Shown here piece by piece: positions 1 to 64,000 of a stretch of 64,000 nucleotides of DNA. The translations under genes and the position numbers were made by a program. The first letter of the stretch is position 1, and each line of letters opens with the position of its first letter. The stretch comes from Magnetococcales bacterium. Its GTDB lineage: Bacteria > Pseudomonadota > Magnetococcia > Magnetococcales > UBA8363. The notes beneath the pieces were generated by a model. That model was given only the letters and a program-made list of their open reading frames with translations, was not told the origin of the DNA and made no database searches. Location: NCBI GenBank assembly GCA_015228925.1, contig JADGCQ010000008.1, positions 1-64,000 on the forward strand, read 5' to 3'.

Positions 1-33
1 GCAATCCCCCAGACCCCTTTTTTCTTTTAATAA
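1..33. repeat. Partial copy of dispersed inverted repeat (right arm)
   Basis: The first 33 bases match the right arm of the long inverted repeat seen complete at 19382-19576, from the GCAATCCCCC block to the TTTTCTTTTAATAA end. The left arm would lie before the window. The stop codon of the minus-strand membrane protein (27-29) falls inside this arm, so the repeat supplies the gene's stop and probably its transcription end. Confidence 0.85.
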
Positions 34-1427
34 TTGATTATTTCCGGGAATTTGGACGTGCCAATTTCAAATGCGATTGCCCTGGATGTCTCTCCCGGTT
101 TTGCGGCCATCCACGAGGTGTCCTTGAAGAAAGAATCAAAGTCAGGCAGGGCCTCCTGTTGGGGTGGTTTGTGTCCCAGGGCAAACCACAGGGTATAGAG
201 CAGCAAAGAGGCTTCGGCAATCAAGGACAATGCCAGCAGGATGATCATCGGTTCCCAGTTGCTCAGTACCGCCATGATCATCAAGATAACCACCAGCAGG
301 TGGGTAGGAAATTGCCAGCGCAAGGCCAATGGGGGGATCAGATCGTCCATCATGGGTATTTCCACCAAACCCGCCAAACGGCTAAATCGATGAAACCAGA
401 CCAAAAAAGGGATGATCTTCATCAACATGCCCAGCAGAATGGAAGAGACGCAGCCCAAAAGAAACACGCCGCCGAACAAAAACCGATTCCATTCCGCATC
501 CAGGACGGTCCATGAGACCATAAGGATCAGGGAAACCAAACCCGAAGCAAAGCCCAGGAACCAAAACCGAAGGGTAGCATCTATTTTTCTTCTTTTTCTC
601 CCCCCCAACATGACCACCATGCTTTTTCCGTAAAGAAGAATCGCCGCGAAAAAGAATGCCGTCGGGAGCCAGAAGATCCACTGACCCGTATTGGAAAAAT
701 AAAGGGTCAGAGGTTGTCCGATGAGAAAGAGGCTCCAACCTGAAAGGATGAGGAGGGCGTGTTTTCGAGGAATTTCCTGGGCCATCGTAAACATGGGCAA
801 CACCTGAAACGAAACCCCCACAATCAACACCCCAACCCAACCCATTAATCCCCATAATAAATGTGTCATGACCAAGGCGATGCGATCCATATCCAAAAAG
901 CCATGGGCATACTCACCGAGAAAAATACCGCCAAGAGTCAAAACACCCAGAAGACAGAAGGTGGCAATCCGCATGGCCATGACCGTTGGATGCCGGGATG
1001 GCGTTTGAAACAATCCCTTCAGGACTGGGATGGTGAACAGAATGACAGCCCCCCCCAAACCGAACGATGCAAAAAGGAGCATCCAGGGATGGATTTGGGT
1101 TGTCAAACCCAGATACATCGTGGCAACACCCATCACCAGCAACCCGTGGACCCATGGAACCAAACGCGGCCAAGGGACTGGAACCCCTGCGAGAACCGGG
1201 ATCATTTGGATCATGGCCCCAAACATGACCATGCAGATCCATCCCAGTGCAATAAGATGCACGGTGGCGATGGTCTCCGGGGCCAGGGGGGTGATCAACA
1301 GGTTTTGTCCATGGACCAGCAATGACACAGCGGTCAGAATCAGGAAAATGGGTGCCGTTACAAAAAAACGAAATGGCAAATGGAGGGGAGGAGCCTGATC
1401 GATATGAAGTCCACCGGTAGAAAACAT
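27..1427 (-). CDS. Polytopic membrane protein, NnrS / heme-copper oxidase subunit I-like
   Basis: This 466-residue protein is almost entirely hydrophobic, with about twelve predicted membrane segments. Two segments repeat a pattern of a His, a Gly-Trp, and a later Gln-x-[Ile/Leu]-Pro (near residues 55-85 and 185-215), like the haem-binding helices of NnrS and short heme-copper-oxidase-like proteins. The ATG start has a good ribosome site (AAGGA, about 7 bases away). It is divergent from a hemerythrin gene with an FNR-type box between, which suggests a role in nitric oxide or oxygen metabolism. The family call is tentative. The last codons and stop lie in a dispersed repeat arm. Confidence 0.6.
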   Translation of the reverse strand: MFSTGGLHIDQAPPLHLPFRFFVTAPIFLILTAVSLLVHGQNLLITPLAPETIATVHLIALGWICMVMFGAMIQMIPVLAGVPVPWPRLVPWVHGLLVMGVATMYLGLTTQIHPWMLLFASFGLGGAVILFTIPVLKGLFQTPSRHPTVMAMRIATFCLLGVLTLGGIFLGEYAHGFLDMDRIALVMTHLLWGLMGWVGVLIVGVSFQVLPMFTMAQEIPRKHALLILSGWSLFLIGQPLTLYFSNTGQWIFWLPTAFFFAAILLYGKSMVVMLGGRKRRKIDATLRFWFLGFASGLVSLILMVSWTVLDAEWNRFLFGGVFLLGCVSSILLGMLMKIIPFLVWFHRFSRLAGLVEIPMMDDLIPPLALRWQFPTHLLVVILMIMAVLSNWEPMIILLALSLIAEASLLLYTLWFALGHKPPQQEALPDFDSFFKDTSWMAAKPGETSRAIAFEIGTSKFPEIINY

Positions 1428-1455
1428 GGTATTCCTTATGGTTCACACCTGTTGC

Positions 1456-1469
1456 GTGATCATCATCAA
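1456..1469. promoter_or_regulatory. Candidate FNR/NNR-type binding site
   Basis: Read on the minus strand the site is TTGATGATGATCAC, which matches the FNR/CRP-family consensus TTGAT-N4-ATCAA at nine of ten fixed positions. It lies between the divergent membrane-protein and hemerythrin starts, 29 bases before the former and about 97 before the latter. Oxygen or NO control of both genes is inferred from position and motif only. Confidence 0.45.
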
Positions 1470-1565
1470 ATTATCGCACATTTCCTTGGACGGATGACTG
1501 TTTTGTCGGTTAGAGTTTTACTCCAAGTCAATGTCGATGCCAACAGCACTTTTAAAGGATAGGAC

Positions 1566-2261
1566 ATGGAACATCAAATCGATCTTCAAGGCAAGACCGA
1601 TCAACAATCTTTCGAACAGTTGCTCGCACTATTTGAAACATTGGGATCCAAAGATGCCGTTGTCGCCACCCTTGGCCATCATGGGGAAGGGGTTGTGAAT
1701 CTTTTGCAAGGTCAGATTTGGGGTGCGTTTGAATGGTGCCCACTCCACTTTGGTCCCCCGTCCTGGCAATACGTTTTAACCAGAACCTCAACCAAGTTAC
1801 CCAAAAGGTCCATCGGGGAATTTCTTGGGGCGGATCACCAACGGTGTGATGCATTGTTCATCAAACTGGAAGAGGCATCCCAAACCGACGACATCGCCAA
1901 GGCGACCGTTCTCTTCAACCAGTTTAGAACCGGCATGGAACATCACTTTGCCATGGAGGAAAATGTATTTTTCCCCGCCTTTGAACAGGCCACTGGCATG
2001 ACGCAGGGGCCAACCATGGTGATGCGGATGGAGCATCGGCAGATGCGGGGGTTGATCGGGCAGGGAGGGCAAGCCCTGGCGCAGGGAAAACTGGATGGCG
2101 TCAGCAAGGCAGGCTCGACACTGATGATCCTGATGCGCCAGCACAACATCAAAGAAGAACAGATGCTTTATCCCATGGCAGACCAACATCTTGGAAACAA
2201 CGTGGATACCCTTGTCCGTAACATGCAGAAGCTCTCTTCGGTCGAAAAAGTGGCCCAATAA
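1566..2261 (+). CDS. DUF2249-hemerythrin HHE domain protein
   Basis: The protein has 231 residues. The first 80 or so resemble DUF2249, ending in a FEW-x-PL-x3-GP-x2-W pattern. The rest is a hemerythrin-like four-helix bundle with the expected diiron ligands: His in DHQRCDAL, HHFAMEE, EHRQM and HNIKEEQMLYP. Such proteins bind O2 or NO or handle iron in the cytoplasm. The ATG is preceded by AGGATAGGAC. The divergent NnrS-like gene and the intervening FNR-type box support a role in NO or oxygen response. No signal peptide is seen. Confidence 0.88.
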   Translation: MEHQIDLQGKTDQQSFEQLLALFETLGSKDAVVATLGHHGEGVVNLLQGQIWGAFEWCPLHFGPPSWQYVLTRTSTKLPKRSIGEFLGADHQRCDALFIKLEEASQTDDIAKATVLFNQFRTGMEHHFAMEENVFFPAFEQATGMTQGPTMVMRMEHRQMRGLIGQGGQALAQGKLDGVSKAGSTLMILMRQHNIKEEQMLYPMADQHLGNNVDTLVRNMQKLSSVEKVAQ

Positions 2262-2278
2262 AAGCTACGAATGTCCGT

Positions 2279-2306
2279 GACAACAACGGCTCCTGCCGTT
2301 GTTGTC
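2279..2306. terminator. Strong hairpin between convergent genes
   Basis: A perfect 12-bp inverted repeat (GACAACAACGGC and its complement) surrounds a 4-base loop TCCT. It starts 17 bases after the hemerythrin stop and ends 22 bases before the end of the convergent 82-residue gene. There is no T-run, so it is either a bidirectional terminator of weak intrinsic type or an RNA-stabilising stem. Confidence 0.6.
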
Positions 2307-2328
2307 CACCCGGCGACAGGTACAACCA

Positions 2329-2577
2329 CTAAACCATGATGCGGTCCACCGGCGCAAATCTTTCATATTCCACTTCCCGACGACTGGCGCGATTGGACGA
2401 CTGCTGCGCCAAGTGCCGACGTTGGTGCCAAGCATGTTCCGACGCAACATCCAAAACAACAACCCCCAGCATGGGATCCAGTTGATCTAGGCGCGTGAGC
2501 AGGTCATGCAGTTGGTGCTTTTCCACCAGAAGACCACGAATCACCCGGCCATCGAACAATTCAACAACATATTTCAT
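2329..2577 (-). CDS. Small hypothetical protein (82 aa)
   Basis: I do not recognise this 82-residue protein. It starts MKYVVELFDG, is rich in Leu, Val, Arg and Asp, and has no membrane segment or Cys motif. The N-terminal half could form a small alpha/beta fold, while the C-terminal half is polar and Arg-rich. The ATG is preceded by GAGAGGAGC at good spacing, which is the main support that it is real. It is convergent with the hemerythrin gene. No function can be assigned. Confidence 0.6.
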   Translation of the reverse strand: MKYVVELFDGRVIRGLLVEKHQLHDLLTRLDQLDPMLGVVVLDVASEHAWHQRRHLAQQSSNRASRREVEYERFAPVDRIMV

Positions 2578-2965
2578 TGCAAGCTCCTCTCATTTTTATT
2601 CTGGCTGACACCCTGATCGACTGTTTTTATCCCTGATAAGGATTATGCAAATGCCAGGCCATTAACGGAGGATTTTCTTGTACGTGATCCCTGTTGTTTC
2701 CGGTCGTTGCTTTTTTATATCGATGTGTTTGAAAATAATATCATTATTGATGTTGGTGCAGGTGCCATCCAAACACGCGAAACCGCCATAGGGATGACCC
2801 ATCCCGTGTTGGTTTTTCCACATGCCTGGGAACATTTTGACGATGCCCGGCACCTTTGACGGTAAACTTGGAAAAAAGCCTGGGAGAACACCGATTCCGC
2901 GAGGGGGATTAGGAAAACAATGCCCGAAGATGTTATGATTACCAAACTTGGGACGATCAACGCAT
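2578..2965. other. Gene-poor stretch, possible decayed reading frame
   Basis: No gene is recognised in these 388 bases. On the minus strand an open frame ending at 2662 continues rightward into the 3' end of the DamX-like gene in another frame. Its last 60 codons look fairly protein-like (a Met/Gly/His/Asn-rich stretch with a FACLDGTC pair of cysteines). This could be a short unknown gene or the tail of a decayed one. No ribosome site decides the matter. Confidence 0.25.
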
Positions 2966-5104
2966 TTATTCGTAGAATAAATCGATGACTTGCGTTGGCA
3001 TACCCACATCTTTTTTAACTTGTTCAGCCATGTGGATCGCCGTTTTACTATCACGATAATTGACACGAACGGAAAACCATTTTTTATTATCTTTAACAAG
3101 CAGGTGAACGTAGGGATCCAACCCTTTTTCGGCCAATACAGATGCCAATCGTTCGGCATTTTCCCGGTTGAGAAAAGATCCGGTTTGCACAACAAAGAGT
3201 TGTCCTGCGGCCCGGAGCGTCTGTTCACTCACCAGAGGTGTTTGGCTATGACCAGCTCCCTCCACCACGTTGCCAGCAGGCTGCTTGTGGGAAATCGCGT
3301 CGTTACCGGCAGACTGTTTGTGGGAAGTCGCCTCACTTGGACCACCCACCGGAAGAGGATTGGTCATTTCTGGGGAAGCTGCCACCTTGGGTGGTGGGAT
3401 AGTGGACTTGGTTGGCCGTTGTACGGGGCTTGATAAAGGCGGAGAAGCCGGTGAAGCCTGAAAATTGACAGCGGTTTCCTCGATGATTGCGGCGACGCTC
3501 TGCCCGATGGGATCCGGGTTAGCGGGGGTCTTGGCCCGGGGGGAGGTTCTGTTCCAAGGTTTGGGAATGGGGATTGGCGGGACGGAAGTGATCAAAACCG
3601 GCGTGGGAACCGGGATTTTGGCCGTTTGGCCGGTTTGTTTGGCCACCTGCATGGCGTTGGACTCATGAACCTTCGGAGACGGCAAGGGTTCTTTTCTTTC
3701 CGCAGAGACATCCTTGTCTGCGGGTTCAACGGCAGATGTGCCGCGTGGTTCATCGCCCCCGGCAGATTGCTTCTTGGGTGGAGGCGGTTCGGGCTGAACA
3801 GCACCGCTAGGGGAAACATGGCTTGGAGGAACCAATTTTTCGACCGACGCCGGAGAGGATCCGACCTGAGGTGCGGATTCAACCTGCGGGGGTTGGTATT
3901 CCGTCCGACTTTCGGCACTATTTTTTCGTTCCCTGGGAACCCACGGTTCCGCCTGTACGTGGGAATTGTTCTCTCCAGGGGGAGACACCGGACTGTAGAT
4001 AACACGCGATGAAGATCCGGTAGTTTCCTGTTTTGAAGGGGTATCTTTGTTGGTTTCCGGGGTTACGGCGTCGTCTTTCTTCAGGGGAGCCGGGGCCGGA
4101 AGGAGATCATCCAGTTTGACGACTTCGGTAACCTGACGAACGGCATCAAGATTCTCGAAGGAGACGCCGCGAATAAAATGAAACACCAACCAACCCGTCA
4201 AAGTCAGCAAACACACCACGACAATCCAAGAGCGCACGGCACGCATCAAAAAACCTTGCGCCTCTGGTTCGCCATCAACGGCCCGGCATACAAGACCGCG
4301 ACTGATGACCTTTTGCGGACGGACCTTGAGCAAAGCGGCAACTTGATTAAGAATCTCGTTGATATGTCCTGGATTCCCCTGACTTCTTGAAAAAATTTCC
4401 ACCCAGGCAACCCAGGAAACCCGATAGTGATCTCCCCAATTTTTTTTCAGGTGAAAGTGAATATAATCCCACACTTCACTGCGAGTTAACGGCGTGACAT
4501 CCCCTGTACCGATCAAGAGGCGTTCGAGTGGCAGGTAAGGTGGTGAATTGAGCAGATCCAGAAGGTCGTAAGTTCCGCAAAGGAGGGTTTGGAGGGGACG
4601 AAACTCCTGGTAGATGAATCGGGTCGAGAGTTCCAGCAAAGAGGCGTTTTCCGAGGTCAGCAGATGGGCCTGATCGACCGCGATAAGAAGCTTTCTCCCG
4701 GTTTGGGCACGTTTTTCCAAAGCACCGATCAAATCTTCGCTGGTAGGCAAACCATCGGGGGAGAGGGATTCCCAATCGGGATCAATGGCTCGAATCAGGA
4801 GTTCTAGGAAGCGGACGGTGTTGTTATCGGGGGTATCGAACAGGATCATGTCCCGATTTTCCGGGAGGATCCCCTGGAGACGATAAAGAAGAAGGCTTTT
4901 CCCAGAACCTTCGGCACCGACAACGCAAATAACCCCCTCACCCCGAACGATGGAGGAACGTAAAACACGCCAAACAGGGGCATGACTTGCGACCGGAAAG
5001 TAAGGCTGGGAGCGTTTTTGCTGCGCGAAAGCCTGCCGCCTGCCCAACTGATCCGGCTTGATTGCCACTTCCATGGTTAAATCCGTGAAATTGTCTAAAC
5101 CCAT
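2966..5104 (-). CDS. DamX-like AAA ATPase with C-terminal SPOR domain
   Basis: The 712-residue protein starts with an ExeA/DamX-type AAA domain: Walker A GAEGSGKS at 63-70 and a Walker B LLIAVDQAH at about 139-147, with DQAH in place of DEAH. A single membrane helix follows at about 292-310. A Pro/Ser/Lys-rich linker of about 300 residues, with a short internal repeat (SHKQSAGNDA / SHKQPAGN), leads to a SPOR domain (about 635-712) that should bind denuded septal peptidoglycan. This layout matches DamX-type division proteins, with ATPase inside and SPOR in the periplasm. It is probably co-transcribed with the two small genes upstream. The start could also be ATG at 5074. Confidence 0.85.
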   Translation of the reverse strand: MGLDNFTDLTMEVAIKPDQLGRRQAFAQQKRSQPYFPVASHAPVWRVLRSSIVRGEGVICVVGAEGSGKSLLLYRLQGILPENRDMILFDTPDNNTVRFLELLIRAIDPDWESLSPDGLPTSEDLIGALEKRAQTGRKLLIAVDQAHLLTSENASLLELSTRFIYQEFRPLQTLLCGTYDLLDLLNSPPYLPLERLLIGTGDVTPLTRSEVWDYIHFHLKKNWGDHYRVSWVAWVEIFSRSQGNPGHINEILNQVAALLKVRPQKVISRGLVCRAVDGEPEAQGFLMRAVRSWIVVVCLLTLTGWLVFHFIRGVSFENLDAVRQVTEVVKLDDLLPAPAPLKKDDAVTPETNKDTPSKQETTGSSSRVIYSPVSPPGENNSHVQAEPWVPRERKNSAESRTEYQPPQVESAPQVGSSPASVEKLVPPSHVSPSGAVQPEPPPPKKQSAGGDEPRGTSAVEPADKDVSAERKEPLPSPKVHESNAMQVAKQTGQTAKIPVPTPVLITSVPPIPIPKPWNRTSPRAKTPANPDPIGQSVAAIIEETAVNFQASPASPPLSSPVQRPTKSTIPPPKVAASPEMTNPLPVGGPSEATSHKQSAGNDAISHKQPAGNVVEGAGHSQTPLVSEQTLRAAGQLFVVQTGSFLNRENAERLASVLAEKGLDPYVHLLVKDNKKWFSVRVNYRDSKTAIHMAEQVKKDVGMPTQVIDLFYE

Positions 5105-5225
5105 CGTGGGATAGGCATTACCAGCTCATCAGCATGGTCCCCCCAGATGGAACACACAATAACACGTATTTTCCCCCCTCAAAACAGTCGATCTTTGGTA
5201 CTGACGATTTGTCAGGAATTTTTTC

Positions 5226-5600
5226 TCAGGCGGCCACCCTGGAATGGAGAGATTCGGAATGGTTTGCCATCAGCGTGACCAACCCCGTCAGCAGGGGAGA
5301 CAGGGGAGGGACATTAAAGGCGGGTCGTTTGAGGACATCTTGGAAAAAGGATCGGGAAAAATCAATTTGCCGTGCGGTGGAGGATTGAAGAATGATTTCC
5401 CATTGACCAAGAAGGTTGAACCAACCATCCACGGTCAGGAAACCCGATGGAGCCGATGGCACGTCATAACGCTGCAAGGTGGCGATCAGGGTATTTGTCA
5501 AAAGGGAGGCGCATTCCAGACGCTCCGCCTTGGCTTCTTGGGATAACCCTTCGAGGCGTTCAAATAATTCACGATCAGGATGGGTACGTTGCGCAAACAT
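5226..5600 (-). CDS. Hypothetical protein (124 aa) upstream of DamX-like gene
   Basis: The protein is 124 residues, soluble, mostly helical by eye, and of a family I do not recognise. A good ribosome site (TAGGAG) precedes the ATG. It lies 63 bases after a 147-residue gene and 121 bases before the DamX-like gene on the same strand, so the three may form one transcript. A part in division or envelope biology would follow only from that neighbour. No catalytic motif is visible. Confidence 0.65.
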   Translation of the reverse strand: MFAQRTHPDRELFERLEGLSQEAKAERLECASLLTNTLIATLQRYDVPSAPSGFLTVDGWFNLLGQWEIILQSSTARQIDFSRSFFQDVLKRPAFNVPPLSPLLTGLVTLMANHSESLHSRVAA

Positions 5601-5663
5601 GATGCTAAACTCCTACCTTGTCCGGCCTATCTTGAGGGTTGGTAGACGGCTTTCCAGTCGGGA

Positions 5664-6107
5664 TCAATCTTTCCGGCTGGCCGCTTCCGAGTAGATACGA
5701 TAACCTTTCAACGGCAACGCCGCCGTCTGCACCAAGTCTTCGTTGCGTTCCACATCTGTGGTGGAAGAGACCAACTGCCACGTCAGGGGCGAATGGCTGG
5801 GCGACAGACTCTCCATCCCCTGCATCGACGACGGATAACCACCCAGGGATTCCTCAGGAAAGGGGACAGGTTCCTGATGCGCCATCGATGGCTCCATGGA
5901 CAAAGCGTCCACGGAATCAATCCCCTTGTGGGCGGTTCGGGCTGTTTGTTGATCCGCAGATTCGGTTTTCATATCGGCCAGCGTGTTTTCAAAGCGGCCA
6001 GACTCGGAAACTTCCTGCCGGGATTGCGGTTGGATTCCATGGCCTGGCCTGAACAAATTTTTCAGGCTGTAGGTCAGCATGGGCGATACGGAATTGGCTT
6101 CGCTCAT
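5664..6107 (-). CDS. Hypothetical protein (147 aa), Ser/Pro/Glu-rich
   Basis: The start at 6107 is chosen because AAGGAG stands about 8 bases before this ATG; the frame is open 31 codons further but those codons lack a ribosome site. The 147-residue product is polar and low in complexity between residues 20 and 110, rich in Ser, Glu, Gln and Pro, with a more ordered end near residue 115. It looks largely disordered. I recognise no family. It is the first gene of the putative run leading to the DamX-like gene and is divergent from ilvE. Confidence 0.62.
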   Translation of the reverse strand: MSEANSVSPMLTYSLKNLFRPGHGIQPQSRQEVSESGRFENTLADMKTESADQQTARTAHKGIDSVDALSMEPSMAHQEPVPFPEESLGGYPSSMQGMESLSPSHSPLTWQLVSSTTDVERNEDLVQTAALPLKGYRIYSEAASRKD

Positions 6108-6354
6108 AAACACACTCCTTGTTTCCCAGGTGTGGAGGGGAATCAAGGAAACGAATCTGCAAGACCGGTACCAAACCAATACATATGGTGTTGGGGGCAC
6201 TTTGAGTGGTAAAACAGGGTTGGACTTGCTTCAACGGGTCATTTGAAGGCATCCTATGCGTCAAGAATCCAACAGTCCACCCCCTTGCCCCACGAATGGG
6301 AAGGGTTGATATTTTATTTCAGACAACATTCCTCATTGATCTAAGGATGATACC

Positions 6355-7284
6355 GTGAGCAGCCTCATGCATGATAGAGATGGAAAAATCTGGATGGACG
6401 GTTCGTTGGTTGCGTGGCGGGAGGCCAAAGTGCATGTCCTGACCCACACACTCCACTACGGTTGTGGTGTTTTTGAAGGGATCCGATGCTATGCGACCCA
6501 GCAGGGACCGGCTGTCTTTCGATTGCCGGAACACATCGCCCGTTTGTTCCAGTCGGCGCATATCATGCGGATGACGATCCCCTGGTCTCAGGAGGAGATT
6601 CAACAAGCCTGCCTCATGGTGTTGCGTGCCAACGGATTGGGATCGGGATATTTGCGTCCCATTATTTTTTATGGTGCCGAGAGTATGGGATTGAATCCTG
6701 GAGCCTGTAAGGTTCATGCAAGCATTGCCGCCTGGGAATGGGGGGCCTATCTGGGCGAGGAGGGGATGGACAAGGGGATCCGGGTCAAAACGTCGTCCTA
6801 CACCCGACATCATCCCAACGTCACTATGACCCGCGCCAAAACGGTGGGTAATTATCCCAACTCGATCCTGGCCAAAACCGAGGCGTTATCCTGTGGTTTT
6901 GATGAAGCCTTGCTGTTGGATACCGAAGGCTATGTTTCCGAGGGGTCGGGGGAAAATATTTTTATCCTGAAAGACCGCACCCTGATTACCCCTCCCTTGG
7001 ATTCCGCCCTTGCGGGCATCACCCGGGATACGGTATTCACCCTGGCGCAACAGATGGGTTATCAGATACACCAACAGCGATTCCCCAGGGATGAAGTCTA
7101 TATTGCCGATGAGGCGTTTTTCACCGGGACCGCTGCCGAAATCACCCCGATTCGTGAGTTGGACGGGCGCAAGATCGGACTGGGGACGGCAGGTCCGGTT
7201 ACCAAGGCCATTCAAAAACGTTTTTTTGATGTGGTTCAAGGTCGCGATGACAATCACAGAAACTGGCTGACCTTTTTGGGATAA
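6355..7284 (+). CDS. ilvE: Branched-chain amino acid aminotransferase
   Basis: This is a 309-residue fold-type IV PLP enzyme that makes valine, leucine and isoleucine from their 2-oxo acids with glutamate as donor. Class markers are HTLHYGCGVFEGIR near the start, the PLP lysine in AKTVGNY (K162), the LLLDTEGYVSEGSGENIF block and the FFTGTAAEITPI end. Length is normal. The start is GTG at 6355, with AAGGA 7 bases upstream; an ATG four codons later lacks such spacing. ettA starts 4 bases after the stop, so the two are likely co-transcribed. Confidence 0.95.
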   Translation: MSSLMHDRDGKIWMDGSLVAWREAKVHVLTHTLHYGCGVFEGIRCYATQQGPAVFRLPEHIARLFQSAHIMRMTIPWSQEEIQQACLMVLRANGLGSGYLRPIIFYGAESMGLNPGACKVHASIAAWEWGAYLGEEGMDKGIRVKTSSYTRHHPNVTMTRAKTVGNYPNSILAKTEALSCGFDEALLLDTEGYVSEGSGENIFILKDRTLITPPLDSALAGITRDTVFTLAQQMGYQIHQQRFPRDEVYIADEAFFTGTAAEITPIRELDGRKIGLGTAGPVTKAIQKRFFDVVQGRDDNHRNWLTFLG

Positions 7285-7288
7285 CACC

Positions 7289-8968
7289 ATGACCAAACAT
7301 ACCTACATCTTCACCATGAAAAATGTCACCAAGGTGGTGCCACCCAAACGGCTCATCCTGGAAGATATTACGTTGGCTTTTTTACCAGGGGCCAAGATTG
7401 GCGTTCTGGGGTTGAACGGTTCGGGCAAATCGAGTCTACTCAAAATCATGGCGGGACTGGATACCGAAATCAACGGTGAGGCCCGGCCTGCACCGGACAT
7501 TCGGGTGGGATTTTTATCCCAGGAACCCGAATTGGATCCATCCAAAGATGTCCGTGGCAATGTGGAGGAGGGGGTTGGCAAACTCAAGGCTTTGCTGGAT
7601 CAGTTCAATGAAGTCAGTATGCGTTTTGGGGAAGTGACCGACGATCAGGAAATGACGGCACTCATTGAACAGCAGGCGGTGCTTCAGGATGAGATTGATC
7701 GCCTGGATGGGTGGGATTTGGACAGAAAGTTGGAAATTGCCGCCGATGCCTTGCGCCTCCCCCCCTGGGAAGCAAACATCAACGTGTTATCGGGTGGCGA
7801 AAAGCGTCGGGTCGCCTTGTGCCGCTTGTTGTTATCGGCACCGGACCTGTTGCTTTTGGACGAACCAACCAACCACCTGGATGCTGAGAGTGTCGCTTGG
7901 TTGGAGCGGTATCTTCAGGATTATCCGGGAACGGTGGTTGCGGTGACCCATGATCGGTATTTTCTCGACAACGTTGCCGGTTGGATTTTAGAACTGGATC
8001 GGGGACGGGGGATTCCTTGGAAGGGCAATTATTCATCCTGGCTGGAGCAAAAAGAGGCGCGGCTGGCGCAGGAAAAACGGGAAGATGAATCCCGGCAAAA
8101 GAAATTGCGTGCCGAATTGGAATGGATTCAATCTTCGGCCCGCGCCCGGCAAACCAAAAGCAAGGCCAGATACACCTCCTATGAGGCGATGTTGGCGCAA
8201 TCCCGTGAAGTACGACGCGAGACCAGCACCCTTTATATTCCCCCTGGTCCACGTTTGGGGGATGTTGTCCTGGAGGCCAAGGATCTTTGCAAAGGGTTTG
8301 GCGATCATCTTCTGATCGAAAATCTTACCTTTCTTCTTCCACGGGGGGCTATTCTGGGGGTCATCGGCGGGAATGGATCGGGAAAAACGACTTTTCTAAA
8401 AATGTTGACCGGTGGGGAAGCCCCGGATTCCGGGACCATCCGTATCGGTGAGACGGTCAAATTGTCGCATGTGGATCAAAGCCGCACCAGTCTGGATGGT
8501 GAAAAATCGGTTTGGGAAGTGATTTCCGAGGGCAATGAGAACATTACGCTGGGTGGCAAAGATATATCGTCGCGTGCCTTTGTCTCCTGGTTTAACTTCA
8601 AGGGATCGGACCAGCAGAAAAAAGTTAAATTTCTCTCTGGCGGCGAACGCAACCGGGTTCATTTGGCAGGGATTGTCAAGAGCAGCGGCAATGTATTGTT
8701 ATTGGACGAACCGACCAACGACCTGGATGTGGAAACGTTGAGGGCCTTGGAAGATGCCATCAATGATTTTCCTGGGAGTGCGGTGGTTGTTTCCCATGAT
8801 CGCTGGTTCTTGGATCGCATTGCAACCCATATTTTGGCATTTGAGGGTGATTCCAAGGTGGTGTTTTTTGAGGGCAACTACCAAGATTATGAGGCGTACA
8901 AACGCAAGACTTTGGGGGCGGAGGCGGTACAACCGCACCGGGTCCACTATAAAAAACTCAGCCATTGA
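7289..8968 (+). CDS. ettA: Energy-dependent translational throttle protein EttA (ABC-F)
   Basis: A 559-residue soluble ABC-F protein with two ATPase domains and no membrane part. The P-loops are GLNGSGKSS and GGNGSGKTT, and the signatures LSGGEKRRV and LSGGERNRV. Both Walker B strands end in LLLDEPTN. The linker between the domains has the Arg/Lys-rich ARQTKSKARYTSYE segment typical of EttA. EttA sits in the ribosomal E site and gates entry into elongation according to the ATP/ADP ratio. It follows ilvE by 4 bases. Confidence 0.95.
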   Translation: MTKHTYIFTMKNVTKVVPPKRLILEDITLAFLPGAKIGVLGLNGSGKSSLLKIMAGLDTEINGEARPAPDIRVGFLSQEPELDPSKDVRGNVEEGVGKLKALLDQFNEVSMRFGEVTDDQEMTALIEQQAVLQDEIDRLDGWDLDRKLEIAADALRLPPWEANINVLSGGEKRRVALCRLLLSAPDLLLLDEPTNHLDAESVAWLERYLQDYPGTVVAVTHDRYFLDNVAGWILELDRGRGIPWKGNYSSWLEQKEARLAQEKREDESRQKKLRAELEWIQSSARARQTKSKARYTSYEAMLAQSREVRRETSTLYIPPGPRLGDVVLEAKDLCKGFGDHLLIENLTFLLPRGAILGVIGGNGSGKTTFLKMLTGGEAPDSGTIRIGETVKLSHVDQSRTSLDGEKSVWEVISEGNENITLGGKDISSRAFVSWFNFKGSDQQKKVKFLSGGERNRVHLAGIVKSSGNVLLLDEPTNDLDVETLRALEDAINDFPGSAVVVSHDRWFLDRIATHILAFEGDSKVVFFEGNYQDYEAYKRKTLGAEAVQPHRVHYKKLSH

Positions 8969-9024
8969 ACGTGAGTCGGTCATGGATTGATCCGAATCGG
9001 TTCCTGGTGCAAAAAGGTCATACC

Positions 9025-9948
9025 ATGCCCAGCATTCGTGGACGTTTGGTCCGTTGGATTGTGCAAAAGGTGACAACCAAGGGGACCACCTACCAAAAGC
9101 CCATCTCCCAGCAGCGGCGGGAGATGGAAGAGCGGATGGGGCGGATCAAAGTTTCGCGGAAAGTTCGTATCCAGCGGGTGGATTGTTCTGGCGTTCCGGG
9201 GGAGTGGGTTATTCCCCGGAACCTTGTGGGCAACCGTGTGGTGTTATACTGCCATGGTGGGGGGTACTATAACTGTTCTTTGGGGACTCATCGGGCGTTT
9301 GTGGCCCGTTTGGCACTGGCCCTTAAGGCCCGCGTGTTGCAGTTTGACTATCGTTTGGCTCCAGAGCATCCCTTTCCGGCGGCGGTGGCGGATAGTTTGA
9401 AGGTCTATCGTTGGTTGCTTTCCCAGGCGGTAGATCCAACATCCATCATGATTGCTGGAGAATCGGCGGGGGGCAATCTGGTGATGACGACTCTGTTGGG
9501 GGCAAAAAACGGAGGACTGGCGTTGCCGGCGTGTGCGGTTTGCCTGTCTCCCCATGTCGATTTTACTTTTTCAGGAAAATCCATTCGAGACAATGCCAAG
9601 AGCGAGTTGTTGTATACCCTCAAAGAACTGGAATGGACGCGAGAGATTTATCTGGGGGATCGGGCTTCCGATAACCAACTGTGGAAAGATGCGATGGTAT
9701 CGCCGATGATGGCTGATCTTTCGGGGTTACCTCCGTTATTGATCCATGTGGATGATACGGAGATGCTACGGGATGATGGGGTGACTTTGGCGGAGAGGGC
9801 AAAGCTGGCGGGTGTGGTGACGGAATTAAGGGTTTGGGAGGGGTTGTTTCATGCGTTTGCGTTGGTTTCGATGATCCCAGAGGCGGGGAGGGTGTTGAAG
9901 GAGATTGCGGTATTTGGGGAAAAACATTGGGGAATGAAAATTTCCTAA
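9025..9948 (+). CDS. Alpha/beta hydrolase, hormone-sensitive-lipase family
   Basis: The 307-residue protein has the oxyanion motif HGGG (H77), the nucleophile elbow GESAGG (S147) and a C-terminal His in LFHAFA (H276). The Asp of the triad is probably in the VDDTEML block (about 243-244). This is the family IV/HSL esterase layout; the substrate is likely a short ester or lactone. I choose ATG at 9025, with AAAGG 7 bases upstream. The frame is open back to a TTG at 8965 overlapping the ettA stop, so a longer N-terminus is possible. The last 250 bases are strongly G over C. Confidence 0.88.
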   Translation: MPSIRGRLVRWIVQKVTTKGTTYQKPISQQRREMEERMGRIKVSRKVRIQRVDCSGVPGEWVIPRNLVGNRVVLYCHGGGYYNCSLGTHRAFVARLALALKARVLQFDYRLAPEHPFPAAVADSLKVYRWLLSQAVDPTSIMIAGESAGGNLVMTTLLGAKNGGLALPACAVCLSPHVDFTFSGKSIRDNAKSELLYTLKELEWTREIYLGDRASDNQLWKDAMVSPMMADLSGLPPLLIHVDDTEMLRDDGVTLAERAKLAGVVTELRVWEGLFHAFALVSMIPEAGRVLKEIAVFGEKHWGMKIS

Positions 9949-9954
9949 AAAAAA

Positions 9955-10160
9955 TTATTAAAAGAAAAAAGGGGTCTGGGGGATTGCCCCCAGGGTTTTG
10001 TCTTTGATTTTAAACAAAAAGGTTTCCATGCTCCGCTTTTGACCTTGTTTTTGACTTTATTTAGATTCAAAAGCAAATTCAAAATCGAAGAATGAAGCTT
10101 TTTATTTAAAGTCAAAACCCTGGGGAAAGAATTCCTAGAGACCCCTTCTTTTTTTTCAAT
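9955..10160. repeat. Dispersed long inverted-repeat element (copy 2)
   Basis: A left arm of about 46 bases (9955-10000) reads into a G-rich run GGGGTCTGGGGG and CCCCCAGGGTTTTG. An imperfect reverse complement lies at about 10113-10160. The core between the arms is A/T-rich and shares blocks such as CGAAGAATGAAGCTTTTTA with the copy at 19382-19576. It sits exactly between the convergent hydrolase and CHASE2 genes, so it probably ends transcription both ways. Confidence 0.85.
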
Positions 10161-10185
10161 CGTTTTTAAGGGGGAGGGGACCACA

Positions 10186-12426
10186 TCAGACCCGTTGCGA
10201 TTTCGGCGGCTGACAAGAACCGTTCCAATGACTCGGTGGCGGATTCTGCCGAAATTCCGCAATTCTCGCCAAATAAATTTCATATAAACGGTCCTCAGGA
10301 TCCTTCTGCAACAGATTTTTCAACCCCTGTTCCGCAAGATCCCATTCCCTTTTTCGGAACCAAGCAATCGCCTTGTGAAAAGACTCCAAACGAGAACGCA
10401 TCTCAGGGGTGACCTGATTCCGAAACCCAACGGGGGCATAAATAGAAAAAACCTCATCGGAATCCTCCCAAACAACCCTGTCCAATTCACGAAAAACCAT
10501 CTGTGGAACCAGTGCTTTTGTTTTTTCCCCCACCAAAACAGGTGCCGAATAATAACCCGCCCAATCGATCAAATATCTCACCTGATGGCTTGGTTCCCCA
10601 AAAATCATCAGATCATTGCGAAATTCCGATTTGATAACGCCATACGTCACCGTCCCCGACTGAATGGCAAAATCACACCGAACCAACGGCCAACCTCGCA
10701 TCTGAAGTTCATCCTCAAGCGTTTCCAAACGGACCTTCATCGCCATAAGGGCCGACATGGCGTTGCTTCCATGCTTCGGATCCGCCACCGGTCCACCCCA
10801 ATAAGCGATCAATAATTCGCCATCGCCATATTCAAAATTGCCAAGATATTGATAAATAACTTCCGTTAACGGTTTAAGAAAACATTGTACCCACTGAACC
10901 AATTCCGTCGCATCCAATTCTTTCGATACCCTTGAAAAATCCCGGATCATACACATCACGACGGTTACTTCCGTGAGTCCCCCGTGTGTCACCAAAGAAG
11001 CACCAGAACGGATGGTTTTATCGATCAGTTCGATGGGGGTCTTCGTGCCAAAAATGGCCACGATTTTGTTACGTTTGCGTGAAATGCCAAACACATCGAT
11101 AACCCAGTCAGCCACAAATAACAGCCACAAAAGCGTCAAGGAAGGGGCTAATGGAATGTAAAGATCCCACTGTTTCCATAAATAAATCGTGGTCATCAGC
11201 ATTACAAATGTAAACAGGCACGCGGCAAGCAACCGCCAGGGCCAAGCGACCCAAGGAAAAACAAAGATCACCATCAACCCTATGGCTGCCAGCAAAAGCG
11301 ACTCAGGCCATGGAGAGCTTTCTGGTAAATTCTTAAAAGTGCCATCCAACATGCCGCTGATGATATTGGCGTGAAACTCAACACTTGGGAATCCCGATTG
11401 CACAGGAACCGTCAACAGCGGTCTCATTCCCGCGCCAACAGAGGAACCAATGAGGACAATCGCTGCATCCAAATCTTTTTTTTCGGGACCATGCTCAAGA
11501 ATATCGATGACCGAATAATAGGGAAAACTCCCCTTTGCTCCCCTGTAGGGGACAAGAATGGATCCTTTGGCATCAACCCTGATTTTATGCGGCCCCAGTG
11601 AAATCCACTCCAGATCAGTCTCCTTGCCTTGGTTCTGTTCACGGGAACGGACCCCCAGTGTTAAAGGAGGGTCTCCAAGGATGGCGCGGATGATCCCAAG
11701 AGAAAGGGATTGGTACAAAGAACCCGCATAGACCTGGAGGAGGGGGGTGTGACGGACGACACCATCGGGATCCATCGTCGGTGTGTCGAGAAAGCCGGCA
11801 CCAGAGGTTGCATCTTGGATTTCGGCAATATTGGACACATAACCAAATGCATTGACAGAATTAATTTCATTATATCCCAACTCGCTTAGAGTTATGACGG
11901 CCTGGGGCAATTTTCCCACATCGGTCGCACCAGACAATGCCGTCTGTCTGAAATTAAATCCCAAGACGACAGGACGATCACGCAGACTTTGGGAAAAAAT
12001 TCGGTCCGTGTCCAAGGATGGGCGAAGTTTAAGAAATTGGGTCAAAAACGCAGAATCCTGACTGAGTGGACCTTTGGCCAAGGATTCCAGCGAGGACAAA
12101 CCCGATCCAGAATCGGTACCTGGAAAAACCAAGTCAAATCCCAATACCCCAATGCGATAATGGTCAAAAAGGGTATCCACCAGAGAAGCCAAGCGATCCC
12201 GCGACCATGGCCATGGTCCCAGTCGCGTCAAACTCTTTTCGTCGATATCGACAATGATGATACGGGGATCCTTGGAACCGGAAGCGGTATGGAGAACCTT
12301 GAAATCGTAGGCAATCGACTCAAGCCGGTCCAACACAGGCAGGCGAAAAATTCCAAAACCCTGGATCAGGAAAAGGATCGTGATTCCGATCAATAAAAGA
12401 TATCGGCCAACCTGCCAGTGGGTCAC
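10186..12426 (-). CDS. CHASE2 sensor protein with degenerate class III cyclase domain
   Basis: The 746-residue protein has a first membrane helix (about 10-28), an extracytoplasmic CHASE2 domain (about 30-365), three membrane helices (about 370-440) and a C-terminal adenylate/guanylate cyclase fold (about 465-650). In the cyclase the first metal-binding Asp is missing: the usual F-x-D-I-R-G-F reads MCMIRDF. The second metal Asp is kept in EYGDGELL. The later dimer-partner strand is also poorly conserved. So it may be a pseudo-cyclase or a regulatory partner. Start is GTG with AAGGGGGA upstream. An HD-GYP gene lies 100 bases upstream on the same strand. Confidence 0.85.
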   Translation of the reverse strand: MTHWQVGRYLLLIGITILFLIQGFGIFRLPVLDRLESIAYDFKVLHTASGSKDPRIIIVDIDEKSLTRLGPWPWSRDRLASLVDTLFDHYRIGVLGFDLVFPGTDSGSGLSSLESLAKGPLSQDSAFLTQFLKLRPSLDTDRIFSQSLRDRPVVLGFNFRQTALSGATDVGKLPQAVITLSELGYNEINSVNAFGYVSNIAEIQDATSGAGFLDTPTMDPDGVVRHTPLLQVYAGSLYQSLSLGIIRAILGDPPLTLGVRSREQNQGKETDLEWISLGPHKIRVDAKGSILVPYRGAKGSFPYYSVIDILEHGPEKKDLDAAIVLIGSSVGAGMRPLLTVPVQSGFPSVEFHANIISGMLDGTFKNLPESSPWPESLLLAAIGLMVIFVFPWVAWPWRLLAACLFTFVMLMTTIYLWKQWDLYIPLAPSLTLLWLLFVADWVIDVFGISRKRNKIVAIFGTKTPIELIDKTIRSGASLVTHGGLTEVTVVMCMIRDFSRVSKELDATELVQWVQCFLKPLTEVIYQYLGNFEYGDGELLIAYWGGPVADPKHGSNAMSALMAMKVRLETLEDELQMRGWPLVRCDFAIQSGTVTYGVIKSEFRNDLMIFGEPSHQVRYLIDWAGYYSAPVLVGEKTKALVPQMVFRELDRVVWEDSDEVFSIYAPVGFRNQVTPEMRSRLESFHKAIAWFRKREWDLAEQGLKNLLQKDPEDRLYEIYLARIAEFRQNPPPSHWNGSCQPPKSQRV

Positions 12427-12526
12427 TCAATTCCCCCTTACCCTAAATTCCCGCTGGTACTCATGAAGCGTGACACACATATTTTTGACTCGGGACTGCA
12501 ATTTTAAAAGGACTATGGTGGGCGAT

Positions 12527-14194
12527 TCAGGGGTCATATCCTGGAATTTTTTCTGGGATGACATCATCGATCTGTTTGGGGTTCAAATAGGTTTGCGCAT
12601 ATTCCAGATAGACTTTCTCCTTGATGAACACTTTAAAAAGGTCTGGGTCGATGTGCTGGTCTTTTTTCATGAATCCTAATATTTTCAATGATTCAGAAAG
12701 GGTTTTAGCAGGTTTATAGGGCCTGTCGGCTGCCGTCAAGGCCTCAAAGATATCGGCGATGGCCATGATTTTAGCACCGACAGACATCTGATCCCCTGTG
12801 AGACCATCGGGATAACCTCTGCCATTGATGGCTTCATGGTGCGATCCCGCCATTTCTGGGACACGACGTAAATGTTTGGGAAATGGGAGGGTTCGTAGCA
12901 TATTTTGGGTCGCAACGACATGGTGATTAATGATCGTTCGTTCTTCCGGGGTCAAGGTTCCTTTGGCAATGTTCAGATTTTTTATTTCGTCCTCGGTCAG
13001 AAAATTCACCTTGGTACCGGTGCCATCGGTCCATTGGGTCTTGCCAATTTCCAGAACCCTGTTTTGCCGCTCGGCAGACATAAATTCACCCCCGACATTG
13101 ACCTCCCGAACGAACGCTTGATCGGATTTGATTTTGGCGATGGACTGGTTGAAATCTTCTTCCATCGCGGCGATGGCCGCATGATCCCCTTGTTCCATGG
13201 CCTCCATTTTTCGGCGTAGGAAGGCGATTTCGGCATCCCGTTTCAAAACCTCAAAACGGGTATCGACGGTATGAATTCGGTCATGGATTGTTTCAAGTTT
13301 TGTTGCTTTGTCTACCACATATTCCGGGGTCACCACTTTGCCGCAATCGTGCATCCACGCCGCAATGCGCAGTTCGTAGATATCCTCTTCCGTGGGGTGG
13401 TAATCCTTTAACACGCCATCCTCACAACGCCTAGCGGCCTTGGCCAGTAACTCGGATAACACGGGTACCCGTTCGCAGTGCCCCCCGGTGTACTCTGACT
13501 TGTCGTCGATGGCGTTGGCGATGGCTTCGATGAACGATTCAAACAGCTTTTTCAAATCTTCGATCAAACGCTGATTGGTCATGGAAATAGCCGCTTGAGA
13601 AGCCAAGGATTCGGCCAGTTGCTGATCAGCCTTTGAAAAAGCGATAATATTTCCCGTGTGCGCATCTTTGGCGTTGATTAACTGCAACACACCGATAATT
13701 TCATTTTCATGATTTTTCAGGGGGACTGTCAAAAAGGATTTAGAACGGTAACCGGTCATCTGGTCAAACTTTTTAGTTCCCGAAAAATCATAGCCTTCCG
13801 CTTCGTAGGCGTCGGGTATATTAATGGTGGTATCGCGAAGAGCTGCCGCCGCTGCGATCATTTGCAGGTTGGGTTGGCCATTTTTATAAAGGGGGAGGGC
13901 AGGGTAGGGGATATCAACCCCCGTGGTCCCCCCCATGGCGATGTTGAGTGAATCGGTACGGATAATCTCAAACTTCAGCGTCTCTTCCACAGTTTTCGTA
14001 TACATGGTGCCGGCATCGGCATTGGTTAAATCCTTGGCTCCCAGGAGAATGTTTTCCAGCAACCTTTTGGTGTCCCTTTCGGAAGAAAGGGCAATGCCCA
14101 ATTGATTGAGTTTATCAACCCGCGCTAGCAAATTGGACACATCCTGTATTTCGGACGTTTTTCCAACTTGGTCGTCAATCGTTTTGGACCCCAT
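12527..14194 (-). CDS. GAF / HD-GYP cyclic-di-GMP phosphodiesterase
   Basis: The 555-residue protein has no membrane segment. A GAF domain covers about 30-205. A C-terminal HD-GYP domain follows, with the metal motif MHDCGK and the signature HHEAINGRGYPDGL. A charged, helical insertion of about 110 residues separates HD from the later HH pair. All metal ligands expected for c-di-GMP hydrolysis appear present. The GAF domain probably senses a small ligand. It precedes the CHASE2 gene in the same direction, suggesting a shared signalling role. The region before it (14195 on) holds its promoter but no recognised gene. Confidence 0.92.
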   Translation of the reverse strand: MGSKTIDDQVGKTSEIQDVSNLLARVDKLNQLGIALSSERDTKRLLENILLGAKDLTNADAGTMYTKTVEETLKFEIIRTDSLNIAMGGTTGVDIPYPALPLYKNGQPNLQMIAAAAALRDTTINIPDAYEAEGYDFSGTKKFDQMTGYRSKSFLTVPLKNHENEIIGVLQLINAKDAHTGNIIAFSKADQQLAESLASQAAISMTNQRLIEDLKKLFESFIEAIANAIDDKSEYTGGHCERVPVLSELLAKAARRCEDGVLKDYHPTEEDIYELRIAAWMHDCGKVVTPEYVVDKATKLETIHDRIHTVDTRFEVLKRDAEIAFLRRKMEAMEQGDHAAIAAMEEDFNQSIAKIKSDQAFVREVNVGGEFMSAERQNRVLEIGKTQWTDGTGTKVNFLTEDEIKNLNIAKGTLTPEERTIINHHVVATQNMLRTLPFPKHLRRVPEMAGSHHEAINGRGYPDGLTGDQMSVGAKIMAIADIFEALTAADRPYKPAKTLSESLKILGFMKKDQHIDPDLFKVFIKEKVYLEYAQTYLNPKQIDDVIPEKIPGYDP

Positions 14195-15299
14195 ACATTT
14201 CCCTTCACTTGAGAGACTTGAGCCGATGCTCGCAGCATTTTGCCGGATTATACATTATTTGACAATGAGACAAACTTGTTTTGTTGCGCCTCCATTTTTT
14301 TTGCCAACCATATCCATTCCTCCGCACCCCATCGTGGTTATTTTCAATAATTATGCCAACAATTGGCGCGGCTATCTTTAGGATGGTTTGGTCGTAAGAA
14401 TTTAACATAACGTCGATGTTGCGCACAGGTTTTCTGGCTTTTATTAATAATATAAACAAGTCGCATAAGATGTATTATGTTAAATTGCCACCAGGATCAA
14501 AGTATAGACTTGTAGGTTACATTAATTTGTCGCTGTGGCCAATCAGAAACATCATTGTATATGATCACTATCATCATAAATTAGAATTATGGTCAAAATT
14601 GGCTCACTTTACGGAAGATGAAATTAATGAAAACCTTATGAACCTGTATGTGTTTCTATTCATAACGAGAAACATCGCGGTCATGTAGATATTTCTCGTT
14701 TTCCATCGCGCCAATCAGATTGAGAAACACTTAGATCTCGTAATCATTTCCATTAGCGCATGTGCGGTTGAAAAAACGTGGAAACTGCCACGTCATGCCC
14801 GTCTTTCCAAATAGACCCCATGGCCCCACACCGCACGCCCCACCGTCTATCTTCGGTTCGTCGGCGCGGTTCAAAACAATCTGTGCATGGGGCGATCATA
14901 TATATTCATAATGATTATATGGTACATCATTTAATGTGTGTTTGTCATGCGCCGTGGCGTACTAGAATCCATGAAAACAACATGGCCCTCTCACCCGTGT
15001 TGGAAGAATGTTCCCGTTGCAGACCTTAGACAAACCGTGACAATCCGAATCATTCATACCCCATTGCGCTTCCTGTTTTTAGCATATCTTGCCGTCATCG
15101 TGTGATGGGATTAAGATCCAAACCTTCCATGTCGCGGGTTACCTGTGTTAAAGGAATGTTTTACAGCGACAGATGGTTTCTTGATCGATAGAAGAAATAC
15201 TACAGTGGCCTAAGTGTTTCTCATAGGCAAGATCATTAACGAAATTTAGAAACATCCCCTGTCCGTAACCGTTTCCATTAATTGAAAGTGCCTTCAATC
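14195..15299. other. 1.1-kb region without a recognised gene
   Basis: The stretch between the divergent HD-GYP and metG genes is more A/T-rich than its surroundings. Short frames occur, such as 14416-14688 (+, 90 codons) and 14778-15029 (+, 83 codons), but none has a ribosome site or recognisable sequence. It contains six copies of a 7-base motif and several inverted repeats, described separately. It could be a decayed insertion or a complex regulatory region. Confidence 0.6.
14545..15280. repeat. Cluster of AGAAACA motifs and inverted/direct repeats
   Basis: AGAAACA occurs at 14545, 14668, 14723 and 15248 on the plus strand and at 14651-14657 and 15215-15221 on the minus strand. The 14-base sequence at 14721-14734 is a perfect inverted repeat of 15210-15223. 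Two 33-base units (14723-14755 and 15248-15280) share AGAAACA-N9-CGTAA-Y-C-R-TTTCCATTA with identical spacing. A 9-bp hairpin (AACGAGAAA, 14664-14672, with 14692-14700) lies within. The last unit ends 19 bases before the metG ATG. Confidence 0.7.
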
Positions 15300-17306
15300 A
15301 TGCGTCCCATTCTGGTTACCAGTGCCCTCCCCTACGCCAACGGTTCCATCCATTTAGGCCATTTGGTGGAATACATTCAGACCGACATTTGGGTCCGTTT
15401 CCATAAAATTCGTGGCCGAGATTGTCTTTATTTTTGTGCCGACGATACCCATGGAACGCCCATCATGATTCGCGCTCGCAATGAAGGGATCACCCCGGAA
15501 GCGTTGGTTGCGCGCATCCATGGGGAACATGTCGCCGACTTTCACGATTTCTTGATTGGCTTTGACCATTATCATTCTACCAACTCCGAAGAAAACAAAA
15601 TCCTCAGCGAAGAGGTTTATATCGCCAATCGTGAGGCTGGTCACATTCACACAGCATCCGTGATGCAAGCCTATTGTGCCAAGGACGGTCTCTTTTTACC
15701 GGACCGCTTTATTCGTGGTGTTTGCCCATCCTGTGGTGCTTTGGACCAATACGGTGATGCCTGTGAAGTCTGTTCGGCAACCTATTCCCCTCTGGAATTA
15801 AAGGAAGCACGGTGTGCTTTGTGTGGCACCTCTCCCGAAGAGCGGGCATCAGAGCATTATTTTTTTAAATTGGGTGATTTTGAACCGTTCCTGAGGGAGT
15901 GGACCCGATCGGGCGCGTTGCAGGTGCAGATGGCCAACAAATTGTCGGAATGGTTTGAAGAAGGGTTGAAAGCCTGGGACATCTCCAGAGATGGACCCTA
16001 CTTTGGTTTTGAAATTCCCGGCGCACCGGGAAAATACTTCTACGTCTGGCTAGACGCCCCAGTTGGCTATATGGCATCGTCATGGAGCTATTTTAAACAA
16101 CATGGGATTGATTTCGACCGATACTGGCGTGACCCTGATCAAGTCGAAATCTACCATTTCATCGGCAAAGATATCCTTTATTTTCATACCCTGTTCTGGC
16201 CTGCCATGCTCAAGGGGGCGGGTTTCAGAACACCGACCGGGGTTTTTGCGCATGGCTTCTTGACCGTCAATGGTCAAAAAATGTCCAAATCCCGGGGGAC
16301 TTTCATCACGGCCAGAAGCTATCTCGAACAGCTTGATCCCGAATATTTGCGGTATTATTACGCCGCCAAGTTGACCAAGGGGGTGGATGACATCGATCTT
16401 AACCTGGACGATTTCGTGCAACGGGTCAATGCGGACATGGTGGGCAAGGTGGTCAATTTGGCTTCGCGGACGGCTGGTTTTATCCACAAGCATTTTCAAG
16501 GTCAACTTTCTGCGACCTATCCCGACGATCAAGGATTGTTCCAATCATTCTTAACGGAAGCCGATACCATTGCCTCCTACTATCAGGAACGTGACTTCTC
16601 AAAAGCCATGCGGGCCATCATGGCCTTGGCGGACAGAGCCAACCGTTTCGTCGAAGAAAAAGCCCCTTGGACCTTGGCCAAGGAGAAACGGATGGTAGAA
16701 TTACAGGATACGTGTTCGGTGGCGTTGAACCTTTTTCGGCTGCTGGTGATGCAATTGCATCCGGTCTTGCCGGCGATGGCGGAAAAAACAAGGGTATTTC
16801 TTAATCTGCAAGATATCAATTGGTCTACAACAATTGTCCCATTGGCTGGGGTGACGATTGCCCCCTTCAGTCCGTTGATGGTGCGCGTGGACAGTCAGAA
16901 AGTACAAGCGATGGTGCAAGCTTCGTTGGCGACGGTTACGCCGGTGGTGGATGGGGTGAAAAAGGAAGAAAAAGGAGAAACAATCACCATGGAGACGTTC
17001 ATGGGGGTTGATTTGCGCGTGGCGCGGATTACACAGGCTGAGGAGGTCGCGGGGGCGGATAAATTATTGCGGTTGCTCTTGGACGTGGGAGAATTGGGGT
17101 CACGGACTGTCTTGGCGGGGATACGGGGATCTTATACACCGGGGGATTTGTTGGGGCGTATGGTGGTGCTGGTGGCCAATTTGGAGGCGAGAAAGATGAA
17201 GTTCGGAGTCTCTGAGGGGATGGTGTTGGCTGCGGGGGACGGAAAAGGTCGATTATCGCTGATTGGCCCAGATGAAGGGGCGTCACCGGGAATGCGGGTC
17301 AAATAG
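15300..17306 (+). CDS. metG: Methionyl-tRNA synthetase
   Basis: The 668-residue enzyme charges initiator and elongator tRNA-Met. The class I motifs are HLGH in [13 protein letters not shown] and KMSKS in [11 protein letters not shown] zinc knuckle region has paired CPSCG, CEVC and CALCG cysteines. A C-terminal EMAP/Trbp111-type tRNA-binding domain (about 555-668) starts at [14 protein letters not shown]. The ATG at 15300 gives the family's usual start ([15 protein letters not shown]); a TTG 6 codons earlier is less likely. The ribosome site is weak. The 3' third is clearly G over C on the coding strand. Confidence 0.96.
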
Positions 17307-17343
17307 GGCGATCAAGTCGAAGTTTCTTTTATTTGCCTTCCTA

Positions 17344-17364
17344 TGTATATTGTGAGAATATACA
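17344..17364. promoter_or_regulatory. Palindromic operator of the BrnT/BrnA pair
   Basis: The sequence TGTATATT-GTGAG-AATATACA is a perfect 8-bp inverted repeat with a 5-base spacer. It ends 4 bases before the BrnT ATG. BrnA-type antitoxins bind palindromes and repress their own operons, so this is the likely autoregulatory site. It would cover the ribosome-binding region or lie at the transcription start. Confidence 0.65.
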
Positions 17365-17368
17365 GGTC

Positions 17369-17689
17369 ATGGTTGACTTTGAAAAAATTACCGGCTTTGA
17401 TTGGGACCAGTGCAACCAGCGCAAAAACGCAGATAAACACGGTGTCAGTCAGCCGGAGGCGGAACAGGTGTTTTTTAACGATCCGTTGCTACTGGTCGAG
17501 GATGTTGGCCATAGCCAGTCAGAAAAGCGCATTCATGCTCTCGGAAAAACCAACACAGACCGAATGCTGCATGTGGTCTTCACTTTGCGGAATGATGAAA
17601 CATTGATTCGGGTAATTTCAGCAAGAGACATGCATCGCAAGGAGCGACTACGCTATGACCAGGAAGCATCAGCCAATCCCCATTTTTAA
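17369..17689 (+). CDS. brnT: BrnT-family ribonuclease toxin
   Basis: The 106-residue protein has the BrnT family features: FDWDQCNQRKNADKHGVS near the start, a LLLVEDV strand, then a GKT...RMLHVVFTLR segment and a closing RVISARDMHRKERLRY. BrnT toxins are RelE-fold ribonucleases that inhibit translation. The start at 17369 is the family's usual one, but only an AGG lies close by and a TTG at 17333 is in frame. It overlaps the antitoxin gene by 35 bases. The pair sits between metG and the TatD gene, a typical place for a mobile toxin-antitoxin unit. Confidence 0.88.
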   Translation: MVDFEKITGFDWDQCNQRKNADKHGVSQPEAEQVFFNDPLLLVEDVGHSQSEKRIHALGKTNTDRMLHVVFTLRNDETLIRVISARDMHRKERLRYDQEASANPHF

Positions 17690-17927
17690 GACGGAAGCAG
17701 AGGAACGGGCCTTTTGGGAATCCAACGATTCGTCCAGCTATGTAGACTGGACCCAAGCGGAACGGGTCCGCCTGCCCAACCTAAAGCCATCCACCAAAGC
17801 CATCTCCCTACGTCTGCCTGTTTCTCTACTGGAACAGATAAAAGTGACCGCCAATAAACAGGACGTCCCTTATCAGTCATTGATTAAGATTTGGTTGGCG
17901 GAAAGAGTGGGTGTTGCAAGCCATTGA
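17655..17927 (+). CDS. brnA: BrnA-family antitoxin (CopG/ribbon-helix-helix)
   Basis: This 90-residue protein is the partner of the BrnT gene that it overlaps. The N-terminal half (FKTEAEERAFWESNDSS...VDW) matches the toxin-binding part of COG5304 proteins. The C-terminal half (KAISLRLPVSLLEQIKVTANKQ) is a ribbon-helix-helix DNA-binding module. It should neutralise BrnT and, with it, bind the palindrome at 17344-17364. The 50 bases after it hold nothing clear. Confidence 0.88.
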   Translation: MTRKHQPIPIFKTEAEERAFWESNDSSSYVDWTQAERVRLPNLKPSTKAISLRLPVSLLEQIKVTANKQDVPYQSLIKIWLAERVGVASH

Positions 17928-17977
17928 TGATGCTCTAACTCACGATAAAAGAACACCACGGATCATGTTCCGTTGGT

Positions 17978-19351
17978 CTATCCAACGATATTATAAATCC
18001 TCTTCCTGAATCCCACCCCTAACTCCTCCCGTGCGATTCGCTCACAGGCGGCAATATCCACCCCCTCCAGCCCTTCGATTGCCGTCGCCTGAACATCCTT
18101 CACATAATGCTTGACTGCTAAGCAAAACCCCTTCACCGCCTCATAAGAACCCGCCAGCGACGGTCTGCAATGACGATCATAGACCATGGCATTCTGAGCA
18201 TTGAGCGAAATGGAGACCGCATCCACCAATCCCGCAAACAACGGCGTCACATCCCGTCCATACACCAAATTGGCCAATCCATCCGTGTTCACCCGAATCC
18301 GTTGACACCCCCTACCCTTCGCCCAACGGGCAACCTCCAACAACACCGATAACCGCAACGTCGGTTCACCATAGCCGCAAAACACCAACTCCTCATATGC
18401 AGAAATGTCTCCCAACGCCGCGATGATCTCCTGCGCCTTGGGATTGTGATGCAACGTCAGATCATAATGATGTACCCACGGCTTTTCCCACTTGGGACAA
18501 AATTGACACCGTAACGTACACCCCCCCGTCAGGTTGACATAGAGTCCTTTGCCGATGGCATAGGTCAACGTCTCCTTTTCCGGTGCCTCCAAACCAAATA
18601 AGCGCAGATAATTGGCGGTTGTCTGCGTCGCCAACTCTTCCAGGGATATCCCCTTGACCTGAGCCAATACCCGTGCCACCTCAACGACGAAAGAGGGTTC
18701 ATTGCGCTTACTGCGATGGGGCGTCGGGGCCAAATAGGGGGCATCCGTCTCCACCAAGAGTCGATCCAATGGAACCTCCGCAGCAACCTGCCGCAATGCT
18801 TGTGCACCACGAAACGTCAGAATACCCGAAAAACTGATATGATAGCCAAAATCAAGTGCCCAACGCGCCATGGCCAGCGATCCGGTAAAGCAATGAATCA
18901 CCCCGCCACATCCCCTGCCCCCCTCCTCCTCCAAGACCCGAATGGTATCACTTTCAGCCTCACGGGTATGAATGACCAACGGTAAATGACGCGCAACCGC
19001 GACCCGAATATGATCACGAAATACCCGTTCCTGCGCCTCTTTCGATGAATGATTATAATGAAAGTCAAATCCCGTCTCACCCACAGCCACCATCTTGGGA
19101 TGGTTCAACGCATTGAACAAGGCTGCCGTCACCCCCTCCCCCGCTTCTGCGGCATAATGGGGATGAATGCCAGCCGTGGTCGTGAGTTGTGGGTAAGACT
19201 CCACCAGATGGATTAACTCTTCAACTTCCGTTAATCGAGTGGAAATTGTATTAATGAAAGTCACTCCCGCTTGTTCGGCACGCTGGAGTATGGATTCCAA
19301 GTCCTGAGAAAAATCAGGAAAATTCAAATGACAATGGCTATCCGCAAGCAT
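17978..19351 (-). CDS. TatD-family hydrolase fused to a radical SAM domain
   Basis: The 457-residue protein joins two domains. Residues 1-255 are a TatD metal-dependent DNase/hydrolase, with HCH at 6-8, GETGFDF, HTREA, HCFTG and ETDAPYLAP. Residues 265-457 are a radical SAM domain with the cluster motif CTLRCQFC (C278, C282, C285), a GGCTLRC context and a GEPTLR motif. TatD-linked radical SAM proteins are known as a family, often as separate genes; their substrate is unknown. ATG at 19351 gives the canonical TatD start, preferred over a TTG at 19375. It lies just beyond the repeat at 19382-19576 from the ricT-holB-tmk run. Confidence 0.9.
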   Translation of the reverse strand: MLADSHCHLNFPDFSQDLESILQRAEQAGVTFINTISTRLTEVEELIHLVESYPQLTTTAGIHPHYAAEAGEGVTAALFNALNHPKMVAVGETGFDFHYNHSSKEAQERVFRDHIRVAVARHLPLVIHTREAESDTIRVLEEEGGRGCGGVIHCFTGSLAMARWALDFGYHISFSGILTFRGAQALRQVAAEVPLDRLLVETDAPYLAPTPHRSKRNEPSFVVEVARVLAQVKGISLEELATQTTANYLRLFGLEAPEKETLTYAIGKGLYVNLTGGCTLRCQFCPKWEKPWVHHYDLTLHHNPKAQEIIAALGDISAYEELVFCGYGEPTLRLSVLLEVARWAKGRGCQRIRVNTDGLANLVYGRDVTPLFAGLVDAVSISLNAQNAMVYDRHCRPSLAGSYEAVKGFCLAVKHYVKDVQATAIEGLEGVDIAACERIAREELGVGFRKRIYNIVG

Positions 19352-19381
19352 TTTTTCCCCCTGGTATACCGCCAAATAAAA

Positions 19382-19576
19382 CTATTAAAAGAAAAAAGGG
19401 GTCTGGGGGATTGCCCCCAGGGTTTTGATTTTAAACAAAAAGCTCCCATTTTTGCTTTGAATTTTCTTTTAAATTTAAACAAAGTCAACAGCGAAGAATG
19501 AAGCTTTTTATTTAAATTCAAAAGCAAATTCAAAACCCTGGGGGCAATCCCCCAGACCCCTTTTTTCTTTTAATAA
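19382..19576. repeat. Dispersed long inverted-repeat element (copy 3, complete)
   Basis: This is the best copy of the element. The left arm (about 19382-19427) and right arm (19531-19576) are almost perfect reverse complements over 46 bases, including GGGGTCTGGGGGATTGCCCC. The A/T-rich core of about 100 bases shares blocks with copy 2 at 9955-10160. It lies between two minus-strand genes, ricT and the TatD-radical SAM gene, so here it may end or weaken read-through within an otherwise conserved gene run. Confidence 0.9.
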
Positions 19577-19618
19577 TTTTTCATGGGGTGTTGACCAATG
19601 ATCGCATATCAACGCGAC

Positions 19619-21073
19619 TTAAGCATTGTCATTCACCTCAGCCGATGGACCATTTCCCCTATTTCCTGAATTTTTTCTCCTTTTTCGGCGGCGTTTTTTC
19701 CCAGGAGTCCCCCCTTCCCCCACTCCTTGGGTTTGGCCACTGACTCCAGAGTCAGCAGGCACCACCGATTGAGGGGCTTCCCGGTGACTGGAAACAACAC
19801 CCGGCATCTCTCCAGAAGAACCATCCTGCACCGACACAGTTTTTTTCCGGTTTTTCCTTTTCCGCGAGCGTCGTTTTTCGTTCCCCAGATTTTCATTTTC
19901 CGCAAGATGTTTCGGACCTCCGCGATCATGAGGCGGAGCAGCCACCGCCGCGACCACGACCTCCTCTGTTATCTTCTCCTCGAAGTCTTCGGATACCGTT
20001 GGCATGGCAGAAGTGACTGCCGGTTTTTCGGGCAACAAGTCAGCCGCAGGACAATTTTCCCGCGTCCCATCGGCAAACTGGCATGTCACCCTTCCACGTA
20101 ACGGCTGCACACTGCGAATGAGTACCTCCCGACCATCCCGGGTCCAACGATTTTCTTTGACCACAGGCAATGATTCTCGCAGATGAATATAAGCTTCATT
20201 TTCATACGCCAAGCAACACATCAAACGGCCACAGACCCCTGAAATACCATCTGGATTGAGGGATAAATCCTGGTTCTTGGCCATTCTGACCGATACCGGA
20301 TGAAATTTCTGCAAATATTGTGAACAACAAAAATCTTTCCCACAATGGCCGACCCCTCCCAAAAGACGGGTTTCATCCCGAACGCCCACATGCCGCATCT
20401 CCACACGAACACTGAGTTCTTCCGATAATTGTTTGACCAAATCGCGGAAATCGACCCGAACTTCCGAAGTAAAATAAAAGATTGCCTTGGTACCACCGGG
20501 TTGATAAATCACGCGGGATAGTTTCATCGGCAATGCTGCCCGTCGAATCATATCCCGACCCAAAATCTTGGCTTTAAGCTCTTTCTCCCGACGGGCATCG
20601 GCCTGACTGGACTCGTGTTCCCCAATTTTGCGGATAATGCGCGTGATGCTGCCCGGATAAAGCTTTCTTGGATCATTTTTTCCGGTATAGACCATGTTGG
20701 AAACAAATATGACACACCCCTCCGCTTCACCATCTTTTGTTTGCAACAACAACCGATCCCCTGGGGCCAGATCGGGAAAACTGGCAACCAAACGATAGAC
20801 CATACTGGATTCACGCAATCGGATTCCCAAGATCCGTCTCTCTGGTCTCCCAGAGCGCGAGGCTGGCCTCTGCGGCTTCCGTGTCGGGCTGTCATGGGAA
20901 AGTATGGGGTAATCCACATCCCCCCCATCATCGTGGGACTCTCCAGAAGAGTCCGCCGTGCGGTCGAGATTCCCTCCCGCTTCACCGGCTACCGACGGCT
21001 GATATTCCCCCTGGAGGCAATCCGATTGGCTTTCATCCAGATTTTGTTGTTCACCCTCAAGACCAATGCTCAA
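19619..21073 (-). CDS. ricT: RicT/YaaT-type PSP1 domain protein
   Basis: The 484-residue protein has a central PSP1 domain (about residues 80-300) with the conserved cysteine clusters GHCGKDFCC and VCGRLMCC, which in Bacillus RicT take part in iron-sulfur cluster binding. The N-terminal 75 residues and the last 130 are charged and probably disordered, ending in Lys/Arg runs. In Bacillus RicT acts in a complex that promotes mRNA maturation by RNase Y. The TTG start overlaps the holB stop by 4 bases and has GGGAG upstream. The tmk-holB-ricT order matches Firmicutes. Its role in a proteobacterium is unknown. Confidence 0.88.
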   Translation of the reverse strand: MSIGLEGEQQNLDESQSDCLQGEYQPSVAGEAGGNLDRTADSSGESHDDGGDVDYPILSHDSPTRKPQRPASRSGRPERRILGIRLRESSMVYRLVASFPDLAPGDRLLLQTKDGEAEGCVIFVSNMVYTGKNDPRKLYPGSITRIIRKIGEHESSQADARREKELKAKILGRDMIRRAALPMKLSRVIYQPGGTKAIFYFTSEVRVDFRDLVKQLSEELSVRVEMRHVGVRDETRLLGGVGHCGKDFCCSQYLQKFHPVSVRMAKNQDLSLNPDGISGVCGRLMCCLAYENEAYIHLRESLPVVKENRWTRDGREVLIRSVQPLRGRVTCQFADGTRENCPAADLLPEKPAVTSAMPTVSEDFEEKITEEVVVAAVAAPPHDRGGPKHLAENENLGNEKRRSRKRKNRKKTVSVQDGSSGEMPGVVSSHREAPQSVVPADSGVSGQTQGVGEGGTPGKKRRRKRRKNSGNRGNGPSAEVNDNA

Positions 21074-22032
21074 AGAACAGCTCCCGAAATCCGCAACACC
21101 TTGATAAAAATTCCTTCAAGAAGCAGACGTTTGTTAATATTATTGGTTTCTGCCAATGAAAAAAATTCGTTGGCGAAGCTCTCCACCGTCAACCATGCAC
21201 GCACACGCTGCGGTCGGCTTCCAGAGGTCACACAGTCACGAACTTTTTGGGTAATCCATTGACGCATGACAAACTGCGCCAGTGCAAAACGTTCGGCCTG
21301 GGACCAATACTCGGCCACTTCACACAATTTTCCCAAGCGTCCCGCCCGCATCAGTTGTTCCATTTCCTGAATCAGTTGCTGACACTCCGTAAGCTGCCCC
21401 TCGCGGACAAAACGCAAAGCAAACCCCAAATCACCTTCCGAATAGTTCCGTACCGTTTCCCATTGGTCATCCGCCAAATCGATCTGTCCCCGAAGAATGT
21501 GAGAAAAATCTTCTTGGGATAAGGCATGGAAATAATACTTCACGCAACGGGAACGAATCGTCGCCAACAGCACCCCCGGACGACACGTCACCAAAATCAC
21601 CACAGAATTGGCCGGCGGTTCTTCCAAAGTTTTGAGCAATGCATTGGCCGCTGCCGCATTCATCTGCGCCGCATCATCGACAATCGCCACTTTCCAATTG
21701 GACTCCATGGGAGTCAGGGAAAGAAACCGAGTCAATTCACGGATTTGATCGACCGAAATTCTGGTTTTCCCCTCTTCTTTTTCCACCCACTGCAAATCGG
21801 CATGACACCGCAGTTCCACCTTGTGGCAGGCTGCACACTGTTGACACCCCAGTTGCGATGCTCCCGCATTCTGGGGATTGGTACACAAAAGGGCCTGGGC
21901 ATAGTGATGGGCGACCGTCGCTTTCCCAATGCCCGATGGTCCGGCAAAAAGGGAGGAATGGGCCAAGTCTCCCGAATGCAGACCCGACTGCAACCCCCGA
22001 ATGATTTCATGATGCCCGATAAGTTCACGCAA
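21070..22032 (-). CDS. holB: DNA polymerase III subunit delta'
   Basis: The 320-residue clamp-loader subunit has a P-loop GPSGIGKATV, four zinc-binding cysteines (CTNPQ...LGCQQCAAC), a VDDAAQMN Walker B-like strand, LLKTLEEPP and the SRC motif with the arginine finger (TIRSRC). Delta' holds the clamp-loader ring that places the beta clamp on DNA. The gene overlaps tmk by 8 bases and ricT by 4, so translation is probably coupled. Confidence 0.94.
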   Translation of the reverse strand: MRELIGHHEIIRGLQSGLHSGDLAHSSLFAGPSGIGKATVAHHYAQALLCTNPQNAGASQLGCQQCAACHKVELRCHADLQWVEKEEGKTRISVDQIRELTRFLSLTPMESNWKVAIVDDAAQMNAAAANALLKTLEEPPANSVVILVTCRPGVLLATIRSRCVKYYFHALSQEDFSHILRGQIDLADDQWETVRNYSEGDLGFALRFVREGQLTECQQLIQEMEQLMRAGRLGKLCEVAEYWSQAERFALAQFVMRQWITQKVRDCVTSGSRPQRVRAWLTVESFANEFFSLAETNNINKRLLLEGIFIKVLRISGAVL

Positions 22033-22693
22033 CTTCAGGAAAACCCCCCTTGACCGCTTTCCAAACCGCTTCCATAACGATTTCTTCGGAACTCATGGCA
22101 TCGATCACCCGAAACCGCCTGGGATCATTCCGGGCAAGCGTGATAAATCCCTCATGGACCCGTTGGTGAAAAGCCGCCTCTTCCATTTCAAAGCGGGCTT
22201 CAGCACCTTGACCGTTGAGAAGCCCCCATTTTTCCTTTGCCCGCTCGATCCCATCCTGGGGATCCATGGTCAACAAGATGGTCAGATCGGGAACCCATCC
22301 TCCCAGTGCCCATCCATGCAACATCTCAATAAACGACCTCTCCATCCCGCGCCCAAATCCCTGATAGGCCAGAGTGCTATCAAAAAAACGGTCACAAACG
22401 ACCCATTTTCCTTGTTTTAACGCAGGCTGAATCAATTGTCGGACATGTTCAATCCGGGCAGCGGTCATCAGCAGCAACTCGGTCTTTGCATCCATGGTCT
22501 CTGGAGACCCCGATACCAAAAGGTGTCTGAGCCGCTCCGAGAAAGGACATCCACCCGGTTCCCGCGTCCGCACAACCTCGATGCCACAACGCTCCAACCG
22601 TTGGGATAATCGTTGGGATTGGGTCGATTTGCCAACCCCATCGCCCCCTTCAAAGGAGATAAACTTCCCTTGAAAAGGACCGCGATCATTCAT
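22025..22693 (-). CDS. tmk: Thymidylate kinase
   Basis: The 222-residue enzyme phosphorylates dTMP to dTDP. The P-loop is EGGDGVGKST, the DRY-like motif reads VCDRFFDSTLAYQG and the TREPGG segment contacts the substrate. Length is normal. It follows mltG by 11 bases and overlaps holB, as in many proteobacteria. Confidence 0.96.
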   Translation of the reverse strand: MNDRGPFQGKFISFEGGDGVGKSTQSQRLSQRLERCGIEVVRTREPGGCPFSERLRHLLVSGSPETMDAKTELLLMTAARIEHVRQLIQPALKQGKWVVCDRFFDSTLAYQGFGRGMERSFIEMLHGWALGGWVPDLTILLTMDPQDGIERAKEKWGLLNGQGAEARFEMEEAAFHQRVHEGFITLARNDPRRFRVIDAMSSEEIVMEAVWKAVKGGFPEVA

Positions 22694-22704
22694 GGCCGAC
22701 CGGT

Positions 22705-23709
22705 TCAGGGGTGACGTTTGCCGCGCCGCTGATAAGTATCCACATTCTTTTCATGTTCCTCCAGGGTAGATGAAAATACGTGTGCCCCATTGCCATTGGC
22801 TACAAAATACAAAGATCGGGTAGACTCGGGATAAAACACCGCATGGATAGAGGCGCGTCCAGGATTGCAAATGGGGGTGGGAGGCAATCCCTTGCGCATA
22901 TAGGTATTGTACGGGGTCGATGTGGTCAAATGCTTCCGGGTGATGTTGCCGTCAAAATTTGCGATACCATAAATGACCGTGGGATCGCTCTGCAACATCA
23001 TATCGCGCTTGAGGCGATTTTGAAACACGCCAGAGATCAACGGACGCTCAGACCCCTGCCCCGTCTCCTTCTCGACAATGGAAGCAAGAATCAGTGCCTG
23101 GTATGCGGTAAACTTGAAATCCTTGGGGCGATGATCCCACTCCTCCTGCAACGTCTTTTTGGCCCTTGCCACCATCCGACGGGTCATATCCACAACCAGA
23201 TCACCGCTACGATAAAAATAGGTGTCTGGAAACATCCACCCCTCCAAATGGCCACCATCCAGACGCAGACCCTGCGCAAACATCGGATCCAGCACCACAC
23301 TCCCGGCATCCTTCCAGCCTTGCTTTTCCATCAACACAACAATTTCTTTGAGCGAAAGACCCTCCGGGACCACAAAGCGCAGCTTGGTAACACCCGTTCC
23401 ATCCTGTAGCTGCGCAAGAACAGCACCGGGGAGCCGTCCCTGTTCAAAACGGTACTCCCCGGCTTGGACAACAAGCTGATTGGTCACTTTCGCCAACAAC
23501 ACCATCCAAAAAGCGGAAGAGACAACCCCTTGCGCTTCCAGAACCCGCGAAACCCTGTGCAGATTCCATCCCTTCTGGATGGAGATTATTTTTGTTTCTG
23601 GCACCTGTCGGCGATAAAACGACACAAAATCAAAACCCACAGCTCCCGACACAACGACCAACACAGTCAGGATAATCCAACCAACTCTTAAAATTTTCCT
23701 ACCGTTCAA
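22705..23709 (-). CDS. mltG: Endolytic murein transglycosylase MltG
   Basis: The 334-residue protein has one N-terminal membrane helix (about 10-28) and a periplasmic YceG-like domain. The catalytic Glu lies in ASIVEKETG. Conserved LEGWMFPDTY and TTSTPYNTYMRKGLPPTPI blocks are present. MltG cuts nascent glycan strands and helps set their length. The TTG at 23709 overlaps the fabF stop (TTGA) and is preferred over starts inside fabF; the ribosome site is weak. It belongs to the fab-mltG-tmk-holB run. Confidence 0.93.
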   Translation of the reverse strand: MNGRKILRVGWIILTVLVVVSGAVGFDFVSFYRRQVPETKIISIQKGWNLHRVSRVLEAQGVVSSAFWMVLLAKVTNQLVVQAGEYRFEQGRLPGAVLAQLQDGTGVTKLRFVVPEGLSLKEIVVLMEKQGWKDAGSVVLDPMFAQGLRLDGGHLEGWMFPDTYFYRSGDLVVDMTRRMVARAKKTLQEEWDHRPKDFKFTAYQALILASIVEKETGQGSERPLISGVFQNRLKRDMMLQSDPTVIYGIANFDGNITRKHLTTSTPYNTYMRKGLPPTPICNPGRASIHAVFYPESTRSLYFVANGNGAHVFSSTLEEHEKNVDTYQRRGKRHP

Positions 23710-24950
23710 CGCACACGCTTCAGCAGCAAACTCGAATTCGTCCCACCAAATCCAAAGGAATTGGTCAAGGCACACGCCATGTCCACATCCCTTGCCGTAT
23801 GGGGTACGTAATCAAGGTCACACTCTGGATCGGGAGAGTCCAAATTAATGGTCGGAGGCACCACCTGGTGATAAAGGGCCAACGCCGTAAAAATCGCCTC
23901 AACCCCTCCCGCCGCACCCAAGAGATGGCCTGTCATCGATTTGGTCGAAGAAACCAACAATTGCTTCTTAGCCTCCTCCGCGCCAAAAACCAACTTCATC
24001 GCCTGTGTTTCCACAGCGTCTCCCAAAGGGGTCGATGTCCCGTGGGCATTGATGTAGCGAACCGCATCGGGATTCGTTTTGGCATCGTTGAGCGCATTAC
24101 GCATACACGTCGCTGCACCCATCCCATCGGGCGACGGTGCCGTGATATGGTAAGCATCTCCCGACATCCCATAACCCGCCACTTCGGCGTAGATGACAGC
24201 CCCGCGCTTTTGGGCCATTTCCATCTCTTCCAGGACAACAACCCCCGCCCCTTCCGCAATGACAAAGCCATCGCGGTCTTTATCCCACGGGCGGGAAGCC
24301 TTCGTCGGTTCATCATTGCGTGTGGACAATGCTTTGGCGGCGGCAAATCCTCCGACCCCCAATTCGCAAATCGCCGCTTCGGCCCCACCGGCGATCATAA
24401 CATCCGCATCGCCCCGACGGATCATCGCCATGGCGTCGCCGATGGCGTGATTGCCCGTTGCACAAGCCGTCACAGGGGCATGATTCGGACCCTTCAACCC
24501 AAACAATATCGCTACATGACCCGAAATCAAATTGATCAATGACATGGGGATGAAAAACGGCGAAATTCGTCGTGGTCCCTTCTCTTTCAAAACCATCGCC
24601 TGATTTTGAATCGCCGTCAAACCACCAATGCCGGAACCGATGGTCACGCCAATACGATGCGCGTTTTCCTCGGTAACCACAATGCCGGCCTCTTTCCATG
24701 CCAACTGCGCCGCCGCCAGCCCAAAATGCATGAAAAGGTCCATCTTGCGAAGCTCTTTTTTATCAAGCCAATCTTCCGCCTTGAACCCCCTGCATTCACC
24801 GGCTATCCGGCTTGCATATTCTGTGGCATCAAAACGGGTGATCGTCCCGACACCCGAACGACCCGATATCAAACCGGACCACGTTTCCTGGGTTCCCACG
24901 CCAAGTGGGGTGACCAACCCTAGGCCTGTTATGACCACACGACGGTTCAC
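23706..24950 (-). CDS. fabF: 3-oxoacyl-[acyl-carrier-protein] synthase II
   Basis: The 414-residue condensing enzyme elongates acyl-ACP with malonyl-ACP. The Cys-His-His triad lies in VTACATG, INAHGTSTPLGD and KSMTGHLLGAAG. The C-terminal NSFGFGGTNSSL loop is conserved. Length is normal and the protein is soluble. It lies 109 bases after acpP and overlaps mltG by 4 bases. Confidence 0.97.
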   Translation of the reverse strand: MNRRVVITGLGLVTPLGVGTQETWSGLISGRSGVGTITRFDATEYASRIAGECRGFKAEDWLDKKELRKMDLFMHFGLAAAQLAWKEAGIVVTEENAHRIGVTIGSGIGGLTAIQNQAMVLKEKGPRRISPFFIPMSLINLISGHVAILFGLKGPNHAPVTACATGNHAIGDAMAMIRRGDADVMIAGGAEAAICELGVGGFAAAKALSTRNDEPTKASRPWDKDRDGFVIAEGAGVVVLEEMEMAQKRGAVIYAEVAGYGMSGDAYHITAPSPDGMGAATCMRNALNDAKTNPDAVRYINAHGTSTPLGDAVETQAMKLVFGAEEAKKQLLVSSTKSMTGHLLGAAGGVEAIFTALALYHQVVPPTINLDSPDPECDLDYVPHTARDVDMACALTNSFGFGGTNSSLLLKRVR

Positions 24951-25059
24951 GTTCCTGGTTCTCCCTGAAATATGTCTGTTGAAATACGCACCTTACCAGA
25001 CCTCTGCCATCGCCCGTCACCATCCGTCCTTCGCAAGACCGCTTGTCACCATGGCAAAA

Positions 25060-25296
25060 TCATGAAGTCTGTTTTTCGATGTATGCAATCGCTTGGCGTA
25101 CTGTTTGAATTTTTTCCGCCGCATCATCTGGAATTTCCATCCCAAACTCTTCTTCCAACGCCATCACCAGTTCCACCGTATCCAAAGAGTCGGCTCCAAG
25201 ATCGTCCACAAAGTTGGCATCATCGGTCACCTGGCTTGCTTCCACCTGGAGCTGTTCTACAACGATTTTCTTGACTCTCTCGGCAATTGTACTCAT
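25060..25296 (-). CDS. acpP: Acyl carrier protein
   Basis: The 78-residue acidic protein carries growing acyl chains on a phosphopantetheine arm attached to Ser37 in the [10 protein letters not shown] motif. Sequence and length are typical for AcpP. It sits between fabG and fabF, its usual place. Confidence 0.98.
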
Positions 25297-25369
25297 TATT
25301 TTCCCCTGTTATAGGATTGTGGTCCATCACGTTGGCCGAACCGGGATACGAAACCTGACATATCCCCGA

Positions 25370-26107
25370 TCAACCCATATACATTCCCCCATTCACATGC
25401 AAGGTCTCACCGGTAATATATCGAGATGAATCGGCAGCCAGGAAACAGACAGCATGAGCCACATCTTCGGGTGTACCCATCGCCCCCATCGGAATCCGGG
25501 AGAGGATAGCCTCACTCGCTTTGGGATTCAACTTATCTGTCATAGCCGTCCGAATAAAGCCAGGGGCAACGCAATTGGCTGTAATATTCCTCGAAGCAAC
25601 TTCCGCCGCCAGACTTTTGGTAAACCCCATCAGCCCCGCTTTGGAGGCGGCATAGTTGGCTTGACCGGCATTACCCGTCGCCCCCACCACCGAGGCGATG
25701 TTGACGATCCGACCATACCGGGCTTTCATCATGGGTTTCAATATCAACCGGGTCAACTTGAAAATACTCGTCAGATTGACCGAAAGGACACTATCCCACT
25801 CATCGTCCTTCATACGCATCAACAAATTATCCCGGGTGATTCCCGCATTATTGACCAGGATATCCACCTTTCCAAAAACATCCATCACCTGATCGACAAC
25901 CCGGGACAAATCGTCAGACTTGGTAACATCCGCTTCGATGGCGATGGACTCCGGCGCCAAAAGACGCACTTCCGCCAACGCATCCTGAAGATCACCGGGG
26001 ACATTGCTCATCAAGACCACCCTAGCTCTCCGCCTGGCCATATCATTGGCGATCACCCGTCCAATACCGCTACTGGAACCGGTGACAATGGCAATACGGC
26101 CCTCCAT
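25370..26107 (-). CDS. fabG: 3-oxoacyl-[acyl-carrier-protein] reductase
   Basis: The 245-residue short-chain dehydrogenase reduces 3-oxoacyl-ACP with NADPH. It has the cofactor motif TGSSSGIGR, the NNAG motif in ILVNNAGITRD and the catalytic YAASK. The start ATG overlaps the last base of fabD's stop codon (26107). Identity as FabG is supported by position as well as sequence. Confidence 0.96.
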   Translation of the reverse strand: MEGRIAIVTGSSSGIGRVIANDMARRRARVVLMSNVPGDLQDALAEVRLLAPESIAIEADVTKSDDLSRVVDQVMDVFGKVDILVNNAGITRDNLLMRMKDDEWDSVLSVNLTSIFKLTRLILKPMMKARYGRIVNIASVVGATGNAGQANYAASKAGLMGFTKSLAAEVASRNITANCVAPGFIRTAMTDKLNPKASEAILSRIPMGAMGTPEDVAHAVCFLAADSSRYITGETLHVNGGMYMG

Positions 26108-27093
26108 TAAACCGACGCCCTTCTGCCAAGACCCACCGCCGTCCCCATCAGGATCTCATCTTCTTGAATCGCCGCTATGTCCCCAGGAACACTGACGCCA
26201 TAAATCCTGGCATCGCCCGCCATTCTTTTCAACATTCCAGAAAGAACCCGCCCTGTCCCCAGTTCAATAAACGTATCCACCCCCAATTCCAACAACCGTT
26301 CCATGGAATCCTGCCAACGGACCGGAGCGGTCACCTGTTCCACCAGCAACTGCCGCACTTCCTCGGCACTTTGCACCTCTTTCCCAGTCACATTGGCGAT
26401 CAAGGGGGTTTTTAAATCAGACATCGCCGTTTCCGCCAAGGCTTTTTCCATCACGGTAGCCGCCGGTGCCATCAACGGACAATGAAAAGGGGCTGCCACC
26501 GCCAATGCGATACAACGACGTGCCCCTTTCAGTTTGGCCAGTTCCAATGCCCGATCCACCGCCTCTTTATGGCCGGAAATCACAACTTGGGCGGACGTGT
26601 TATAATTGGCCGGAACGCAGACCTTCCCCGTATCCCTGGCCGCATCCTGGCAAACCTCTTCCACCACATCCATATCCATATTCATCATGGCCGCCATGGC
26701 CCCAACGCCTGGGGGGACCGCCTCGCGCATGGATTGCCCGCGCAAGCGCACCAATCGAATCGCATCCGCCTTGGAAAACCCGCCAGCCGCCGCTATGGCA
26801 GCATATTCCCCCAAAGAGTGCCCCGCCACATAGTCTGGAACCAATCCGGTCTCCTCAACCATATGGGTCAGTGCCGCCAGCCCCGTCGTCACCAAAGCGG
26901 GCTGCGCATTCTCGGTCCAGGTCAATTTTTCCTTGGGACCATCAAACATCAGCCGCGTTAAAGAAAAATCAACAACCCGGTCCGCCAGATGAAACACATC
27001 GCCAACCTGGCCACCAAGCTGGGCCAACTCTTGACCCATCCCAACATCCTGCGCCCCTTGCCCAGGAAACAAAAAAGCAATTTTCCCCATCAC
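26107..27093 (-). CDS. fabD: Malonyl CoA-ACP transacylase
   Basis: The 328-residue enzyme loads malonyl groups from CoA onto ACP. The start FLFPGQGAQ and nucleophile GHSLGEYAA (Ser93) are characteristic; a His in AAPFHCPLM completes the dyad. It is the first gene of the fab run; no fabH or plsX is seen before it. The 240 bases upstream (27094-27333) hold no gene and probably its promoter. Two ATG codons in a row make the exact start uncertain by one residue. Confidence 0.96.
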   Translation of the reverse strand: MMGKIAFLFPGQGAQDVGMGQELAQLGGQVGDVFHLADRVVDFSLTRLMFDGPKEKLTWTENAQPALVTTGLAALTHMVEETGLVPDYVAGHSLGEYAAIAAAGGFSKADAIRLVRLRGQSMREAVPPGVGAMAAMMNMDMDVVEEVCQDAARDTGKVCVPANYNTSAQVVISGHKEAVDRALELAKLKGARRCIALAVAAPFHCPLMAPAATVMEKALAETAMSDLKTPLIANVTGKEVQSAEEVRQLLVEQVTAPVRWQDSMERLLELGVDTFIELGTGRVLSGMLKRMAGDARIYGVSVPGDIAAIQEDEILMGTAVGLGRRASV

Positions 27094-27333
27094 TCAATCC
27101 TCTGGATTATGAATGGATGCCTCAAGAAGAACCAAAACCTTTCCCATACCAACGTTCTTCCTGACCCAATGTGTTTGTCCCATCCAGTCGCAACAGCCCA
27201 ACCTGCCACCCGATGGTCGTATCACGCGCCCTTGCCAACCTGGCACACCAACCTAGCGTTCTTTAATGTATGCAAATCCAGGTCCATCCGCAACGGTCCA
27301 ACATACCAGCACACCCTCAACCAAGGCCAATAT

Positions 27334-27879
27334 TCAAGAATGATGGCCGTGTCCACTACGGATCAGCTCGTCTTTAATATCGTTAAGCTCCAAAAAATCG
27401 TCAGCCTGCCGCCGCAGTTCATCGGCGATCATGGGTGGCTGCGTCAACAAAGAACTGATGACCGTCACATGTTTGCCTTGGTCCTGTACCGCCTCCACAA
27501 CACTACGGAAATCGCCGTCTCCCGAAAATAGGACGGCATGGTCATAATAGGGGGCCATCCGCAACATCCCCACCGCGATCTCAATATCCATATTACCCTT
27601 GGTCCGCTTGTGCCCCGTCACCGGATCCACATATTCCTTGATGGGCTTGGTGATCACGGCAAAGCCATTGTACGCCAGCCAATCCACCAACGGACGAATC
27701 GGAGAATAATCCTGATCATCCCCCAAGGCCGTATAATAATAGGCACGAACCAAACGGCACCGCTTTTGAAAATAAATTAACAATTTTTTATAGTCAAAAT
27801 CAAACCCCAGCGAGCGAATCGCCGCATAAAGATTCGATCCATCGATAAAAATAGTTGCCCGTTCATCGGCGTGAAACAT
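27334..27879 (-). CDS. NYN domain protein (LabA/DUF88 family)
   Basis: The 181-residue protein is a single NYN (PIN-like) domain. Acidic residues likely to bind metal are in FIDGSNLY, KGNMDIEIAVGML and LFSGDGDF. These proteins are candidate RNA-cutting nucleases; targets are mostly unknown. It follows exbD by 6 bases, so it may be co-transcribed with exbB-exbD. The functional link between them is not obvious. Confidence 0.9.
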   Translation of the reverse strand: MFHADERATIFIDGSNLYAAIRSLGFDFDYKKLLIYFQKRCRLVRAYYYTALGDDQDYSPIRPLVDWLAYNGFAVITKPIKEYVDPVTGHKRTKGNMDIEIAVGMLRMAPYYDHAVLFSGDGDFRSVVEAVQDQGKHVTVISSLLTQPPMIADELRRQADDFLELNDIKDELIRSGHGHHS

Positions 27880-27885
27880 GTTTTT

Positions 27886-28347
27886 CTACCTTTCAGCATT
27901 CCGGGAATCCCCAGTGACACCAGAGCCACGGGAATTTTCATCCGGTATCGGACGTGTTGTAATGGCCAAACGCTTGGCCCCCATCAATCGGGCTTCATCC
28001 AGGGCAAACACCACCGCGCCATGGGAGGTTTCCTGATCGGCCTCCACCGCAATCAACCGCTCGCTTTGACCTCCCGCAATCCGAAGCAACCGTTGCCTGA
28101 ATGCGTTTTTTTCTACCGACTCACCGTCAATGGCATAGCTTCCCTTCTTATCCACCGTGATCGTGATACGCTCCAACTCCCCTTCAGCCATTGTGCCCGT
28201 CCTCGCCATGGGGGCACTGATATCCATCAACTGCTGTGCGCTGAAACTGGTGGTCACCATGAAAAAAATCAACAATAAAAAAACAACATCAACGAGCGGT
28301 GTGATATCCAACGACAATGACCGATCCACTCTGCGTCTGAATCCCAT
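27886..28347 (-). CDS. exbD: Biopolymer transport protein ExbD/TolR
   Basis: The 153-residue protein has a short cytoplasmic start, one membrane helix (about 17-35) with the conserved Asp of the proton path in LDITPLVDVVFLL, and a periplasmic domain. With the upstream ExbB-like protein it should use the proton-motive force to drive a TonB- or Tol-type process. No TonB gene is seen nearby, so the driven system is unknown. Confidence 0.92.
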   Translation of the reverse strand: MGFRRRVDRSLSLDITPLVDVVFLLLIFFMVTTSFSAQQLMDISAPMARTGTMAEGELERITITVDKKGSYAIDGESVEKNAFRQRLLRIAGGQSERLIAVEADQETSHGAVVFALDEARLMGAKRLAITTRPIPDENSRGSGVTGDSRNAER

Positions 28348-28361
28348 CGCACCACCATACT

Positions 28362-28967
28362 TTAGTTTTCCGACTTGATATGTTCAACGACCGTCATCGT
28401 AAACTGCTCCAATTCGGCGACATGACGATCGATCACCCGATGGAAATACCGATGAAACGCCAAGGATGGAATCGCAACCGTCAAACCACCCACCGTCGTG
28501 TACAAGGCCTCGCCAATGCCACCCGCCAACGCACCCGGATCACCCACACCCCGAACCGAAATGACCGAAAACACATCGATCATCCCTGTGACCGTCCCCA
28601 ACAACCCCAACAAAGGGGCCACAGCGGCGATGGTCCCCAACAAAGTGAGATAGCGTTCCAGATGGATCACTTCAATGCGACCACACTCTCCCACCGCTTC
28701 CTTAATGACGCTGCGACGCTCGCCTGCCAACCGCAACCCGCATAACACAATCCTGCCATAGGTACAACCACAGCGAACACAGGCATCCATGGCTTTGTTA
28801 ATCTCGCCACGACCGACCCAGGAGGCGATCTCCTTGACCGCTTTTTCCGGTATGACCTGCTCTTTGCGCAAGGCCCACAGCCGCTCGATCACAATGGCCA
28901 AGGCGACCACGGAACAGATACCAATCGGTATCATGACCACGCCACCCTTGACAATGATTTCAAGCAT
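28362..28967 (-). CDS. exbB: MotA/TolQ/ExbB proton channel protein
   Basis: The protein has three membrane helices and the family's GLLGTVTGMIDVF and GIGEALYTTVGGLTVAIP motifs. I place the start at 28967 (MLEIIVKGGVVMIP, 201 residues), which is the usual N-terminus. The frame is open another 46 codons upstream, including a short TQAQ-type direct repeat (near 29010-29035) and no better ribosome site, so a longer protein cannot be excluded. It lies 14 bases before exbD. Confidence 0.88.
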   Translation of the reverse strand: MLEIIVKGGVVMIPIGICSVVALAIVIERLWALRKEQVIPEKAVKEIASWVGRGEINKAMDACVRCGCTYGRIVLCGLRLAGERRSVIKEAVGECGRIEVIHLERYLTLLGTIAAVAPLLGLLGTVTGMIDVFSVISVRGVGDPGALAGGIGEALYTTVGGLTVAIPSLAFHRYFHRVIDRHVAELEQFTMTVVEHIKSEN

Positions 28968-29183
28968 GACCCGCCCGAACACTCCCGTCAACGTTGCTCC
29001 ATCCTGCATCTGGGCCTGCGTCTGGGCCTGCGTCCAGGCGCAACAACGCACCGCAAACCAGCGCGTTTTCCACACCTCTTCCGACGCATGAAGAAGGCAT
29101 CCCACACCTGTGTGCTAGAACTGAATGCTTACGTGTTTTGATTTTTCTATTGGATGCGTGCATAGCGGAATGAAATGAATGAT

Positions 29184-29258
<75 letters not shown>

Positions 29259-29326
29259 TGAAATAATAAAGTAAAATAACCGTGTTCTCTTTTTACAAAG
29301 CTTTTAATAAAACAGACTTCCATTAA

Positions 29327-29403
29327 TGGAGGCCGGGGTGGGATTCGAACCCACGAATAAAGGTTTTGCAGACCTCAGCGTTTGACCGCTTCGCCACCCG
29401 GCC
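29327..29403 (-). tRNA. tRNA-Cys (GCA)
   Basis: The 77-base minus-strand gene includes CCA. The acceptor stem GGCCGGG pairs with CCCGGCC, and the anticodon loop CTGCAAA gives GCA. It lies 9 bases after the first tRNA-Gly in transcription order, likely one precursor. Confidence 0.95.
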
Positions 29404-29412
29404 TTAAAAAAT

Positions 29413-29487
<75 letters not shown>

Positions 29488-29613
29488 ATACCGACCACAG
29501 TGCCACTTCAGGCTAAGGCAAGATCACGGAAACCTTCTTCAATCCGTCGCACCCTGGTGGCGTATAATCTATTCAATGAAGCACCCCACGTCAAGTAGAT
29601 TTATTTTGTTGTT

Positions 29614-30162
29614 TTAATTGTTTTTTTGAATCATGGGCCAAGCATCCCTGAAATACCGGAAACCGGAAACTAGGGAGAAAATAGTTGAAATATAAAGAAA
29701 AAACAATCCAATTTGTTGGAGCGGAACGTCCATCAACCCATCCTGCACCAACAGCATCAGGATGGCCGCCATCTGAAATCCTGTCTTCCATTTGGCCTCC
29801 GAGGAGACCAAAATATGGCGTCCCAATCCTGCCATCCGTTCCCGCAACGCCATGACCAGCACTTCTCTGGCCAGAGTGACCATCACCAGCAACAACGGTG
29901 CCCGTTGCATCCCCACCAACAGCACCAAGGCTGAAATCACCAGCAGTTTATCGGCAATGGGGTCAAAAAATCGCCCAAAATTGGTTGCCATGCCGTGTTG
30001 TCTGGCAAAATAGCCATCAAACCAGTCTGTCAACGCCGCCATTCCAAACAGTGCCGTGGATATTATCAGACCCCAACGCCCAGGAACATAGGCAAACCCT
30101 ACGAAAAAAGGTATCAAGGCGATCCGCAGTGCCGTCAAGGAGTTGGGAAGATTCCAAACCAT
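29614..30162 (-). CDS. pgsA: CDP-diacylglycerol-glycerol-3-phosphate 3-phosphatidyltransferase
   Basis: The 182-residue integral membrane enzyme makes phosphatidylglycerophosphate, the first committed step to phosphatidylglycerol. The CDP-alcohol phosphotransferase motif is complete: D-WF-DG-YF-AR, then G-RFF-D-PIA-D. About five or six membrane helices are visible. It starts 15 bases after uvrC and is followed by the tRNA run. Confidence 0.95.
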   Translation of the reverse strand: MVWNLPNSLTALRIALIPFFVGFAYVPGRWGLIISTALFGMAALTDWFDGYFARQHGMATNFGRFFDPIADKLLVISALVLLVGMQRAPLLLVMVTLAREVLVMALRERMAGLGRHILVSSEAKWKTGFQMAAILMLLVQDGLMDVPLQQIGLFFLYISTIFSLVSGFRYFRDAWPMIQKNN

Positions 30163-30177
30163 GGATAATCCAAAAAC

Positions 30178-32052
30178 TCATTTTTTCAAATGCTGTTCAA
30201 TACGCCTTGCCAATTCAGCGGAAATGCCCGGAACCGACATCAAGGATTCGGTATCCGCCTCCTGCATGGCACTCACCGAACCGAACTGACGCAACAAGGC
30301 CCGTTTTTTTTTCGACCCGATACCGGGTATTTCGTCCAACACGCTGCGGCGTTGTTCCTTTTGCCGGCGCACCCGGTGAAAACCGACGGCAAAACGGTGC
30401 GCCTCATCCCGAATCTTTTGCAATAGCAGCAGAACCGGAGATCCGTGGGGCAGTATAATCGGGGACTCCCTGCCCTGCAAGAAAAGTCTTTCCCTGCCCG
30501 CATTTCTCTGAGGGCCTTTGGCGATGGCGCAAAATGTGATGCCATCGATCTGCAACTCTGCCGCCACCGCCAACACCGCATGAAGTTGTCCCACGCCACC
30601 ATCCAATAAAATCAGGTCGGGCCAAGGTTGGGTAACACCCTCTTCCCCCTCACCCTCCTTGAGGGACAGCAATCTGCGTTCTAAAACGTCCGCCATCCTT
30701 GCGGTATCATCGGCCAGGGAATCATCATCCAACGCATAACGTCGATACGCCTCCTTCTGAAATCCCTGAGCCGTAAACACCACCTGGGAACCCGTAGCGT
30801 GGGTATCCTGGAAGTGGGATATGTCATACGCCTCAATCCGCTCCGGGATCTGCGGCATTTCCAAGATCCGTCCCAGCTCCACCCTGTCTCGACTCTGGAG
30901 GCTGTGGTAACCAATACGCCGCAACAACAGTTCTTCTGCGTTCTTTTCCGCCATCTCCAGCAGTTGCCGCTTTTCCCCCCGCACAGGCCGCAAAAAATGG
31001 ACCGCCGATCCACGCAATCGTGTCAAAACCTGCGCCAACCACCCCTCTTCCACCATATCCACGTTGATCAACACTTCGGGGGGTGGCCAAGTGCTTTCCA
31101 TTTTTCCCAACCCCTGATCAAAACGGTTATCCGGGTTGGCATAATATTGTGCCAAAAAGGTACTCATGACCTCTTCCAGTGCCACCTCACCCGCATTTTC
31201 TGGAAAAAAACTGCGACTGCCCAACAACAGACCACGACGAACAAATAAAAACAAGGCGATTACCACACCATCCTGTTTTAAAACAACCGCCACATCAAGG
31301 TCCAACTCCTTGGAAAGGTTGAGTCGTCTGCGATCCTGCACCTGTTTCAAACAATGCAGACGATCCCGCAGACGGGCCGCCTCCTCAAAATCCAACGCCT
31401 CCGATGCCATCCACATCGCCTTCTTCATATCGCGTTCGATGGCCTTGTCCCGCCCTTCCAGAAACAATACCAAGTGACCAACGCGGGCTGCATACGCTTC
31501 CCCACCTTCGCGCCCACAGCATGGCGCGGTACACCGTTTGATTTGATACTGCAAACAAGGGCGGCTTCGATTCGCAAATTGCAGGTCACTGCACTGCCGA
31601 ATCGGAAAAACCTTCTGTAACCATTTGAGCGTATCACGAACCGCATGTACCGAAGGGTAAGGGCCAAAAAAACGTCCCCCCTCCCGGCGTTGGCCCCGAT
31701 ACAATGACAACCGTGGAAAGGGATGCTGATGGTTCAAATGCAGATAGGGGTGTGATTTATCATCTTTCAACAACACATTGTAGGGTGGTTTGTACCGCTT
31801 GATCAGATTGGCTTCCAGGATCAACGCCTCATTTTCGGTCTCGGTGAGGGTCATCTCCAGTTTTTTGGCCTGTCGCAACATCGCCTCGGTGCGCGGACCG
31901 TGACTGCCCGTAAAATAAGAGCTTGTCCGTTTTCTTAGACTTTTCGCCTTGCCAACATAAACAACCCGTCCCCCCTCATCCAAAAACCGATAGACCCCAG
32001 GCCCATCGGGTAAAGACTCTGCCATTTTTTTCAGGTCGTCTTCCAACGCCAT
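30178..32052 (-). CDS. uvrC: Excinuclease ABC subunit C
   Basis: The 624-residue nuclease makes both cuts in nucleotide excision repair. It has an N-terminal GIY-YIG domain (GVYRFLD...VVYVGKA), a UVR motif (DFEEAARLRDRL), a UvrC RNase H-like domain (LLDGGVGQL) and C-terminal helix-hairpin-helix repeats (EIPGIGSKKKRALL). ATG at 32052, two bases after the lgt stop, is chosen; 23 more codons are open upstream within lgt. It is followed by pgsA, a widely kept pair. Confidence 0.95.
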   Translation of the reverse strand: MALEDDLKKMAESLPDGPGVYRFLDEGGRVVYVGKAKSLRKRTSSYFTGSHGPRTEAMLRQAKKLEMTLTETENEALILEANLIKRYKPPYNVLLKDDKSHPYLHLNHQHPFPRLSLYRGQRREGGRFFGPYPSVHAVRDTLKWLQKVFPIRQCSDLQFANRSRPCLQYQIKRCTAPCCGREGGEAYAARVGHLVLFLEGRDKAIERDMKKAMWMASEALDFEEAARLRDRLHCLKQVQDRRRLNLSKELDLDVAVVLKQDGVVIALFLFVRRGLLLGSRSFFPENAGEVALEEVMSTFLAQYYANPDNRFDQGLGKMESTWPPPEVLINVDMVEEGWLAQVLTRLRGSAVHFLRPVRGEKRQLLEMAEKNAEELLLRRIGYHSLQSRDRVELGRILEMPQIPERIEAYDISHFQDTHATGSQVVFTAQGFQKEAYRRYALDDDSLADDTARMADVLERRLLSLKEGEGEEGVTQPWPDLILLDGGVGQLHAVLAVAAELQIDGITFCAIAKGPQRNAGRERLFLQGRESPIILPHGSPVLLLLQKIRDEAHRFAVGFHRVRRQKEQRRSVLDEIPGIGSKKKRALLRQFGSVSAMQEADTESLMSVPGISAELARRIEQHLKK

Positions 32053-32054
32053 GG

Positions 32055-32831
32055 TCAAACCCGACGAACCGCCCAATAAATCAGGATAACACCGGACAAA
32101 ATCATGGGGAGACACAACCATTGTCCCATGCTCAACCCCAGAGAAAGCAATCCCAGATGGGCATCCGGTTCCCGAAAAAATTCAACAATAAAGCGACAGC
32201 ACCCATAGCCAACCAAAAATGTGCCGAACAACACCCCCCATTTTTGTTTTTTCCTCCCCATCCACCACAACACCGCAAACAACAACACCCCTTCCAGGAG
32301 GGCCTCATAAATTTGGCTGGGATGCCTGGGGTAGGGACCGCCATGGGGAAACACCATGGCCCAGGGGACATCCGTTGTCCTCCCCCACAACTCCCCATTG
32401 ATAAAATTACCAATCCGACCCAAAAACAGTCCCACCGGAACCACCGGAGAGACCAAATCTCCCAACGCCAAACAATGAATATTTTTTCTTTTGGCAAAAA
32501 TACAGATGGCAATCGCCACGCCGATCAACCCCCCATGAAAGGCCATCCCCCCTTCCCAAATCCTAAAAACAGCCCATGGATTGGCCAGATAATAGGTGGA
32601 TTGATAAAAGATGATGTATCCCAACCGTCCTCCCAAAATCACCCCCCCAAGAATCCAGACCAAAAAATCGCCCAATTCCTCTTTGGAAAGGGCCAAACCC
32701 ATACGCCGGGCCTGAATTTTCAACAATGGCCAGCCCAATAAAAAAGCGAGGCTATACATCACGCCGTACCAACGGACCGCAATCGGTCCCACGGCAAAAA
32801 GGATGGGATTGATGTCAGGATGTAAGATCAT
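32055..32831 (-). CDS. lgt: Prolipoprotein diacylglyceryl transferase
   Basis: The 258-residue membrane enzyme transfers diacylglycerol from phosphatidylglycerol to the Cys of prolipoproteins. It has seven membrane helices, the conserved FHGGL motif with its essential His-Gly-Gly, the LGRIGNFINGELWG signature and HPSQIYEA. The start overlaps the pheA 3' end by 17 bases. Its substrate comes from the PgsA pathway encoded downstream. Confidence 0.96.
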   Translation of the reverse strand: MILHPDINPILFAVGPIAVRWYGVMYSLAFLLGWPLLKIQARRMGLALSKEELGDFLVWILGGVILGGRLGYIIFYQSTYYLANPWAVFRIWEGGMAFHGGLIGVAIAICIFAKRKNIHCLALGDLVSPVVPVGLFLGRIGNFINGELWGRTTDVPWAMVFPHGGPYPRHPSQIYEALLEGVLLFAVLWWMGRKKQKWGVLFGTFLVGYGCCRFIVEFFREPDAHLGLLSLGLSMGQWLCLPMILSGVILIYWAVRRV

Positions 32832-33678
32832 CGACCGGGTTTTCCAGGGAGTTCATGATTTCGGTATAACATCCAAGTATCTTAAAATCGCTTGTAAAAA
32901 ATGCCAATTCTTCCAATGCCAGCCGACAGTGGGGGTCATCCGGTTTTCCTTGAAAATCCAGATGAAAATGATAACTCCAATGTTTCCCAGGGATGGGACG
33001 TGACTCCAGGCGTGTCAGGTTGACATTATTGGTGGCAAACCCCCCCAAACATTTGTATAAAGCAGCCGGGATATTTCGGACCTCAAAAAACAAGCTGGTC
33101 TTATGCGGGGCACGGGCATCTGAAGCCAGTTCTTTTTGTGAAATCACCAAAAAGCGGGTGGTATTGAGGGCATTGCCCTGGATGGCCCGCATCAAAATTT
33201 TCAACCCATACAGTTCAGCGCACAATTCCGAAGCGATGGCCGCTTCATGAATTTCCTGACGCGCCACCAAATCACTGGCCGCCCCCGCCGTATCATACGC
33301 CGAGACCCGGTTCCACCCCCGCTCCCGAATAAATACCCGACATTGCGCCAATGCCTGGGGATGGGAAAAGACGGTATGAATATCCTCGATGCGGGATTCC
33401 TGCAAACCCAGCAGACAATGGTTTACCCGGAGGTAGTATTCCCCCACAATATGGAGATGGTGCGCGGCCAACAAGTCATAACTATCACTGATGCCACCCG
33501 CCATGCTGTTTTCCACCGGGACAACACCCAGGTGCGCCTGCCCATCCACCACCATGGAGAACACATCTTCAAATGTTTTACACGCGACATACTGTTCCCC
33601 AGGAAAACATTCCCGACATGCCTGTTCGCTATAGGCCCCTTTCATCCCCTGAAAGGCGATTCGACGCATACCGTTCAC
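32815..33678 (-). CDS. pheA: Prephenate dehydratase
   Basis: The 287-residue enzyme makes phenylpyruvate from prephenate for phenylalanine. It is the stand-alone type without chorismate mutase: a PDT domain (VPVENSMAGG, and the catalytic TRF in NTTRFLVI) then an ACT domain with the ESRP regulatory motif. Start is GTG at 33678, with GGAG 8 bases upstream, rather than the ATG three codons later. It is the first gene of the pheA-lgt-uvrC-pgsA run. Confidence 0.95.
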   Translation of the reverse strand: MNGMRRIAFQGMKGAYSEQACRECFPGEQYVACKTFEDVFSMVVDGQAHLGVVPVENSMAGGISDSYDLLAAHHLHIVGEYYLRVNHCLLGLQESRIEDIHTVFSHPQALAQCRVFIRERGWNRVSAYDTAGAASDLVARQEIHEAAIASELCAELYGLKILMRAIQGNALNTTRFLVISQKELASDARAPHKTSLFFEVRNIPAALYKCLGGFATNNVNLTRLESRPIPGKHWSYHFHLDFQGKPDDPHCRLALEELAFFTSDFKILGCYTEIMNSLENPVDDLTS

Positions 33679-33766
33679 CGATTGGCTCCAATTCTATAAG
33701 ATAGACAACACACCCAGCGCATACAATACCCCGTTCACCCTCTCCAACCCAAGGAATCACCGTATT

Positions 33767-34555
33767 TTGCCACCCATCATTCCTGAAACCCACCTGACCA
33801 TTTGGCCCATCGATCCCCTATCCAAGGAAAAAGCGACCCGTTGGTCCCTGAAACTTGGTCTACCGCTGGTCGATCATCCCCCCATTTCCTCCATGGACAC
33901 ACCCATTCTGGCCGTTGATCAAGGACGGCTGGAATTTCGCCTGGGGACGACCCATCAAAAAGGGATTTTCGCCGAGTTCTCGGCCCACAAGACGCGCATC
34001 ATCCAACGTCAGGAGGGGAAAAATGGTCTCTTGGCACGCGCCGTCGGTTTGCGTAAACTATCCTCACCCCGCATCTTAGACGCCACCGCCGGATTGGGTC
34101 ATGATAGTTTTCTCCTGGCGATTTATGGCTGCCAAGTTCAATCTTTCGAGCGTTCCCCATGGATTGCCGCACTCCTGGAGGATGCCATGGAACGGGGATA
34201 TTCCGATCCCGAAACCCGGGAGATCCTGGAACAAAGGATGACACTACACAGTGCCGATGCGGTCAATTTTTTGCAACAACCCACCACCACTTCCAAAGTC
34301 GATGTCGTCTATCTTGATCCCATGTTTACCAAAAACAAACGTTCGGCCTTATCCAGGAAAGAGATGCAACTGTTGCGCCTTCTTGTGGGCCAGGATGAGG
34401 ATGCCCCCCGATTGCTCCATGCGGCACGCGCCTACAAACCGCGCCGGGTTGTTGTCAAACGCCCCGTGAAGGCCCCTGTCATCGAAGGTAATGCACCGCA
34501 TTTTTCCATTACAGGAACGACCATTCGTTATGATGTTTACCTCCCGGAGGTTTGA
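33767..34555 (+). CDS. rsmJ: 16S rRNA (guanine1516-N2)-methyltransferase
   Basis: The 262-residue SAM-dependent enzyme has the RsmJ hallmarks: DATAGLGHDSFLLA (SAM binding), FERSP, and VVYLDPMFTKNK (catalytic). The closing FSITGTTIRYDVY block is also conserved. It modifies G1516 near the 3' end of 16S rRNA. The start is a TTG at 33767 with AAGGA 11 bases upstream; no ATG lies near the conserved start, so this is uncertain. hrpA starts directly after its stop. Confidence 0.88.
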   Translation: MPPIIPETHLTIWPIDPLSKEKATRWSLKLGLPLVDHPPISSMDTPILAVDQGRLEFRLGTTHQKGIFAEFSAHKTRIIQRQEGKNGLLARAVGLRKLSSPRILDATAGLGHDSFLLAIYGCQVQSFERSPWIAALLEDAMERGYSDPETREILEQRMTLHSADAVNFLQQPTTTSKVDVVYLDPMFTKNKRSALSRKEMQLLRLLVGQDEDAPRLLHAARAYKPRRVVVKRPVKAPVIEGNAPHFSITGTTIRYDVYLPEV

Positions 34556-37500
34556 GTGAGCGATTTGCAACAATGGAGAGCCAGGATGGCGCAACTGGCC
34601 CAAATCACGGCAACGACCATGGCCATCGACCGCCATCGTCTGCAACGACGCCGTTTTCAGCTTTCCAGGAGACCGCCGACCGAACCCTTGCCATTCCCCG
34701 CTTTGGAAAAACTGGAAAAACAGGTTCAGGCCGCCGTTGAACGCCATCAACGCCGCAACCTTGTCCGGCCAACCCCTTCCTATACCATGGCCTTGCCCAT
34801 CAGTGAACATCGGCAGGAAATTTCCCGCCTGATCAGCACGCATCAGGTGGTGGTCATTTGCAGTGAAACCGGTTCGGGCAAAACCACCCAACTCCCCAAA
34901 CTGTGTTTGGACTTGCAGCGCGGGTCGGCGGGATTTATCGGCATGACCCAACCCCGGCGCATCGCCGCCCGCTCCCTGACCCATTTTCTCGCCAAAGACC
35001 TGGGCTGCGCACCGGCAGGAGAATGGGTGGGATATAAAATGCGCTTTGACGATACCGTCCGGGAATCCTCTTTTGTCAAGATCATGACCGATGGTCTTTT
35101 GTTGGCCGAACTGACAGGCGATCCCCTGTTACTGCATTATGATACGATTATTATCGATGAAGCACACGAACGCAGCCTGAACATCGATTTTCTCCTGGGC
35201 TATCTTAAAACAATCCTGTCCAAGCGTCCTGATCTTAAAATCATCATCAGTTCCGCAACCTTGGATCATGAAAAATTTTCCCGCCATTTTGGCCAAGCTC
35301 CCGTCATGGTGGTCCCTGGGCGGACCTACCCCGTGGAGGTGCATTATCGACCGCTGCAACCTGATCCCGAACAAGAAACCGAGGGTGATCTGGCGGGGGC
35401 GATTTTTTCCAGCATCCGCCATCTGCACCGGACAGAAGCCCCAGGAGATATTCTGGTTTTCCTCCCCGGAGAATCGGATATCCGGGAGATGTCGCTCCTG
35501 TTACGAAAACAATGGCAATCCGATTATGAAATTCTCCCCCTCCATGCCCGCCTCGCTTCCCGCGATCAAGACCGGATTTTCACCCCTGGGGCCAAACCCC
35601 GCATCATTCTGGCGACCAATGTGGCGGAAACCTCCATTACCGTTCCCGGCATCCGCCACATTATCGATCCCGGTTTGGCAAAAATAAAACGACACCATTG
35701 GCGGGGGAGCATCCAACGATTATCTCTGGAAAAAATATCCCGCGCTTCCGCCGATCAACGCAAAGGGCGTTCGGGGCGTGTTGGTCCTGGAACATGTATC
35801 CGCTTGTATACCCAGGAAGATTATGAGGCACGCCCCCCCTACACCGATCCTGAAATATTACGAACTTCGCTGGCCGCGACCATCCTGGTCATGCAAGCGC
35901 AGGGGCTTGGTCATATTGAACAGTTTCCCTTTATGGATCCCCCTTCCCCCTCAGCGGTGCAGGAAGGATGGCGACTCCTGGCGGAATTGGAGGCGGTCGA
36001 TCCCCAAGGAAATTTAACGGAAGTTGGGAAAAAACTGGCTCGCCTCCCTGTTGATCCCAGGATTGGCCGGATGATTCTTGCGGCCCCACAGCACCAATGT
36101 TTGGATGAAATTCTCATCATTGCCGCCGCCCTGAGCATTCCCGATCCCAGGGAATGGCCGCTCAATCGGTTGGAACTGGCGGAGGAGTCCCACCTCCGTT
36201 TCGCCGACAAGAACTCAGACTTTATTATGTTTCTAAATATTTGGTCCCATTTAGAAAATCTAAGGAAAACCGCCCCATCGAAAACCAGTTTGAACAACAC
36301 CTTAAAGGGGGAATTTATTGTTTCCGGGAGAGTACGAGAATGGTGGGAAATCTATGCGCAACTGAAGAAAATCACCAAGGAGATGGGATATTCCTCGCAA
36401 CCTGCCCAGGAAATCCGCTATGCAGCCATCCATAAAGCGATTCTTGCCGGTCATTTCAGCATGGTTGGGCTGAAGAAACAAAAGAATGAATTTTCCGGTT
36501 GTCGCGATACCCTTTTCCACATCCATCCAGGTTCTGCATTATTCAAAAAATCACCCTCGTGGATTGTCACTGCGGAAATGGTGGAAACCTCACGATTATA
36601 TGCCAGAACTTGTGCCCGGGTTGAACCGGAATGGATTGAAGAGGCGGCAGGAGCGGCCTGTAAAAAAGAGTATTATGAAGCCTATTGGGACAATAAATTG
36701 GGCAAAGTCATGGCGTTCCAAAAAGTTTCCTACGGTGGACTCCCTTTGATCGTCCATCGAAAGGTTCATTTTGGCCCCATTGATCCCATCGAATCGCGCC
36801 GCATTTTTATCCAAGAGGCACTGGTGGGTCACCGTCTACGGACGGAGGCCTCTTTTCTTGCCCATAATCGTGAACTGATCCGAGAAATCCGGGATCAAGA
36901 ACACAAGGCGCGGCGACGGGATTTGCTGATTGGAGAAGCGGAGCTTTTTGCCCTCTATGATCGGCTTGTTCCGCAAACCACGTATTGCGCCAGTCATTTT
37001 TTTAGTTGGTATCTGCATGGCGTCAAGGAAAATCCCCATCTGCTCCATTTTGCCCCCCATGAACTGTTACGCCACCATGAACAAGCAACCTTACAGGAAC
37101 AATTTCCCGGTCATTTATCCATGGCGGGTCAAACATTTTCTTTGGAATATCATTTTAATCCGGGTGCTGGCGAAGATGGGATTAGTGTATTGATTCCCTT
37201 AGCCGCTATCCACCAATGCCATCCACACCCTTTTGAATGGTTGGTTCCGGGCATGTTATTGGAAAAGGTGACCGCTGTATTGAAAGCGTTACCGAAAGCT
37301 TGGCGTAAACAACTGGTGCCGGTACCGGAAACCGCCGCCATGTGTCGGGATCATCTTACCCCCTATGCGTCACAATCGTTGACGCTGGCCCTTGCCAAGG
37401 TCTTGCAGCAGCACCGAGGTGTCGTCATCCCTGCCGAAGCGTGGCGCGATCTGGTCATTGCGGACCATTTGCGTATGAATTTTAAGGTGATTGCCGATGG

Positions 37501-38464
37501 TGGCGGCCAGGTATTGCACCAGGGACGAGATTTGGAAGCGATAAAAAATTTATTGGGACCAAAGGCAAAGCAGGAATTCCGCGCACTTTTAACATCGGGC
37601 ATCGAGCAAAAAGGTGTGACACGATGGACCTTTGGTGACCTCCCTGCGACCGTGGAAATTTCCACGGGTGGCGGTATGGTGATCGGTTTTCCAGCATTGG
37701 TTGACGAAACTCAGAGTGTCTCCTTGCAGGTGATGGATCATCCGGGGTTAGCAGAAAAGGCGATGCGTCGTGGGATGATCCGACTGTTTGCCTTGCATCT
37801 GCCCCAGCAGATACGGCAGTTGCGCTCTCTATTAACATTTTCGGCGGGTGCGGTGTTGATTCATCTTCCCACCCAAAAGCGGGGTTCTTTGACCAGTGAG
37901 GTAATCGACTTGGTTTTTGACCGTGTTTTTATTCGGGATTCTTTGGCTGAGATCACCAGCAAGGACATTTTCCAGGAGAGGATACGGGAGGGCCAGGGAA
38001 AGGTTTTTCGGGAGGCGGAATTCATACGGTGTTTGATGGAGGAGATCATCGATGGGTATCGGATCATTCAATTGTTGATGAAAACTGGAAAATCTGATTC
38101 AGGGATCATTCCTGAGTTAAAGGAGCAGCTTGGGGGGTTAATTGGACCGGAATTTTTGTGGGAAACCCCTTTCAATTGGTTACGGCAGTATCCGCGTTAT
38201 TTAAAGGCGATTCACAAACGATTGGAGCGGAGGGATTTATCGCCTTTGAAAGACAGGGAGAAGGGGGCTGTGATTAAGCCTTTTGAGGAGTTGTTGCGGA
38301 TGGGACAGGTACGTTTGGACAAGGGGGAAACGGATCCTGAGTTAGAAACTTTTCGGTGGATGGTTGAGGAATTTCGGGTTTCTCTATTTGCTCAGGAATT
38401 AGGGACTTCGGTTCCGGTTTCACCCAAGAGACTGCAAGAACAGTGGCGGAAGGTTTTTGTATAA
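34556..38464 (+). CDS. hrpA: ATP-dependent RNA helicase HrpA
   Basis: The 1302-residue DEAH-box helicase has Walker A GETGSGKTT, the DEAHERSLNIDFLL motif, SATLD, and the QRKGRSGRVGPG motif VI. Helicase-associated and OB-fold domains follow, and a long C-terminal DUF3418 region completes the family's usual length. In E. coli HrpA helps resolve stalled ribosomes. The GTG start abuts the rsmJ stop, with GGAGG 8 bases upstream, so the pair is probably co-translated. The last 600 bases are G/T-rich and C-poor compared with the 5' part. Confidence 0.95.
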   Translation: MSDLQQWRARMAQLAQITATTMAIDRHRLQRRRFQLSRRPPTEPLPFPALEKLEKQVQAAVERHQRRNLVRPTPSYTMALPISEHRQEISRLISTHQVVVICSETGSGKTTQLPKLCLDLQRGSAGFIGMTQPRRIAARSLTHFLAKDLGCAPAGEWVGYKMRFDDTVRESSFVKIMTDGLLLAELTGDPLLLHYDTIIIDEAHERSLNIDFLLGYLKTILSKRPDLKIIISSATLDHEKFSRHFGQAPVMVVPGRTYPVEVHYRPLQPDPEQETEGDLAGAIFSSIRHLHRTEAPGDILVFLPGESDIREMSLLLRKQWQSDYEILPLHARLASRDQDRIFTPGAKPRIILATNVAETSITVPGIRHIIDPGLAKIKRHHWRGSIQRLSLEKISRASADQRKGRSGRVGPGTCIRLYTQEDYEARPPYTDPEILRTSLAATILVMQAQGLGHIEQFPFMDPPSPSAVQEGWRLLAELEAVDPQGNLTEVGKKLARLPVDPRIGRMILAAPQHQCLDEILIIAAALSIPDPREWPLNRLELAEESHLRFADKNSDFIMFLNIWSHLENLRKTAPSKTSLNNTLKGEFIVSGRVREWWEIYAQLKKITKEMGYSSQPAQEIRYAAIHKAILAGHFSMVGLKKQKNEFSGCRDTLFHIHPGSALFKKSPSWIVTAEMVETSRLYARTCARVEPEWIEEAAGAACKKEYYEAYWDNKLGKVMAFQKVSYGGLPLIVHRKVHFGPIDPIESRRIFIQEALVGHRLRTEASFLAHNRELIREIRDQEHKARRRDLLIGEAELFALYDRLVPQTTYCASHFFSWYLHGVKENPHLLHFAPHELLRHHEQATLQEQFPGHLSMAGQTFSLEYHFNPGAGEDGISVLIPLAAIHQCHPHPFEWLVPGMLLEKVTAVLKALPKAWRKQLVPVPETAAMCRDHLTPYASQSLTLALAKVLQQHRGVVIPAEAWRDLVIADHLRMNFKVIADGGGQVLHQGRDLEAIKNLLGPKAKQEFRALLTSGIEQKGVTRWTFGDLPATVEISTGGGMVIGFPALVDETQSVSLQVMDHPGLAEKAMRRGMIRLFALHLPQQIRQLRSLLTFSAGAVLIHLPTQKRGSLTSEVIDLVFDRVFIRDSLAEITSKDIFQERIREGQGKVFREAEFIRCLMEEIIDGYRIIQLLMKTGKSDSGIIPELKEQLGGLIGPEFLWETPFNWLRQYPRYLKAIHKRLERRDLSPLKDREKGAVIKPFEELLRMGQVRLDKGETDPELETFRWMVEEFRVSLFAQELGTSVPVSPKRLQEQWRKVFV

Positions 38465-38476
38465 GCTGTTATCTTT

Positions 38477-40408
38477 TTACAACGCGCTTTCTTGCGACTC
38501 CAGCGTGGAAGATAATTCTTCCCATTGACCCATGACGACCGCCAAACGAGATTCCAAACGGCTATTTTCCGCTAAATCATGCAATAGCTGTTCCTTGTTC
38601 TCCTTCGTATGTGCTAGAGGATCGGCCAATTTTTCCCGTATCGTCCCCAGTGCCGATTCCAACGTCTCGATTTCCTGTTCCAACCGTTTGATCCGGTTAC
38701 GTAAATCACGAGTCGCCAGATCCATGGTCTTGCGCTGCTGCGCCGCCTCGCGACGACGATCTTTCTGATTGGGTTTATTCATGTTCGGCGTTTGGGAGGA
38801 GGTTCCTTTCTGGCTGGAAATCTGATTGAGATAATCATCCAGATCCCCCTCCCACAAACGGACCCGACCATCGGCAATCAACCAAAACCGATCACACACC
38901 GTTTCCATCAGGTCACGATCATGGGTCACCAAAATCATGGACCCCGAATAACCCGATAACCCCTCTTCAAGGGCCGCTCTGGACTCCATATCCAAATGGT
39001 TGGTGGGTTCATCGAGCAGCAGCAGGTTGGGACCGGATAAAAACAATCGCGCCAACGCCAAACGGGCTTTCTCTCCCCCAGAAAGAACCGAAACAACCTT
39101 GAACGCATCGTCTCCAGAAAACAAAAATCCCCCCAAAAGTGTTCGGACTTTTTGCGTCGGAGTCCCTGTTTTGGCCGCTCGTTGCGCCGATTCCATGATT
39201 GTTTCCCCGGCGATCAATGCCTCCATGGCATGTTGGGCAAAATGACCACTGGCAACCCGATCACCCAACGTGACCGACCCCCGATCCGGTAACAGCGTTT
39301 GGTTGATGATCTTGAGCAAAGTCGATTTTCCCGCCCCATTGGGACCGAGCAATCCCACTTTTTGCCCACGCTCCAGACTGAGATTGACCTCTGAGAAAAC
39401 ATGAACCGATCCAAAGGTTTTGGCTACATCATGCAAATGCAACATCTCACGCGCTGAAGGGGGCGGTTCTGGGAGACGGACCCGTTCCAGATGACGGGCA
39501 TTGGCGGCGACGGTCACCGTCTCAATTTTATCCAAACGCTTGACCCGGCTCTGCACCTGTTTGGCCTTGCTGGCCTTGGCGCGAAAACGACTGATGAACC
39601 GTTCCAGATGTGCAACTTCCCGTATCTGTTTTTCCGCCAGTTTTTCCTGTTGCATGAGTTTTTCCTGGCGCATGATCAAATAGCGTTCAAAACCAACGGA
39701 GTATCGAACAATACGCATATTTTCGATGGCTACGGTCACTTTTGTGGTCCGGTTGATAAATCCCCGATCATGAGAGATAATGATATGCGTCGCAGGCGAG
39801 GATTGGATAAAACGTTCCAGCCAAGCCGAAGACTCCAGGTCCAAATGGTTGGTTGGTTCATCCAAGAGCAACAGGTCGGCCCGTGAAAACAACAGACGTG
39901 CCAAAGCAATCCGCATCCGCCATCCGCCGGAAAAGGTATCCAAAGGGCGTTGTTGGTCCTCATTGGAGAAGCCTAGCCCATGAAGAATCATCCCTGCCCG
40001 ACTTTCGGCACTGAATGAACCCAAAACCTCCAATTGGTGGTCGATTTCGCCGATTTGTTCCACCAGGGCATCCGGGGGTAAATTCTGTTCCAGGAGTTTT
40101 TGGTTCAAGACCTGCCGCTGCCGTCGCAATTGCATCAATTCCGCATCCCCTTCGAGGGTCTCCTCCAGAATGGGACGTTGGGACGGGGTCAATTCCTGGG
40201 CCAGGATGCCCAGTTTGATCCCCCCTGCCAGACGTACCCGTCCTTCATCGCACTCCTGAGTACCGGCGATCATATGGAACAAGGTCGTTTTTCCCGAACC
40301 ATTGGGGCCAATCATCGCCACTTTTTCCCCCAGGTTGATGGTCAGGCTGGAGGCGGAAAAAAGCGACTTGGAACCAAAACTTTTTTGAATGTTTTCGATG
40401 AAAAGCAT
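38477..40408 (-). CDS. ABC-F ATPase, Uup/YheS type
   Basis: The 643-residue soluble protein has two ABC ATPase domains: P-loops GPNGSGKTT and GPNGAGKST, and signatures FSGGWRMRI and LSGGEKARL. The linker between them is long and charged. A C-terminal coiled coil (about 555-640) resembles that of Uup and YheS, which act on ribosomes or branched DNA. It is a second ABC-F gene here besides ettA. It is convergent with hrpA, with only 12 bases between. The exact subfamily is not settled. Confidence 0.92.
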   Translation of the reverse strand: MLFIENIQKSFGSKSLFSASSLTINLGEKVAMIGPNGSGKTTLFHMIAGTQECDEGRVRLAGGIKLGILAQELTPSQRPILEETLEGDAELMQLRRQRQVLNQKLLEQNLPPDALVEQIGEIDHQLEVLGSFSAESRAGMILHGLGFSNEDQQRPLDTFSGGWRMRIALARLLFSRADLLLLDEPTNHLDLESSAWLERFIQSSPATHIIISHDRGFINRTTKVTVAIENMRIVRYSVGFERYLIMRQEKLMQQEKLAEKQIREVAHLERFISRFRAKASKAKQVQSRVKRLDKIETVTVAANARHLERVRLPEPPPSAREMLHLHDVAKTFGSVHVFSEVNLSLERGQKVGLLGPNGAGKSTLLKIINQTLLPDRGSVTLGDRVASGHFAQHAMEALIAGETIMESAQRAAKTGTPTQKVRTLLGGFLFSGDDAFKVVSVLSGGEKARLALARLFLSGPNLLLLDEPTNHLDMESRAALEEGLSGYSGSMILVTHDRDLMETVCDRFWLIADGRVRLWEGDLDDYLNQISSQKGTSSQTPNMNKPNQKDRRREAAQQRKTMDLATRDLRNRIKRLEQEIETLESALGTIREKLADPLAHTKENKEQLLHDLAENSRLESRLAVVMGQWEELSSTLESQESAL

Positions 40409-40530
40409 GAAAAAGGGCCTGTAATGAAACCGATGGTGAGGTAGGATGGGGGGGTCATTCTATGGGAGTGATCTGAAAATGGGCAGGATCAAAATGTATC
40501 CATGCAATACAACCGGGAAAATGGTGATCC

Positions 40531-41382
40531 ATGAATCTTACCTCACGGCAACGACGGGAACTGGATTACCACCGCGATCACGCCAAAACCTGTCGGCAAA
40601 ATCATCGCCCTTCCGACATCGGGGTGATCACCAATGACAAACGCCGATGGTGGAATGGGTATTGGACCATGTACACCCTCCTCCGTCAACGACCGAGTGG
40701 AGGCGAAACGGCCCTGGTGGTGGGATGCGGCAAAGGAGAGGACGCCATACTCCTGACTCGATTGGGTTATCGGGTGACCGCCTTTGATCTCAGTCCCGAC
40801 ATGATCGCCCTGGCGCGAGAACTGGCCGATGAAGCGGGGTTATCCATCGATTATCACGTCATGACGGCGGAAAATCCCGACCTGCCAAGCCACTCTTTTG
40901 GTTTAATTCTGGCCAGGGACATCCTGCACCATGTGGAAGTCCCCAGAGTTTTGGAACAATTGTCACGATTGGCCAAACCCAGTGCCATGATCATGATTAA
41001 CGAAAATTACACCCACTCTCTGGTCCAAAAAATACGGGATTCCTGGTTGGTCAATGCCCTCCTCTATCCCCGTCTGGTTTCTTTCGTCTATAAAAGGGAA
41101 AAACCCTATATTACGGCGGACGAGTCCAAGTTGAATGAACAGGATCTTAAAGCATGTCAAAACATTCTTGAAACACCCGATATTCAATTTTTCAATCTGT
41201 TCGTAACCCGGATCATTCCCGACAGCCATGTGCTTTTGGCACGCCTGGATCGATTGCTGCTCATGATCCTCAAACCCATCGCCCCATGGCTCGCCGGAAG
41301 GTTTATTCTGTTTGGGAAGACACGAGCTTCCCCTCCTCCAATTCCAACGGAGTTGCAGAAACCCCCTCCAAAACATGGATGA
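40531..41382 (+). CDS. Class I SAM-dependent methyltransferase
   Basis: The 283-residue protein has a Methyltransf_11-like domain (about 55-165) with the SAM-binding LVVGCGKGEDA, VTAFDLSPDMIALA and RDILHHVE. The C-terminal 110 residues have a hydrophobic segment near 235-260 and a Pro-rich tail. It is the first gene beside the exopolysaccharide locus and may methylate a sugar or lipid-linked intermediate, but this is inference. Its last 80 bases overlap the convergent WalW-like gene. Confidence 0.85.
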   Translation: MNLTSRQRRELDYHRDHAKTCRQNHRPSDIGVITNDKRRWWNGYWTMYTLLRQRPSGGETALVVGCGKGEDAILLTRLGYRVTAFDLSPDMIALARELADEAGLSIDYHVMTAENPDLPSHSFGLILARDILHHVEVPRVLEQLSRLAKPSAMIMINENYTHSLVQKIRDSWLVNALLYPRLVSFVYKREKPYITADESKLNEQDLKACQNILETPDIQFFNLFVTRIIPDSHVLLARLDRLLLMILKPIAPWLAGRFILFGKTRASPPPIPTELQKPPPKHG

Positions 41383-42283
41383 AAAAATGGAAGTACCGTT
41401 TCAAGGTTTCCATAAACTGTTCCAAATCTCGACGATCACGAACATACGGGGTACAACCGGGTTTAAAACTGGGAGAGTGCAATGTCAGGGAAAATACCGT
41501 CAGGCCACGTTGTAAAAGGGTAACGGTCAACCGTTCCAGCTCATCCGCGCTGTGCCCTTCCGGCGATAAACGGATCCGCTCCAACAGGCGGGTACGTGAA
41601 AGAATCCCAGGTAATCGCAATCGCTTGAGCCGGGGGCTGGAGGCAAACCGATACAGTTGAGTGGCGCGACGGCGTGAACTGGCCAGCTTGCCGATAAAAT
41701 CACCTGTCGCAGGAACGGAAAGAATCGATTGGTCGGCCATCCGTTGCGGATAATTGCTTGTGCGTGAAAAATCGGGGCCTCCGCCAGCTTGAAAGGAAAA
41801 CGGCGGAGCCGGACTTAAATCAACTTCATAACCCAACTCATGAAGGATGGCGGGCGTATTGGGACCGATACCATAACGCCCTGCCTTGTAAACCTTGGGT
41901 TGGCTCCCCATCACCGCTTGAATTTGCCGGGTGAGTATCGTCAGTTTTTCCCGTTCCACCGCAACAGGCAGATTACCTGGGAAACTGTTGGCATGGGTCA
42001 ACGCCTCCACCAAGGGGGGGGTCACCCAGGGGTGGAGATGGGCACCCATCACGGCACGACCGCCATCGATCAATTCCTTGAGGGGACGCCATCCTGCCTC
42101 CTGACTGGCCACGGGATAATCCATGACATAAATCGGTCGGATACCAAAGCGATCACACATCTCCTGACATCGGTGGATTTCCGCCATCGCCTGTACCGAT
42201 GTCTGTCCCCGGTCGAAAGGGGCCGACCAATCAAATTCTTCTTCCGTATCCACAACAACCAGGAGAATGGGTGGTAACGACAT
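41303..42283 (-). CDS. WalW-like polysaccharide deacetylase family protein
   Basis: The 326-residue protein has the polysaccharide-deacetylase-like fold of WalW proteins. VVVDTEEEFDW holds an Asp at the usual first metal/catalytic position, GAHLHPWVTPP holds the His pair, and a distal FSLTLHSPSF holds another His. The strong AAGGAGC ribosome site fixes the start. WalW proteins occur in polysaccharide clusters; their reaction is not well defined. It is divergent from the sugar transferase gene (225 bases between) and overlaps the methyltransferase 3' end by 80 bases. Confidence 0.82.
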   Translation of the reverse strand: MSLPPILLVVVDTEEEFDWSAPFDRGQTSVQAMAEIHRCQEMCDRFGIRPIYVMDYPVASQEAGWRPLKELIDGGRAVMGAHLHPWVTPPLVEALTHANSFPGNLPVAVEREKLTILTRQIQAVMGSQPKVYKAGRYGIGPNTPAILHELGYEVDLSPAPPFSFQAGGGPDFSRTSNYPQRMADQSILSVPATGDFIGKLASSRRRATQLYRFASSPRLKRLRLPGILSRTRLLERIRLSPEGHSADELERLTVTLLQRGLTVFSLTLHSPSFKPGCTPYVRDRRDLEQFMETLKRYFHFFIHVLEGVSATPLELEEGKLVSSQTE

Positions 42284-42586
42284 GATCGCTCCTTAAGATC
42301 ATTAAAAAATCAAAGATACACCCTAATATGGCGATGGCATACCCAATGCTTTCACACCCTGGGTAGCCCACTCCGTGGCTATTTCCAAATGGGAAAATAG
42401 GGTTCAAATCTTGCTTTCGTCAACCATCCCCAGAGAGAACATTGACCTCCAGACAACAAGGCAGGACAATGCCGCCTGAGTTTTGAAGAATGGTCATCCT
42501 CGCAAGATTTGATGGCGCATCTTCAATCCTCAAAGCCGTATGAAACAACGAGCCAACCTGCGCCCGGAAAGGGCCAAAATGCGTCC

Positions 42587-44026
42587 ATGATCCGAATTTT
42601 CAAGCATTTTATATCCCAATGGTCGATTCTGTTGCTGGTTGCCGAAAGTCTGGTGGGCATCCTGGCGGTCCATGTCGGTGTATGGATCCGTTTTTCGGGG
42701 GAAGCCCCCAGTGATTACAGCGATGGCAACGAACTCCTGATACGCTCCCTGTTTTTTTCCCTGGTCATGGTCATGAGCATGGCCGCCACAGGCCGCTATC
42801 AAAGAGTGTTGGACGATGGCTTCAGTGCTGAAGTCCTTCGGGTTGGTATTAGCTTCGTCATCGGAATGATTGCATTTGGCCTTATTTTTTATGTCTTTCC
42901 AGATGTTTTTATCGGTCGCGGAACCAACGGTCTTGCCATGGCGTTCGCCTTTGTTCTATTCCTGGCGATTCGATGGATCTTCTACCATTATGTGATCGAT
43001 ATCGACGCACTCAAACGCAAAATCATGGTGTTTGGGGATGGCGAAAACGCCCTCTTGGTTTATAATCTCGTAGATACAACCCCTTTCGGTGTCTGCATCG
43101 TCGGCTGCTGGCCCATTCCTGGACAAACCAGAGCCATACCGGCTGAACTCGTCATCGATTCCAACGAAGACCTCGTTGACTGGGTGAAAAAAAATGATAT
43201 CAACGAAATCGTCCTGGCCATGGATACGCAATTTCCCAACATGTATACCAAGGAAATCCTCGATTGCAAAAGCAATGGGGTAAAAATTTTTGATCTTCCG
43301 GGTTTCTTTGAACGGGAAAACCATATCATCAACATGGATATTCTTAGCCCCGAATGGTGGATCCACCATTCCGATGGGCTGGATCAGGGGGCCGGAAAAG
43401 AATTTTCCAAAAAATTGTTTGATGTTTCCCTAACCTTGTTGCTACTTGCCATCGTCTGGCCAATCATGCTTCTGACGATCCTGGCCATTCTTATCGAAAG
43501 CAAGGGACGTGGACCTATTTTTTACATGCAAGAACGGGTTGGGTATGGCGGAAAGGTGTTCAATGTTCTCAAATTCCGCAGTATGCGTACCGATGCCGAA
43601 GGGGATGGGGTGGCCCGTTGGGCAAGCCAAAACGATGACCGCATCACCCGGGTGGGCAAGATCATCCGCAATACCAGAATCGATGAATTGCCGCAGTTCT
43701 TCAATGTTCTGCGTGGAGAGATGAGTTTGGTAGGACCAAGACCGGAAAGACCCGCTTTTGTCCATGTCCTTAAAAGCAAAATACCCTACTATGCTGAAAG
43801 ATTGCGCGTCAAACCCGGCATAACAGGATGGGCGCAGGTACGCCACGGATACAGTGCGTCGGATGAAGACGCTGCGGAAAAGTTGAAACATGATCTTTAC
43901 TACGTCAAAAACCAAAGCCTGTTTTTAGACCTGCTGGTACTGATCCATTCCGTTGAGGTCGTCCTCTTCGGTTCTGGGGCAACAGCCCCCATCCATCAAG
44001 GAAAGAAAACACATGATCGGGAATGA
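42587..44026 (+). CDS. Exopolysaccharide polyprenyl-phosphate sugar transferase, EpsB-type
   Basis: The 479-residue membrane protein starts a polysaccharide by placing a sugar-1-phosphate on undecaprenyl phosphate. It has about four N-terminal helices, a CoA-binding-like middle domain (MVFGDGENALLVY), one more helix near 295 and a C-terminal bacterial sugar transferase domain with KFRSMRTDAEGDG, RIDELPQFFNVLRGEMSLVGPRPERP and KPGITGWAQVR. The ATG at 42587 (MIRIFKHF) matches the TIGR03013/EpsB_2 family start; 26 further codons are open upstream. First gene of a plus-strand exopolysaccharide run. Confidence 0.92.
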   Translation: MIRIFKHFISQWSILLLVAESLVGILAVHVGVWIRFSGEAPSDYSDGNELLIRSLFFSLVMVMSMAATGRYQRVLDDGFSAEVLRVGISFVIGMIAFGLIFYVFPDVFIGRGTNGLAMAFAFVLFLAIRWIFYHYVIDIDALKRKIMVFGDGENALLVYNLVDTTPFGVCIVGCWPIPGQTRAIPAELVIDSNEDLVDWVKKNDINEIVLAMDTQFPNMYTKEILDCKSNGVKIFDLPGFFERENHIINMDILSPEWWIHHSDGLDQGAGKEFSKKLFDVSLTLLLLAIVWPIMLLTILAILIESKGRGPIFYMQERVGYGGKVFNVLKFRSMRTDAEGDGVARWASQNDDRITRVGKIIRNTRIDELPQFFNVLRGEMSLVGPRPERPAFVHVLKSKIPYYAERLRVKPGITGWAQVRHGYSASDEDAAEKLKHDLYYVKNQSLFLDLLVLIHSVEVVLFGSGATAPIHQGKKTHDRE

Positions 44027-44150
44027 ACTGTACCCACAACAGCTTTTGCGGTATGGTGTGGTTTTGGGATATGAGTTCCATGCCGCCCGGTTGGGAGTGC
44101 GCATGAGTCACGGGAACGTTTTCCCTCCGTCAATCACCATCAAGAGCTAA
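44013..44150 (+). CDS. Possible small protein (45 aa)
   Basis: An ATG at 44013 inside the end of the sugar transferase gene has a strong ribosome site (AAGGAAAG, about 7 bases). It opens a 45-codon frame that ends 13 bases before the chain-length gene. The product (MIGNELYPQQ...) is not recognised. It may be a real small protein, or a leader that couples translation of the two large genes. Confidence 0.3.
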   Translation: MIGNELYPQQLLRYGVVLGYEFHAARLGVRMSHGNVFPPSITIKS

Positions 44151-44163
44151 ACGCATCCTGGTC

Positions 44164-45735
44164 ATGCAACAGGAATCTGGATTACGCGATTTTTATTTTC
44201 AGGTAGTCATTCATTTGCGCGGAATGTGGCGTCACCGTTGGCAAATGGTATTTTCTACTTGGTTTGTGTGTATTGCCGGCTGGGGTGCCGTCGCACTCAT
44301 GGAGGATCAATACGTCGCCCGTGCCCAGGTGCAAATCGACGATCCTCGTGAAAATATTTCTCAATTCCTCGAAAAGGACTCCATCGCCCTAGACGTAACC
44401 CGCGAAGCCAAACGAATCCTGAACCGACTGCTGGAACGGGACAATCTGCTCAAGATTATTCGGGAAACCGATCTGGCCTTCCGTGTTTCCAACGATACCG
44501 AAAAAGAAGAGGTACTTCGGGAACTTCGGGCGCAACTGGTCGTCAAACAGGCCGCCAACAACGTCTATCAAATCGTTCACCGTCACTCCGAGGCGCGCCT
44601 GACCCAACAGGTGGTTGAGGTGTTGCTTGAAAGTCTTCCGCTGGATAACGTCAAAGAATACCGCGAGGATAACGCCCGTACCGCAGAGGAATTCCTAGGG
44701 CAACAGGTCAACGATTTTGAACACAAGGTTATCGATGCGGAACGCCAACTGAGAGAATTCAAAGCCAGAAATATGTTGCTTCTCCCTGGGAAGGATGGCG
44801 GCTATTACGAGCGCATGCATGGCATGGTGCAAAAGGTGGAAGAGGATGAAAGCACTCTCAAGGAATTGGACAGACGTGAAGAGGAAATGACACGGCAACT
44901 GGCGCAAATGAACAGTACCAGCACCTCGCCAACGGCAGAGGTTGATGGACGCATCGAAGAATTAAACGCGCAACTCAACGAACTTTTTGAAAAAACCTAC
45001 GTGAAAAACGGCGTCAAGATGAGGCTCTATACCGAGAATCATTCGGAAGTCATGTCTCTACGCAAATCCATCGAGATGTTACAACAGCAAAAAAAAGAAA
45101 TTACCGATCGGTTACGGCAGGAAGCGGAAAATCCTGATCGGTGGGAAATGGAATCCAATCCGATCTATCGTCGCCTCAAAGCGACGCTCAGCGAACTCGA
45201 GGTTGAAAAAGCGACCGTCCAATCCCGTTTGATGGAGACCAAGCAAAAACTTGCCAAACTCAAGGAAATGGAATCCTCCCTCCCCAATATTGAAAACGAA
45301 ATGTTGCGATTGCAAAGTTATCTGGAGATGTCGAAGAAGAAAATGCTCTCTATGCTGGACAAAGAGGGTTCTGCACGTTTTACGGGAGATATTGCCGAAG
45401 GGTTGAGCCGCTATGTCCATTTTAAAGTGTTGGAACGCCCCTCTGTTCCTGACCGTCCCGTAGGTCCAGATCGCGTGCTGTTCTGCTCCGTCGTTTTGGC
45501 GGGAGGGCTTTCTGCGGGAATCGCCCTTGGTTTGTTTTTGACGGTCATTCGACCTGTTTTCGACAGTCCCGCTTCCATGCGGAAAGTATTAGGTTTGCCA
45601 GTTTTAGGGATGGTATCCATGGTAGACGAAGGGGTCAGTAATCGTTGGAAAAGTTCAAATCCTGCATTCTTCGCGGCTTTCCTTGGAATATTTTTATGTT
45701 TCCTGGCGGTGTTATATCTGGGTGGCAGACTTTAG
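44164..45735 (+). CDS. Wzz-like polysaccharide chain-length determinant
   Basis: The 523-residue protein has membrane helices at both ends (about 28-50, 440-460 and 500-520) and a long periplasmic coiled coil between. It lacks its own kinase domain; a tyrosine kinase gene follows. This is the layout of XrtA-system chain-length proteins (TIGR03007 type). It should control polymer length and export with the kinase. Confidence 0.9.
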   Translation: MQQESGLRDFYFQVVIHLRGMWRHRWQMVFSTWFVCIAGWGAVALMEDQYVARAQVQIDDPRENISQFLEKDSIALDVTREAKRILNRLLERDNLLKIIRETDLAFRVSNDTEKEEVLRELRAQLVVKQAANNVYQIVHRHSEARLTQQVVEVLLESLPLDNVKEYREDNARTAEEFLGQQVNDFEHKVIDAERQLREFKARNMLLLPGKDGGYYERMHGMVQKVEEDESTLKELDRREEEMTRQLAQMNSTSTSPTAEVDGRIEELNAQLNELFEKTYVKNGVKMRLYTENHSEVMSLRKSIEMLQQQKKEITDRLRQEAENPDRWEMESNPIYRRLKATLSELEVEKATVQSRLMETKQKLAKLKEMESSLPNIENEMLRLQSYLEMSKKKMLSMLDKEGSARFTGDIAEGLSRYVHFKVLERPSVPDRPVGPDRVLFCSVVLAGGLSAGIALGLFLTVIRPVFDSPASMRKVLGLPVLGMVSMVDEGVSNRWKSSNPAFFAAFLGIFLCFLAVLYLGGRL

Positions 45736-45843
45736 ACGGACAGGGTATCTTAAGGGTGCGGGATCAACTATTTATTGGCCAGCGTGGCTGTATTGTGTTA
45801 TTTTCCACGATGAATTAATGTCGGCTTTAAGTCTTCACCTGAA

Positions 45844-46725
45844 GTGCCGACCGTTTCGACTGCCCGCCAACGCTGGAATCAACTCATGGCCGAATTGCAG
45901 GTTCGCAAAAAAATCACTCTGGACTTTGAGAAACTCCGCTCCCGTGGCGTTTTGACACCGGACTCGGGCCGAAGTGTGGTAGCCGAGGAGTATCGGATCA
46001 TCAAGCGACCGCTTCTACTGGGCGGTTTGGGTAGCGACAGCGATAAGTTCGACAAACGCAAACGGAAAATGATCATGGTGACCAGTGCCTTCCCAAAAGA
46101 GGGCAAAACCTTCACCGCAATCAACCTGGCCATGAGTCTGGCAGCGGAAATGGATTCGACGGTTCTATTGGTTGACGGGGATGTGGCCAAACCATCGGTG
46201 GCGCGTCTATTGGGTTTCAAGGCCAAGGAAGGGTTGATCGATTGTCTGTTGAACAAAGTGGATAATTTTACCGATGTCCTCATCCGCACCAATGTCCCCA
46301 AGTTGATGATTCTCCCCTCTGGGCGGAGGCACCATCATGCCACGGAATTGTTGGCCAGTGAAAACATGCGCCTGTTGCTCGACCAAATCATGGATGATCC
46401 CGATCGGATTGTGGTATTTGATTCACCACCCTTGCTGGTGACGACCGAGGCCCGGGAACTGGCGCGAAACATGGGTCAGATCGTCATGGTGGTCGAGGCG
46501 GAGCGGACACCCCAATACGCCGTCAAAGATGCCCTGCAACAGCTTGACAATCTTGAGATTGTTGGATTGGTCCTCAACAAGATTCGCAAACGTTCCAGTG
46601 GCGGCTATTACTATTATGGCTACGGTGGTTATGGCGGCTATGGCGGCTATGGCAGTTACGGTAGCTATGGCTCGGAAGAGCCACAACCCAAACGAAGCTG
46701 GATCAAGCGTCTATTTGGACTCTAG
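45844..46725 (+). CDS. Polysaccharide-associated tyrosine autokinase (CpsD/CapB-like)
   Basis: The 293-residue BY-kinase has a Walker A region in TSAFPKEGKTFTAIN, a Walker A' LLVDGDVAKPS and a Walker B VVFDSPPLL. The tail (about 258-282) is a Gly/Tyr run with repeated YGGYGG units and about eleven tyrosines, the expected autophosphorylation cluster. It pairs with the chain-length protein before it. The start is uncertain: GTG at 45844 has no ribosome site and ATG at 45886 a weak one. wecB begins 7 bases after it. Confidence 0.9.
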   Translation: MPTVSTARQRWNQLMAELQVRKKITLDFEKLRSRGVLTPDSGRSVVAEEYRIIKRPLLLGGLGSDSDKFDKRKRKMIMVTSAFPKEGKTFTAINLAMSLAAEMDSTVLLVDGDVAKPSVARLLGFKAKEGLIDCLLNKVDNFTDVLIRTNVPKLMILPSGRRHHHATELLASENMRLLLDQIMDDPDRIVVFDSPPLLVTTEARELARNMGQIVMVVEAERTPQYAVKDALQQLDNLEIVGLVLNKIRKRSSGGYYYYGYGGYGGYGGYGSYGSYGSEEPQPKRSWIKRLFGL

Positions 46726-46732
46726 GTATCCC

Positions 46733-47857
46733 ATGACTCCCCCCATTTTATGTGTTGTCGGGGCTAGGCCCAATTTTATGAAAATGGCCGCGATCCTGCC
46801 GGCCCTGAGGGGGTTGTCTACCCCGCTGGAAACTCGATTGATCCATACCGGGCAACATTATGACGCCGCGATGAAGGAGACGTTCTTTCGGCAGTTGGGA
46901 ATACCCGAACCCGATATGGACCTGGGGGTTGGTTCGGGAACACATGCCGTTCAAACCGCCACAATCATGAGTCGATTTGAGCCGGTCATGGATGCCGAAC
47001 CCCCGTTGGCAGTTTTGGTGGTCGGGGATGTCAACTCGACTATCGCCTGCGCCCTCGTCGCAGCGAAAAAAAGTGTTCCAGTGATTCATGTGGAGGCGGG
47101 TCTGCGCAGCCGGGATCGGAGTATGCCCGAAGAGATCAACCGCATACTCACCGACCAACTATCGCACTATCTTTTTACCACCGAACGCAGTGCCCATGAC
47201 AATCTTCTGGCGGAAGGGATCGGGGAAGAACGTATTTTCTTTGTCGGCAACGTCATGATTGACACCTTGTTCCGACTGCTTCCTCAAGCCCCTTCCTTGA
47301 CGGAAGTATTTCGCGCCAATCCTGGTGATACAAACATCTCGCTGACAACGGGGATGGCCTATGGCTTGGTGACCTTGCATCGCCCTGCCAATGTCGATGA
47401 TCCGCAAACGCTCACTATGCTGATGCGGTGTCTGGCAGAGCAGAGCAAAAAACTGCCGTTGGTGTTTCCCGTTCATCCGCGCACGCGAAAGCGGATGCAC
47501 GATATGGGGTTGGCGTCATTGCTTGGCCAAAGCGCGATCATCTTCCTACCGCCGGTCAGCTACCTGGAGATGTTGTCATTAATGAAATCTGCCAAGGTTA
47601 TTCTCACCGATTCGGGCGGTGTACAGGAAGAATCCACCGCTTTGGGGTGCCCCTGCCTGACTCTGCGTGACAATACAGAACGCCCCATCACCGTTTCCGA
47701 GGGGACCAATACCATCGTTGGCCGCGATCCCGCAAAAATCGCCCATGAACTGGATGAGATTCTGGCCAGAGGTGGGAAAACGGGTCGGATACCCGAATTT
47801 TGGGACGGTCACGCCGCCCAGCGGATTGCCGAACAGTTGAGCCGATCATTACGATGA
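46733..47857 (+). CDS. wecB: UDP-N-acetylglucosamine 2-epimerase (non-hydrolysing)
   Basis: The 374-residue enzyme interconverts UDP-GlcNAc and UDP-ManNAc. Family blocks are GARPNFMKM at the start, HTGQHYD, VVGDVNS, HVEAGLRSRDRSMPEE (substrate contacts), TLHRPANVD and TDSGGVQEES. ATG at 46733 is chosen as it starts at the usual MTPPILCVVGARPN; the frame is open upstream through the kinase gene's Gly/Tyr tail. It supplies ManNAc to the local polysaccharide. Confidence 0.95.
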   Translation: MTPPILCVVGARPNFMKMAAILPALRGLSTPLETRLIHTGQHYDAAMKETFFRQLGIPEPDMDLGVGSGTHAVQTATIMSRFEPVMDAEPPLAVLVVGDVNSTIACALVAAKKSVPVIHVEAGLRSRDRSMPEEINRILTDQLSHYLFTTERSAHDNLLAEGIGEERIFFVGNVMIDTLFRLLPQAPSLTEVFRANPGDTNISLTTGMAYGLVTLHRPANVDDPQTLTMLMRCLAEQSKKLPLVFPVHPRTRKRMHDMGLASLLGQSAIIFLPPVSYLEMLSLMKSAKVILTDSGGVQEESTALGCPCLTLRDNTERPITVSEGTNTIVGRDPAKIAHELDEILARGGKTGRIPEFWDGHAAQRIAEQLSRSLR

Positions 47858-47906
47858 AGAGGGCTTCAGGCGTTCATCCCGTCCCGAATCCTCATGGAAT
47901 CAAGTC

Positions 47907-48800
47907 ATGCCGGTAACACCACCATCCATCCCCCCGATCATGAATGCTTTTACAGTCGATGTGGAAGATTATTTTCACGTCGCCCTGTTTGAAAAGCATG
48001 TTTCCTGCGACCGTTGGTCCACCATGGAACACCGTGTGGAGAGGAACACCGATCGGATTTTGGAGATGATGGCACAGAGGGACATTCACGGTACATTTTT
48101 TGTTTTGGGTTGGATTGCTGAACGCTACCCAGCATTGGTACGTCGCATTTCCGACCAGGGCCATGAAATTGCCAGCCATGGGATGCATCATATTCGGGTC
48201 ACGTTGCAATCCCCAGAGGTATTTTTCCAGGATGTCCAGGAATGTAAACACAAGCTGGAGGACATTTGTGGCCAGCCGGTGCGTGGCTATCGCGCTTCGA
48301 CCTACTCCATTGGTCGTGATAATTTGTGGGCTTTGGACGTTCTGAAAAAGGCCGGATATCGCTATAGTTCGAGTATCTATCCCATTCGCCATGATCTTTA
48401 CGGTTGGCCCGACGCCCCTCGCTTTGCATTTTATCCTCGGCGGGATGAAAACAAGGGTGATGGCCTCTTGGAGATACCAATCTCGACACTGGAGTGGCTG
48501 GGACGACGCATCCCCTGCGGTGGCGGTGGTTATTTTCGTCTCTACCCCCTCGCCTTTTCCATCTGGGCATTGCGGCATCTTAACAAGAAAGAGGGTGAAA
48601 GTGCGGTATTCTATTTGCATCCATGGGAGCTGGACCCTGGACAACCACGGTTACCTGGTTTGCCCATGAAGGTCCGCTTTCGGCATTATTTAAATTTGGA
48701 AAAAATGGATGCCCGACTGCACTGTCTGCTTGATTCATTACGATGGGATCGGATGGATCGGGTATTCGCACATCGGTTGGAGATGGAGAACAAGAGATGA
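47907..48800 (+). CDS. Polysaccharide deacetylase, XrtA/PEP-CTERM-associated type
   Basis: The 297-residue protein is a NodB-type deacetylase with TVDVEDYFHVA (catalytic Asp pair), SHGMHH (metal His), RGYRASTYSIG and the LHPWELDPGQP end typical of TIGR03006 proteins. It would remove N-acetyl groups from the exopolysaccharide. An ATG 11 codons later is an alternative start. It overlaps the FemAB-like gene by 4 bases (ATGA). Confidence 0.92.
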   Translation: MPVTPPSIPPIMNAFTVDVEDYFHVALFEKHVSCDRWSTMEHRVERNTDRILEMMAQRDIHGTFFVLGWIAERYPALVRRISDQGHEIASHGMHHIRVTLQSPEVFFQDVQECKHKLEDICGQPVRGYRASTYSIGRDNLWALDVLKKAGYRYSSSIYPIRHDLYGWPDAPRFAFYPRRDENKGDGLLEIPISTLEWLGRRIPCGGGGYFRLYPLAFSIWALRHLNKKEGESAVFYLHPWELDPGQPRLPGLPMKVRFRHYLNLEKMDARLHCLLDSLRWDRMDRVFAHRLEMENKR

Positions 48801-49846
48801 GTCGAATCCTCGCAGGAGTCACTGTCCGTGGTATGCAGGTGCAGGACAGGTCAGCCTGGGACCGGTTTGTTATGACAGCACCACAGGCAACCTTTTTTCA
48901 CCGATGGGGTTGGCAACAGGTGTTGGAAAAGGCGTTTGGTCACGAAACCTATTATTTATTGGCGGAAGCGGACGGAGAAATTGTCGGGATACTCCCGTTG
49001 GGACGCATCAAAAGTTTTTTATTTGGTGATGTTCTGGTATCGACCCCCTTCTGTGTAACCGGAGGTATTGTGGCGGTCGATGGTGCCGTCGCCATGCTTT
49101 TGGAGCAGGAAGCGGTTGCATTGGCCCATCGATTGCGTGTGGATCATCTGGAAATGCGCTCTGCCCACCCCATGCATCCACAGTGGTTGCACAAGGATCT
49201 TTACTATACGTTCAAGAAGGACATTTCACCCAATCCAGAGGCCAACCTGAAAGCGATCCCCCGTAAGCAGCGTGCCGAAGTACGCCGAGGCGTTGATCAT
49301 GGCCTGACAGGGATAATCGACCCAGATGTGGCGGGAGCTTGTTATGATGTTTATTCCGAGAGCGTTCGCAATCTGGGGACACCGGTGTTTCCACGCCGCC
49401 TCTTTACGGTACTGAAAGAGGTCTTTGGTGATGATTGTGATGCCCTGGTGATTATGCATCAATCTCGTCCCGTCGCCGCAGTATTGAATTTTTACTTCCG
49501 CGATCAAGTGTTACCCTATTATGGTGGCGGTGTCACCCAGGGACGCGGGCTTGGGGCGACCCATTTTATGTATTGGGATCTGATGAACCGCAGTGCCAAA
49601 GATCGTGGCGTGGTAACTTTTGATTTTGGCCGCAGCAAGGTTGGCAGCGGTTCTTATGATTTTAAACGCTATTTTGGCTTTGAACCCAAAGCATTACACT
49701 ATGCATATCATTTGGTCGCGGGCAAAGAGATGCCGGATGTCAATCCCAACAATCCTAAATACCGATTATTCATCGACTTGTGGAAAAAGCTGCCCCTGGG
49801 GGTCAGTCGAACACTTGGGCCGATGATTGCGAAGAATCTGGGTTGA
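48797..49846 (+). CDS. FemAB-like GNAT protein, XrtA/PEP-CTERM-associated
   Basis: The 349-residue protein has the double-GNAT FemAB fold, with ATFFHRWGWQQVLEKAFGHE near the start and GRGLGATHFMYWDLMNR, FDFGRSK and YDFKRYFGFEP in the second half. It resembles TIGR03019 proteins found in exosortase A polysaccharide clusters. It may add an amino acid or acyl group to the polymer; the real reaction is not known. The start at 48797 makes the ATGA overlap with the deacetylase gene. Confidence 0.9.
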   Translation: MSRILAGVTVRGMQVQDRSAWDRFVMTAPQATFFHRWGWQQVLEKAFGHETYYLLAEADGEIVGILPLGRIKSFLFGDVLVSTPFCVTGGIVAVDGAVAMLLEQEAVALAHRLRVDHLEMRSAHPMHPQWLHKDLYYTFKKDISPNPEANLKAIPRKQRAEVRRGVDHGLTGIIDPDVAGACYDVYSESVRNLGTPVFPRRLFTVLKEVFGDDCDALVIMHQSRPVAAVLNFYFRDQVLPYYGGGVTQGRGLGATHFMYWDLMNRSAKDRGVVTFDFGRSKVGSGSYDFKRYFGFEPKALHYAYHLVAGKEMPDVNPNNPKYRLFIDLWKKLPLGVSRTLGPMIAKNLG

Positions 49847-49857
49847 AGGGGAAATTG

Positions 49858-51018
49858 ATGGCCGTTAGCGGAATGGGTGACTCCCAGGGAACGCCCCTCT
49901 CGGTTGCTTTGGTACGGCAACGTTATACCCCCTATGGGGGGGCGGAAAGGTTTGTGGAGCGGGTTGTGGAGACGCTGAGTCGCCAGGGGATGGCGGTCAC
50001 GGTGGTTGCGCGGCAGTGGCACCCTGAGGCTGGAAATGGCGTTGACATACACTGTAATCCCTTCCATCTGGGACGGTTATGGCGGGATTATGGATTTTCC
50101 CGTTGCGTGCAACGCCATTGGTTGGGACGACCGGGATGGATGGTGCAATCCCACGAACGGATTCCCGGGTGCAACTTATATCGTGCCGGCGACGGGGTTC
50201 ATGCGCAATGGTTGGCCTATCGCGCCCGTATGCAAAATCCGCTACAACGGTTGGCCACTCGGATCAACCCCTATCACCGTTATCTGCTGGCGATGGAACG
50301 TCGCTTGTTTGGTCATCCCGAACTGCGGGCTGTGATCTGCAATTCACAGATGGTGCGTCATGAGATTCAATCGTGGTTTGAAGTTCCCGATGAGAAGTTG
50401 CATGTCATTTATTCCGGGGTGGATACCGAGGCATTTCATCCACATTTTGGGAAAGAGTATGCCCAAAAAGTTCGATTGGAATGGGGTATTCCTGGAGATG
50501 CCACCTTGTTTTTGTTTGTTGGTTCTGGTTATGAACGCAAGGGGTTATTGACCTTGCTCAGGGCGATGATGCGGGTTGAGGATGCTTGGTTGCTGGTGGT
50601 TGGCCGTGATGGTCAGGGGGAAAAATTTAAACAAATCGCCAAGCGATTCAAAATATCGGGCCGTATCCGTTTTGCCGGAGGACGTGAAGATGTGCGGCCT
50701 TTTTATGCCGCAGCCGATGCACTGGTTCTTCCTACCTTGTACGATCCTTTCCCCAATGTTGTCTTGGAAGCGATGGCTTGCGGACTTCCTGTGATCACCA
50801 GCCATCAATGTGGTGCCTCGGACTTTTTCAAGGAAGGGCGAGCCGGATTATTGTGCGACGCCTGGGATGCGGAGACCTTGGCACGGCATCTTGCGGACAT
50901 GATGGATTCCCGACGACGGCGGCAATTGGGCCAAGAGGGACGCTCCTTGGCGGAAACATTGACGTGGGAAAGGGTGGGCATCCAGTTGGATGCGTTGTAT
51001 CGTCGCATCATGGCTTGA
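49858..51018 (+). CDS. Glycosyltransferase family 4
   Basis: The 386-residue retaining GT-B transferase starts with YTPYGGAERFVERVVETL and has the C-terminal GT4 blocks LFVGSGYERKG, FAGGREDVRPFYAAADALVLPTLYDPFPNV and EAMACGLPVIT with the E-x7-E pattern. AAGGGGAAATTG before the ATG fixes the start at 49858. It should add one sugar to the lipid-linked repeat unit; donor and acceptor are unknown. Confidence 0.93.
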   Translation: MAVSGMGDSQGTPLSVALVRQRYTPYGGAERFVERVVETLSRQGMAVTVVARQWHPEAGNGVDIHCNPFHLGRLWRDYGFSRCVQRHWLGRPGWMVQSHERIPGCNLYRAGDGVHAQWLAYRARMQNPLQRLATRINPYHRYLLAMERRLFGHPELRAVICNSQMVRHEIQSWFEVPDEKLHVIYSGVDTEAFHPHFGKEYAQKVRLEWGIPGDATLFLFVGSGYERKGLLTLLRAMMRVEDAWLLVVGRDGQGEKFKQIAKRFKISGRIRFAGGREDVRPFYAAADALVLPTLYDPFPNVVLEAMACGLPVITSHQCGASDFFKEGRAGLLCDAWDAETLARHLADMMDSRRRRQLGQEGRSLAETLTWERVGIQLDALYRRIMA

Positions 51019-51071
51019 AAGCAATCAATCCCTTTTTCCGGTTTCCTGACTCAAGAGGATCTCAGTCGAAC

Positions 51072-52091
51072 ATGCTTACAAAACCTATTGCCGTCGTCAC
51101 GGGAGGAGCTGGTTTTATCGGCAGTCACATGACGGATCGCCTTTTGGATGCAGGGTTTGCGGTACGGATCATCGATAATTTAAGTGGCGGACGATTATCC
51201 AATCTGGCCCACCGTTCCAGGAATAGTGATTTATCTGTGGAACAATGTGACATTTGTAACCTTTCTCAGGACAGTGCCATTTTCAAAGATGCCCAGTTGG
51301 TCTTTCATTTTGCCGGTATTGGCGATATCGTCCCTTCCATTGAGCAACCTGTCGCATACATGGCCACCAATGTGCAGGGTACAGTCCGGGTCTTGGAAGC
51401 GGCCCGCCATGGCGGTCAGGTAAAACGTTTTGTCTATGCCGCCTCTTCTTCGTGTTATGGCTTGGCCGAGACGCCAACGCGGGAGGATTTCCCCATCCAA
51501 CCGCAATATCCCTATGCTTTGAGTAAATATCTGGGGGAACAAGCGGTTTTACATTGGGGCAAAGTCTATGGACTTCCTGTTAATTCCATGCGCATCTTTA
51601 ACGCCTATGGTCCCCGTGTACGGACCACAGGGGCTTATGGGGCGGTATTTGGGGTGTTTTTTCGGCAAAAACTGGCGGGAAAACCCTATACAGTCGTCGG
51701 CGATGGTACGCAAAGTCGTGATTTTATTTATGTAACCGACGTGGCGGAAGCCTTTTTCCAAGCAAGCCAACATGGTCATCCCGGTGAAATTTATAATATT
51801 GGTGCGAACAATCCGCGAACGGTTCTGGAATTGGTCCAATTGTTGGGTGGGGAGATGGTATTTGTCCCCAAGCGTCCAGGGGAACCGGATTGCACCTGGG
51901 CCAATATTGATAAAATCACCCAGCATTTGGGGTGGCGACCACAGGTCGATTTTCCAACGGGGGTTGCGACCATGATGAAAGATATCGAAAATTGGCGGGA
52001 TGCCCCCTTATGGGATGTTGACAGTATCGCCGAAGCGACGCGAACATGGTTTCAGTACATGGACCCCCAACAGTCGGCTAAACGATCTTGA
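51072..52091 (+). CDS. NAD-dependent nucleotide-sugar epimerase/dehydratase
   Basis: The 339-residue extended short-chain dehydrogenase has the cofactor motif GGAGFIGSH, the Ser in YAASSSCYG and the YALSK catalytic pair. Best guesses are UDP-glucose/GlcNAc 4-epimerase or a UDP-glucuronate epimerase, but the subgroup cannot be fixed by eye. The ATG at 51072 has AGAGGAT about 13 bases upstream. It is the last clear sugar gene of the locus. Confidence 0.92.
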   Translation: MLTKPIAVVTGGAGFIGSHMTDRLLDAGFAVRIIDNLSGGRLSNLAHRSRNSDLSVEQCDICNLSQDSAIFKDAQLVFHFAGIGDIVPSIEQPVAYMATNVQGTVRVLEAARHGGQVKRFVYAASSSCYGLAETPTREDFPIQPQYPYALSKYLGEQAVLHWGKVYGLPVNSMRIFNAYGPRVRTTGAYGAVFGVFFRQKLAGKPYTVVGDGTQSRDFIYVTDVAEAFFQASQHGHPGEIYNIGANNPRTVLELVQLLGGEMVFVPKRPGEPDCTWANIDKITQHLGWRPQVDFPTGVATMMKDIENWRDAPLWDVDSIAEATRTWFQYMDPQQSAKRS

Positions 52092-53248
52092 TGTTTCCAT
52101 ATCAATCCATTCCCAACCCGCTTTTTCCAGATTCATACATGAACCTTCCCCTGTCCGAAAAAGAATTTTTTCTTGAATTATTTCGCGGGAAAACCCTGTG
52201 CCTCTCCCTGATTTCTTATGAAGGTGCGGAGGCTGTTACCGCGTTTGAAGCGTGCCTCAAAGAATTGGTCGCAGCGGATATTCGGCTGGTTTTGCTGATT
52301 CGGGAGAACGGCCCAAAGGGGAGCCATCGGGAATTTTCCTTTCTGACGGACCACGATTATTGTTGGCATTCTTCGCAATCCCAGACCCCCCCATCTTTGC
52401 CGGCGGATCTGTGGAAACAAAAGTCGGGGATTTTTCCTATATTGATCGAAGCGGACGATACGGCAACCTTTTTGGAGCGGATTGTTACATTGTCGGTTTC
52501 TTGGCGTATTTCGCGGATGATTTTTATCGAAGAACGGGGCGGAATCACCGATGAACGGGGTAATTTGGCTAATTTTATTAATTTTAAAAGATTATCGGAA
52601 CTCAATCATTCCCTGGAATGGGCCGATCAATATTTCCATAAAATATTATTGAAATCTATACACACACTTCTTTCTCATGGCGTTGGGGCGGTAGGTCTAT
52701 GCCGGATGATTGATTTTCAACGAGAATTATTTACCTACGAAGGGTGTGGTACTTTCTTTTCCTGTAAACATTATTGCGAGGTCAGAGGGTTGGTCTGGGA
52801 TGATTTTCCCAAAGTCGCGGCCTTGATTCACCAGGGGGTCAAGGAAAACTATCTGCTGCCCCGTTCGGAAGAACGGATTTCCAAGATCCTCCTCAATGGT
52901 TTTGGTGCCTTTATCGCGATCCATCATCTGGCAGGCATCTGCGGATTGTTTACCGAAGGTTATGAACAGGACAATGCGGGTGAGGTGGTGGCCTTGTATG
53001 CCCTGACCCGGTTTCAGGGAGAGGGTATCGGTGTCCGGCTGGTGCAACGGCTGAAAGAGGAAGGGCAAGAAAAAGGATTGGCCTATTTATTTGCCTGTAC
53101 GCAACAATCCAAAGTGATGGATTTTTTCCAAAGGCAAGGGTTCATCGCGGCGGCATCCTCCCAGATTCCCCAAGCCAAATGGGATGGTTATGATCCGGCC
53201 AGAAAGGATTCCGTCCGTTGTTTTGTCTTCAACCTGAAGGAACCATGA
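52091..53248 (+). CDS. N-acetylglutamate synthase-like protein (kinase-like plus GNAT domains)
   Basis: The 385-residue protein seems to join a degraded amino-acid-kinase-like domain (about 20-225) with a GNAT domain (about 230-385). The segment ELFTYEGCGTFF resembles the ELFT-x-x-G-x-GT stretch of ArgA, and the GNAT part holds GVKENYLLPRSEERI, GEVVALYALTRFQGEGIG and FACTQQSKVMDFFQRQGF, as in N-acetylglutamate synthases. So it may make N-acetylglutamate for arginine. Catalytic residues of a true kinase are absent, as expected for ArgA. The ATG overlaps the epimerase stop (TGATG), so it is translated with the sugar genes or the following thiO-mnmA. Confidence 0.7.
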   Translation: MFPYQSIPNPLFPDSYMNLPLSEKEFFLELFRGKTLCLSLISYEGAEAVTAFEACLKELVAADIRLVLLIRENGPKGSHREFSFLTDHDYCWHSSQSQTPPSLPADLWKQKSGIFPILIEADDTATFLERIVTLSVSWRISRMIFIEERGGITDERGNLANFINFKRLSELNHSLEWADQYFHKILLKSIHTLLSHGVGAVGLCRMIDFQRELFTYEGCGTFFSCKHYCEVRGLVWDDFPKVAALIHQGVKENYLLPRSEERISKILLNGFGAFIAIHHLAGICGLFTEGYEQDNAGEVVALYALTRFQGEGIGVRLVQRLKEEGQEKGLAYLFACTQQSKVMDFFQRQGFIAAASSQIPQAKWDGYDPARKDSVRCFVFNLKEP

Positions 53249-53252
53249 CCCT

Positions 53253-54344
53253 ATGGAACACATCGTCATCGTTGGCGCAGGCGTCATGGGGACGGCGACG
53301 GCGCATCGGTTGTTGGAACGGGGATTTGCGGTAACCCTGTTGGAAAAATCCCTTCCAGGGGCCGAATCTTCGGCGGCGGCGGCGGGGATATTGGGGGCGC
53401 AATCGGAAGTTTCGGGAACTGGTCCTTTTCTTGAGTTGTGCTTGGCCAGCAGGGCACTGTTTGGCGAGTATGTCCGGGAATTGCAGGAACTCTCTGGGGT
53501 TTGTGTCGATTTTGAAACATCTGGGGTCTTGGAAGTGGCGTTAACCCCGTCCGAGGGACGCCTCGCTGCCGGACGGGCGCAATGGATGTTGGACAGAGGG
53601 CTTGAAGTATCGCTATTGGACCGGGAGGAGGCCCGCCGTTTGGAGCCGGGTTTGACCGAACGGATGGTGGGGGCCAATTATTATCCCAGGGATTGCCAAC
53701 TTGACCCCATCCGTCTGGCCAGTGCCTTGGCGGCGGCGGTGGGTCAGTTGGGCGGTCGTTTCCAGACGGGATTGCAGGTATTGGGGATTGAAACCCACCA
53801 GGGGAGCGTCACGGGGGTGCGTACCACCACCGGGGTGATCCAGGGAGATGCGGTGGTGATTGCCAGTGGGGCTTGGAGTACGGGACTGGGGGGTCTTCCG
53901 GCGGTACGCACCCCAGTCAAACCCATGTCGGGACAGATAATTCAAGTACAGACCCGTCCGGCAGCGTTGCGGCATGTACTCTATGGTTATCAGGGCTATG
54001 TCGTCCCCAGGCGGGATGGCCGGGTTCTGATGGGATCCACCCTTGAGGAACGGGGATTTGATAAAGCGGTCACCCTGGATGGGATCCATCGGATCACGAG
54101 CATGGCGCGGGAAATGGCTCCGTGCCTGGGAGAAGCACGCTTGGCGGCTACCTGGTCGGGATTGCGTCCTGCCCCAGGCGACGGCTTGCCCATGTTGGGT
54201 GAATCGCGACATGTGCGCGGATTGTTCTTTGCCACGGGACATTATCGCAACGGTATCCTGCTGACCCCCATCACCGGCACCATTATCGCCGATTTGGTGG
54301 AGAAAAAATCTCCCGTCGTGGACGTCACCCCGTTTCTCCCATGA
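53253..54344 (+). CDS. thiO: Glycine oxidase ThiO
   Basis: The 363-residue FAD enzyme (DAO family) has the dinucleotide motif GAGVMGTATAHRL at the N-terminus, an SSAAAAGILGAQ block and a closing GLRPAPGDGLPMLG and ATGHYRNGILLTP. ThiO oxidises glycine to iminoglycine for the thiazole of thiamine. No other thi gene is nearby. It starts 4 bases after the NAGS-like stop and overlaps mnmA by 4 bases. Confidence 0.92.
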   Translation: MEHIVIVGAGVMGTATAHRLLERGFAVTLLEKSLPGAESSAAAAGILGAQSEVSGTGPFLELCLASRALFGEYVRELQELSGVCVDFETSGVLEVALTPSEGRLAAGRAQWMLDRGLEVSLLDREEARRLEPGLTERMVGANYYPRDCQLDPIRLASALAAAVGQLGGRFQTGLQVLGIETHQGSVTGVRTTTGVIQGDAVVIASGAWSTGLGGLPAVRTPVKPMSGQIIQVQTRPAALRHVLYGYQGYVVPRRDGRVLMGSTLEERGFDKAVTLDGIHRITSMAREMAPCLGEARLAATWSGLRPAPGDGLPMLGESRHVRGLFFATGHYRNGILLTPITGTIIADLVEKKSPVVDVTPFLP

Positions 54345-55471
54345 GCATTGCCCCTCCCCTCCCCGCCCCGCCCCGGCAGCGGGTCGCTGTGGCCATGTCG
54401 GGTGGAGTCGATTCGTCGGTTGCCGCCGCTTGGCTGCTGGACCAGGGCTATGATGTGGTGGGATTGACCATGCGCTTGTGGGATCATTGTGAAACGGAGA
54501 GCGGTGGGACCACTACCAACCAGCGCAGTTGTTGCGGCACGGAGGATGTGGAAGATGCCCGGCGGGTGGCGCAGACGTTGAGCATTCCCTTTTACGTTCT
54601 CGCCATGCAACACCGTTTTGAGCAGGATGTGGTCATCCCTTTTGTACAGGACTACGCCGCCGGTCGTACCCCCAATCCCTGCATACGATGCAATCAAATC
54701 ATCAAGTTTCAGCATTTGTTGGAACAGGCGCACGCTTTGGGGGCTGAATTTTTGGCCACGGGACATTATGCGCAGCTTCTTTACTCCCCCGGTCAACCAC
54801 CAAGATTGTTTTGTGGCGAGGATCCCAGGAAAGATCAATCTTATTTTTTGGCCAACACCCCTTGGGAACTCTTGGCAAAGGTTCGGTTTCCTTTGGGAGA
54901 GATCACCAAGGAAGAAACACGCCGTCTTGCCCAACAATTTGGGCTGCATTTGGCGCAAAAACGGGAAAGCCAGGATGTATGTTTTGTCCCGGATGGTGAT
55001 TATCGGTCTTTTTTTCGGCGGCGTGGTTTGCTGGATCGGCCCGGTCCCATACGGGGGGTGGATGGGACGGTATTGGGACAACATTCGGGGATTCACCGTT
55101 ACACCATTGGTCAGAGAAAGGGATTGGGGATTTCTGCCCCGCACCCACTTTTTGTGATCGCCATGGATGTCTCCCAAAATGTGTTGGTTGTCGGTCCTGA
55201 GTCGGCTTTGTATGGAAAAATGGCCCGATTGTATCATTTAAACTGGCTGGTTCCCGATATGAACAACCGTCAACACTTGGAAGTGATGGCAAAAATTCGA
55301 TATGCATCCCCCCCGGTTTCTGCTACTTTGGAATTTGGGGGAGAGAAAAATGGAGAAGCAATGATCCATTTTCATGCACCACAGAGGGCGATCACGCCGG
55401 GGCAGGCTTGTGTATTCTATCAAGGGCGGCAGGTTCTTGGGGCAGGGTGGATTGAATCGGTATTGGGTTAA
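54341..55471 (+). CDS. mnmA: tRNA-uridine 2-sulfurtransferase MnmA
   Basis: The 376-residue enzyme thiolates U34 of tRNA-Lys, -Glu and -Gln. It has the PP-loop SGGVDSSVAA, the catalytic cysteines in NPCIRCN and SQDVCFV, and the KDQSYFLA block. A 14-residue Pro-rich start precedes the conserved domain. It overlaps thiO (ATGA). Confidence 0.96.
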   Translation: MSIAPPLPAPPRQRVAVAMSGGVDSSVAAAWLLDQGYDVVGLTMRLWDHCETESGGTTTNQRSCCGTEDVEDARRVAQTLSIPFYVLAMQHRFEQDVVIPFVQDYAAGRTPNPCIRCNQIIKFQHLLEQAHALGAEFLATGHYAQLLYSPGQPPRLFCGEDPRKDQSYFLANTPWELLAKVRFPLGEITKEETRRLAQQFGLHLAQKRESQDVCFVPDGDYRSFFRRRGLLDRPGPIRGVDGTVLGQHSGIHRYTIGQRKGLGISAPHPLFVIAMDVSQNVLVVGPESALYGKMARLYHLNWLVPDMNNRQHLEVMAKIRYASPPVSATLEFGGEKNGEAMIHFHAPQRAITPGQACVFYQGRQVLGAGWIESVLG

Positions 55472-55507
55472 ACTCAGGATCAGGATTATGATAATCGAGA
55501 GACGCCA

Positions 55508-55945
55508 ATGAACGAAAATAAATTGCTTGATCATATTAATTTTTTTAAAATTTTTTCCCTGGAGGAAAAAAGGCTGATCTTGGAATCCGAGAGTTATTTT
55601 GAAAGTTTTGAGCCGGGGGATGTGATTATTGAAGAGGGGGCAGAGGAGAGCAACCTGTATATCATCATCAAGGGTGAGGCCAAAGTCACCAAGAGCAGCC
55701 ACCCTGAGAACGTTCTGGCGACTTTGGGTGGGGGGACGGTGATGGGAGAGTTATCCTTTTTGACCAAACGGCCACGATCCAGCAATGTGGTGGCGGTGGG
55801 AAAGGTGGTTTGTTTTTCTTTGAATGCGGAATCAATGTTGCAGCTTGATTCGGCCATGCAACACAAGATCAAGGATCAATTGATCGAGGTCTTGATTGGC
55901 CGTTTGGATGAGATGAACAATATTTATTTAAACTTGGTGCGCTAA
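55508..55945 (+). CDS. Cyclic nucleotide-binding domain protein
   Basis: The 145-residue protein is a single CRP-type cyclic-nucleotide-binding domain with EPGDVIIEEGAEESNLYIII, GGGTVMGELSFLTKRPRSSNV (the phosphate-binding cassette GELSFL...RSS) and no DNA-binding helix-turn-helix. It may be a small sensor that acts through a partner protein. It lies just before the flagellin gene, but the hairpin and promoter-like site between them suggest separate transcription. Confidence 0.9.
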   Translation: MNENKLLDHINFFKIFSLEEKRLILESESYFESFEPGDVIIEEGAEESNLYIIIKGEAKVTKSSHPENVLATLGGGTVMGELSFLTKRPRSSNVVAVGKVVCFSLNAESMLQLDSAMQHKIKDQLIEVLIGRLDEMNNIYLNLVR

Positions 55946-55975
55946 CCAGCAAGATCCCCCCCGCAATCATGCCTA

Positions 55976-55994
55976 TGGGGCATTTTTTGCCCCA
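55976..55994. terminator. Hairpin after the cyclic-nucleotide-binding gene
   Basis: A perfect 7-bp inverted repeat TGGGGCA / TGCCCCA encloses a loop of five T. There is no T-run after the stem on the plus strand, so it is a weak intrinsic terminator candidate at best. It separates the sensor gene from the flagellin promoter region. Confidence 0.4.
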
Positions 55995-56081
55995 CGAAAA
56001 ATCCCCCCCTTTTCCCGGCCATGGGATAAAATTCTCCGCATCATCAACATTCTATACATTTATTCAATAAATTTTATTGAA

Positions 56082-56097
56082 TTGCACGCATATTGCA
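56082..56097 (+). promoter_or_regulatory. Candidate sigma-54 promoter of the flagellin gene
   Basis: TTGCACG-N4-TTGCA matches the sigma-54 consensus TGGCACG-N4-TTGCW in spacing and all but one base: the first G of the -24 GG is T. It lies 51 bases before the flagellin ATG. The loss at -24 could weaken or abolish it, so this is only a candidate. Confidence 0.4.
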
Positions 56098-56147
56098 TGG
56101 AGTCTCCATAGCCGATATTTTCACAATCCTTGAAGGAAATGGAACCC

Positions 56148-58442
56148 ATGGCACTTTCCATCAATACCAATCTTTCCTCTTTGAACGCGCAGCGGCACTT
56201 GTTGGATTCCACCGGGGAAATGAATCAGGTGTTTGCCCGCCTGAGTTCGGGTTTGCGCATCAATCGGGCGGGAGACGATGCGGCGGGATTGGCCATATCC
56301 AACCGCATGACCCTCCAGGTTAGGGGATTGACCCAGGCGGTGCGCAATGCCAACGATGGTATTTCCATCTCCCAGGTGGCGGAAGGTGCCTTGGCGGAAA
56401 CCAGCAACATGTTGCAACGGTTGAATGAACTGGCGGTACAAGCGGCCAACGACACCAATACCTCCAAGGATCGACAAAGCCTTCAGGACGAGATCAACCA
56501 ATTGCTTTCGGAAATCGAGCGGATTTCTCAAGAGACCGAGTTCAACAACTGGCCCATGCTCAACGGCAGCATTCTGCCGCTCGTGTTTCAGGTTGGGGCA
56601 CGCGAAAATCAGACCATCAACGTGCAATTGGCCGATGCCCGCGCCTCTGTTTTGCTGGCGCAGCCTGGGGTTGCCAATCCCAACGCCAAGGAAAGTCTGC
56701 TTAATCCCCAAATCAAGGGGATGCTGGTCAAGGTACCCACCACGATTTCTGCCGGATCCAAACTGTTTCATCCCGACGTAGCCGTAGGGATTCAGGCCAT
56801 CACCAATGCCAACGCCACCAGTGCATCCCCCTGGACGACCGACCCGACCGAAGTTGCCGATAGCATGGTCACGGCGTTTGGTGCGGGCATCGCGGTGGAA
56901 ACCGCCGCCGACCAAGCCCTTTCCACAGGGACCGCCACCACCCATGGCAGTGATATTGTCCGCGCCCTCACCGCAACCGTGACGGTAGCCAACGCCGTGG
57001 CGACAGCGGTGACAGCAGCGGGAGGTGCTGGCACCACGACCACCGCCATCAACGGATGGGATCTCACCAGTGCCGCCTATGACACCATCGAAGAGGTCGC
57101 CAACGCCATTACCGCTTTGGATGCCACCGTGAGTGCGGCGGAAGCCTCGGTCATCGCCGCCGCCCGGTTTGCCGCCGCCGAGACCAACGCCAGTATTTTG
57201 GATGTCCGCAACTCCGCCGCCGCCCGTTCACTCATGAATGCCGACACCGGCAATGCAATCAACTATTCCCAAGCGCAGGTGGTTGCCGCCGCCAGTTTTA
57301 AAGCGGCAGAAAGTTTGACCGGCACCACCATCACCACCCAGATTACCGCCGACAATCCTGCAAACGTTGCCGCACTGGTCACATCGGGGTTAACCGCAAC
57401 CAACGTCCCCACCGCCAACCAAGCGGCCATTGCCACGGCGATTACGGGGGCCATTCCCGGAACTGCCGAGGATGCTATCCGCGCCGCCATGAACGCCGAT
57501 GCCAGCAGCAATCTCACCAAGGATGAAGCGACCCTGATCGTCACCGCTGCCATGGCATTGGACGGCGGTTCCACGGTTGCGCAATCGGTGGCCTCAGCCA
57601 ATGCCACCGGGACCAAAGATAATATCATCCGTCAGATCGATGCCATCGCCCCGACGACGAGCATTGCCACGGTGGTGGATGTGGCAGTCAATGCCGCCGG
57701 AGTCAACGATGTTCCGGTGGGCAATGTGAACGCCGTCATCCGGGCCATTGATGCGGGTGTGAGTTTGGGACGGGATATTGAGACTATCGCTGCCCTGGCT
57801 ATGGCGGCGGATGGGAGTCGTAAGCTGACCATCGACAATGCCAAGGTCATTGCCGCTGCCGGTTTGGCCGCTGCCGCCCCAAACGGCAGTACGACCGCCG
57901 CCTCGACTGCCGCCAGCAACATGGCCAAGGTGATCAATGCCCGCGATTATGCGGTGGCCTATGCGGCCAAATATGGGGCACCCCCGACAGCGGGCAGCAT
58001 CATCATGGTCCCCGATTGGATGATCGACACCAGCGGCAATACCAAGTTTCCCCCCAGTCCCCTTATCGATGTGACGGGATCTTCCATCCCCGCCGATCCC
58101 ACGATTCCATTTTCTCAAACCACCATCACCAACGGGAGCAATCCCGCCATGGGGGGTGCGGAGGCGGCAGGGATGATGCTCGCCATCATCAGCAAGGCGA
58201 TCAACAAGGTCTCTTCCATTCGGTCGGAGTTGGGTTCCATTGAGAATCGTTTTGAGGCCAACATTGCCAACCTGAACAATGTCATTGAAAACGTCTCGGC
58301 ATCCCGTTCCAGAATTCTGGATGCCGATATCGCCTCCGAGACCGCCAACATGACCCGTATATCTATTCTGCAACAGGCGGGAACCGCCGTATTGGCCCAG
58401 GCCAACCAGCAACCCCAATTGGTACTGAAACTGTTGCAATAG
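56148..58442 (+). CDS. Flagellin with very large Ala/Thr-rich central domain
   Basis: The 764-residue flagellin has the normal D0/D1 start ([33 protein letters not shown], residues 1-150) and C-terminal D1/D0 (about 675-764, ending PQLVLKLLQ). Between them lie about 500 residues made almost only of small residues (Ala, Thr, Val, Asn, Gly). They include many short TA/VA-rich, repeat-like helices and would be surface-exposed on the filament. ATG at 56148 is chosen, with AAGGAA upstream, rather than a TTG six codons earlier. No second flagellin, FliD or FliS gene lies in the window. The 71 bases after the stop have a short ATCTTG/CAAGAT stem and T-rich tract that may end transcription. Confidence 0.94.
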
Positions 58443-58513
58443 AAGGACTCGGCTGGCTCATCTTGACAAGATTTTCTTTTTAAAAGTTTTTCACCCAGAC
58501 CTGATCTTGTCGG

Positions 58514-61500
58514 TCAGTGATCTTTGTCCAATGCACTGGGAAAATTCAACTCATCGGGCATATTTTCAAGGTACGGTGGTGGTTCAATACCAAGACGTTT
58601 AAGAAGATCATCCAACAACATCCAATCCCCTTCCGGGGTTACCAGATCTCCCCGAATATAGGCCCGCAGACACCATTGCAATCGTCCTTCCCGTTTTTCG
58701 GGATGGCGGGCCAAATCTTCCAATAACACCCGATCTTCCGGGGTGCTTCTGCGGGCGATGTGCCGCGCCAGGGCAGACCACAGGGGTTCCGGGCGCTGTA
58801 ATTTTTTATAATAGGCCATTGCTTGTTGAAATGCCCTGTCATCTCCTCCCTGATGAAACGAAAGCCGACAGGCATGATGGAATAATTCTATTTCTGGTCC
58901 AAAAGGTTCTTTATTAATAGAATCATGTTCTAGCTGCCCATGGGCCAACAGAGCGCGGGTGCCTGCACGACCTGGAGACAACACTTCCGTCGTCAACAAA
59001 TCCAAATGGGAATTCCGCTTTGGGTCCATTTTGATGTCATGCGCCAAGTCATGCGCCCAGTCGCGCACCCAGTCGCGCGCCAAGTCGCGCGCCAAGTCGC
59101 GCGCCCAGTCGCGCGCCAAGTAGTGCGCCAAGTACCGCGCCAAGTCGCGCGCCAAGTACCGCGCCAAGTCGTGCGCCAAGTCGTGCGCCCAGTCGTGCGC
59201 CAAGTCGTGCGCCAAGTACCGCGCCAAGTCGTGCGCCAAGTACCGCGTCAAGTCGCGCGCCCAATCACGCTCCAAGTCACGCGCCAAGTCACGCGATTTC
59301 CTGCTTTCAGCCCCTGGAAATAACCAGCAAAAGGAAGTTTGCCCAAGTGACAAGGCCAACTCAAAACCAAGAACAAAGAGAAGGTTTTGACCAGAAAACC
59401 CCCACTGACGGCGTCTTCCAGGCCAAGTTTGTATGAGAAGACTTTCACTCCAACCTGGCCAGATGGAAACACCGCCATTGAGGAGTCGTCCCACGGCAAG
59501 CCCCTTGTCCCCCTCTGGGGCATCATTCATGGCGTGCAGGAACAGCGTGAAGCCAGGGCGAGCATGATCACGCATTGGTTGTAAACCGATCATTTCCAAC
59601 CCTGTATTCAACCGCTGACAAGCCATCCAATTGGCATTGTTAGCTCCCTCACTCTGCCATTGGCGCTGAATGATGGCTTTACTCTCCTCTTTCCTACTGA
59701 CTTTCCAAGCGTCCAACCCTTGATCGGTACCACGTTTCCAATCTTTCGCCAGCGCAATACCACTCCTCTTAGACCACTCTTTGACATGTTTCAATAAATC
59801 ATCAGCAAGAAAAGTTCCTGCCAACCATAATCCATATTCTTCATCTTCGCATAGATGAGAAAATACTGGTTCTAACCGTTCCGGGTTGATATCAGCGACT
59901 AGGGCGGCCCAAAGACGTAATGTTTCCCACCAAAAGCCAAGGTGTCTCCATTGAGCAACCAATACAATCCGCCCTTGATCACCTTCTATGGTAGCTTGCA
60001 GATGCCAAGCGGTGAGAAATTCTTGAAAACTCAGATGGGCAAAAGAAAGTTTATAGTCAGTGCGATCCACCAACACCCCGGCGGGACCAGAAAGCCAGGA
60101 TAAGAAACCATCCTTATGGGCTGAATCCCAGTCGGACGGTAAATATTTGGCCATCTCCTCCCAGGATTGCACCAAACTTTTTCTTCCGGTTTTTTCATCA
60201 TACCCTGTTTCCTGCATCCCATGGGCCAGTGCTGCGACAACACGAAAGCGTTCGGCCCCAGAATCGGGACGCCAACGATGCCGTTCTCCCCGCACCCCCT
60301 CCTGTTCCCTACGGTCGGGCAGTGCTGACAGGAGATTATCCAAAGTGACCTGATAAAGCTTGTGCCGACGGTCCGGGAGAGGGCTGGTGCGGCTGACCAG
60401 GAGCATCATGGTCAGCAACAAAGCGGTACGGGCCAAATCATGAGCTTCGGGGGTATGAAACAATCGGTCTATAAATTCTTCGGTCGCTTTTTTCCCGGCC
60501 ACCTGATCGCTACCATGAATGTGCTGAAAAAAATTCCCGGAGAGTTTCCTGATTTCTCTATCATCCAGAGGCTGAACATCCCACACCGTAAAACCCTCAT
60601 TGTAGGTGGGACTATCGCCATACGGACGACTACTGAGAACCACCTTCATGCCACTGTTCTTTTTCATGAAAACCAACAATTTTTGACGGAAATCTTGGCC
60701 CAACTCCCCCAGTTCATCCCACCCATCCACCAATAAAACTGGAGTAACTGTTTTCGTTCTGGCAAACTGAAGGAAAAAGGCCTCTTGCCATTCTTTCAGC
60801 CCATATTCCGCCAACCACGATCCCAAAAATGATTCCAGATTATGGAATTTTTCTTCGACATTCTGCCAATACCGCGCCAAAGCTCGCAGTTCCACGAAAA
60901 ACGGAAACGTATCCTCACGTGTTAATAATTGCCGAAAGGTCCACCGCATCCAGGTGGTCTTGCCCGACCCCGCCACACCGCGCACAACCAGGGGTTTACT
61001 CAGAGATAGCACCTCTTCAGGTTCCAGTGTCTTTCCCTCTTCAAGCTTATCTGGATCATATCCCTTACCCAAGCGCAAAGAAACATACATGTTTTCCAGC
61101 GTGGCATCCACCACCTTGTCCTTTGCTGGTCCCGACGCAGCTGCCCCCACATGGCGCAAATCCCATCGGTCAAAGAGAAAAGCCAGTTTTTCCCGATATG
61201 CCCGCAAGAAAGGGGCACTCATGACACTTTCTGGCTGCGGTGCAGCAAATGGCCAGTTCTCATAACCTCGAAAAAAAATCCAGGCGTCATCAGCCGATTG
61301 AGCTACTTGATCAGGTTTTAAATTGAACAATGCACACACAACACTGACCAGCGCATTACCCGCTTTTTCCCAGTTTTCTTTCCTGAAATCGGCAAAAGCA
61401 GGCTTACTTTCCAACTTGGTTTTGTCGTCCATCCTAAAAGCATGGGGAAAACAATGATCTGGATCATGGATATGTTCAAGCCAATCGGAATTTCCTGCAA

Positions 61501-61807
61501 AAACACAGGCAATGATCTGTTTATTACCGCGAATCTTCTTAAAATTTTGAATTTCAAGTTCCACATAAGGGGATTTGGCAGATTCGGGGGTACAGAGGAG
61601 GATTAAGAACTCGGATTGTTCTAATGCAGCGACTATCTTTCCATCCAAATCGGCCCCTGCGGCAATCTTGGCGGTATCGAAAAAAATAGTTTCATCGTTC
61701 AGTTCATTTTTAAAGCGTTCGATGGAAAACAATCGTTTACGCAACCATTGGGCTTGGTCGGTATTCTCCCGACTGTAGCTGATAAACGCCTTATATGGAA
61801 ACCCCAT
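58514..61807 (-). CDS. TIR-NACHT STAND protein with tandem tetrapeptide repeats
   Basis: The 1097-residue protein has an N-terminal TIR_2-type domain (about 1-165; AFISYSREN at the start, and the probable NADase Glu85 in SPYVELEI). A NACHT NTPase follows: Walker A GVAGSGKT (277-284), Walker B VLLVDGWDE (357-365), sensor VVLSSRP (389-395) and the FAHLSFQEFL end of the module near 595. A helical region leads to 21 tandem tetrapeptides [L/W]-A-[R/H]-[D/Y] (841-924) and a unique 170-residue tail. In other bacteria TIR-NACHT proteins act as phage sensors that deplete NAD on activation; that role here is inference. The start lies 10 bases after the beta-propeller/TPR gene, so the two are probably one operon. 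No transposase is nearby. Confidence 0.88.
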   Translation of the reverse strand: MGFPYKAFISYSRENTDQAQWLRKRLFSIERFKNELNDETIFFDTAKIAAGADLDGKIVAALEQSEFLILLCTPESAKSPYVELEIQNFKKIRGNKQIIACVFAGNSDWLEHIHDPDHCFPHAFRMDDKTKLESKPAFADFRKENWEKAGNALVSVVCALFNLKPDQVAQSADDAWIFFRGYENWPFAAPQPESVMSAPFLRAYREKLAFLFDRWDLRHVGAAASGPAKDKVVDATLENMYVSLRLGKGYDPDKLEEGKTLEPEEVLSLSKPLVVRGVAGSGKTTWMRWTFRQLLTREDTFPFFVELRALARYWQNVEEKFHNLESFLGSWLAEYGLKEWQEAFFLQFARTKTVTPVLLVDGWDELGELGQDFRQKLLVFMKKNSGMKVVLSSRPYGDSPTYNEGFTVWDVQPLDDREIRKLSGNFFQHIHGSDQVAGKKATEEFIDRLFHTPEAHDLARTALLLTMMLLVSRTSPLPDRRHKLYQVTLDNLLSALPDRREQEGVRGERHRWRPDSGAERFRVVAALAHGMQETGYDEKTGRKSLVQSWEEMAKYLPSDWDSAHKDGFLSWLSGPAGVLVDRTDYKLSFAHLSFQEFLTAWHLQATIEGDQGRIVLVAQWRHLGFWWETLRLWAALVADINPERLEPVFSHLCEDEEYGLWLAGTFLADDLLKHVKEWSKRSGIALAKDWKRGTDQGLDAWKVSRKEESKAIIQRQWQSEGANNANWMACQRLNTGLEMIGLQPMRDHARPGFTLFLHAMNDAPEGDKGLAVGRLLNGGVSIWPGWSESLLIQTWPGRRRQWGFSGQNLLFVLGFELALSLGQTSFCWLFPGAESRKSRDLARDLERDWARDLTRYLAHDLARYLAHDLAHDWAHDLAHDLARYLARDLARYLAHYLARDWARDLARDLARDWVRDWAHDLAHDIKMDPKRNSHLDLLTTEVLSPGRAGTRALLAHGQLEHDSINKEPFGPEIELFHHACRLSFHQGGDDRAFQQAMAYYKKLQRPEPLWSALARHIARRSTPEDRVLLEDLARHPEKREGRLQWCLRAYIRGDLVTPEGDWMLLDDLLKRLGIEPPPYLENMPDELNFPSALDKDH
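59036..59287 (-). repeat. 12-bp minisatellite encoding 21 [L/W]A[R/H][D/Y] units
   Basis: Twenty-one contiguous 12-base units run from 59036 to 59287 without a gap. Coding-strand units read TTGGCGCGCGAC with changes mainly at codon 3 (CGC/CAC), codon 4 (GAC/TAC) and codon 1 (TTG/TGG). Because the unit is a multiple of three, gain or loss of units would keep the frame and only alter protein length. Confidence 0.95.
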
Positions 61808-61817
61808 GACTCCCCCA

Positions 61818-64000
61818 TCATTTAACCAAAGGTTTGGCTTGCAACGCCATCATAATCGTTTCATAACCTGTGGTCAACTCTGAGGGAACTTCCAGGGGTT
61901 TCCAACGCCCTTCCATCCTTTGAAGGGCTTGCCGGTTCAGCGTAAAATAATCGCCTAAATATTGTCCCTGCTGAAAATGTTGTCTGGCTTGCGATAATTT
62001 TCCATGGCGTTGATTGGCCAAGCCCAGAAGAAGATGGATCACCGCCATATCCCGATGGGCATCACGGGGGGCCTGTTTTTCCACCTCGGAAAAGTCGGTC
62101 TCAATATGGTTGGGATCCAATAACATTTTGCGAATCACCCGATGGCCCGGACCAAAATTGGCATCATCCGGGTTATACGCCCGCTCGATACTCTCCCGCT
62201 TGATCACCTCCGGCGTCCCCAACAACAACGCCGAATAAATCCCAAACTTTTCCAACCAACGGGGATTCATCACCGAAGGTTCCAAAAATTCCTCAATCGC
62301 CAACGAAGATGCCGTCCATTTGAATAGGGTCTCAAATTGTCCCGCCTCCCAAAAACTGATCTGAAACATCAAGTGCAACATCGTCTGGTCCGGCATCTCC
62401 CGCAAACCATCCAGCACAACCCGCATATGGTCGAATAACGCTTGACTATCCCCCCCATTTTCCCACTTGCTGTGAAACACATTGGCACTCGCGGTGACAT
62501 GATTCAACCGCGATAATTTTTGAAATTCCTCTTTTCCCGATTGTTCCGCCAAGTGTGATTCCCACGCCGATTTTTCATTCACCTGCTCCAACGCCTCCGC
62601 CACCAACCCCATCCCCTGCAACGCCTGCGAATAATTGTCAATCAATACCGTATCCCACGGGCGCAACCGAACCGCCTCCTTCAACAACAACGCCCCCGTC
62701 TCTCCCAAGCCATTGTCCTTCATCACCTTCGCCCGCTGCACCATCTCATCCACGCTCAACGTCCCCAAGTCGGGATGAACCCCCGTGATGTCGGGCAATT
62801 TTACATCCTTCAAACCATCGATAAAAATCACCCCCTGAGGCGTCCCCAAGGCCAAGGTATCCTCACCCTCATCATAGGCCTGACTCAAGATCGGGGTCGT
62901 CAAAGGTAACGTGCGATAATTGGCATGGGAATCTTCCAAACCGTGAATCGTCAACGATCCCCCCGCATCCCCAGCCAGCAACAAAACCCCCGCCTCGGAA
63001 TCCTTCCACGCCATCAACGTCGTCGCCGATGAAACCCCATTCTCAATGACTTTTTCCACCTTCCAGGTGTTGGTGTTCAACAGCGCAATCTGACCGCTCG
63101 CCAACGCCAAAGCGACCCGATTCCCCCCCGGAATCGAGGTCATGTCCAGGACAATCCCCCCCGGCAACGCCGTCTCGCTGATGATTTTGCGGGTGTTTAA
63201 ATCAAACTGAATCACCTTCCCTTCCGCCGCTCCTTGCCAGCGAACATTAACGGCAATCAGAATGCGCCCCGGTGTCGGCAACACAATAAAATTATTAATC
63301 TCTCCGGTCACCAGCCACTGGGCATTGTCATGATTTTCCGCCAACAGAAAATAAGGGGTCAAACCGTTCTCCCCCAGCCGATAAATGCCGCTCCCCTTTT
63401 GGCCAAATCGCTGGGATACCACCACAAAATCGGGGGAAACAAAGCCAATGAAATGGATGGAATCCCCCAAGGATTGCGCCGTCAATACTTGGTTTTTCTC
63501 CGGGTGTCCCGGGACAACCCGTTTCACCTGCCCATCCGCCGTCCCCACCAAAAACTGACCATCCGGCAGCACCGCCGCTACCGTCGCCCCCTCCGAACCC
63601 GCAACCATTTCCGGCAAACTCGCCTCATCGGCAAACCGTTGCAAGATCCCATACCCCTTGGCCAAACATTGATGGTCCGCCAATAAGGAAGGGCCAACCA
63701 TGGCAAAGGTTTGAATCATCCGCGCCTGATTCACCGTGATGCGCTCGGTCGGACCCTGCAACGCCCCACACACCATGGCATACCATGCGTCCCCCTCCTT
63801 CCCCTTCCACAACTGCCGCACCGGCAATACCGTGGGGATAAAATGCCGATCTTCCACCGGCAAGATCTCATACACCGCCCCCTGGACAATCAAACCAAAC
63901 AGATGCCCCTCATCCGAATAAGCCACCTGACTGAACCGCTCCGGGGCTTCATAAACCATGGTTTCCCGCCCACTGGCCAGTTCCCACTCCACCAAACCCG
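61818..64000 (-). CDS. Beta-propeller / TPR protein, N-terminus beyond window
   Basis: At least 726 codons are present and the frame is still open at the window edge. The first 430 residues visible read as WD40- or PQQ-like propeller strands: GLVEWELASGRE, VAAVLPDGQFLVGTADGQVKR, VALALASGQIALLNTNTWKVEKV. The middle (about 445-520) has TPR-like helix pairs (KDNGLGETGALLLKEAVRLRP). The rest is helical, TPR-like. No enzyme motif is seen; an effector or sensor domain could lie in the missing part. It ends 10 bases before the TIR-NACHT gene. Much of the visible 5' part is strongly G over C on the coding strand. Confidence 0.8.
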   Translation of the reverse strand, partial: GLVEWELASGRETMVYEAPERFSQVAYSDEGHLFGLIVQGAVYEILPVEDRHFIPTVLPVRQLWKGKEGDAWYAMVCGALQGPTERITVNQARMIQTFAMVGPSLLADHQCLAKGYGILQRFADEASLPEMVAGSEGATVAAVLPDGQFLVGTADGQVKRVVPGHPEKNQVLTAQSLGDSIHFIGFVSPDFVVVSQRFGQKGSGIYRLGENGLTPYFLLAENHDNAQWLVTGEINNFIVLPTPGRILIAVNVRWQGAAEGKVIQFDLNTRKIISETALPGGIVLDMTSIPGGNRVALALASGQIALLNTNTWKVEKVIENGVSSATTLMAWKDSEAGVLLLAGDAGGSLTIHGLEDSHANYRTLPLTTPILSQAYDEGEDTLALGTPQGVIFIDGLKDVKLPDITGVHPDLGTLSVDEMVQRAKVMKDNGLGETGALLLKEAVRLRPWDTVLIDNYSQALQGMGLVAEALEQVNEKSAWESHLAEQSGKEEFQKLSRLNHVTASANVFHSKWENGGDSQALFDHMRVVLDGLREMPDQTMLHLMFQISFWEAGQFETLFKWTASSLAIEEFLEPSVMNPRWLEKFGIYSALLLGTPEVIKRESIERAYNPDDANFGPGHRVIRKMLLDPNHIETDFSEVEKQAPRDAHRDMAVIHLLLGLANQRHGKLSQARQHFQQGQYLGDYFTLNRQALQRMEGRWKPLEVPSELTTGYETIMMALQAKPLVK

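Follow-up and report, generated by a model that had tools for sequence, protein, structure and literature searches.

Among the described systems, those closest to the repeat family analyzed here are the repeats of S. pneumoniae, REP/BIME sequences, IS-derived MITEs and TIMEs. The pneumococcal repeats SPRITE, RUP and BOX are short, noncoding and intergenic, as are our elements. According to PMC3049150, these pneumococcal families are overrepresented between convergent genes and nested in one another; RUP has IS630-Spn1-like ends and SPRITE is terminator-like without IS-like ends. Each of these repeat families has ends of its own, whereas in the family described here one interior is found within several unrelated ends (PMC3049150). 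With REP/BIME sequences, as portrayed in PMC3733652, our family shares high-copy intergenic hairpins, inverted pairs, mosaic spacers and RAYT-like genes in the genome. It differs from them in that no arm-flanked RAYT was found, the cassette is without a GTAG or CGTC tag and the ends of DDE transposons lie outside it. Like IS-derived MITEs (PMC10969869), the elements are noncoding, about 200-300 bp long, have ends in common with an autonomous IS and show target duplications, but their interior is common to ISAs1-, IS66- and B-type ends and their arms are better conserved than their ends. The Tn3-derived TIMEs are also mosaic, non-autonomous elements with exchanged interiors; according to PMC4133298, however, they belong to one transposon superfamily and are usually single-copy. 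The present family is unusual in that a single palindromic interior is combined with the end types of two or more identified transposase families. A survey of the open-access literature, by title and abstract opening, yielded no description that we recognized of this repeat or of one interior common to several end families.

The window, i.e., the whole stretch of DNA that was analyzed, covers 64 kb from the start of contig C208. The genome, which belongs to a magnetotactic-type bacterium of the Magnetococcales, measures 4.25 Mb in 219 contigs, and its named relatives are Magnetococcales MAGs. A whole-genome pattern search for the 23-base hairpin arm (at most 2 mismatches) returned 157 forward and 168 reverse matches, and the reversed-pattern control returned 0. 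About 160 elements are situated between genes in the 4.25 Mb. With up to 3 mismatches allowed, the window itself has three matches to the arm pattern and 100 shuffled versions have none. The dispersed inverted-repeat element that the earlier note had reported in three copies is therefore real and larger than reported. It is also no small set of copies diverging as plain terminators do, since arms number in the hundreds in the genome and, of 234 sampled in the loci examined, 178 were identical to the letter. When the same search was applied to 61 genomes, the arm was found in all eight genomes of the genus (own genome included; 6 to 168 matches per strand) and in none of the 53 other relatives outside the genus. 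Within this set, the repeat family is genus-specific. Of the first 30 loci built, 22 sit at a contig end. Assembly breaks at these repeats, leaving the genomes in hundreds of contigs, and because all genomes are fragmented MAGs broken at repeats, chimeric joins are possible.

Direct reading of the sequence confirmed the placement of two elements, at 19378-19580 and, for its relative, at 9951-10166 (Table 1). The stretch at 1-33 had been listed as a partial copy; it is element sequence, bases 1-35 being 100% identical to 19544-19578, but C208 itself begins at position 1, so the truncation is due to the assembly and the copy is not naturally partial. The arms of the 19378-19580 copy are 55 nt long, 96% complementary and 93 nt apart. 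In the 9951-10166 copy, the left arm matches its counterpart in the 19.4-kb copy with 93% identity over 59 nt, and the right arm has diverged to a GAATTC-type hairpin (66% over 35 nt). Both copies fold as one long hairpin each, far better than shuffled sequences (z = -14.7 and -8.1). The relative G004 also contains the 9.95-kb copy's left part, at which its contig stops.

Table 1. Parts of the three window copies, with window positions, strand and the basis of each assignment
Feature	Positions	Strand	Basis
Copy 1, remaining right hairpin arm (1-17), T-rich tract and A/T-rich outer border (18-35)	1..35	+	identity to 19544-19578
Copy 1, spacer between cassette and ISAs1-type end	36..62	.	recurs in L010, L016, L117
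Copy 1, ISAs1-type terminal inverted repeat CAGGGCAATCGCATTTGAAATT (module E)	63..84	-	22/22 to both L245 IS ends
Copy 2, A/T-rich left border	9951..9970	+	~20 nt on the arm's outer side, conserved across 96 own-genome arms
Copy 2, left hairpin arm, common form	9971..9993	+	exact match
Copy 2, A/T-rich mosaic core	9994..10119	.	blocks in common with other copies
Copy 2, right hairpin arm, diverged GAATTC form	10120..10145	-	folds with left arm
Copy 2, T-rich right border	10146..10166	+	no transposon end recognized outside
Copy 3, A/T-rich left border	19378..19397	+	55-nt arms, 96% complementary
Copy 3, left hairpin arm	19398..19420	+	exact match
Copy 3, A/T-rich mosaic core	19421..19537	.	sequence read and comparison of cores
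Copy 3, right hairpin arm	19538..19560	-	exact match
Copy 3, T-rich right border	19561..19580	+	sequence read and arm alignment
Copy 3, degenerate module-B type transposon end	19585..19618	-	adjoins stop codon of RicT-family gene; missed by automatic typing

Rfam recognized three tRNAs in the window and no family at the elements. The TAA stop (27-29) of the minus-strand ORF 27-1427 lies inside the cassette border, and its last codons would be element sequence; at E 0.001, neither Pfam nor NCBIfam gave a family for this ORF. Two further repeats were observed in the window. At 58988-59331, within the minus-strand ORF 58514-61807, there is an array of a 12-nt direct repeat (19 overlapping register copies, 63-100%), and at 29182-29487 two identical 77-nt stretches each contain a tRNA gene, with a different tRNA in between.

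The inner layer of the elements is a palindromic cassette. Its plan was derived from 81 complete copies, located mostly via an exact arm and with each DNA context counted once, a set that may include sister-species orthologues. A conserved A/T-rich border of about 20 nt is followed by a hairpin arm, a core and then the mirror image, and two near-invariant GC hairpins thereby face each other around an A/T-rich mosaic core. The cores consist of a few short blocks in varying combinations, and the description of them as mosaics of common blocks was correct; 6 of 76 cores instead hold a different nested palindrome (module D). At L023, L058, L070, L102, L159 and L160, the core is replaced by a larger nested palindrome (CACGCGCCCCTTATCCCGAAGC...), resulting in palindromes within palindromes. 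Inverted pairs of hairpin units with mosaic spacers, as in a BIME, were thus found in 81 complete pairs with shuffled core blocks. Comparison of the arm letters with the REP superfamilies described in PMC3733652 revealed no GTAG or CGTC tag beside the hairpin. A RAYT gene flanked by the arm was found at neither of the two own-genome Y1_Tnp loci, one of which (L137) has only about 200 bases of flank on one side. The search for an ORF-bearing element between two arms listed arm pairs 600-3500 bp apart. A conserved RNA structure in the core was also considered and found no support, left and right blocks being complementary no more often than expected (18 of 61 versus 21.7). Covariation in the hairpin amounted to one clear double change (GGGGTATTGACCCC, in L038), with little power because the arms are too uniform.

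Outside the borders lies an outer layer of alternative terminal inverted repeats, modules B, C and E. Module B reads GGGCGTGTTGACATTC (77 genome matches to an 18-base form), module C reads GTAACCGTTCAG followed by Cs (31 genome matches) and module E is CAGGGCAATCGCATTTGAAATT. The arms had earlier been taken for the terminal inverted repeats themselves; in the window, the transposon ends lie further out, at 63-84 and 19585-19618. Among the 81 complete copies, 34 could be typed on both sides, 22 on one side only and 25 had no recognized end, in a typing that overlooks degenerate ends (the 19.4-kb copy has one). Of the 34 copies typed on both sides, 30 have the same end type left and right, where 13.0 +/- 2.7 would do so by chance (20,000 shuffles, P = 5e-5). 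Stacked arrangements occur as well, with C, then B, then the cassette (L042), or E, then B, then the cassette (L014). In the loci examined, ends without a cassette account for 14 of 51 B sites, 17 of 47 C sites and 7 of 27 E sites. The C (IS66-type) ends also wrap unrelated GC palindromes (L135 3031-3140, L174 and L175), two of which start with CGTC and, by eye, resemble CGTC REPs. A short module-B palindrome without a cassette, with TA on both sides, was seen at L169 548-610.

For module E, an autonomous partner is present in the same genome. L245 is an intact 1416-bp ISAs1-family IS with module E at both ends (22/22) and a 10-bp duplication, ACTGGTTTTG (10/10); its transposase scores 404.5 bits against the NCBIfam ISAs1 model (cut-off 70). 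The 22/22 match extends to window positions 63-84, and the ends thus match an autonomous IS, as in an ISAs1-derived MITE. The earlier note had proposed to look for a full element with a transposase sharing the arms; L245 is such an element as regards the E ends. IS66 elements are described as starting with GTAAGCG and having 8-bp repeats (PMC11946415). An IS66 transposase lies between C-like ends at L234 in G001 (ends 10/12 to the module-C core, flanks 7/8) and at L241 in G002 (ends 11/12, no duplication seen). Ends matching those of IS66 elements (GTAA start), as in an IS66-derived MITE, were accordingly found in relatives only, and the own genome yielded no intact IS66 bounded by C ends. A partner of module B was sought among IS630/DDE_3 elements, and none of nine DDE_3 loci in the genus carries a pair of B ends. 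Pairs of B ends 600-3500 bp apart were discarded as candidates for the autonomous partner, being mostly 4-mismatch chance matches. Copies of the cassette are thus enclosed by ends from two and probably three or more unrelated transposon families, which suggests one passenger sequence spread on several vehicles.

A check of the flanks for duplications, suggested in the earlier note, was positive for E/E and some C/C copies and did not exceed the control in copies without typed ends. The flanks of the five E/E copies match at 10/10, 9/10, 9/10, 9/9 and 8/10 (5/5 at 8/10 or better; control 0/20 at 9/10 or better). The usual target duplication of the ISAs1 family is 8-10 bp, and duplications of this length are present in all five E/E copies and at L245. 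Of the 15 C/C copies, four show a flank match of at least 7/8 (control at 7/8, 0/210), i.e., the 8-bp duplication of an IS66-derived MITE, one more has 9/9 flanks (1/210 controls gets to 8/9) and ten are without clear duplication. B/B copies are flanked by TA..TA in 4 of 10 cases, which is not beyond the control frequency (27/90). For the 25 copies without recognized ends, direct repeats were not beyond control. The suggestion of a MITE or REP/BIME-like family thus holds for the outer layer as a MITE (ends, duplications and L245) and for the inner layer as a BIME, the GTAG/CGTC tag excepted. The element is a MITE by its ends and BIME-like by its interior.

The best evidence that the composite itself moves comes from reciprocal insertions in the own genome and its sister species G004, which is collinear with own contig C162 (91-98% identity over collinear blocks). 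In one intergenic region, both genomes have a C-bounded copy, about 20 bp apart. The own copy has the flanks CTTCAATGG; the G004 copy, in which the left arm has lost its outer half, has CGCTGAT and one mismatched base. The target used in either genome is still empty in the other. As the C and E target duplications lie outside the ends, the composite itself moved, and its movement is well supported. At one nearby site, the cassette is present in both species with different indels alongside, and at another, a truncated copy in the own genome corresponds to a fuller one in G004; a nearby C-bounded site has other content in G004.

The 19.4-kb copy lies at the junction of a tatD gene (17978-19375), encoding a fusion of TatD nuclease and TatD-associated radical SAM domain (TIGR00010 + TIGR04038), and a RicT-family gene. 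This gene pair is kept in five relatives. In all five relatives with both genes, the junction is without an arm-bearing element; a sixth relative showed tatD only. At the tatD junction of G006 (L183), a border-like stretch, CTTTTCTTTCAATAATTTG, lies without arms at the place of the 19.4-kb element and may be a relic of an older element. The comparisons of L044 with L121 and of L139 with L099, in which the element is in one genome only and the far flank is unmatched, were not counted as empty sites. At L044/L121, the own genome and DCbin2 have the same gene to the left of the element and differ to the right, and the repeat is a possible rearrangement point.

Copies with B, C and E ends are all present in the own genome, G004 and DCbin4. 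Core k-mers of the own genome are not clustered by end type (P = 0.18), 12 of 25 nearest neighbors being of another end type. Within-type core similarity was significant in G004 alone (P = 0.0045) and, weakly, in own genome and G004 together (P = 0.0175). Therefore, interiors seem to be exchanged between end types, but not freely. For the 79 copies in which one or both arms are exact, the partner arm is likewise exact 63 times and its per-base difference is 1.65%; divergence from the consensus is 11.1% for B ends, 12.3% for C ends and 6.6% for E ends. Conservation is much stronger in the arms than in the transposon ends, a contrast inflated by the choice of copies via an exact arm and by subfamilies or heterogeneity among the end consensuses. 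In a decaying MITE, the inside is not expected to outlast the ends.

Gene context was scored with a home-made gene caller, on which the following counts rest. None of 70 examined copies lies inside a predicted gene. The earlier statement that all copies abut a gene's 3' end applies to 66 of 69 scored copies; in control gaps (100 bp or longer) the figure is 41 of 50, which makes this a modest enrichment (Fisher P = 0.027). These 69 copies comprise 23 convergent, 43 tandem and 3 divergent gaps, the control gaps 9, 32 and 9; convergent enrichment by itself gave P = 0.093. Counting the gene ends that face the elements, 89 of 138 are 3' ends (control 50/100, P = 0.033). A scan of the consensus detected terminator-like hairpins at the arms on both strands, with a GC hairpin followed by a T tract as in intrinsic terminators. 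The small hairpin is separated from the T run by a 5-nt gap, and the long arm-to-arm stem extends into the T run. Such hairpins on both strands make bidirectional termination plausible, and a putative role of the element as a bidirectional intrinsic terminator is plausible on the basis of its sequence.

We consider it likely that the repeats are a family of genus-specific chimeric miniature transposable elements, in which the composite is moved in trans by matching transposases and the arms are kept uniform. This explanation builds on the copy number, the layering, the ends in common with autonomous ISs, the C and E duplications and the insertion history of two sister species. The interior would be a BIME-like palindromic cassette of two inverted, nearly invariant hairpin units with an A/T-rich mosaic spacer, and the ends would be terminal inverted repeats of unrelated transposase families, namely ISAs1 (E), IS66 (C) and B, with its frequent TA flanks. 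Matching transposases would move the composite in trans, duplicating the target, and recombination between copies would exchange the interiors. After insertion, the ends would decay and the arms would stay uniform, and the putative role as a bidirectional terminator would make insertion behind genes tolerable.

A selfish MITE family without a host role, its arms uniform from recent amplification or recombination only, is quite possible, although we lean slightly against it; apart from the putative terminator role, it is compatible with the chimeric elements proposed above. Like other MITEs, the copies are absent from predicted genes and show modest context biases, and the core halves have no preference for complementary blocks. 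Recent amplification alone should, however, leave the ends as uniform as the arms, which they are not, even if end heterogeneity and exact-arm choice inflate the difference. Rather unlikely in our judgment is a cassette that is an independent mobile palindrome of REP/BIME type, moved by RAYT without target duplication and landing preferentially in the middle of existing MITEs, with the ends as targets and not vehicles. The own genome does contain two RAYT-like genes, with NCBIfam scores of 81.6 (above the cut-off of 80) and 74.4 (below it), the 25 copies without recognized ends show no duplication and ends also exist without the cassette. Against this, no arm was present in the DNA examined around either RAYT-like gene, the arms are without the REP tags and the C- and E-bounded copies have target duplications outside their ends, indicating that the composite moved.

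The arms with their T-rich tracts on both strands could also belong to ordinary bidirectional intrinsic terminators, alike through selection and gene conversion, with nearby transposon ends being incidental. The excess of 3' gene ends, the mere three copies in divergent gaps and partner arms that differ far less than the ends do would agree with this. Nevertheless, we regard it as very improbable: symmetric end types and duplications are unexpected of terminators, the conserved 19.4-kb junction is without an arm-bearing element in relatives, most copies lie between tandem genes and convergent enrichment alone is not significant. In the chimeric elements that we prefer, the cassette may have been captured by transposon ends or may itself have landed in MITEs. 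The 25 of 81 complete copies that have no recognized ends, and no direct repeats beyond control, could reflect a further mode of cassette spread that leaves target sites unduplicated.

Tentatively, and as a possibility rather than a probability, we propose that the cassette, and not the transposon, is the persisting unit. It would switch vehicles (ISAs1, IS66 and a third), be spread in trans and be kept as a host-tolerated putative bidirectional terminator while the ends decay. For practical purposes, the repeats deserve masking ahead of synteny or binning work. How REP-like palindromes spread without a dedicated transposase is stated as open for CGTC REPs (PMC3733652). Because two or more identified DDE transposon families enclose the same palindrome between their ends, with target duplications, hitchhiking on ordinary transposons is a testable route. 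If the cassette is indeed the persisting unit, this would provide one dispersal route for REP-like palindromes without a transposase of their own.

What the first reader, a model, noticed from the sequence alone, without database searches (positions are those of the whole stretch)
59036..59287. 21-unit tetrapeptide repeat inside a NACHT protein
Residues 841-924 are an unbroken run of [L/W]-A-[R/H]-[D/Y]. With a 4-residue period the Arg/His and Asp/Tyr positions can pair along a helix, so the run could be a long, stiff, charged alpha-helix or a solenoid-like spacer between the sensor and the C-terminal tail. I recall similar Ala-Arg-Asp-Leu runs in some cyanobacterial NACHT proteins, but have not checked this.
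Basis: partly seen in the sequence, partly recalled or inferred. Interest (0 to 1): 0.75.

Follow-up and report, generated by a model that had tools for sequence, protein, structure and literature searches.

The report
Hypervariable four-residue repeat in immune-like protein
A bacterial protein built like an immune receptor (TIR enzyme, NACHT switch, sensing end) carries 21 near-identical four-residue repeats whose number and wording differ sharply between relatives while the protein around them stays recognisable, so the repeat may be a fast-evolving part of the sensing end, although this has not been tested.

Summary
Residues 841-924 of a 1097-aa TIR-NACHT protein (58514-61807, minus strand) are 21 tetrapeptides spelt by a 12-bp tandem repeat; 18 units fit [LW]A[RH][DY] exactly. 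The host is a Magnetococcales bacterium (metagenome assembly).

The same NACHT core and C-terminal domain occur in relatives with a TIR or a metallophosphatase at the N-terminus, and the tract sits at the same place: about 6 to 30 units, with other alphabets (V/F, LASD, W/M), decayed, or absent. In relatives whose downstream domain is 60-70% identical, tract length or wording changes sharply. The exact 4.0-residue period survives in two strongly diverged tracts, marginally in a third. LARD-type tracts share one DNA spelling (TKG GCG CGC KAC), although GCG is only 5-29% of alanine codons outside the tracts. An unrelated NACHT family in the same order carries dipeptide [LR][AD] arrays with similar behaviour.

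Best reading: a rapidly turning-over repeat segment in the sensing half of an NLR-like defence protein, comparable in evolution to the WD repeats of fungal HNWD receptors. AlphaFold draws helices, but mostly below pLDDT 50, so the stiff-helix idea is unproven. Sensing and anti-phage roles are inferred. A variable-length spacer is the main rival.

The parts
58514..61807 (-). TIR-NACHT protein, 1097 aa
   Evidence: ORF; Pfam TIR_2 2.4e-10 and NACHT 1.1e-7
61490..61786 (-). TIR domain, residues 8-106; the YVELE stretch at 81-85 resembles the usual TIR glutamate motif
   Evidence: Pfam TIR_2 above cut-off; motif position; reading of the Glu is from general knowledge
60539..60994 (-). NACHT NTPase, residues 272-423; Walker A GVAGSGKTT at 277, Walker B-like LLVDGWDELGE at 358
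   Evidence: Pfam NACHT above cut-off; motif positions
59288..59890 (-). helical region before the tract, residues about 640-840, moderately conserved
   Evidence: alignment A1, AlphaFold2 helices for residues 700-840
59036..59287 (-). tract of 21 tetrapeptide units [LW]A[RH][DY], 12-bp DNA unit TKGGCGCGCKAC and variants
58517..59035 (-). C-terminal domain (residues 925-1097), mostly confidently helical, no Pfam family; found 18 times in 13 of 48 Magnetococcales genomes
61818..63998 (-). 3' part of the upstream gene: 1272-aa TIR protein with beta-propeller matches; ends 10 bp before the TIR-NACHT start, probably one operon

Best explanation
The tract is a fast-turnover tandem-repeat segment inside the C-terminal, presumably ligand-sensing half of a bacterial NLR-like (TIR-NACHT) defence protein. 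Shown here: the tract sits at one fixed place between a helical region and a conserved C-terminal domain; between species it expands, contracts and changes wording much more than its downstream flank; its units are homogenised at DNA level; the N-terminal effector is exchanged (TIR or metallophosphatase) on the same NACHT and C-terminus. Inferred: tandem duplication, deletion and recombination between units, and perhaps between loci or species, generate the variants; the repeats form an extended, probably helical surface whose length and mix of Leu/Trp, Arg/His and Asp/Tyr tune what is recognised; recognition releases the NACHT switch, which oligomerises and turns on the TIR NAD+-degrading effector, killing or arresting the infected cell.
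For: Same location in relatives with unit numbers from about 6 to nearly 30 and differing alphabets. Related pairs differ sharply in the tract: L042/L050 flanks 65% and 67% identical, tract 20% (array versus none); L039/L040 post-flank 71%, 27 units versus 6; L035/L046 post-flank 68%, V/F units versus L/W units; L036/L044 post-flank 64%, tract 35%. The 4.0 period is kept in the diverged tracts L043 and L044 and reaches its 95% shuffle limit in L041, so the register probably matters at protein level. Units are homogenised: tract codons are nearly uniform while the same residues outside are not, e.g. Ala GCG 18/18 in the tract versus 11/84 outside in the window gene. Effectors swap: TIR in window, L037, L042; metallophosphatase in L035, L036, L039, L040, L041, L043, L047. 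A second NACHT family of the order carries [LR][AD] arrays in the same relative place, including in a single-contig 4,719,581-bp genome. Precedent: fungal HNWD NACHT proteins, whose repeat number and sequence set recognition specificity and evolve by unit exchange plus diversifying selection (PMC2873952).
Against: No functional data. No strain-level comparison was possible, so the turnover rate is unmeasured. Counted by variant type, synonymous changes are not depleted (28 of 118, 24%; mutational opportunity 20-39% per array), so diversifying selection on residues is not demonstrated; nonsynonymous variants only occupy more copies (398 versus 59), and copies are not independent. Residue order in the tracts shows no helical-face pattern beyond unit shuffles. 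No known sensor fold was found by structure search, but the model is weak. One homologue (L042) has no recognisable repeat.
Confidence: 0.45

Rival explanations
1. Variable-length spacer: the tract is a charged helical arm that sets the distance between the NACHT/helical body and the C-terminal domain; its wording is free as long as it stays helical and soluble, and it does not itself recognise anything.
For: Length varies while both flanks are kept; AlphaFold2 draws helices across it; residues A, L and R favour helix (general knowledge); the structured conserved domain after the tract could be the real sensor.
Against: A spacer would not obviously need an exact 4.0 period held in diverged tracts rather than a 3.6 pattern, nor aromatic residues in a large share of units, nor would it tolerate prolines in one homologue if a single stiff helix were required. 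Helix confidence is low.
Confidence: 0.3
2. Tolerated slippage: a 12-bp microsatellite-like expansion in a permissive inter-domain loop with little function.
For: DNA repeat with several frames open, prone to slippage; synonymous share by variant type is near the neutral expectation; one homologue lacks the repeat (L042).
Against: Present at the same site across several families of the order, with frame and 4-residue register kept and with different alphabets in L035 and L044; a similar chemistry recurs in an unrelated NACHT family.
Confidence: 0.13
3. DNA-level function: the unit DNA itself (for example as a recombination substrate) is what is selected, and the peptide is secondary.
For: A codon-degenerate pattern over 299 genomes listed LARD-type tracts in essentially one spelling, TKG GC[G/A] C[G/A][C/G] KAC; tract Ala is mostly GCG in all 12 tetrapeptide arrays although it is 5-29% of Ala codons outside; same-residue codon identity in the adjacent domain is only 0.28-0.54 for L, A, R, D.
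Against: V/F, LASD and W/M tracts change the DNA but keep the peptide grammar; no unusual single-strand folding (z -1.7); exchange of units between loci explains the shared spelling without a DNA function.
Confidence: 0.07

Closest known systems
Fungal HNWD / NWD receptors of Podospora anserina (NACHT + highly conserved WD40 repeats)
   Same: NACHT STAND protein with differing N-terminal domains and a C-terminal repeat array varying in number and sequence, with internally homogenised units (PMC2873952, PMC4986451)
   Different: WD40 units in a beta-propeller, with shown allele specificity and positive selection at known surface positions; here 4-residue units of unknown fold, and neither specificity nor positive selection shown
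Bacterial NLR-related bNACHT anti-phage proteins
   Same: central NACHT with Walker motifs, N-terminal effector, C-terminal helical region (PMC12169576)
   Different: no match of the C-terminal part to a Pfam or NCBIfam domain, and no tetrapeptide array described in the passages read; anti-phage activity untested here
DGR-diversified NACHT/CLec proteins of multicellular bacteria (PMC10907252)
   Same: NACHT conflict proteins with a hypervariable, putatively antigen-sensing C-terminal part
   Different: diversified by adenine-directed reverse transcription in a C-type lectin fold; here tandem repeats, no reverse transcriptase on the contig and two-state substitutions not centred on adenine
Dipeptide-array NACHT proteins of Magnetococcales (L053, L097, L110, found here)
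   Same: NACHT followed by a low-complexity array of [L/R/W/Q][A/D] in the C-terminal third; LARD can be read as LA-RD of the same grammar
   Different: unrelated flanking C-terminal domain, 6-bp unit, different codons (CKG GMT)

Membership tests
bacterial NACHT / NLR-related protein | NACHT module above curated cut-off with Walker A and B | tested here: met
   Pfam NACHT 32.3 bits against cut-off 26.7; GVAGSGKTT at 277, LLVDGWDELGE at 358
bacterial NACHT / NLR-related protein | N-terminal effector domain | tested here: met
   TIR_2 2.4e-10; homologues with TIR or metallophosphatase
bacterial NACHT / NLR-related protein | anti-phage activity | not testable with these tools
   inferred from domain make-up only; PADLOC gives only weak TIR-region matches, among them TIR-NLR at E 0.041
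HNWD-like receptor with high internal repeat conservation | NACHT plus C-terminal array of highly conserved repeats with repeat-number variation | tested here: met
   (between species, not between strains)
HNWD-like receptor with high internal repeat conservation | WD40 (or ANK/TPR) repeat fold | tested here: not met
   no repeat-family match in Pfam over the tract; unit is 4 residues; so it is not an HNWD member
HNWD-like receptor with high internal repeat conservation | positive diversifying selection at fixed positions of the unit | tested here: inconclusive
   nonsynonymous variants dominate by copies (398:59) but not by type (90:28, near opportunity)
DGR target | reverse transcriptase and template repeat nearby, adenine-directed variation | tested here: not met
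   RVT_1 matches only on other contigs of the genome; variants are TTG/TGG, GAC/TAC, CGC/CAC; template repeat not searched
single alpha-helix / coiled-coil spacer | heptad-like 3.5-3.6 periodicity or i/i+4 opposite charges | tested here: not met
   period is 4.0 in intact tracts and in L043 and L044, marginal in L041; identical residue types at i, i+4
single alpha-helix / coiled-coil spacer | confident helix prediction | tested here: inconclusive
   helical in two AlphaFold2 models but mostly pLDDT < 50

The most novel reading that the evidence does not exclude
Magnetococcales use minimal two- and four-residue arrays as rapidly rewritten recognition surfaces of NLR-like proteins. The array DNA is exchanged between loci and species or held in one spelling by a dedicated process, so that each protein carries a short string over a small alphabet (Leu/Trp by Asp/Tyr) that specifies what is sensed.
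Probability: 0.12. Interest if true: 0.85.

Novelty: new variant of a known kind. Interest (0 to 1): 0.55.

Why it matters
If the tract is a sensing surface, it would be a small, synthetically simple hypervariable receptor module in a bacterial relative of NLRs. Units could be swapped one at a time to ask how repeat number and wording set specificity. It would also give bacteria a repeat-shuffling route to receptor diversity beside reverse-transcriptase mutagenesis. Even as a spacer, a protein segment with an exact 4.0-residue period held over divergence poses an open structural question.

Tried and rejected
Amphipathic-helix ordering of residues within tracts: no excess power at 94-108 degrees over unit shuffles in nine of ten arrays; L038 alone p 0.04. 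Absence of synonymous variation as proof of diversifying selection: true of several clean arrays (L035, L037, L040, L045, L046, L050, L053) but not of the whole set by variant type, so not claimed. DGR origin: no reverse transcriptase on the contig. DNA secondary structure: z -1.7. PDB sequence search of P0001: nothing at E <= 0.01; a LARD consensus matched only a few chains weakly. Foldseek of the C-terminal model: nothing at E <= 0.001. The LARD-array pattern in viral contigs: none. The CKGGMT pattern in viral contigs is unspecific because it catches ordinary hexanucleotide repeats. A first phylum-wide tetrapeptide pattern was badly chosen, as it excluded Trp and Tyr, and was replaced. The library searches made turned up no paper whose title or abstract describes the array.

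Full report
Observation. The minus-strand ORF 58514-61807 encodes 1097 residues. Residues 841-924, window 59036-59287, are 21 tetrapeptides; codon by codon they read TTG/TGG, GCG, CGN/CAY, GAY/TAC, with three exceptions at position 2 (E, T, V). TRF scores the 12-bp array at 307 with 21.2 copies and no indels. The two-unit pattern occurs 15 times in the genome, all here, and never in the reversed control.

The protein. Pfam finds TIR_2 (8-106, E 2.4e-10) and NACHT (272-423, E 1.1e-7), both above the curated cut-offs, and no family above cut-off after the NACHT domain. Walker A is at 277 and the Walker B-like motif at 358. Ten bases upstream on the same strand ends a 1272-aa TIR protein with beta-propeller matches. 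PADLOC and NCBIfam give only weak matches. The neighbour on the other side is a flagellin.

Host and spread. Named records that hold the C-terminal domain are all Magnetococcales metagenome assemblies. In 48 genomes of the order the domain occurs 18 times in 13 genomes. A tetrapeptide pattern that allows all codons for L/W (and neighbours), A, R/H, D/Y found tracts only in this order among 299 Pseudomonadota genomes. One of the six genomes hit (G020) has a different sequence, reading R-A-[RH]-D.

Relatives. The match to the window protein usually begins near residue 190-200 because the N-terminus is exchanged: TIR in L037 and L042, metallophosphatase in L035, L036, L039, L040, L041, L043 and L047. 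The tract lies in the same place in the relatives that cover it. Unit types: LARD/WARD/LARY (window, L037, L039, L040, L045, L046), mixed LARD with S and N at position 3 (L048), VARD/FARY (L035), LASD/LARY (L036), FASD/YARD (L038), LARD/WARV (L050), WEQD/MALN (L044), decayed (L041, L043), none (L042). Unit counts run from about 6 (L040, L045) to nearly 30 (L039, L044).

Flanks against tract. L042/L050 have 65% and 67% identical flanks and a 20% identical tract, one an array and one not. L039/L040 have a 71% identical downstream flank and 108 against 23 tract residues. L035/L046 (68%) differ in the whole position-1 alphabet. L036/L044 (64% downstream, 36% upstream) share 35% of the tract. The tract is therefore hypervariable relative to its downstream flank, between species. 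Population data were not available.

Period. Hydrophobicity power in the window tract peaks at 90 degrees, i.e. 4.0 residues (31.5 against a shuffle 95% limit of 7.8). It stays at 90 in the diverged tracts L043 (13.5 against 7.3) and L044 (23.2 against 8.1, with an equally high peak at 180 degrees), and lies at the limit in L041 (8.3 against 8.3, at 91 degrees). L042 shows nothing. An alpha-helical face would be expected to draw diverged tracts towards 100 degrees. The four-residue register is thus probably selected in the protein, but what it folds into is open. AlphaFold2 with 15 and with 13 sequences draws two helices across the tract, mostly below pLDDT 50, next to a confidently predicted helical C-terminal domain.

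DNA spelling. Within tracts, residues use almost one codon each; outside, the same genes do not. GCG is the main tract alanine codon in all 12 tetrapeptide arrays although it is 5-29% of alanine codons outside; TTG, CGC and GAC behave likewise in most. In the adjacent C-terminal domain, codons for shared L, A, R, D agree only 28-54% of the time between relatives. Homogenisation inside an array does not by itself keep the consensus spelling constant between species. Exchange of units between loci and species, or a constraint on the DNA, is needed; I think exchange the likelier, but neither is shown.

Selection. By variant type, 90 nonsynonymous and 28 synonymous variants were counted over 16 arrays, close to mutational opportunity; by copies 398 to 59. 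This does not prove diversifying selection, because copies are not independent.

Second family. Other Magnetococcales NACHT proteins (L053, L097, L110) and the fragment L111 carry up to 57 dipeptides [L/R][A/D], plus W and Q in L110, almost wholly in CTG/CGG/CAG/TGG and GCT/GAT codons, before unrelated C-terminal domains. One lies in a single-contig genome of 4,719,581 bp, so it is unlikely to be an assembly error. LARD itself fits that two-residue grammar (LA-RD). One of nine cyanobacterial plasmid NACHT proteins examined has two longer LARD-containing units.

Interpretation. The combination of a STAND switch, exchangeable effectors and a hypervariable, internally homogenised repeat region in the C-terminal half is how fungal HNWD/NWD receptors are built; there repeat number and sequence define recognition specificity (PMC2873952; also PMC4986451). 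The tract resembles that class in its evolution, but it is not a member, since the repeat is not WD40, ANK or TPR. DGR-driven diversification of NACHT proteins (PMC10907252) is a different mechanism and is not supported here. A spacer remains a serious rival.

Caveats. Most genomes are metagenome assemblies in many contigs, and several contigs end inside or beside tracts (G002 C78/C125, G039 C46, G001 C44, G019 C28), so unit numbers may be wrong in places. L046 and L047 are probably two halves of one gene, unproven. Some loci were read only in stretches.

Noticed in passing
61818-63998 and L034:122-3937: 1272-aa TIR protein with beta-propeller matches directly upstream of the TIR-NACHT gene, 10 bp gap, same strand; similar TIR proteins of 1284-1290 aa elsewhere in the genus (G007:C62, G002:C141).
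   Followed up: partly
L053:4357-7452, L097:1673-4765, L110:1485-4706, L111:2854-3462: A second Magnetococcales NACHT family with dipeptide [L/R/W/Q][A/D] arrays of up to 57 units spelt almost only as CTG/CGG/CAG/TGG + GCT/GAT; L111 is a fragment with yet another C-terminus.
   Followed up: partly
L113 (G015:C13, about 34.9-36.5 kb): Long hexanucleotide tract (CKGGCT-like) open in more than one frame, giving Leu/Ala/Arg/Gln/Val or Ser/Gln/Asn/Pro/Leu-rich products; not obviously a NACHT gene.
   Followed up: no
L123:2413-4581: Acaryochloris marina plasmid pREC4 NACHT protein with two longer units containing KEDRDLARDLALDG, a different period from the window's tract.
   Followed up: no
56130-58442: Flagellin with a roughly 530-residue Ala/Thr-rich insertion between the N- and C-terminal flagellin domains, next to the TIR-NACHT gene.
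   Followed up: no
L051:2439-4265: 609-residue open frame beginning with ELAEELAEEIPEELAED-type acidic repeats, in another Magnetococcales genome.
   Followed up: no
46618-46671: Gly/Tyr-type repeat (GGCTATGGC units, 54 bp) reported by TRF.
   Followed up: no
G000:C11:59372-60013 and 61818-62912: A reverse-transcriptase domain about 2 kb from another NACHT gene in the same genome.
   Followed up: no
58940-59323 (+): The antisense strand of the tract is an open frame (127 aa), as in some homologues; explained by the 12-bp period free of stops in this frame.
   Followed up: partly
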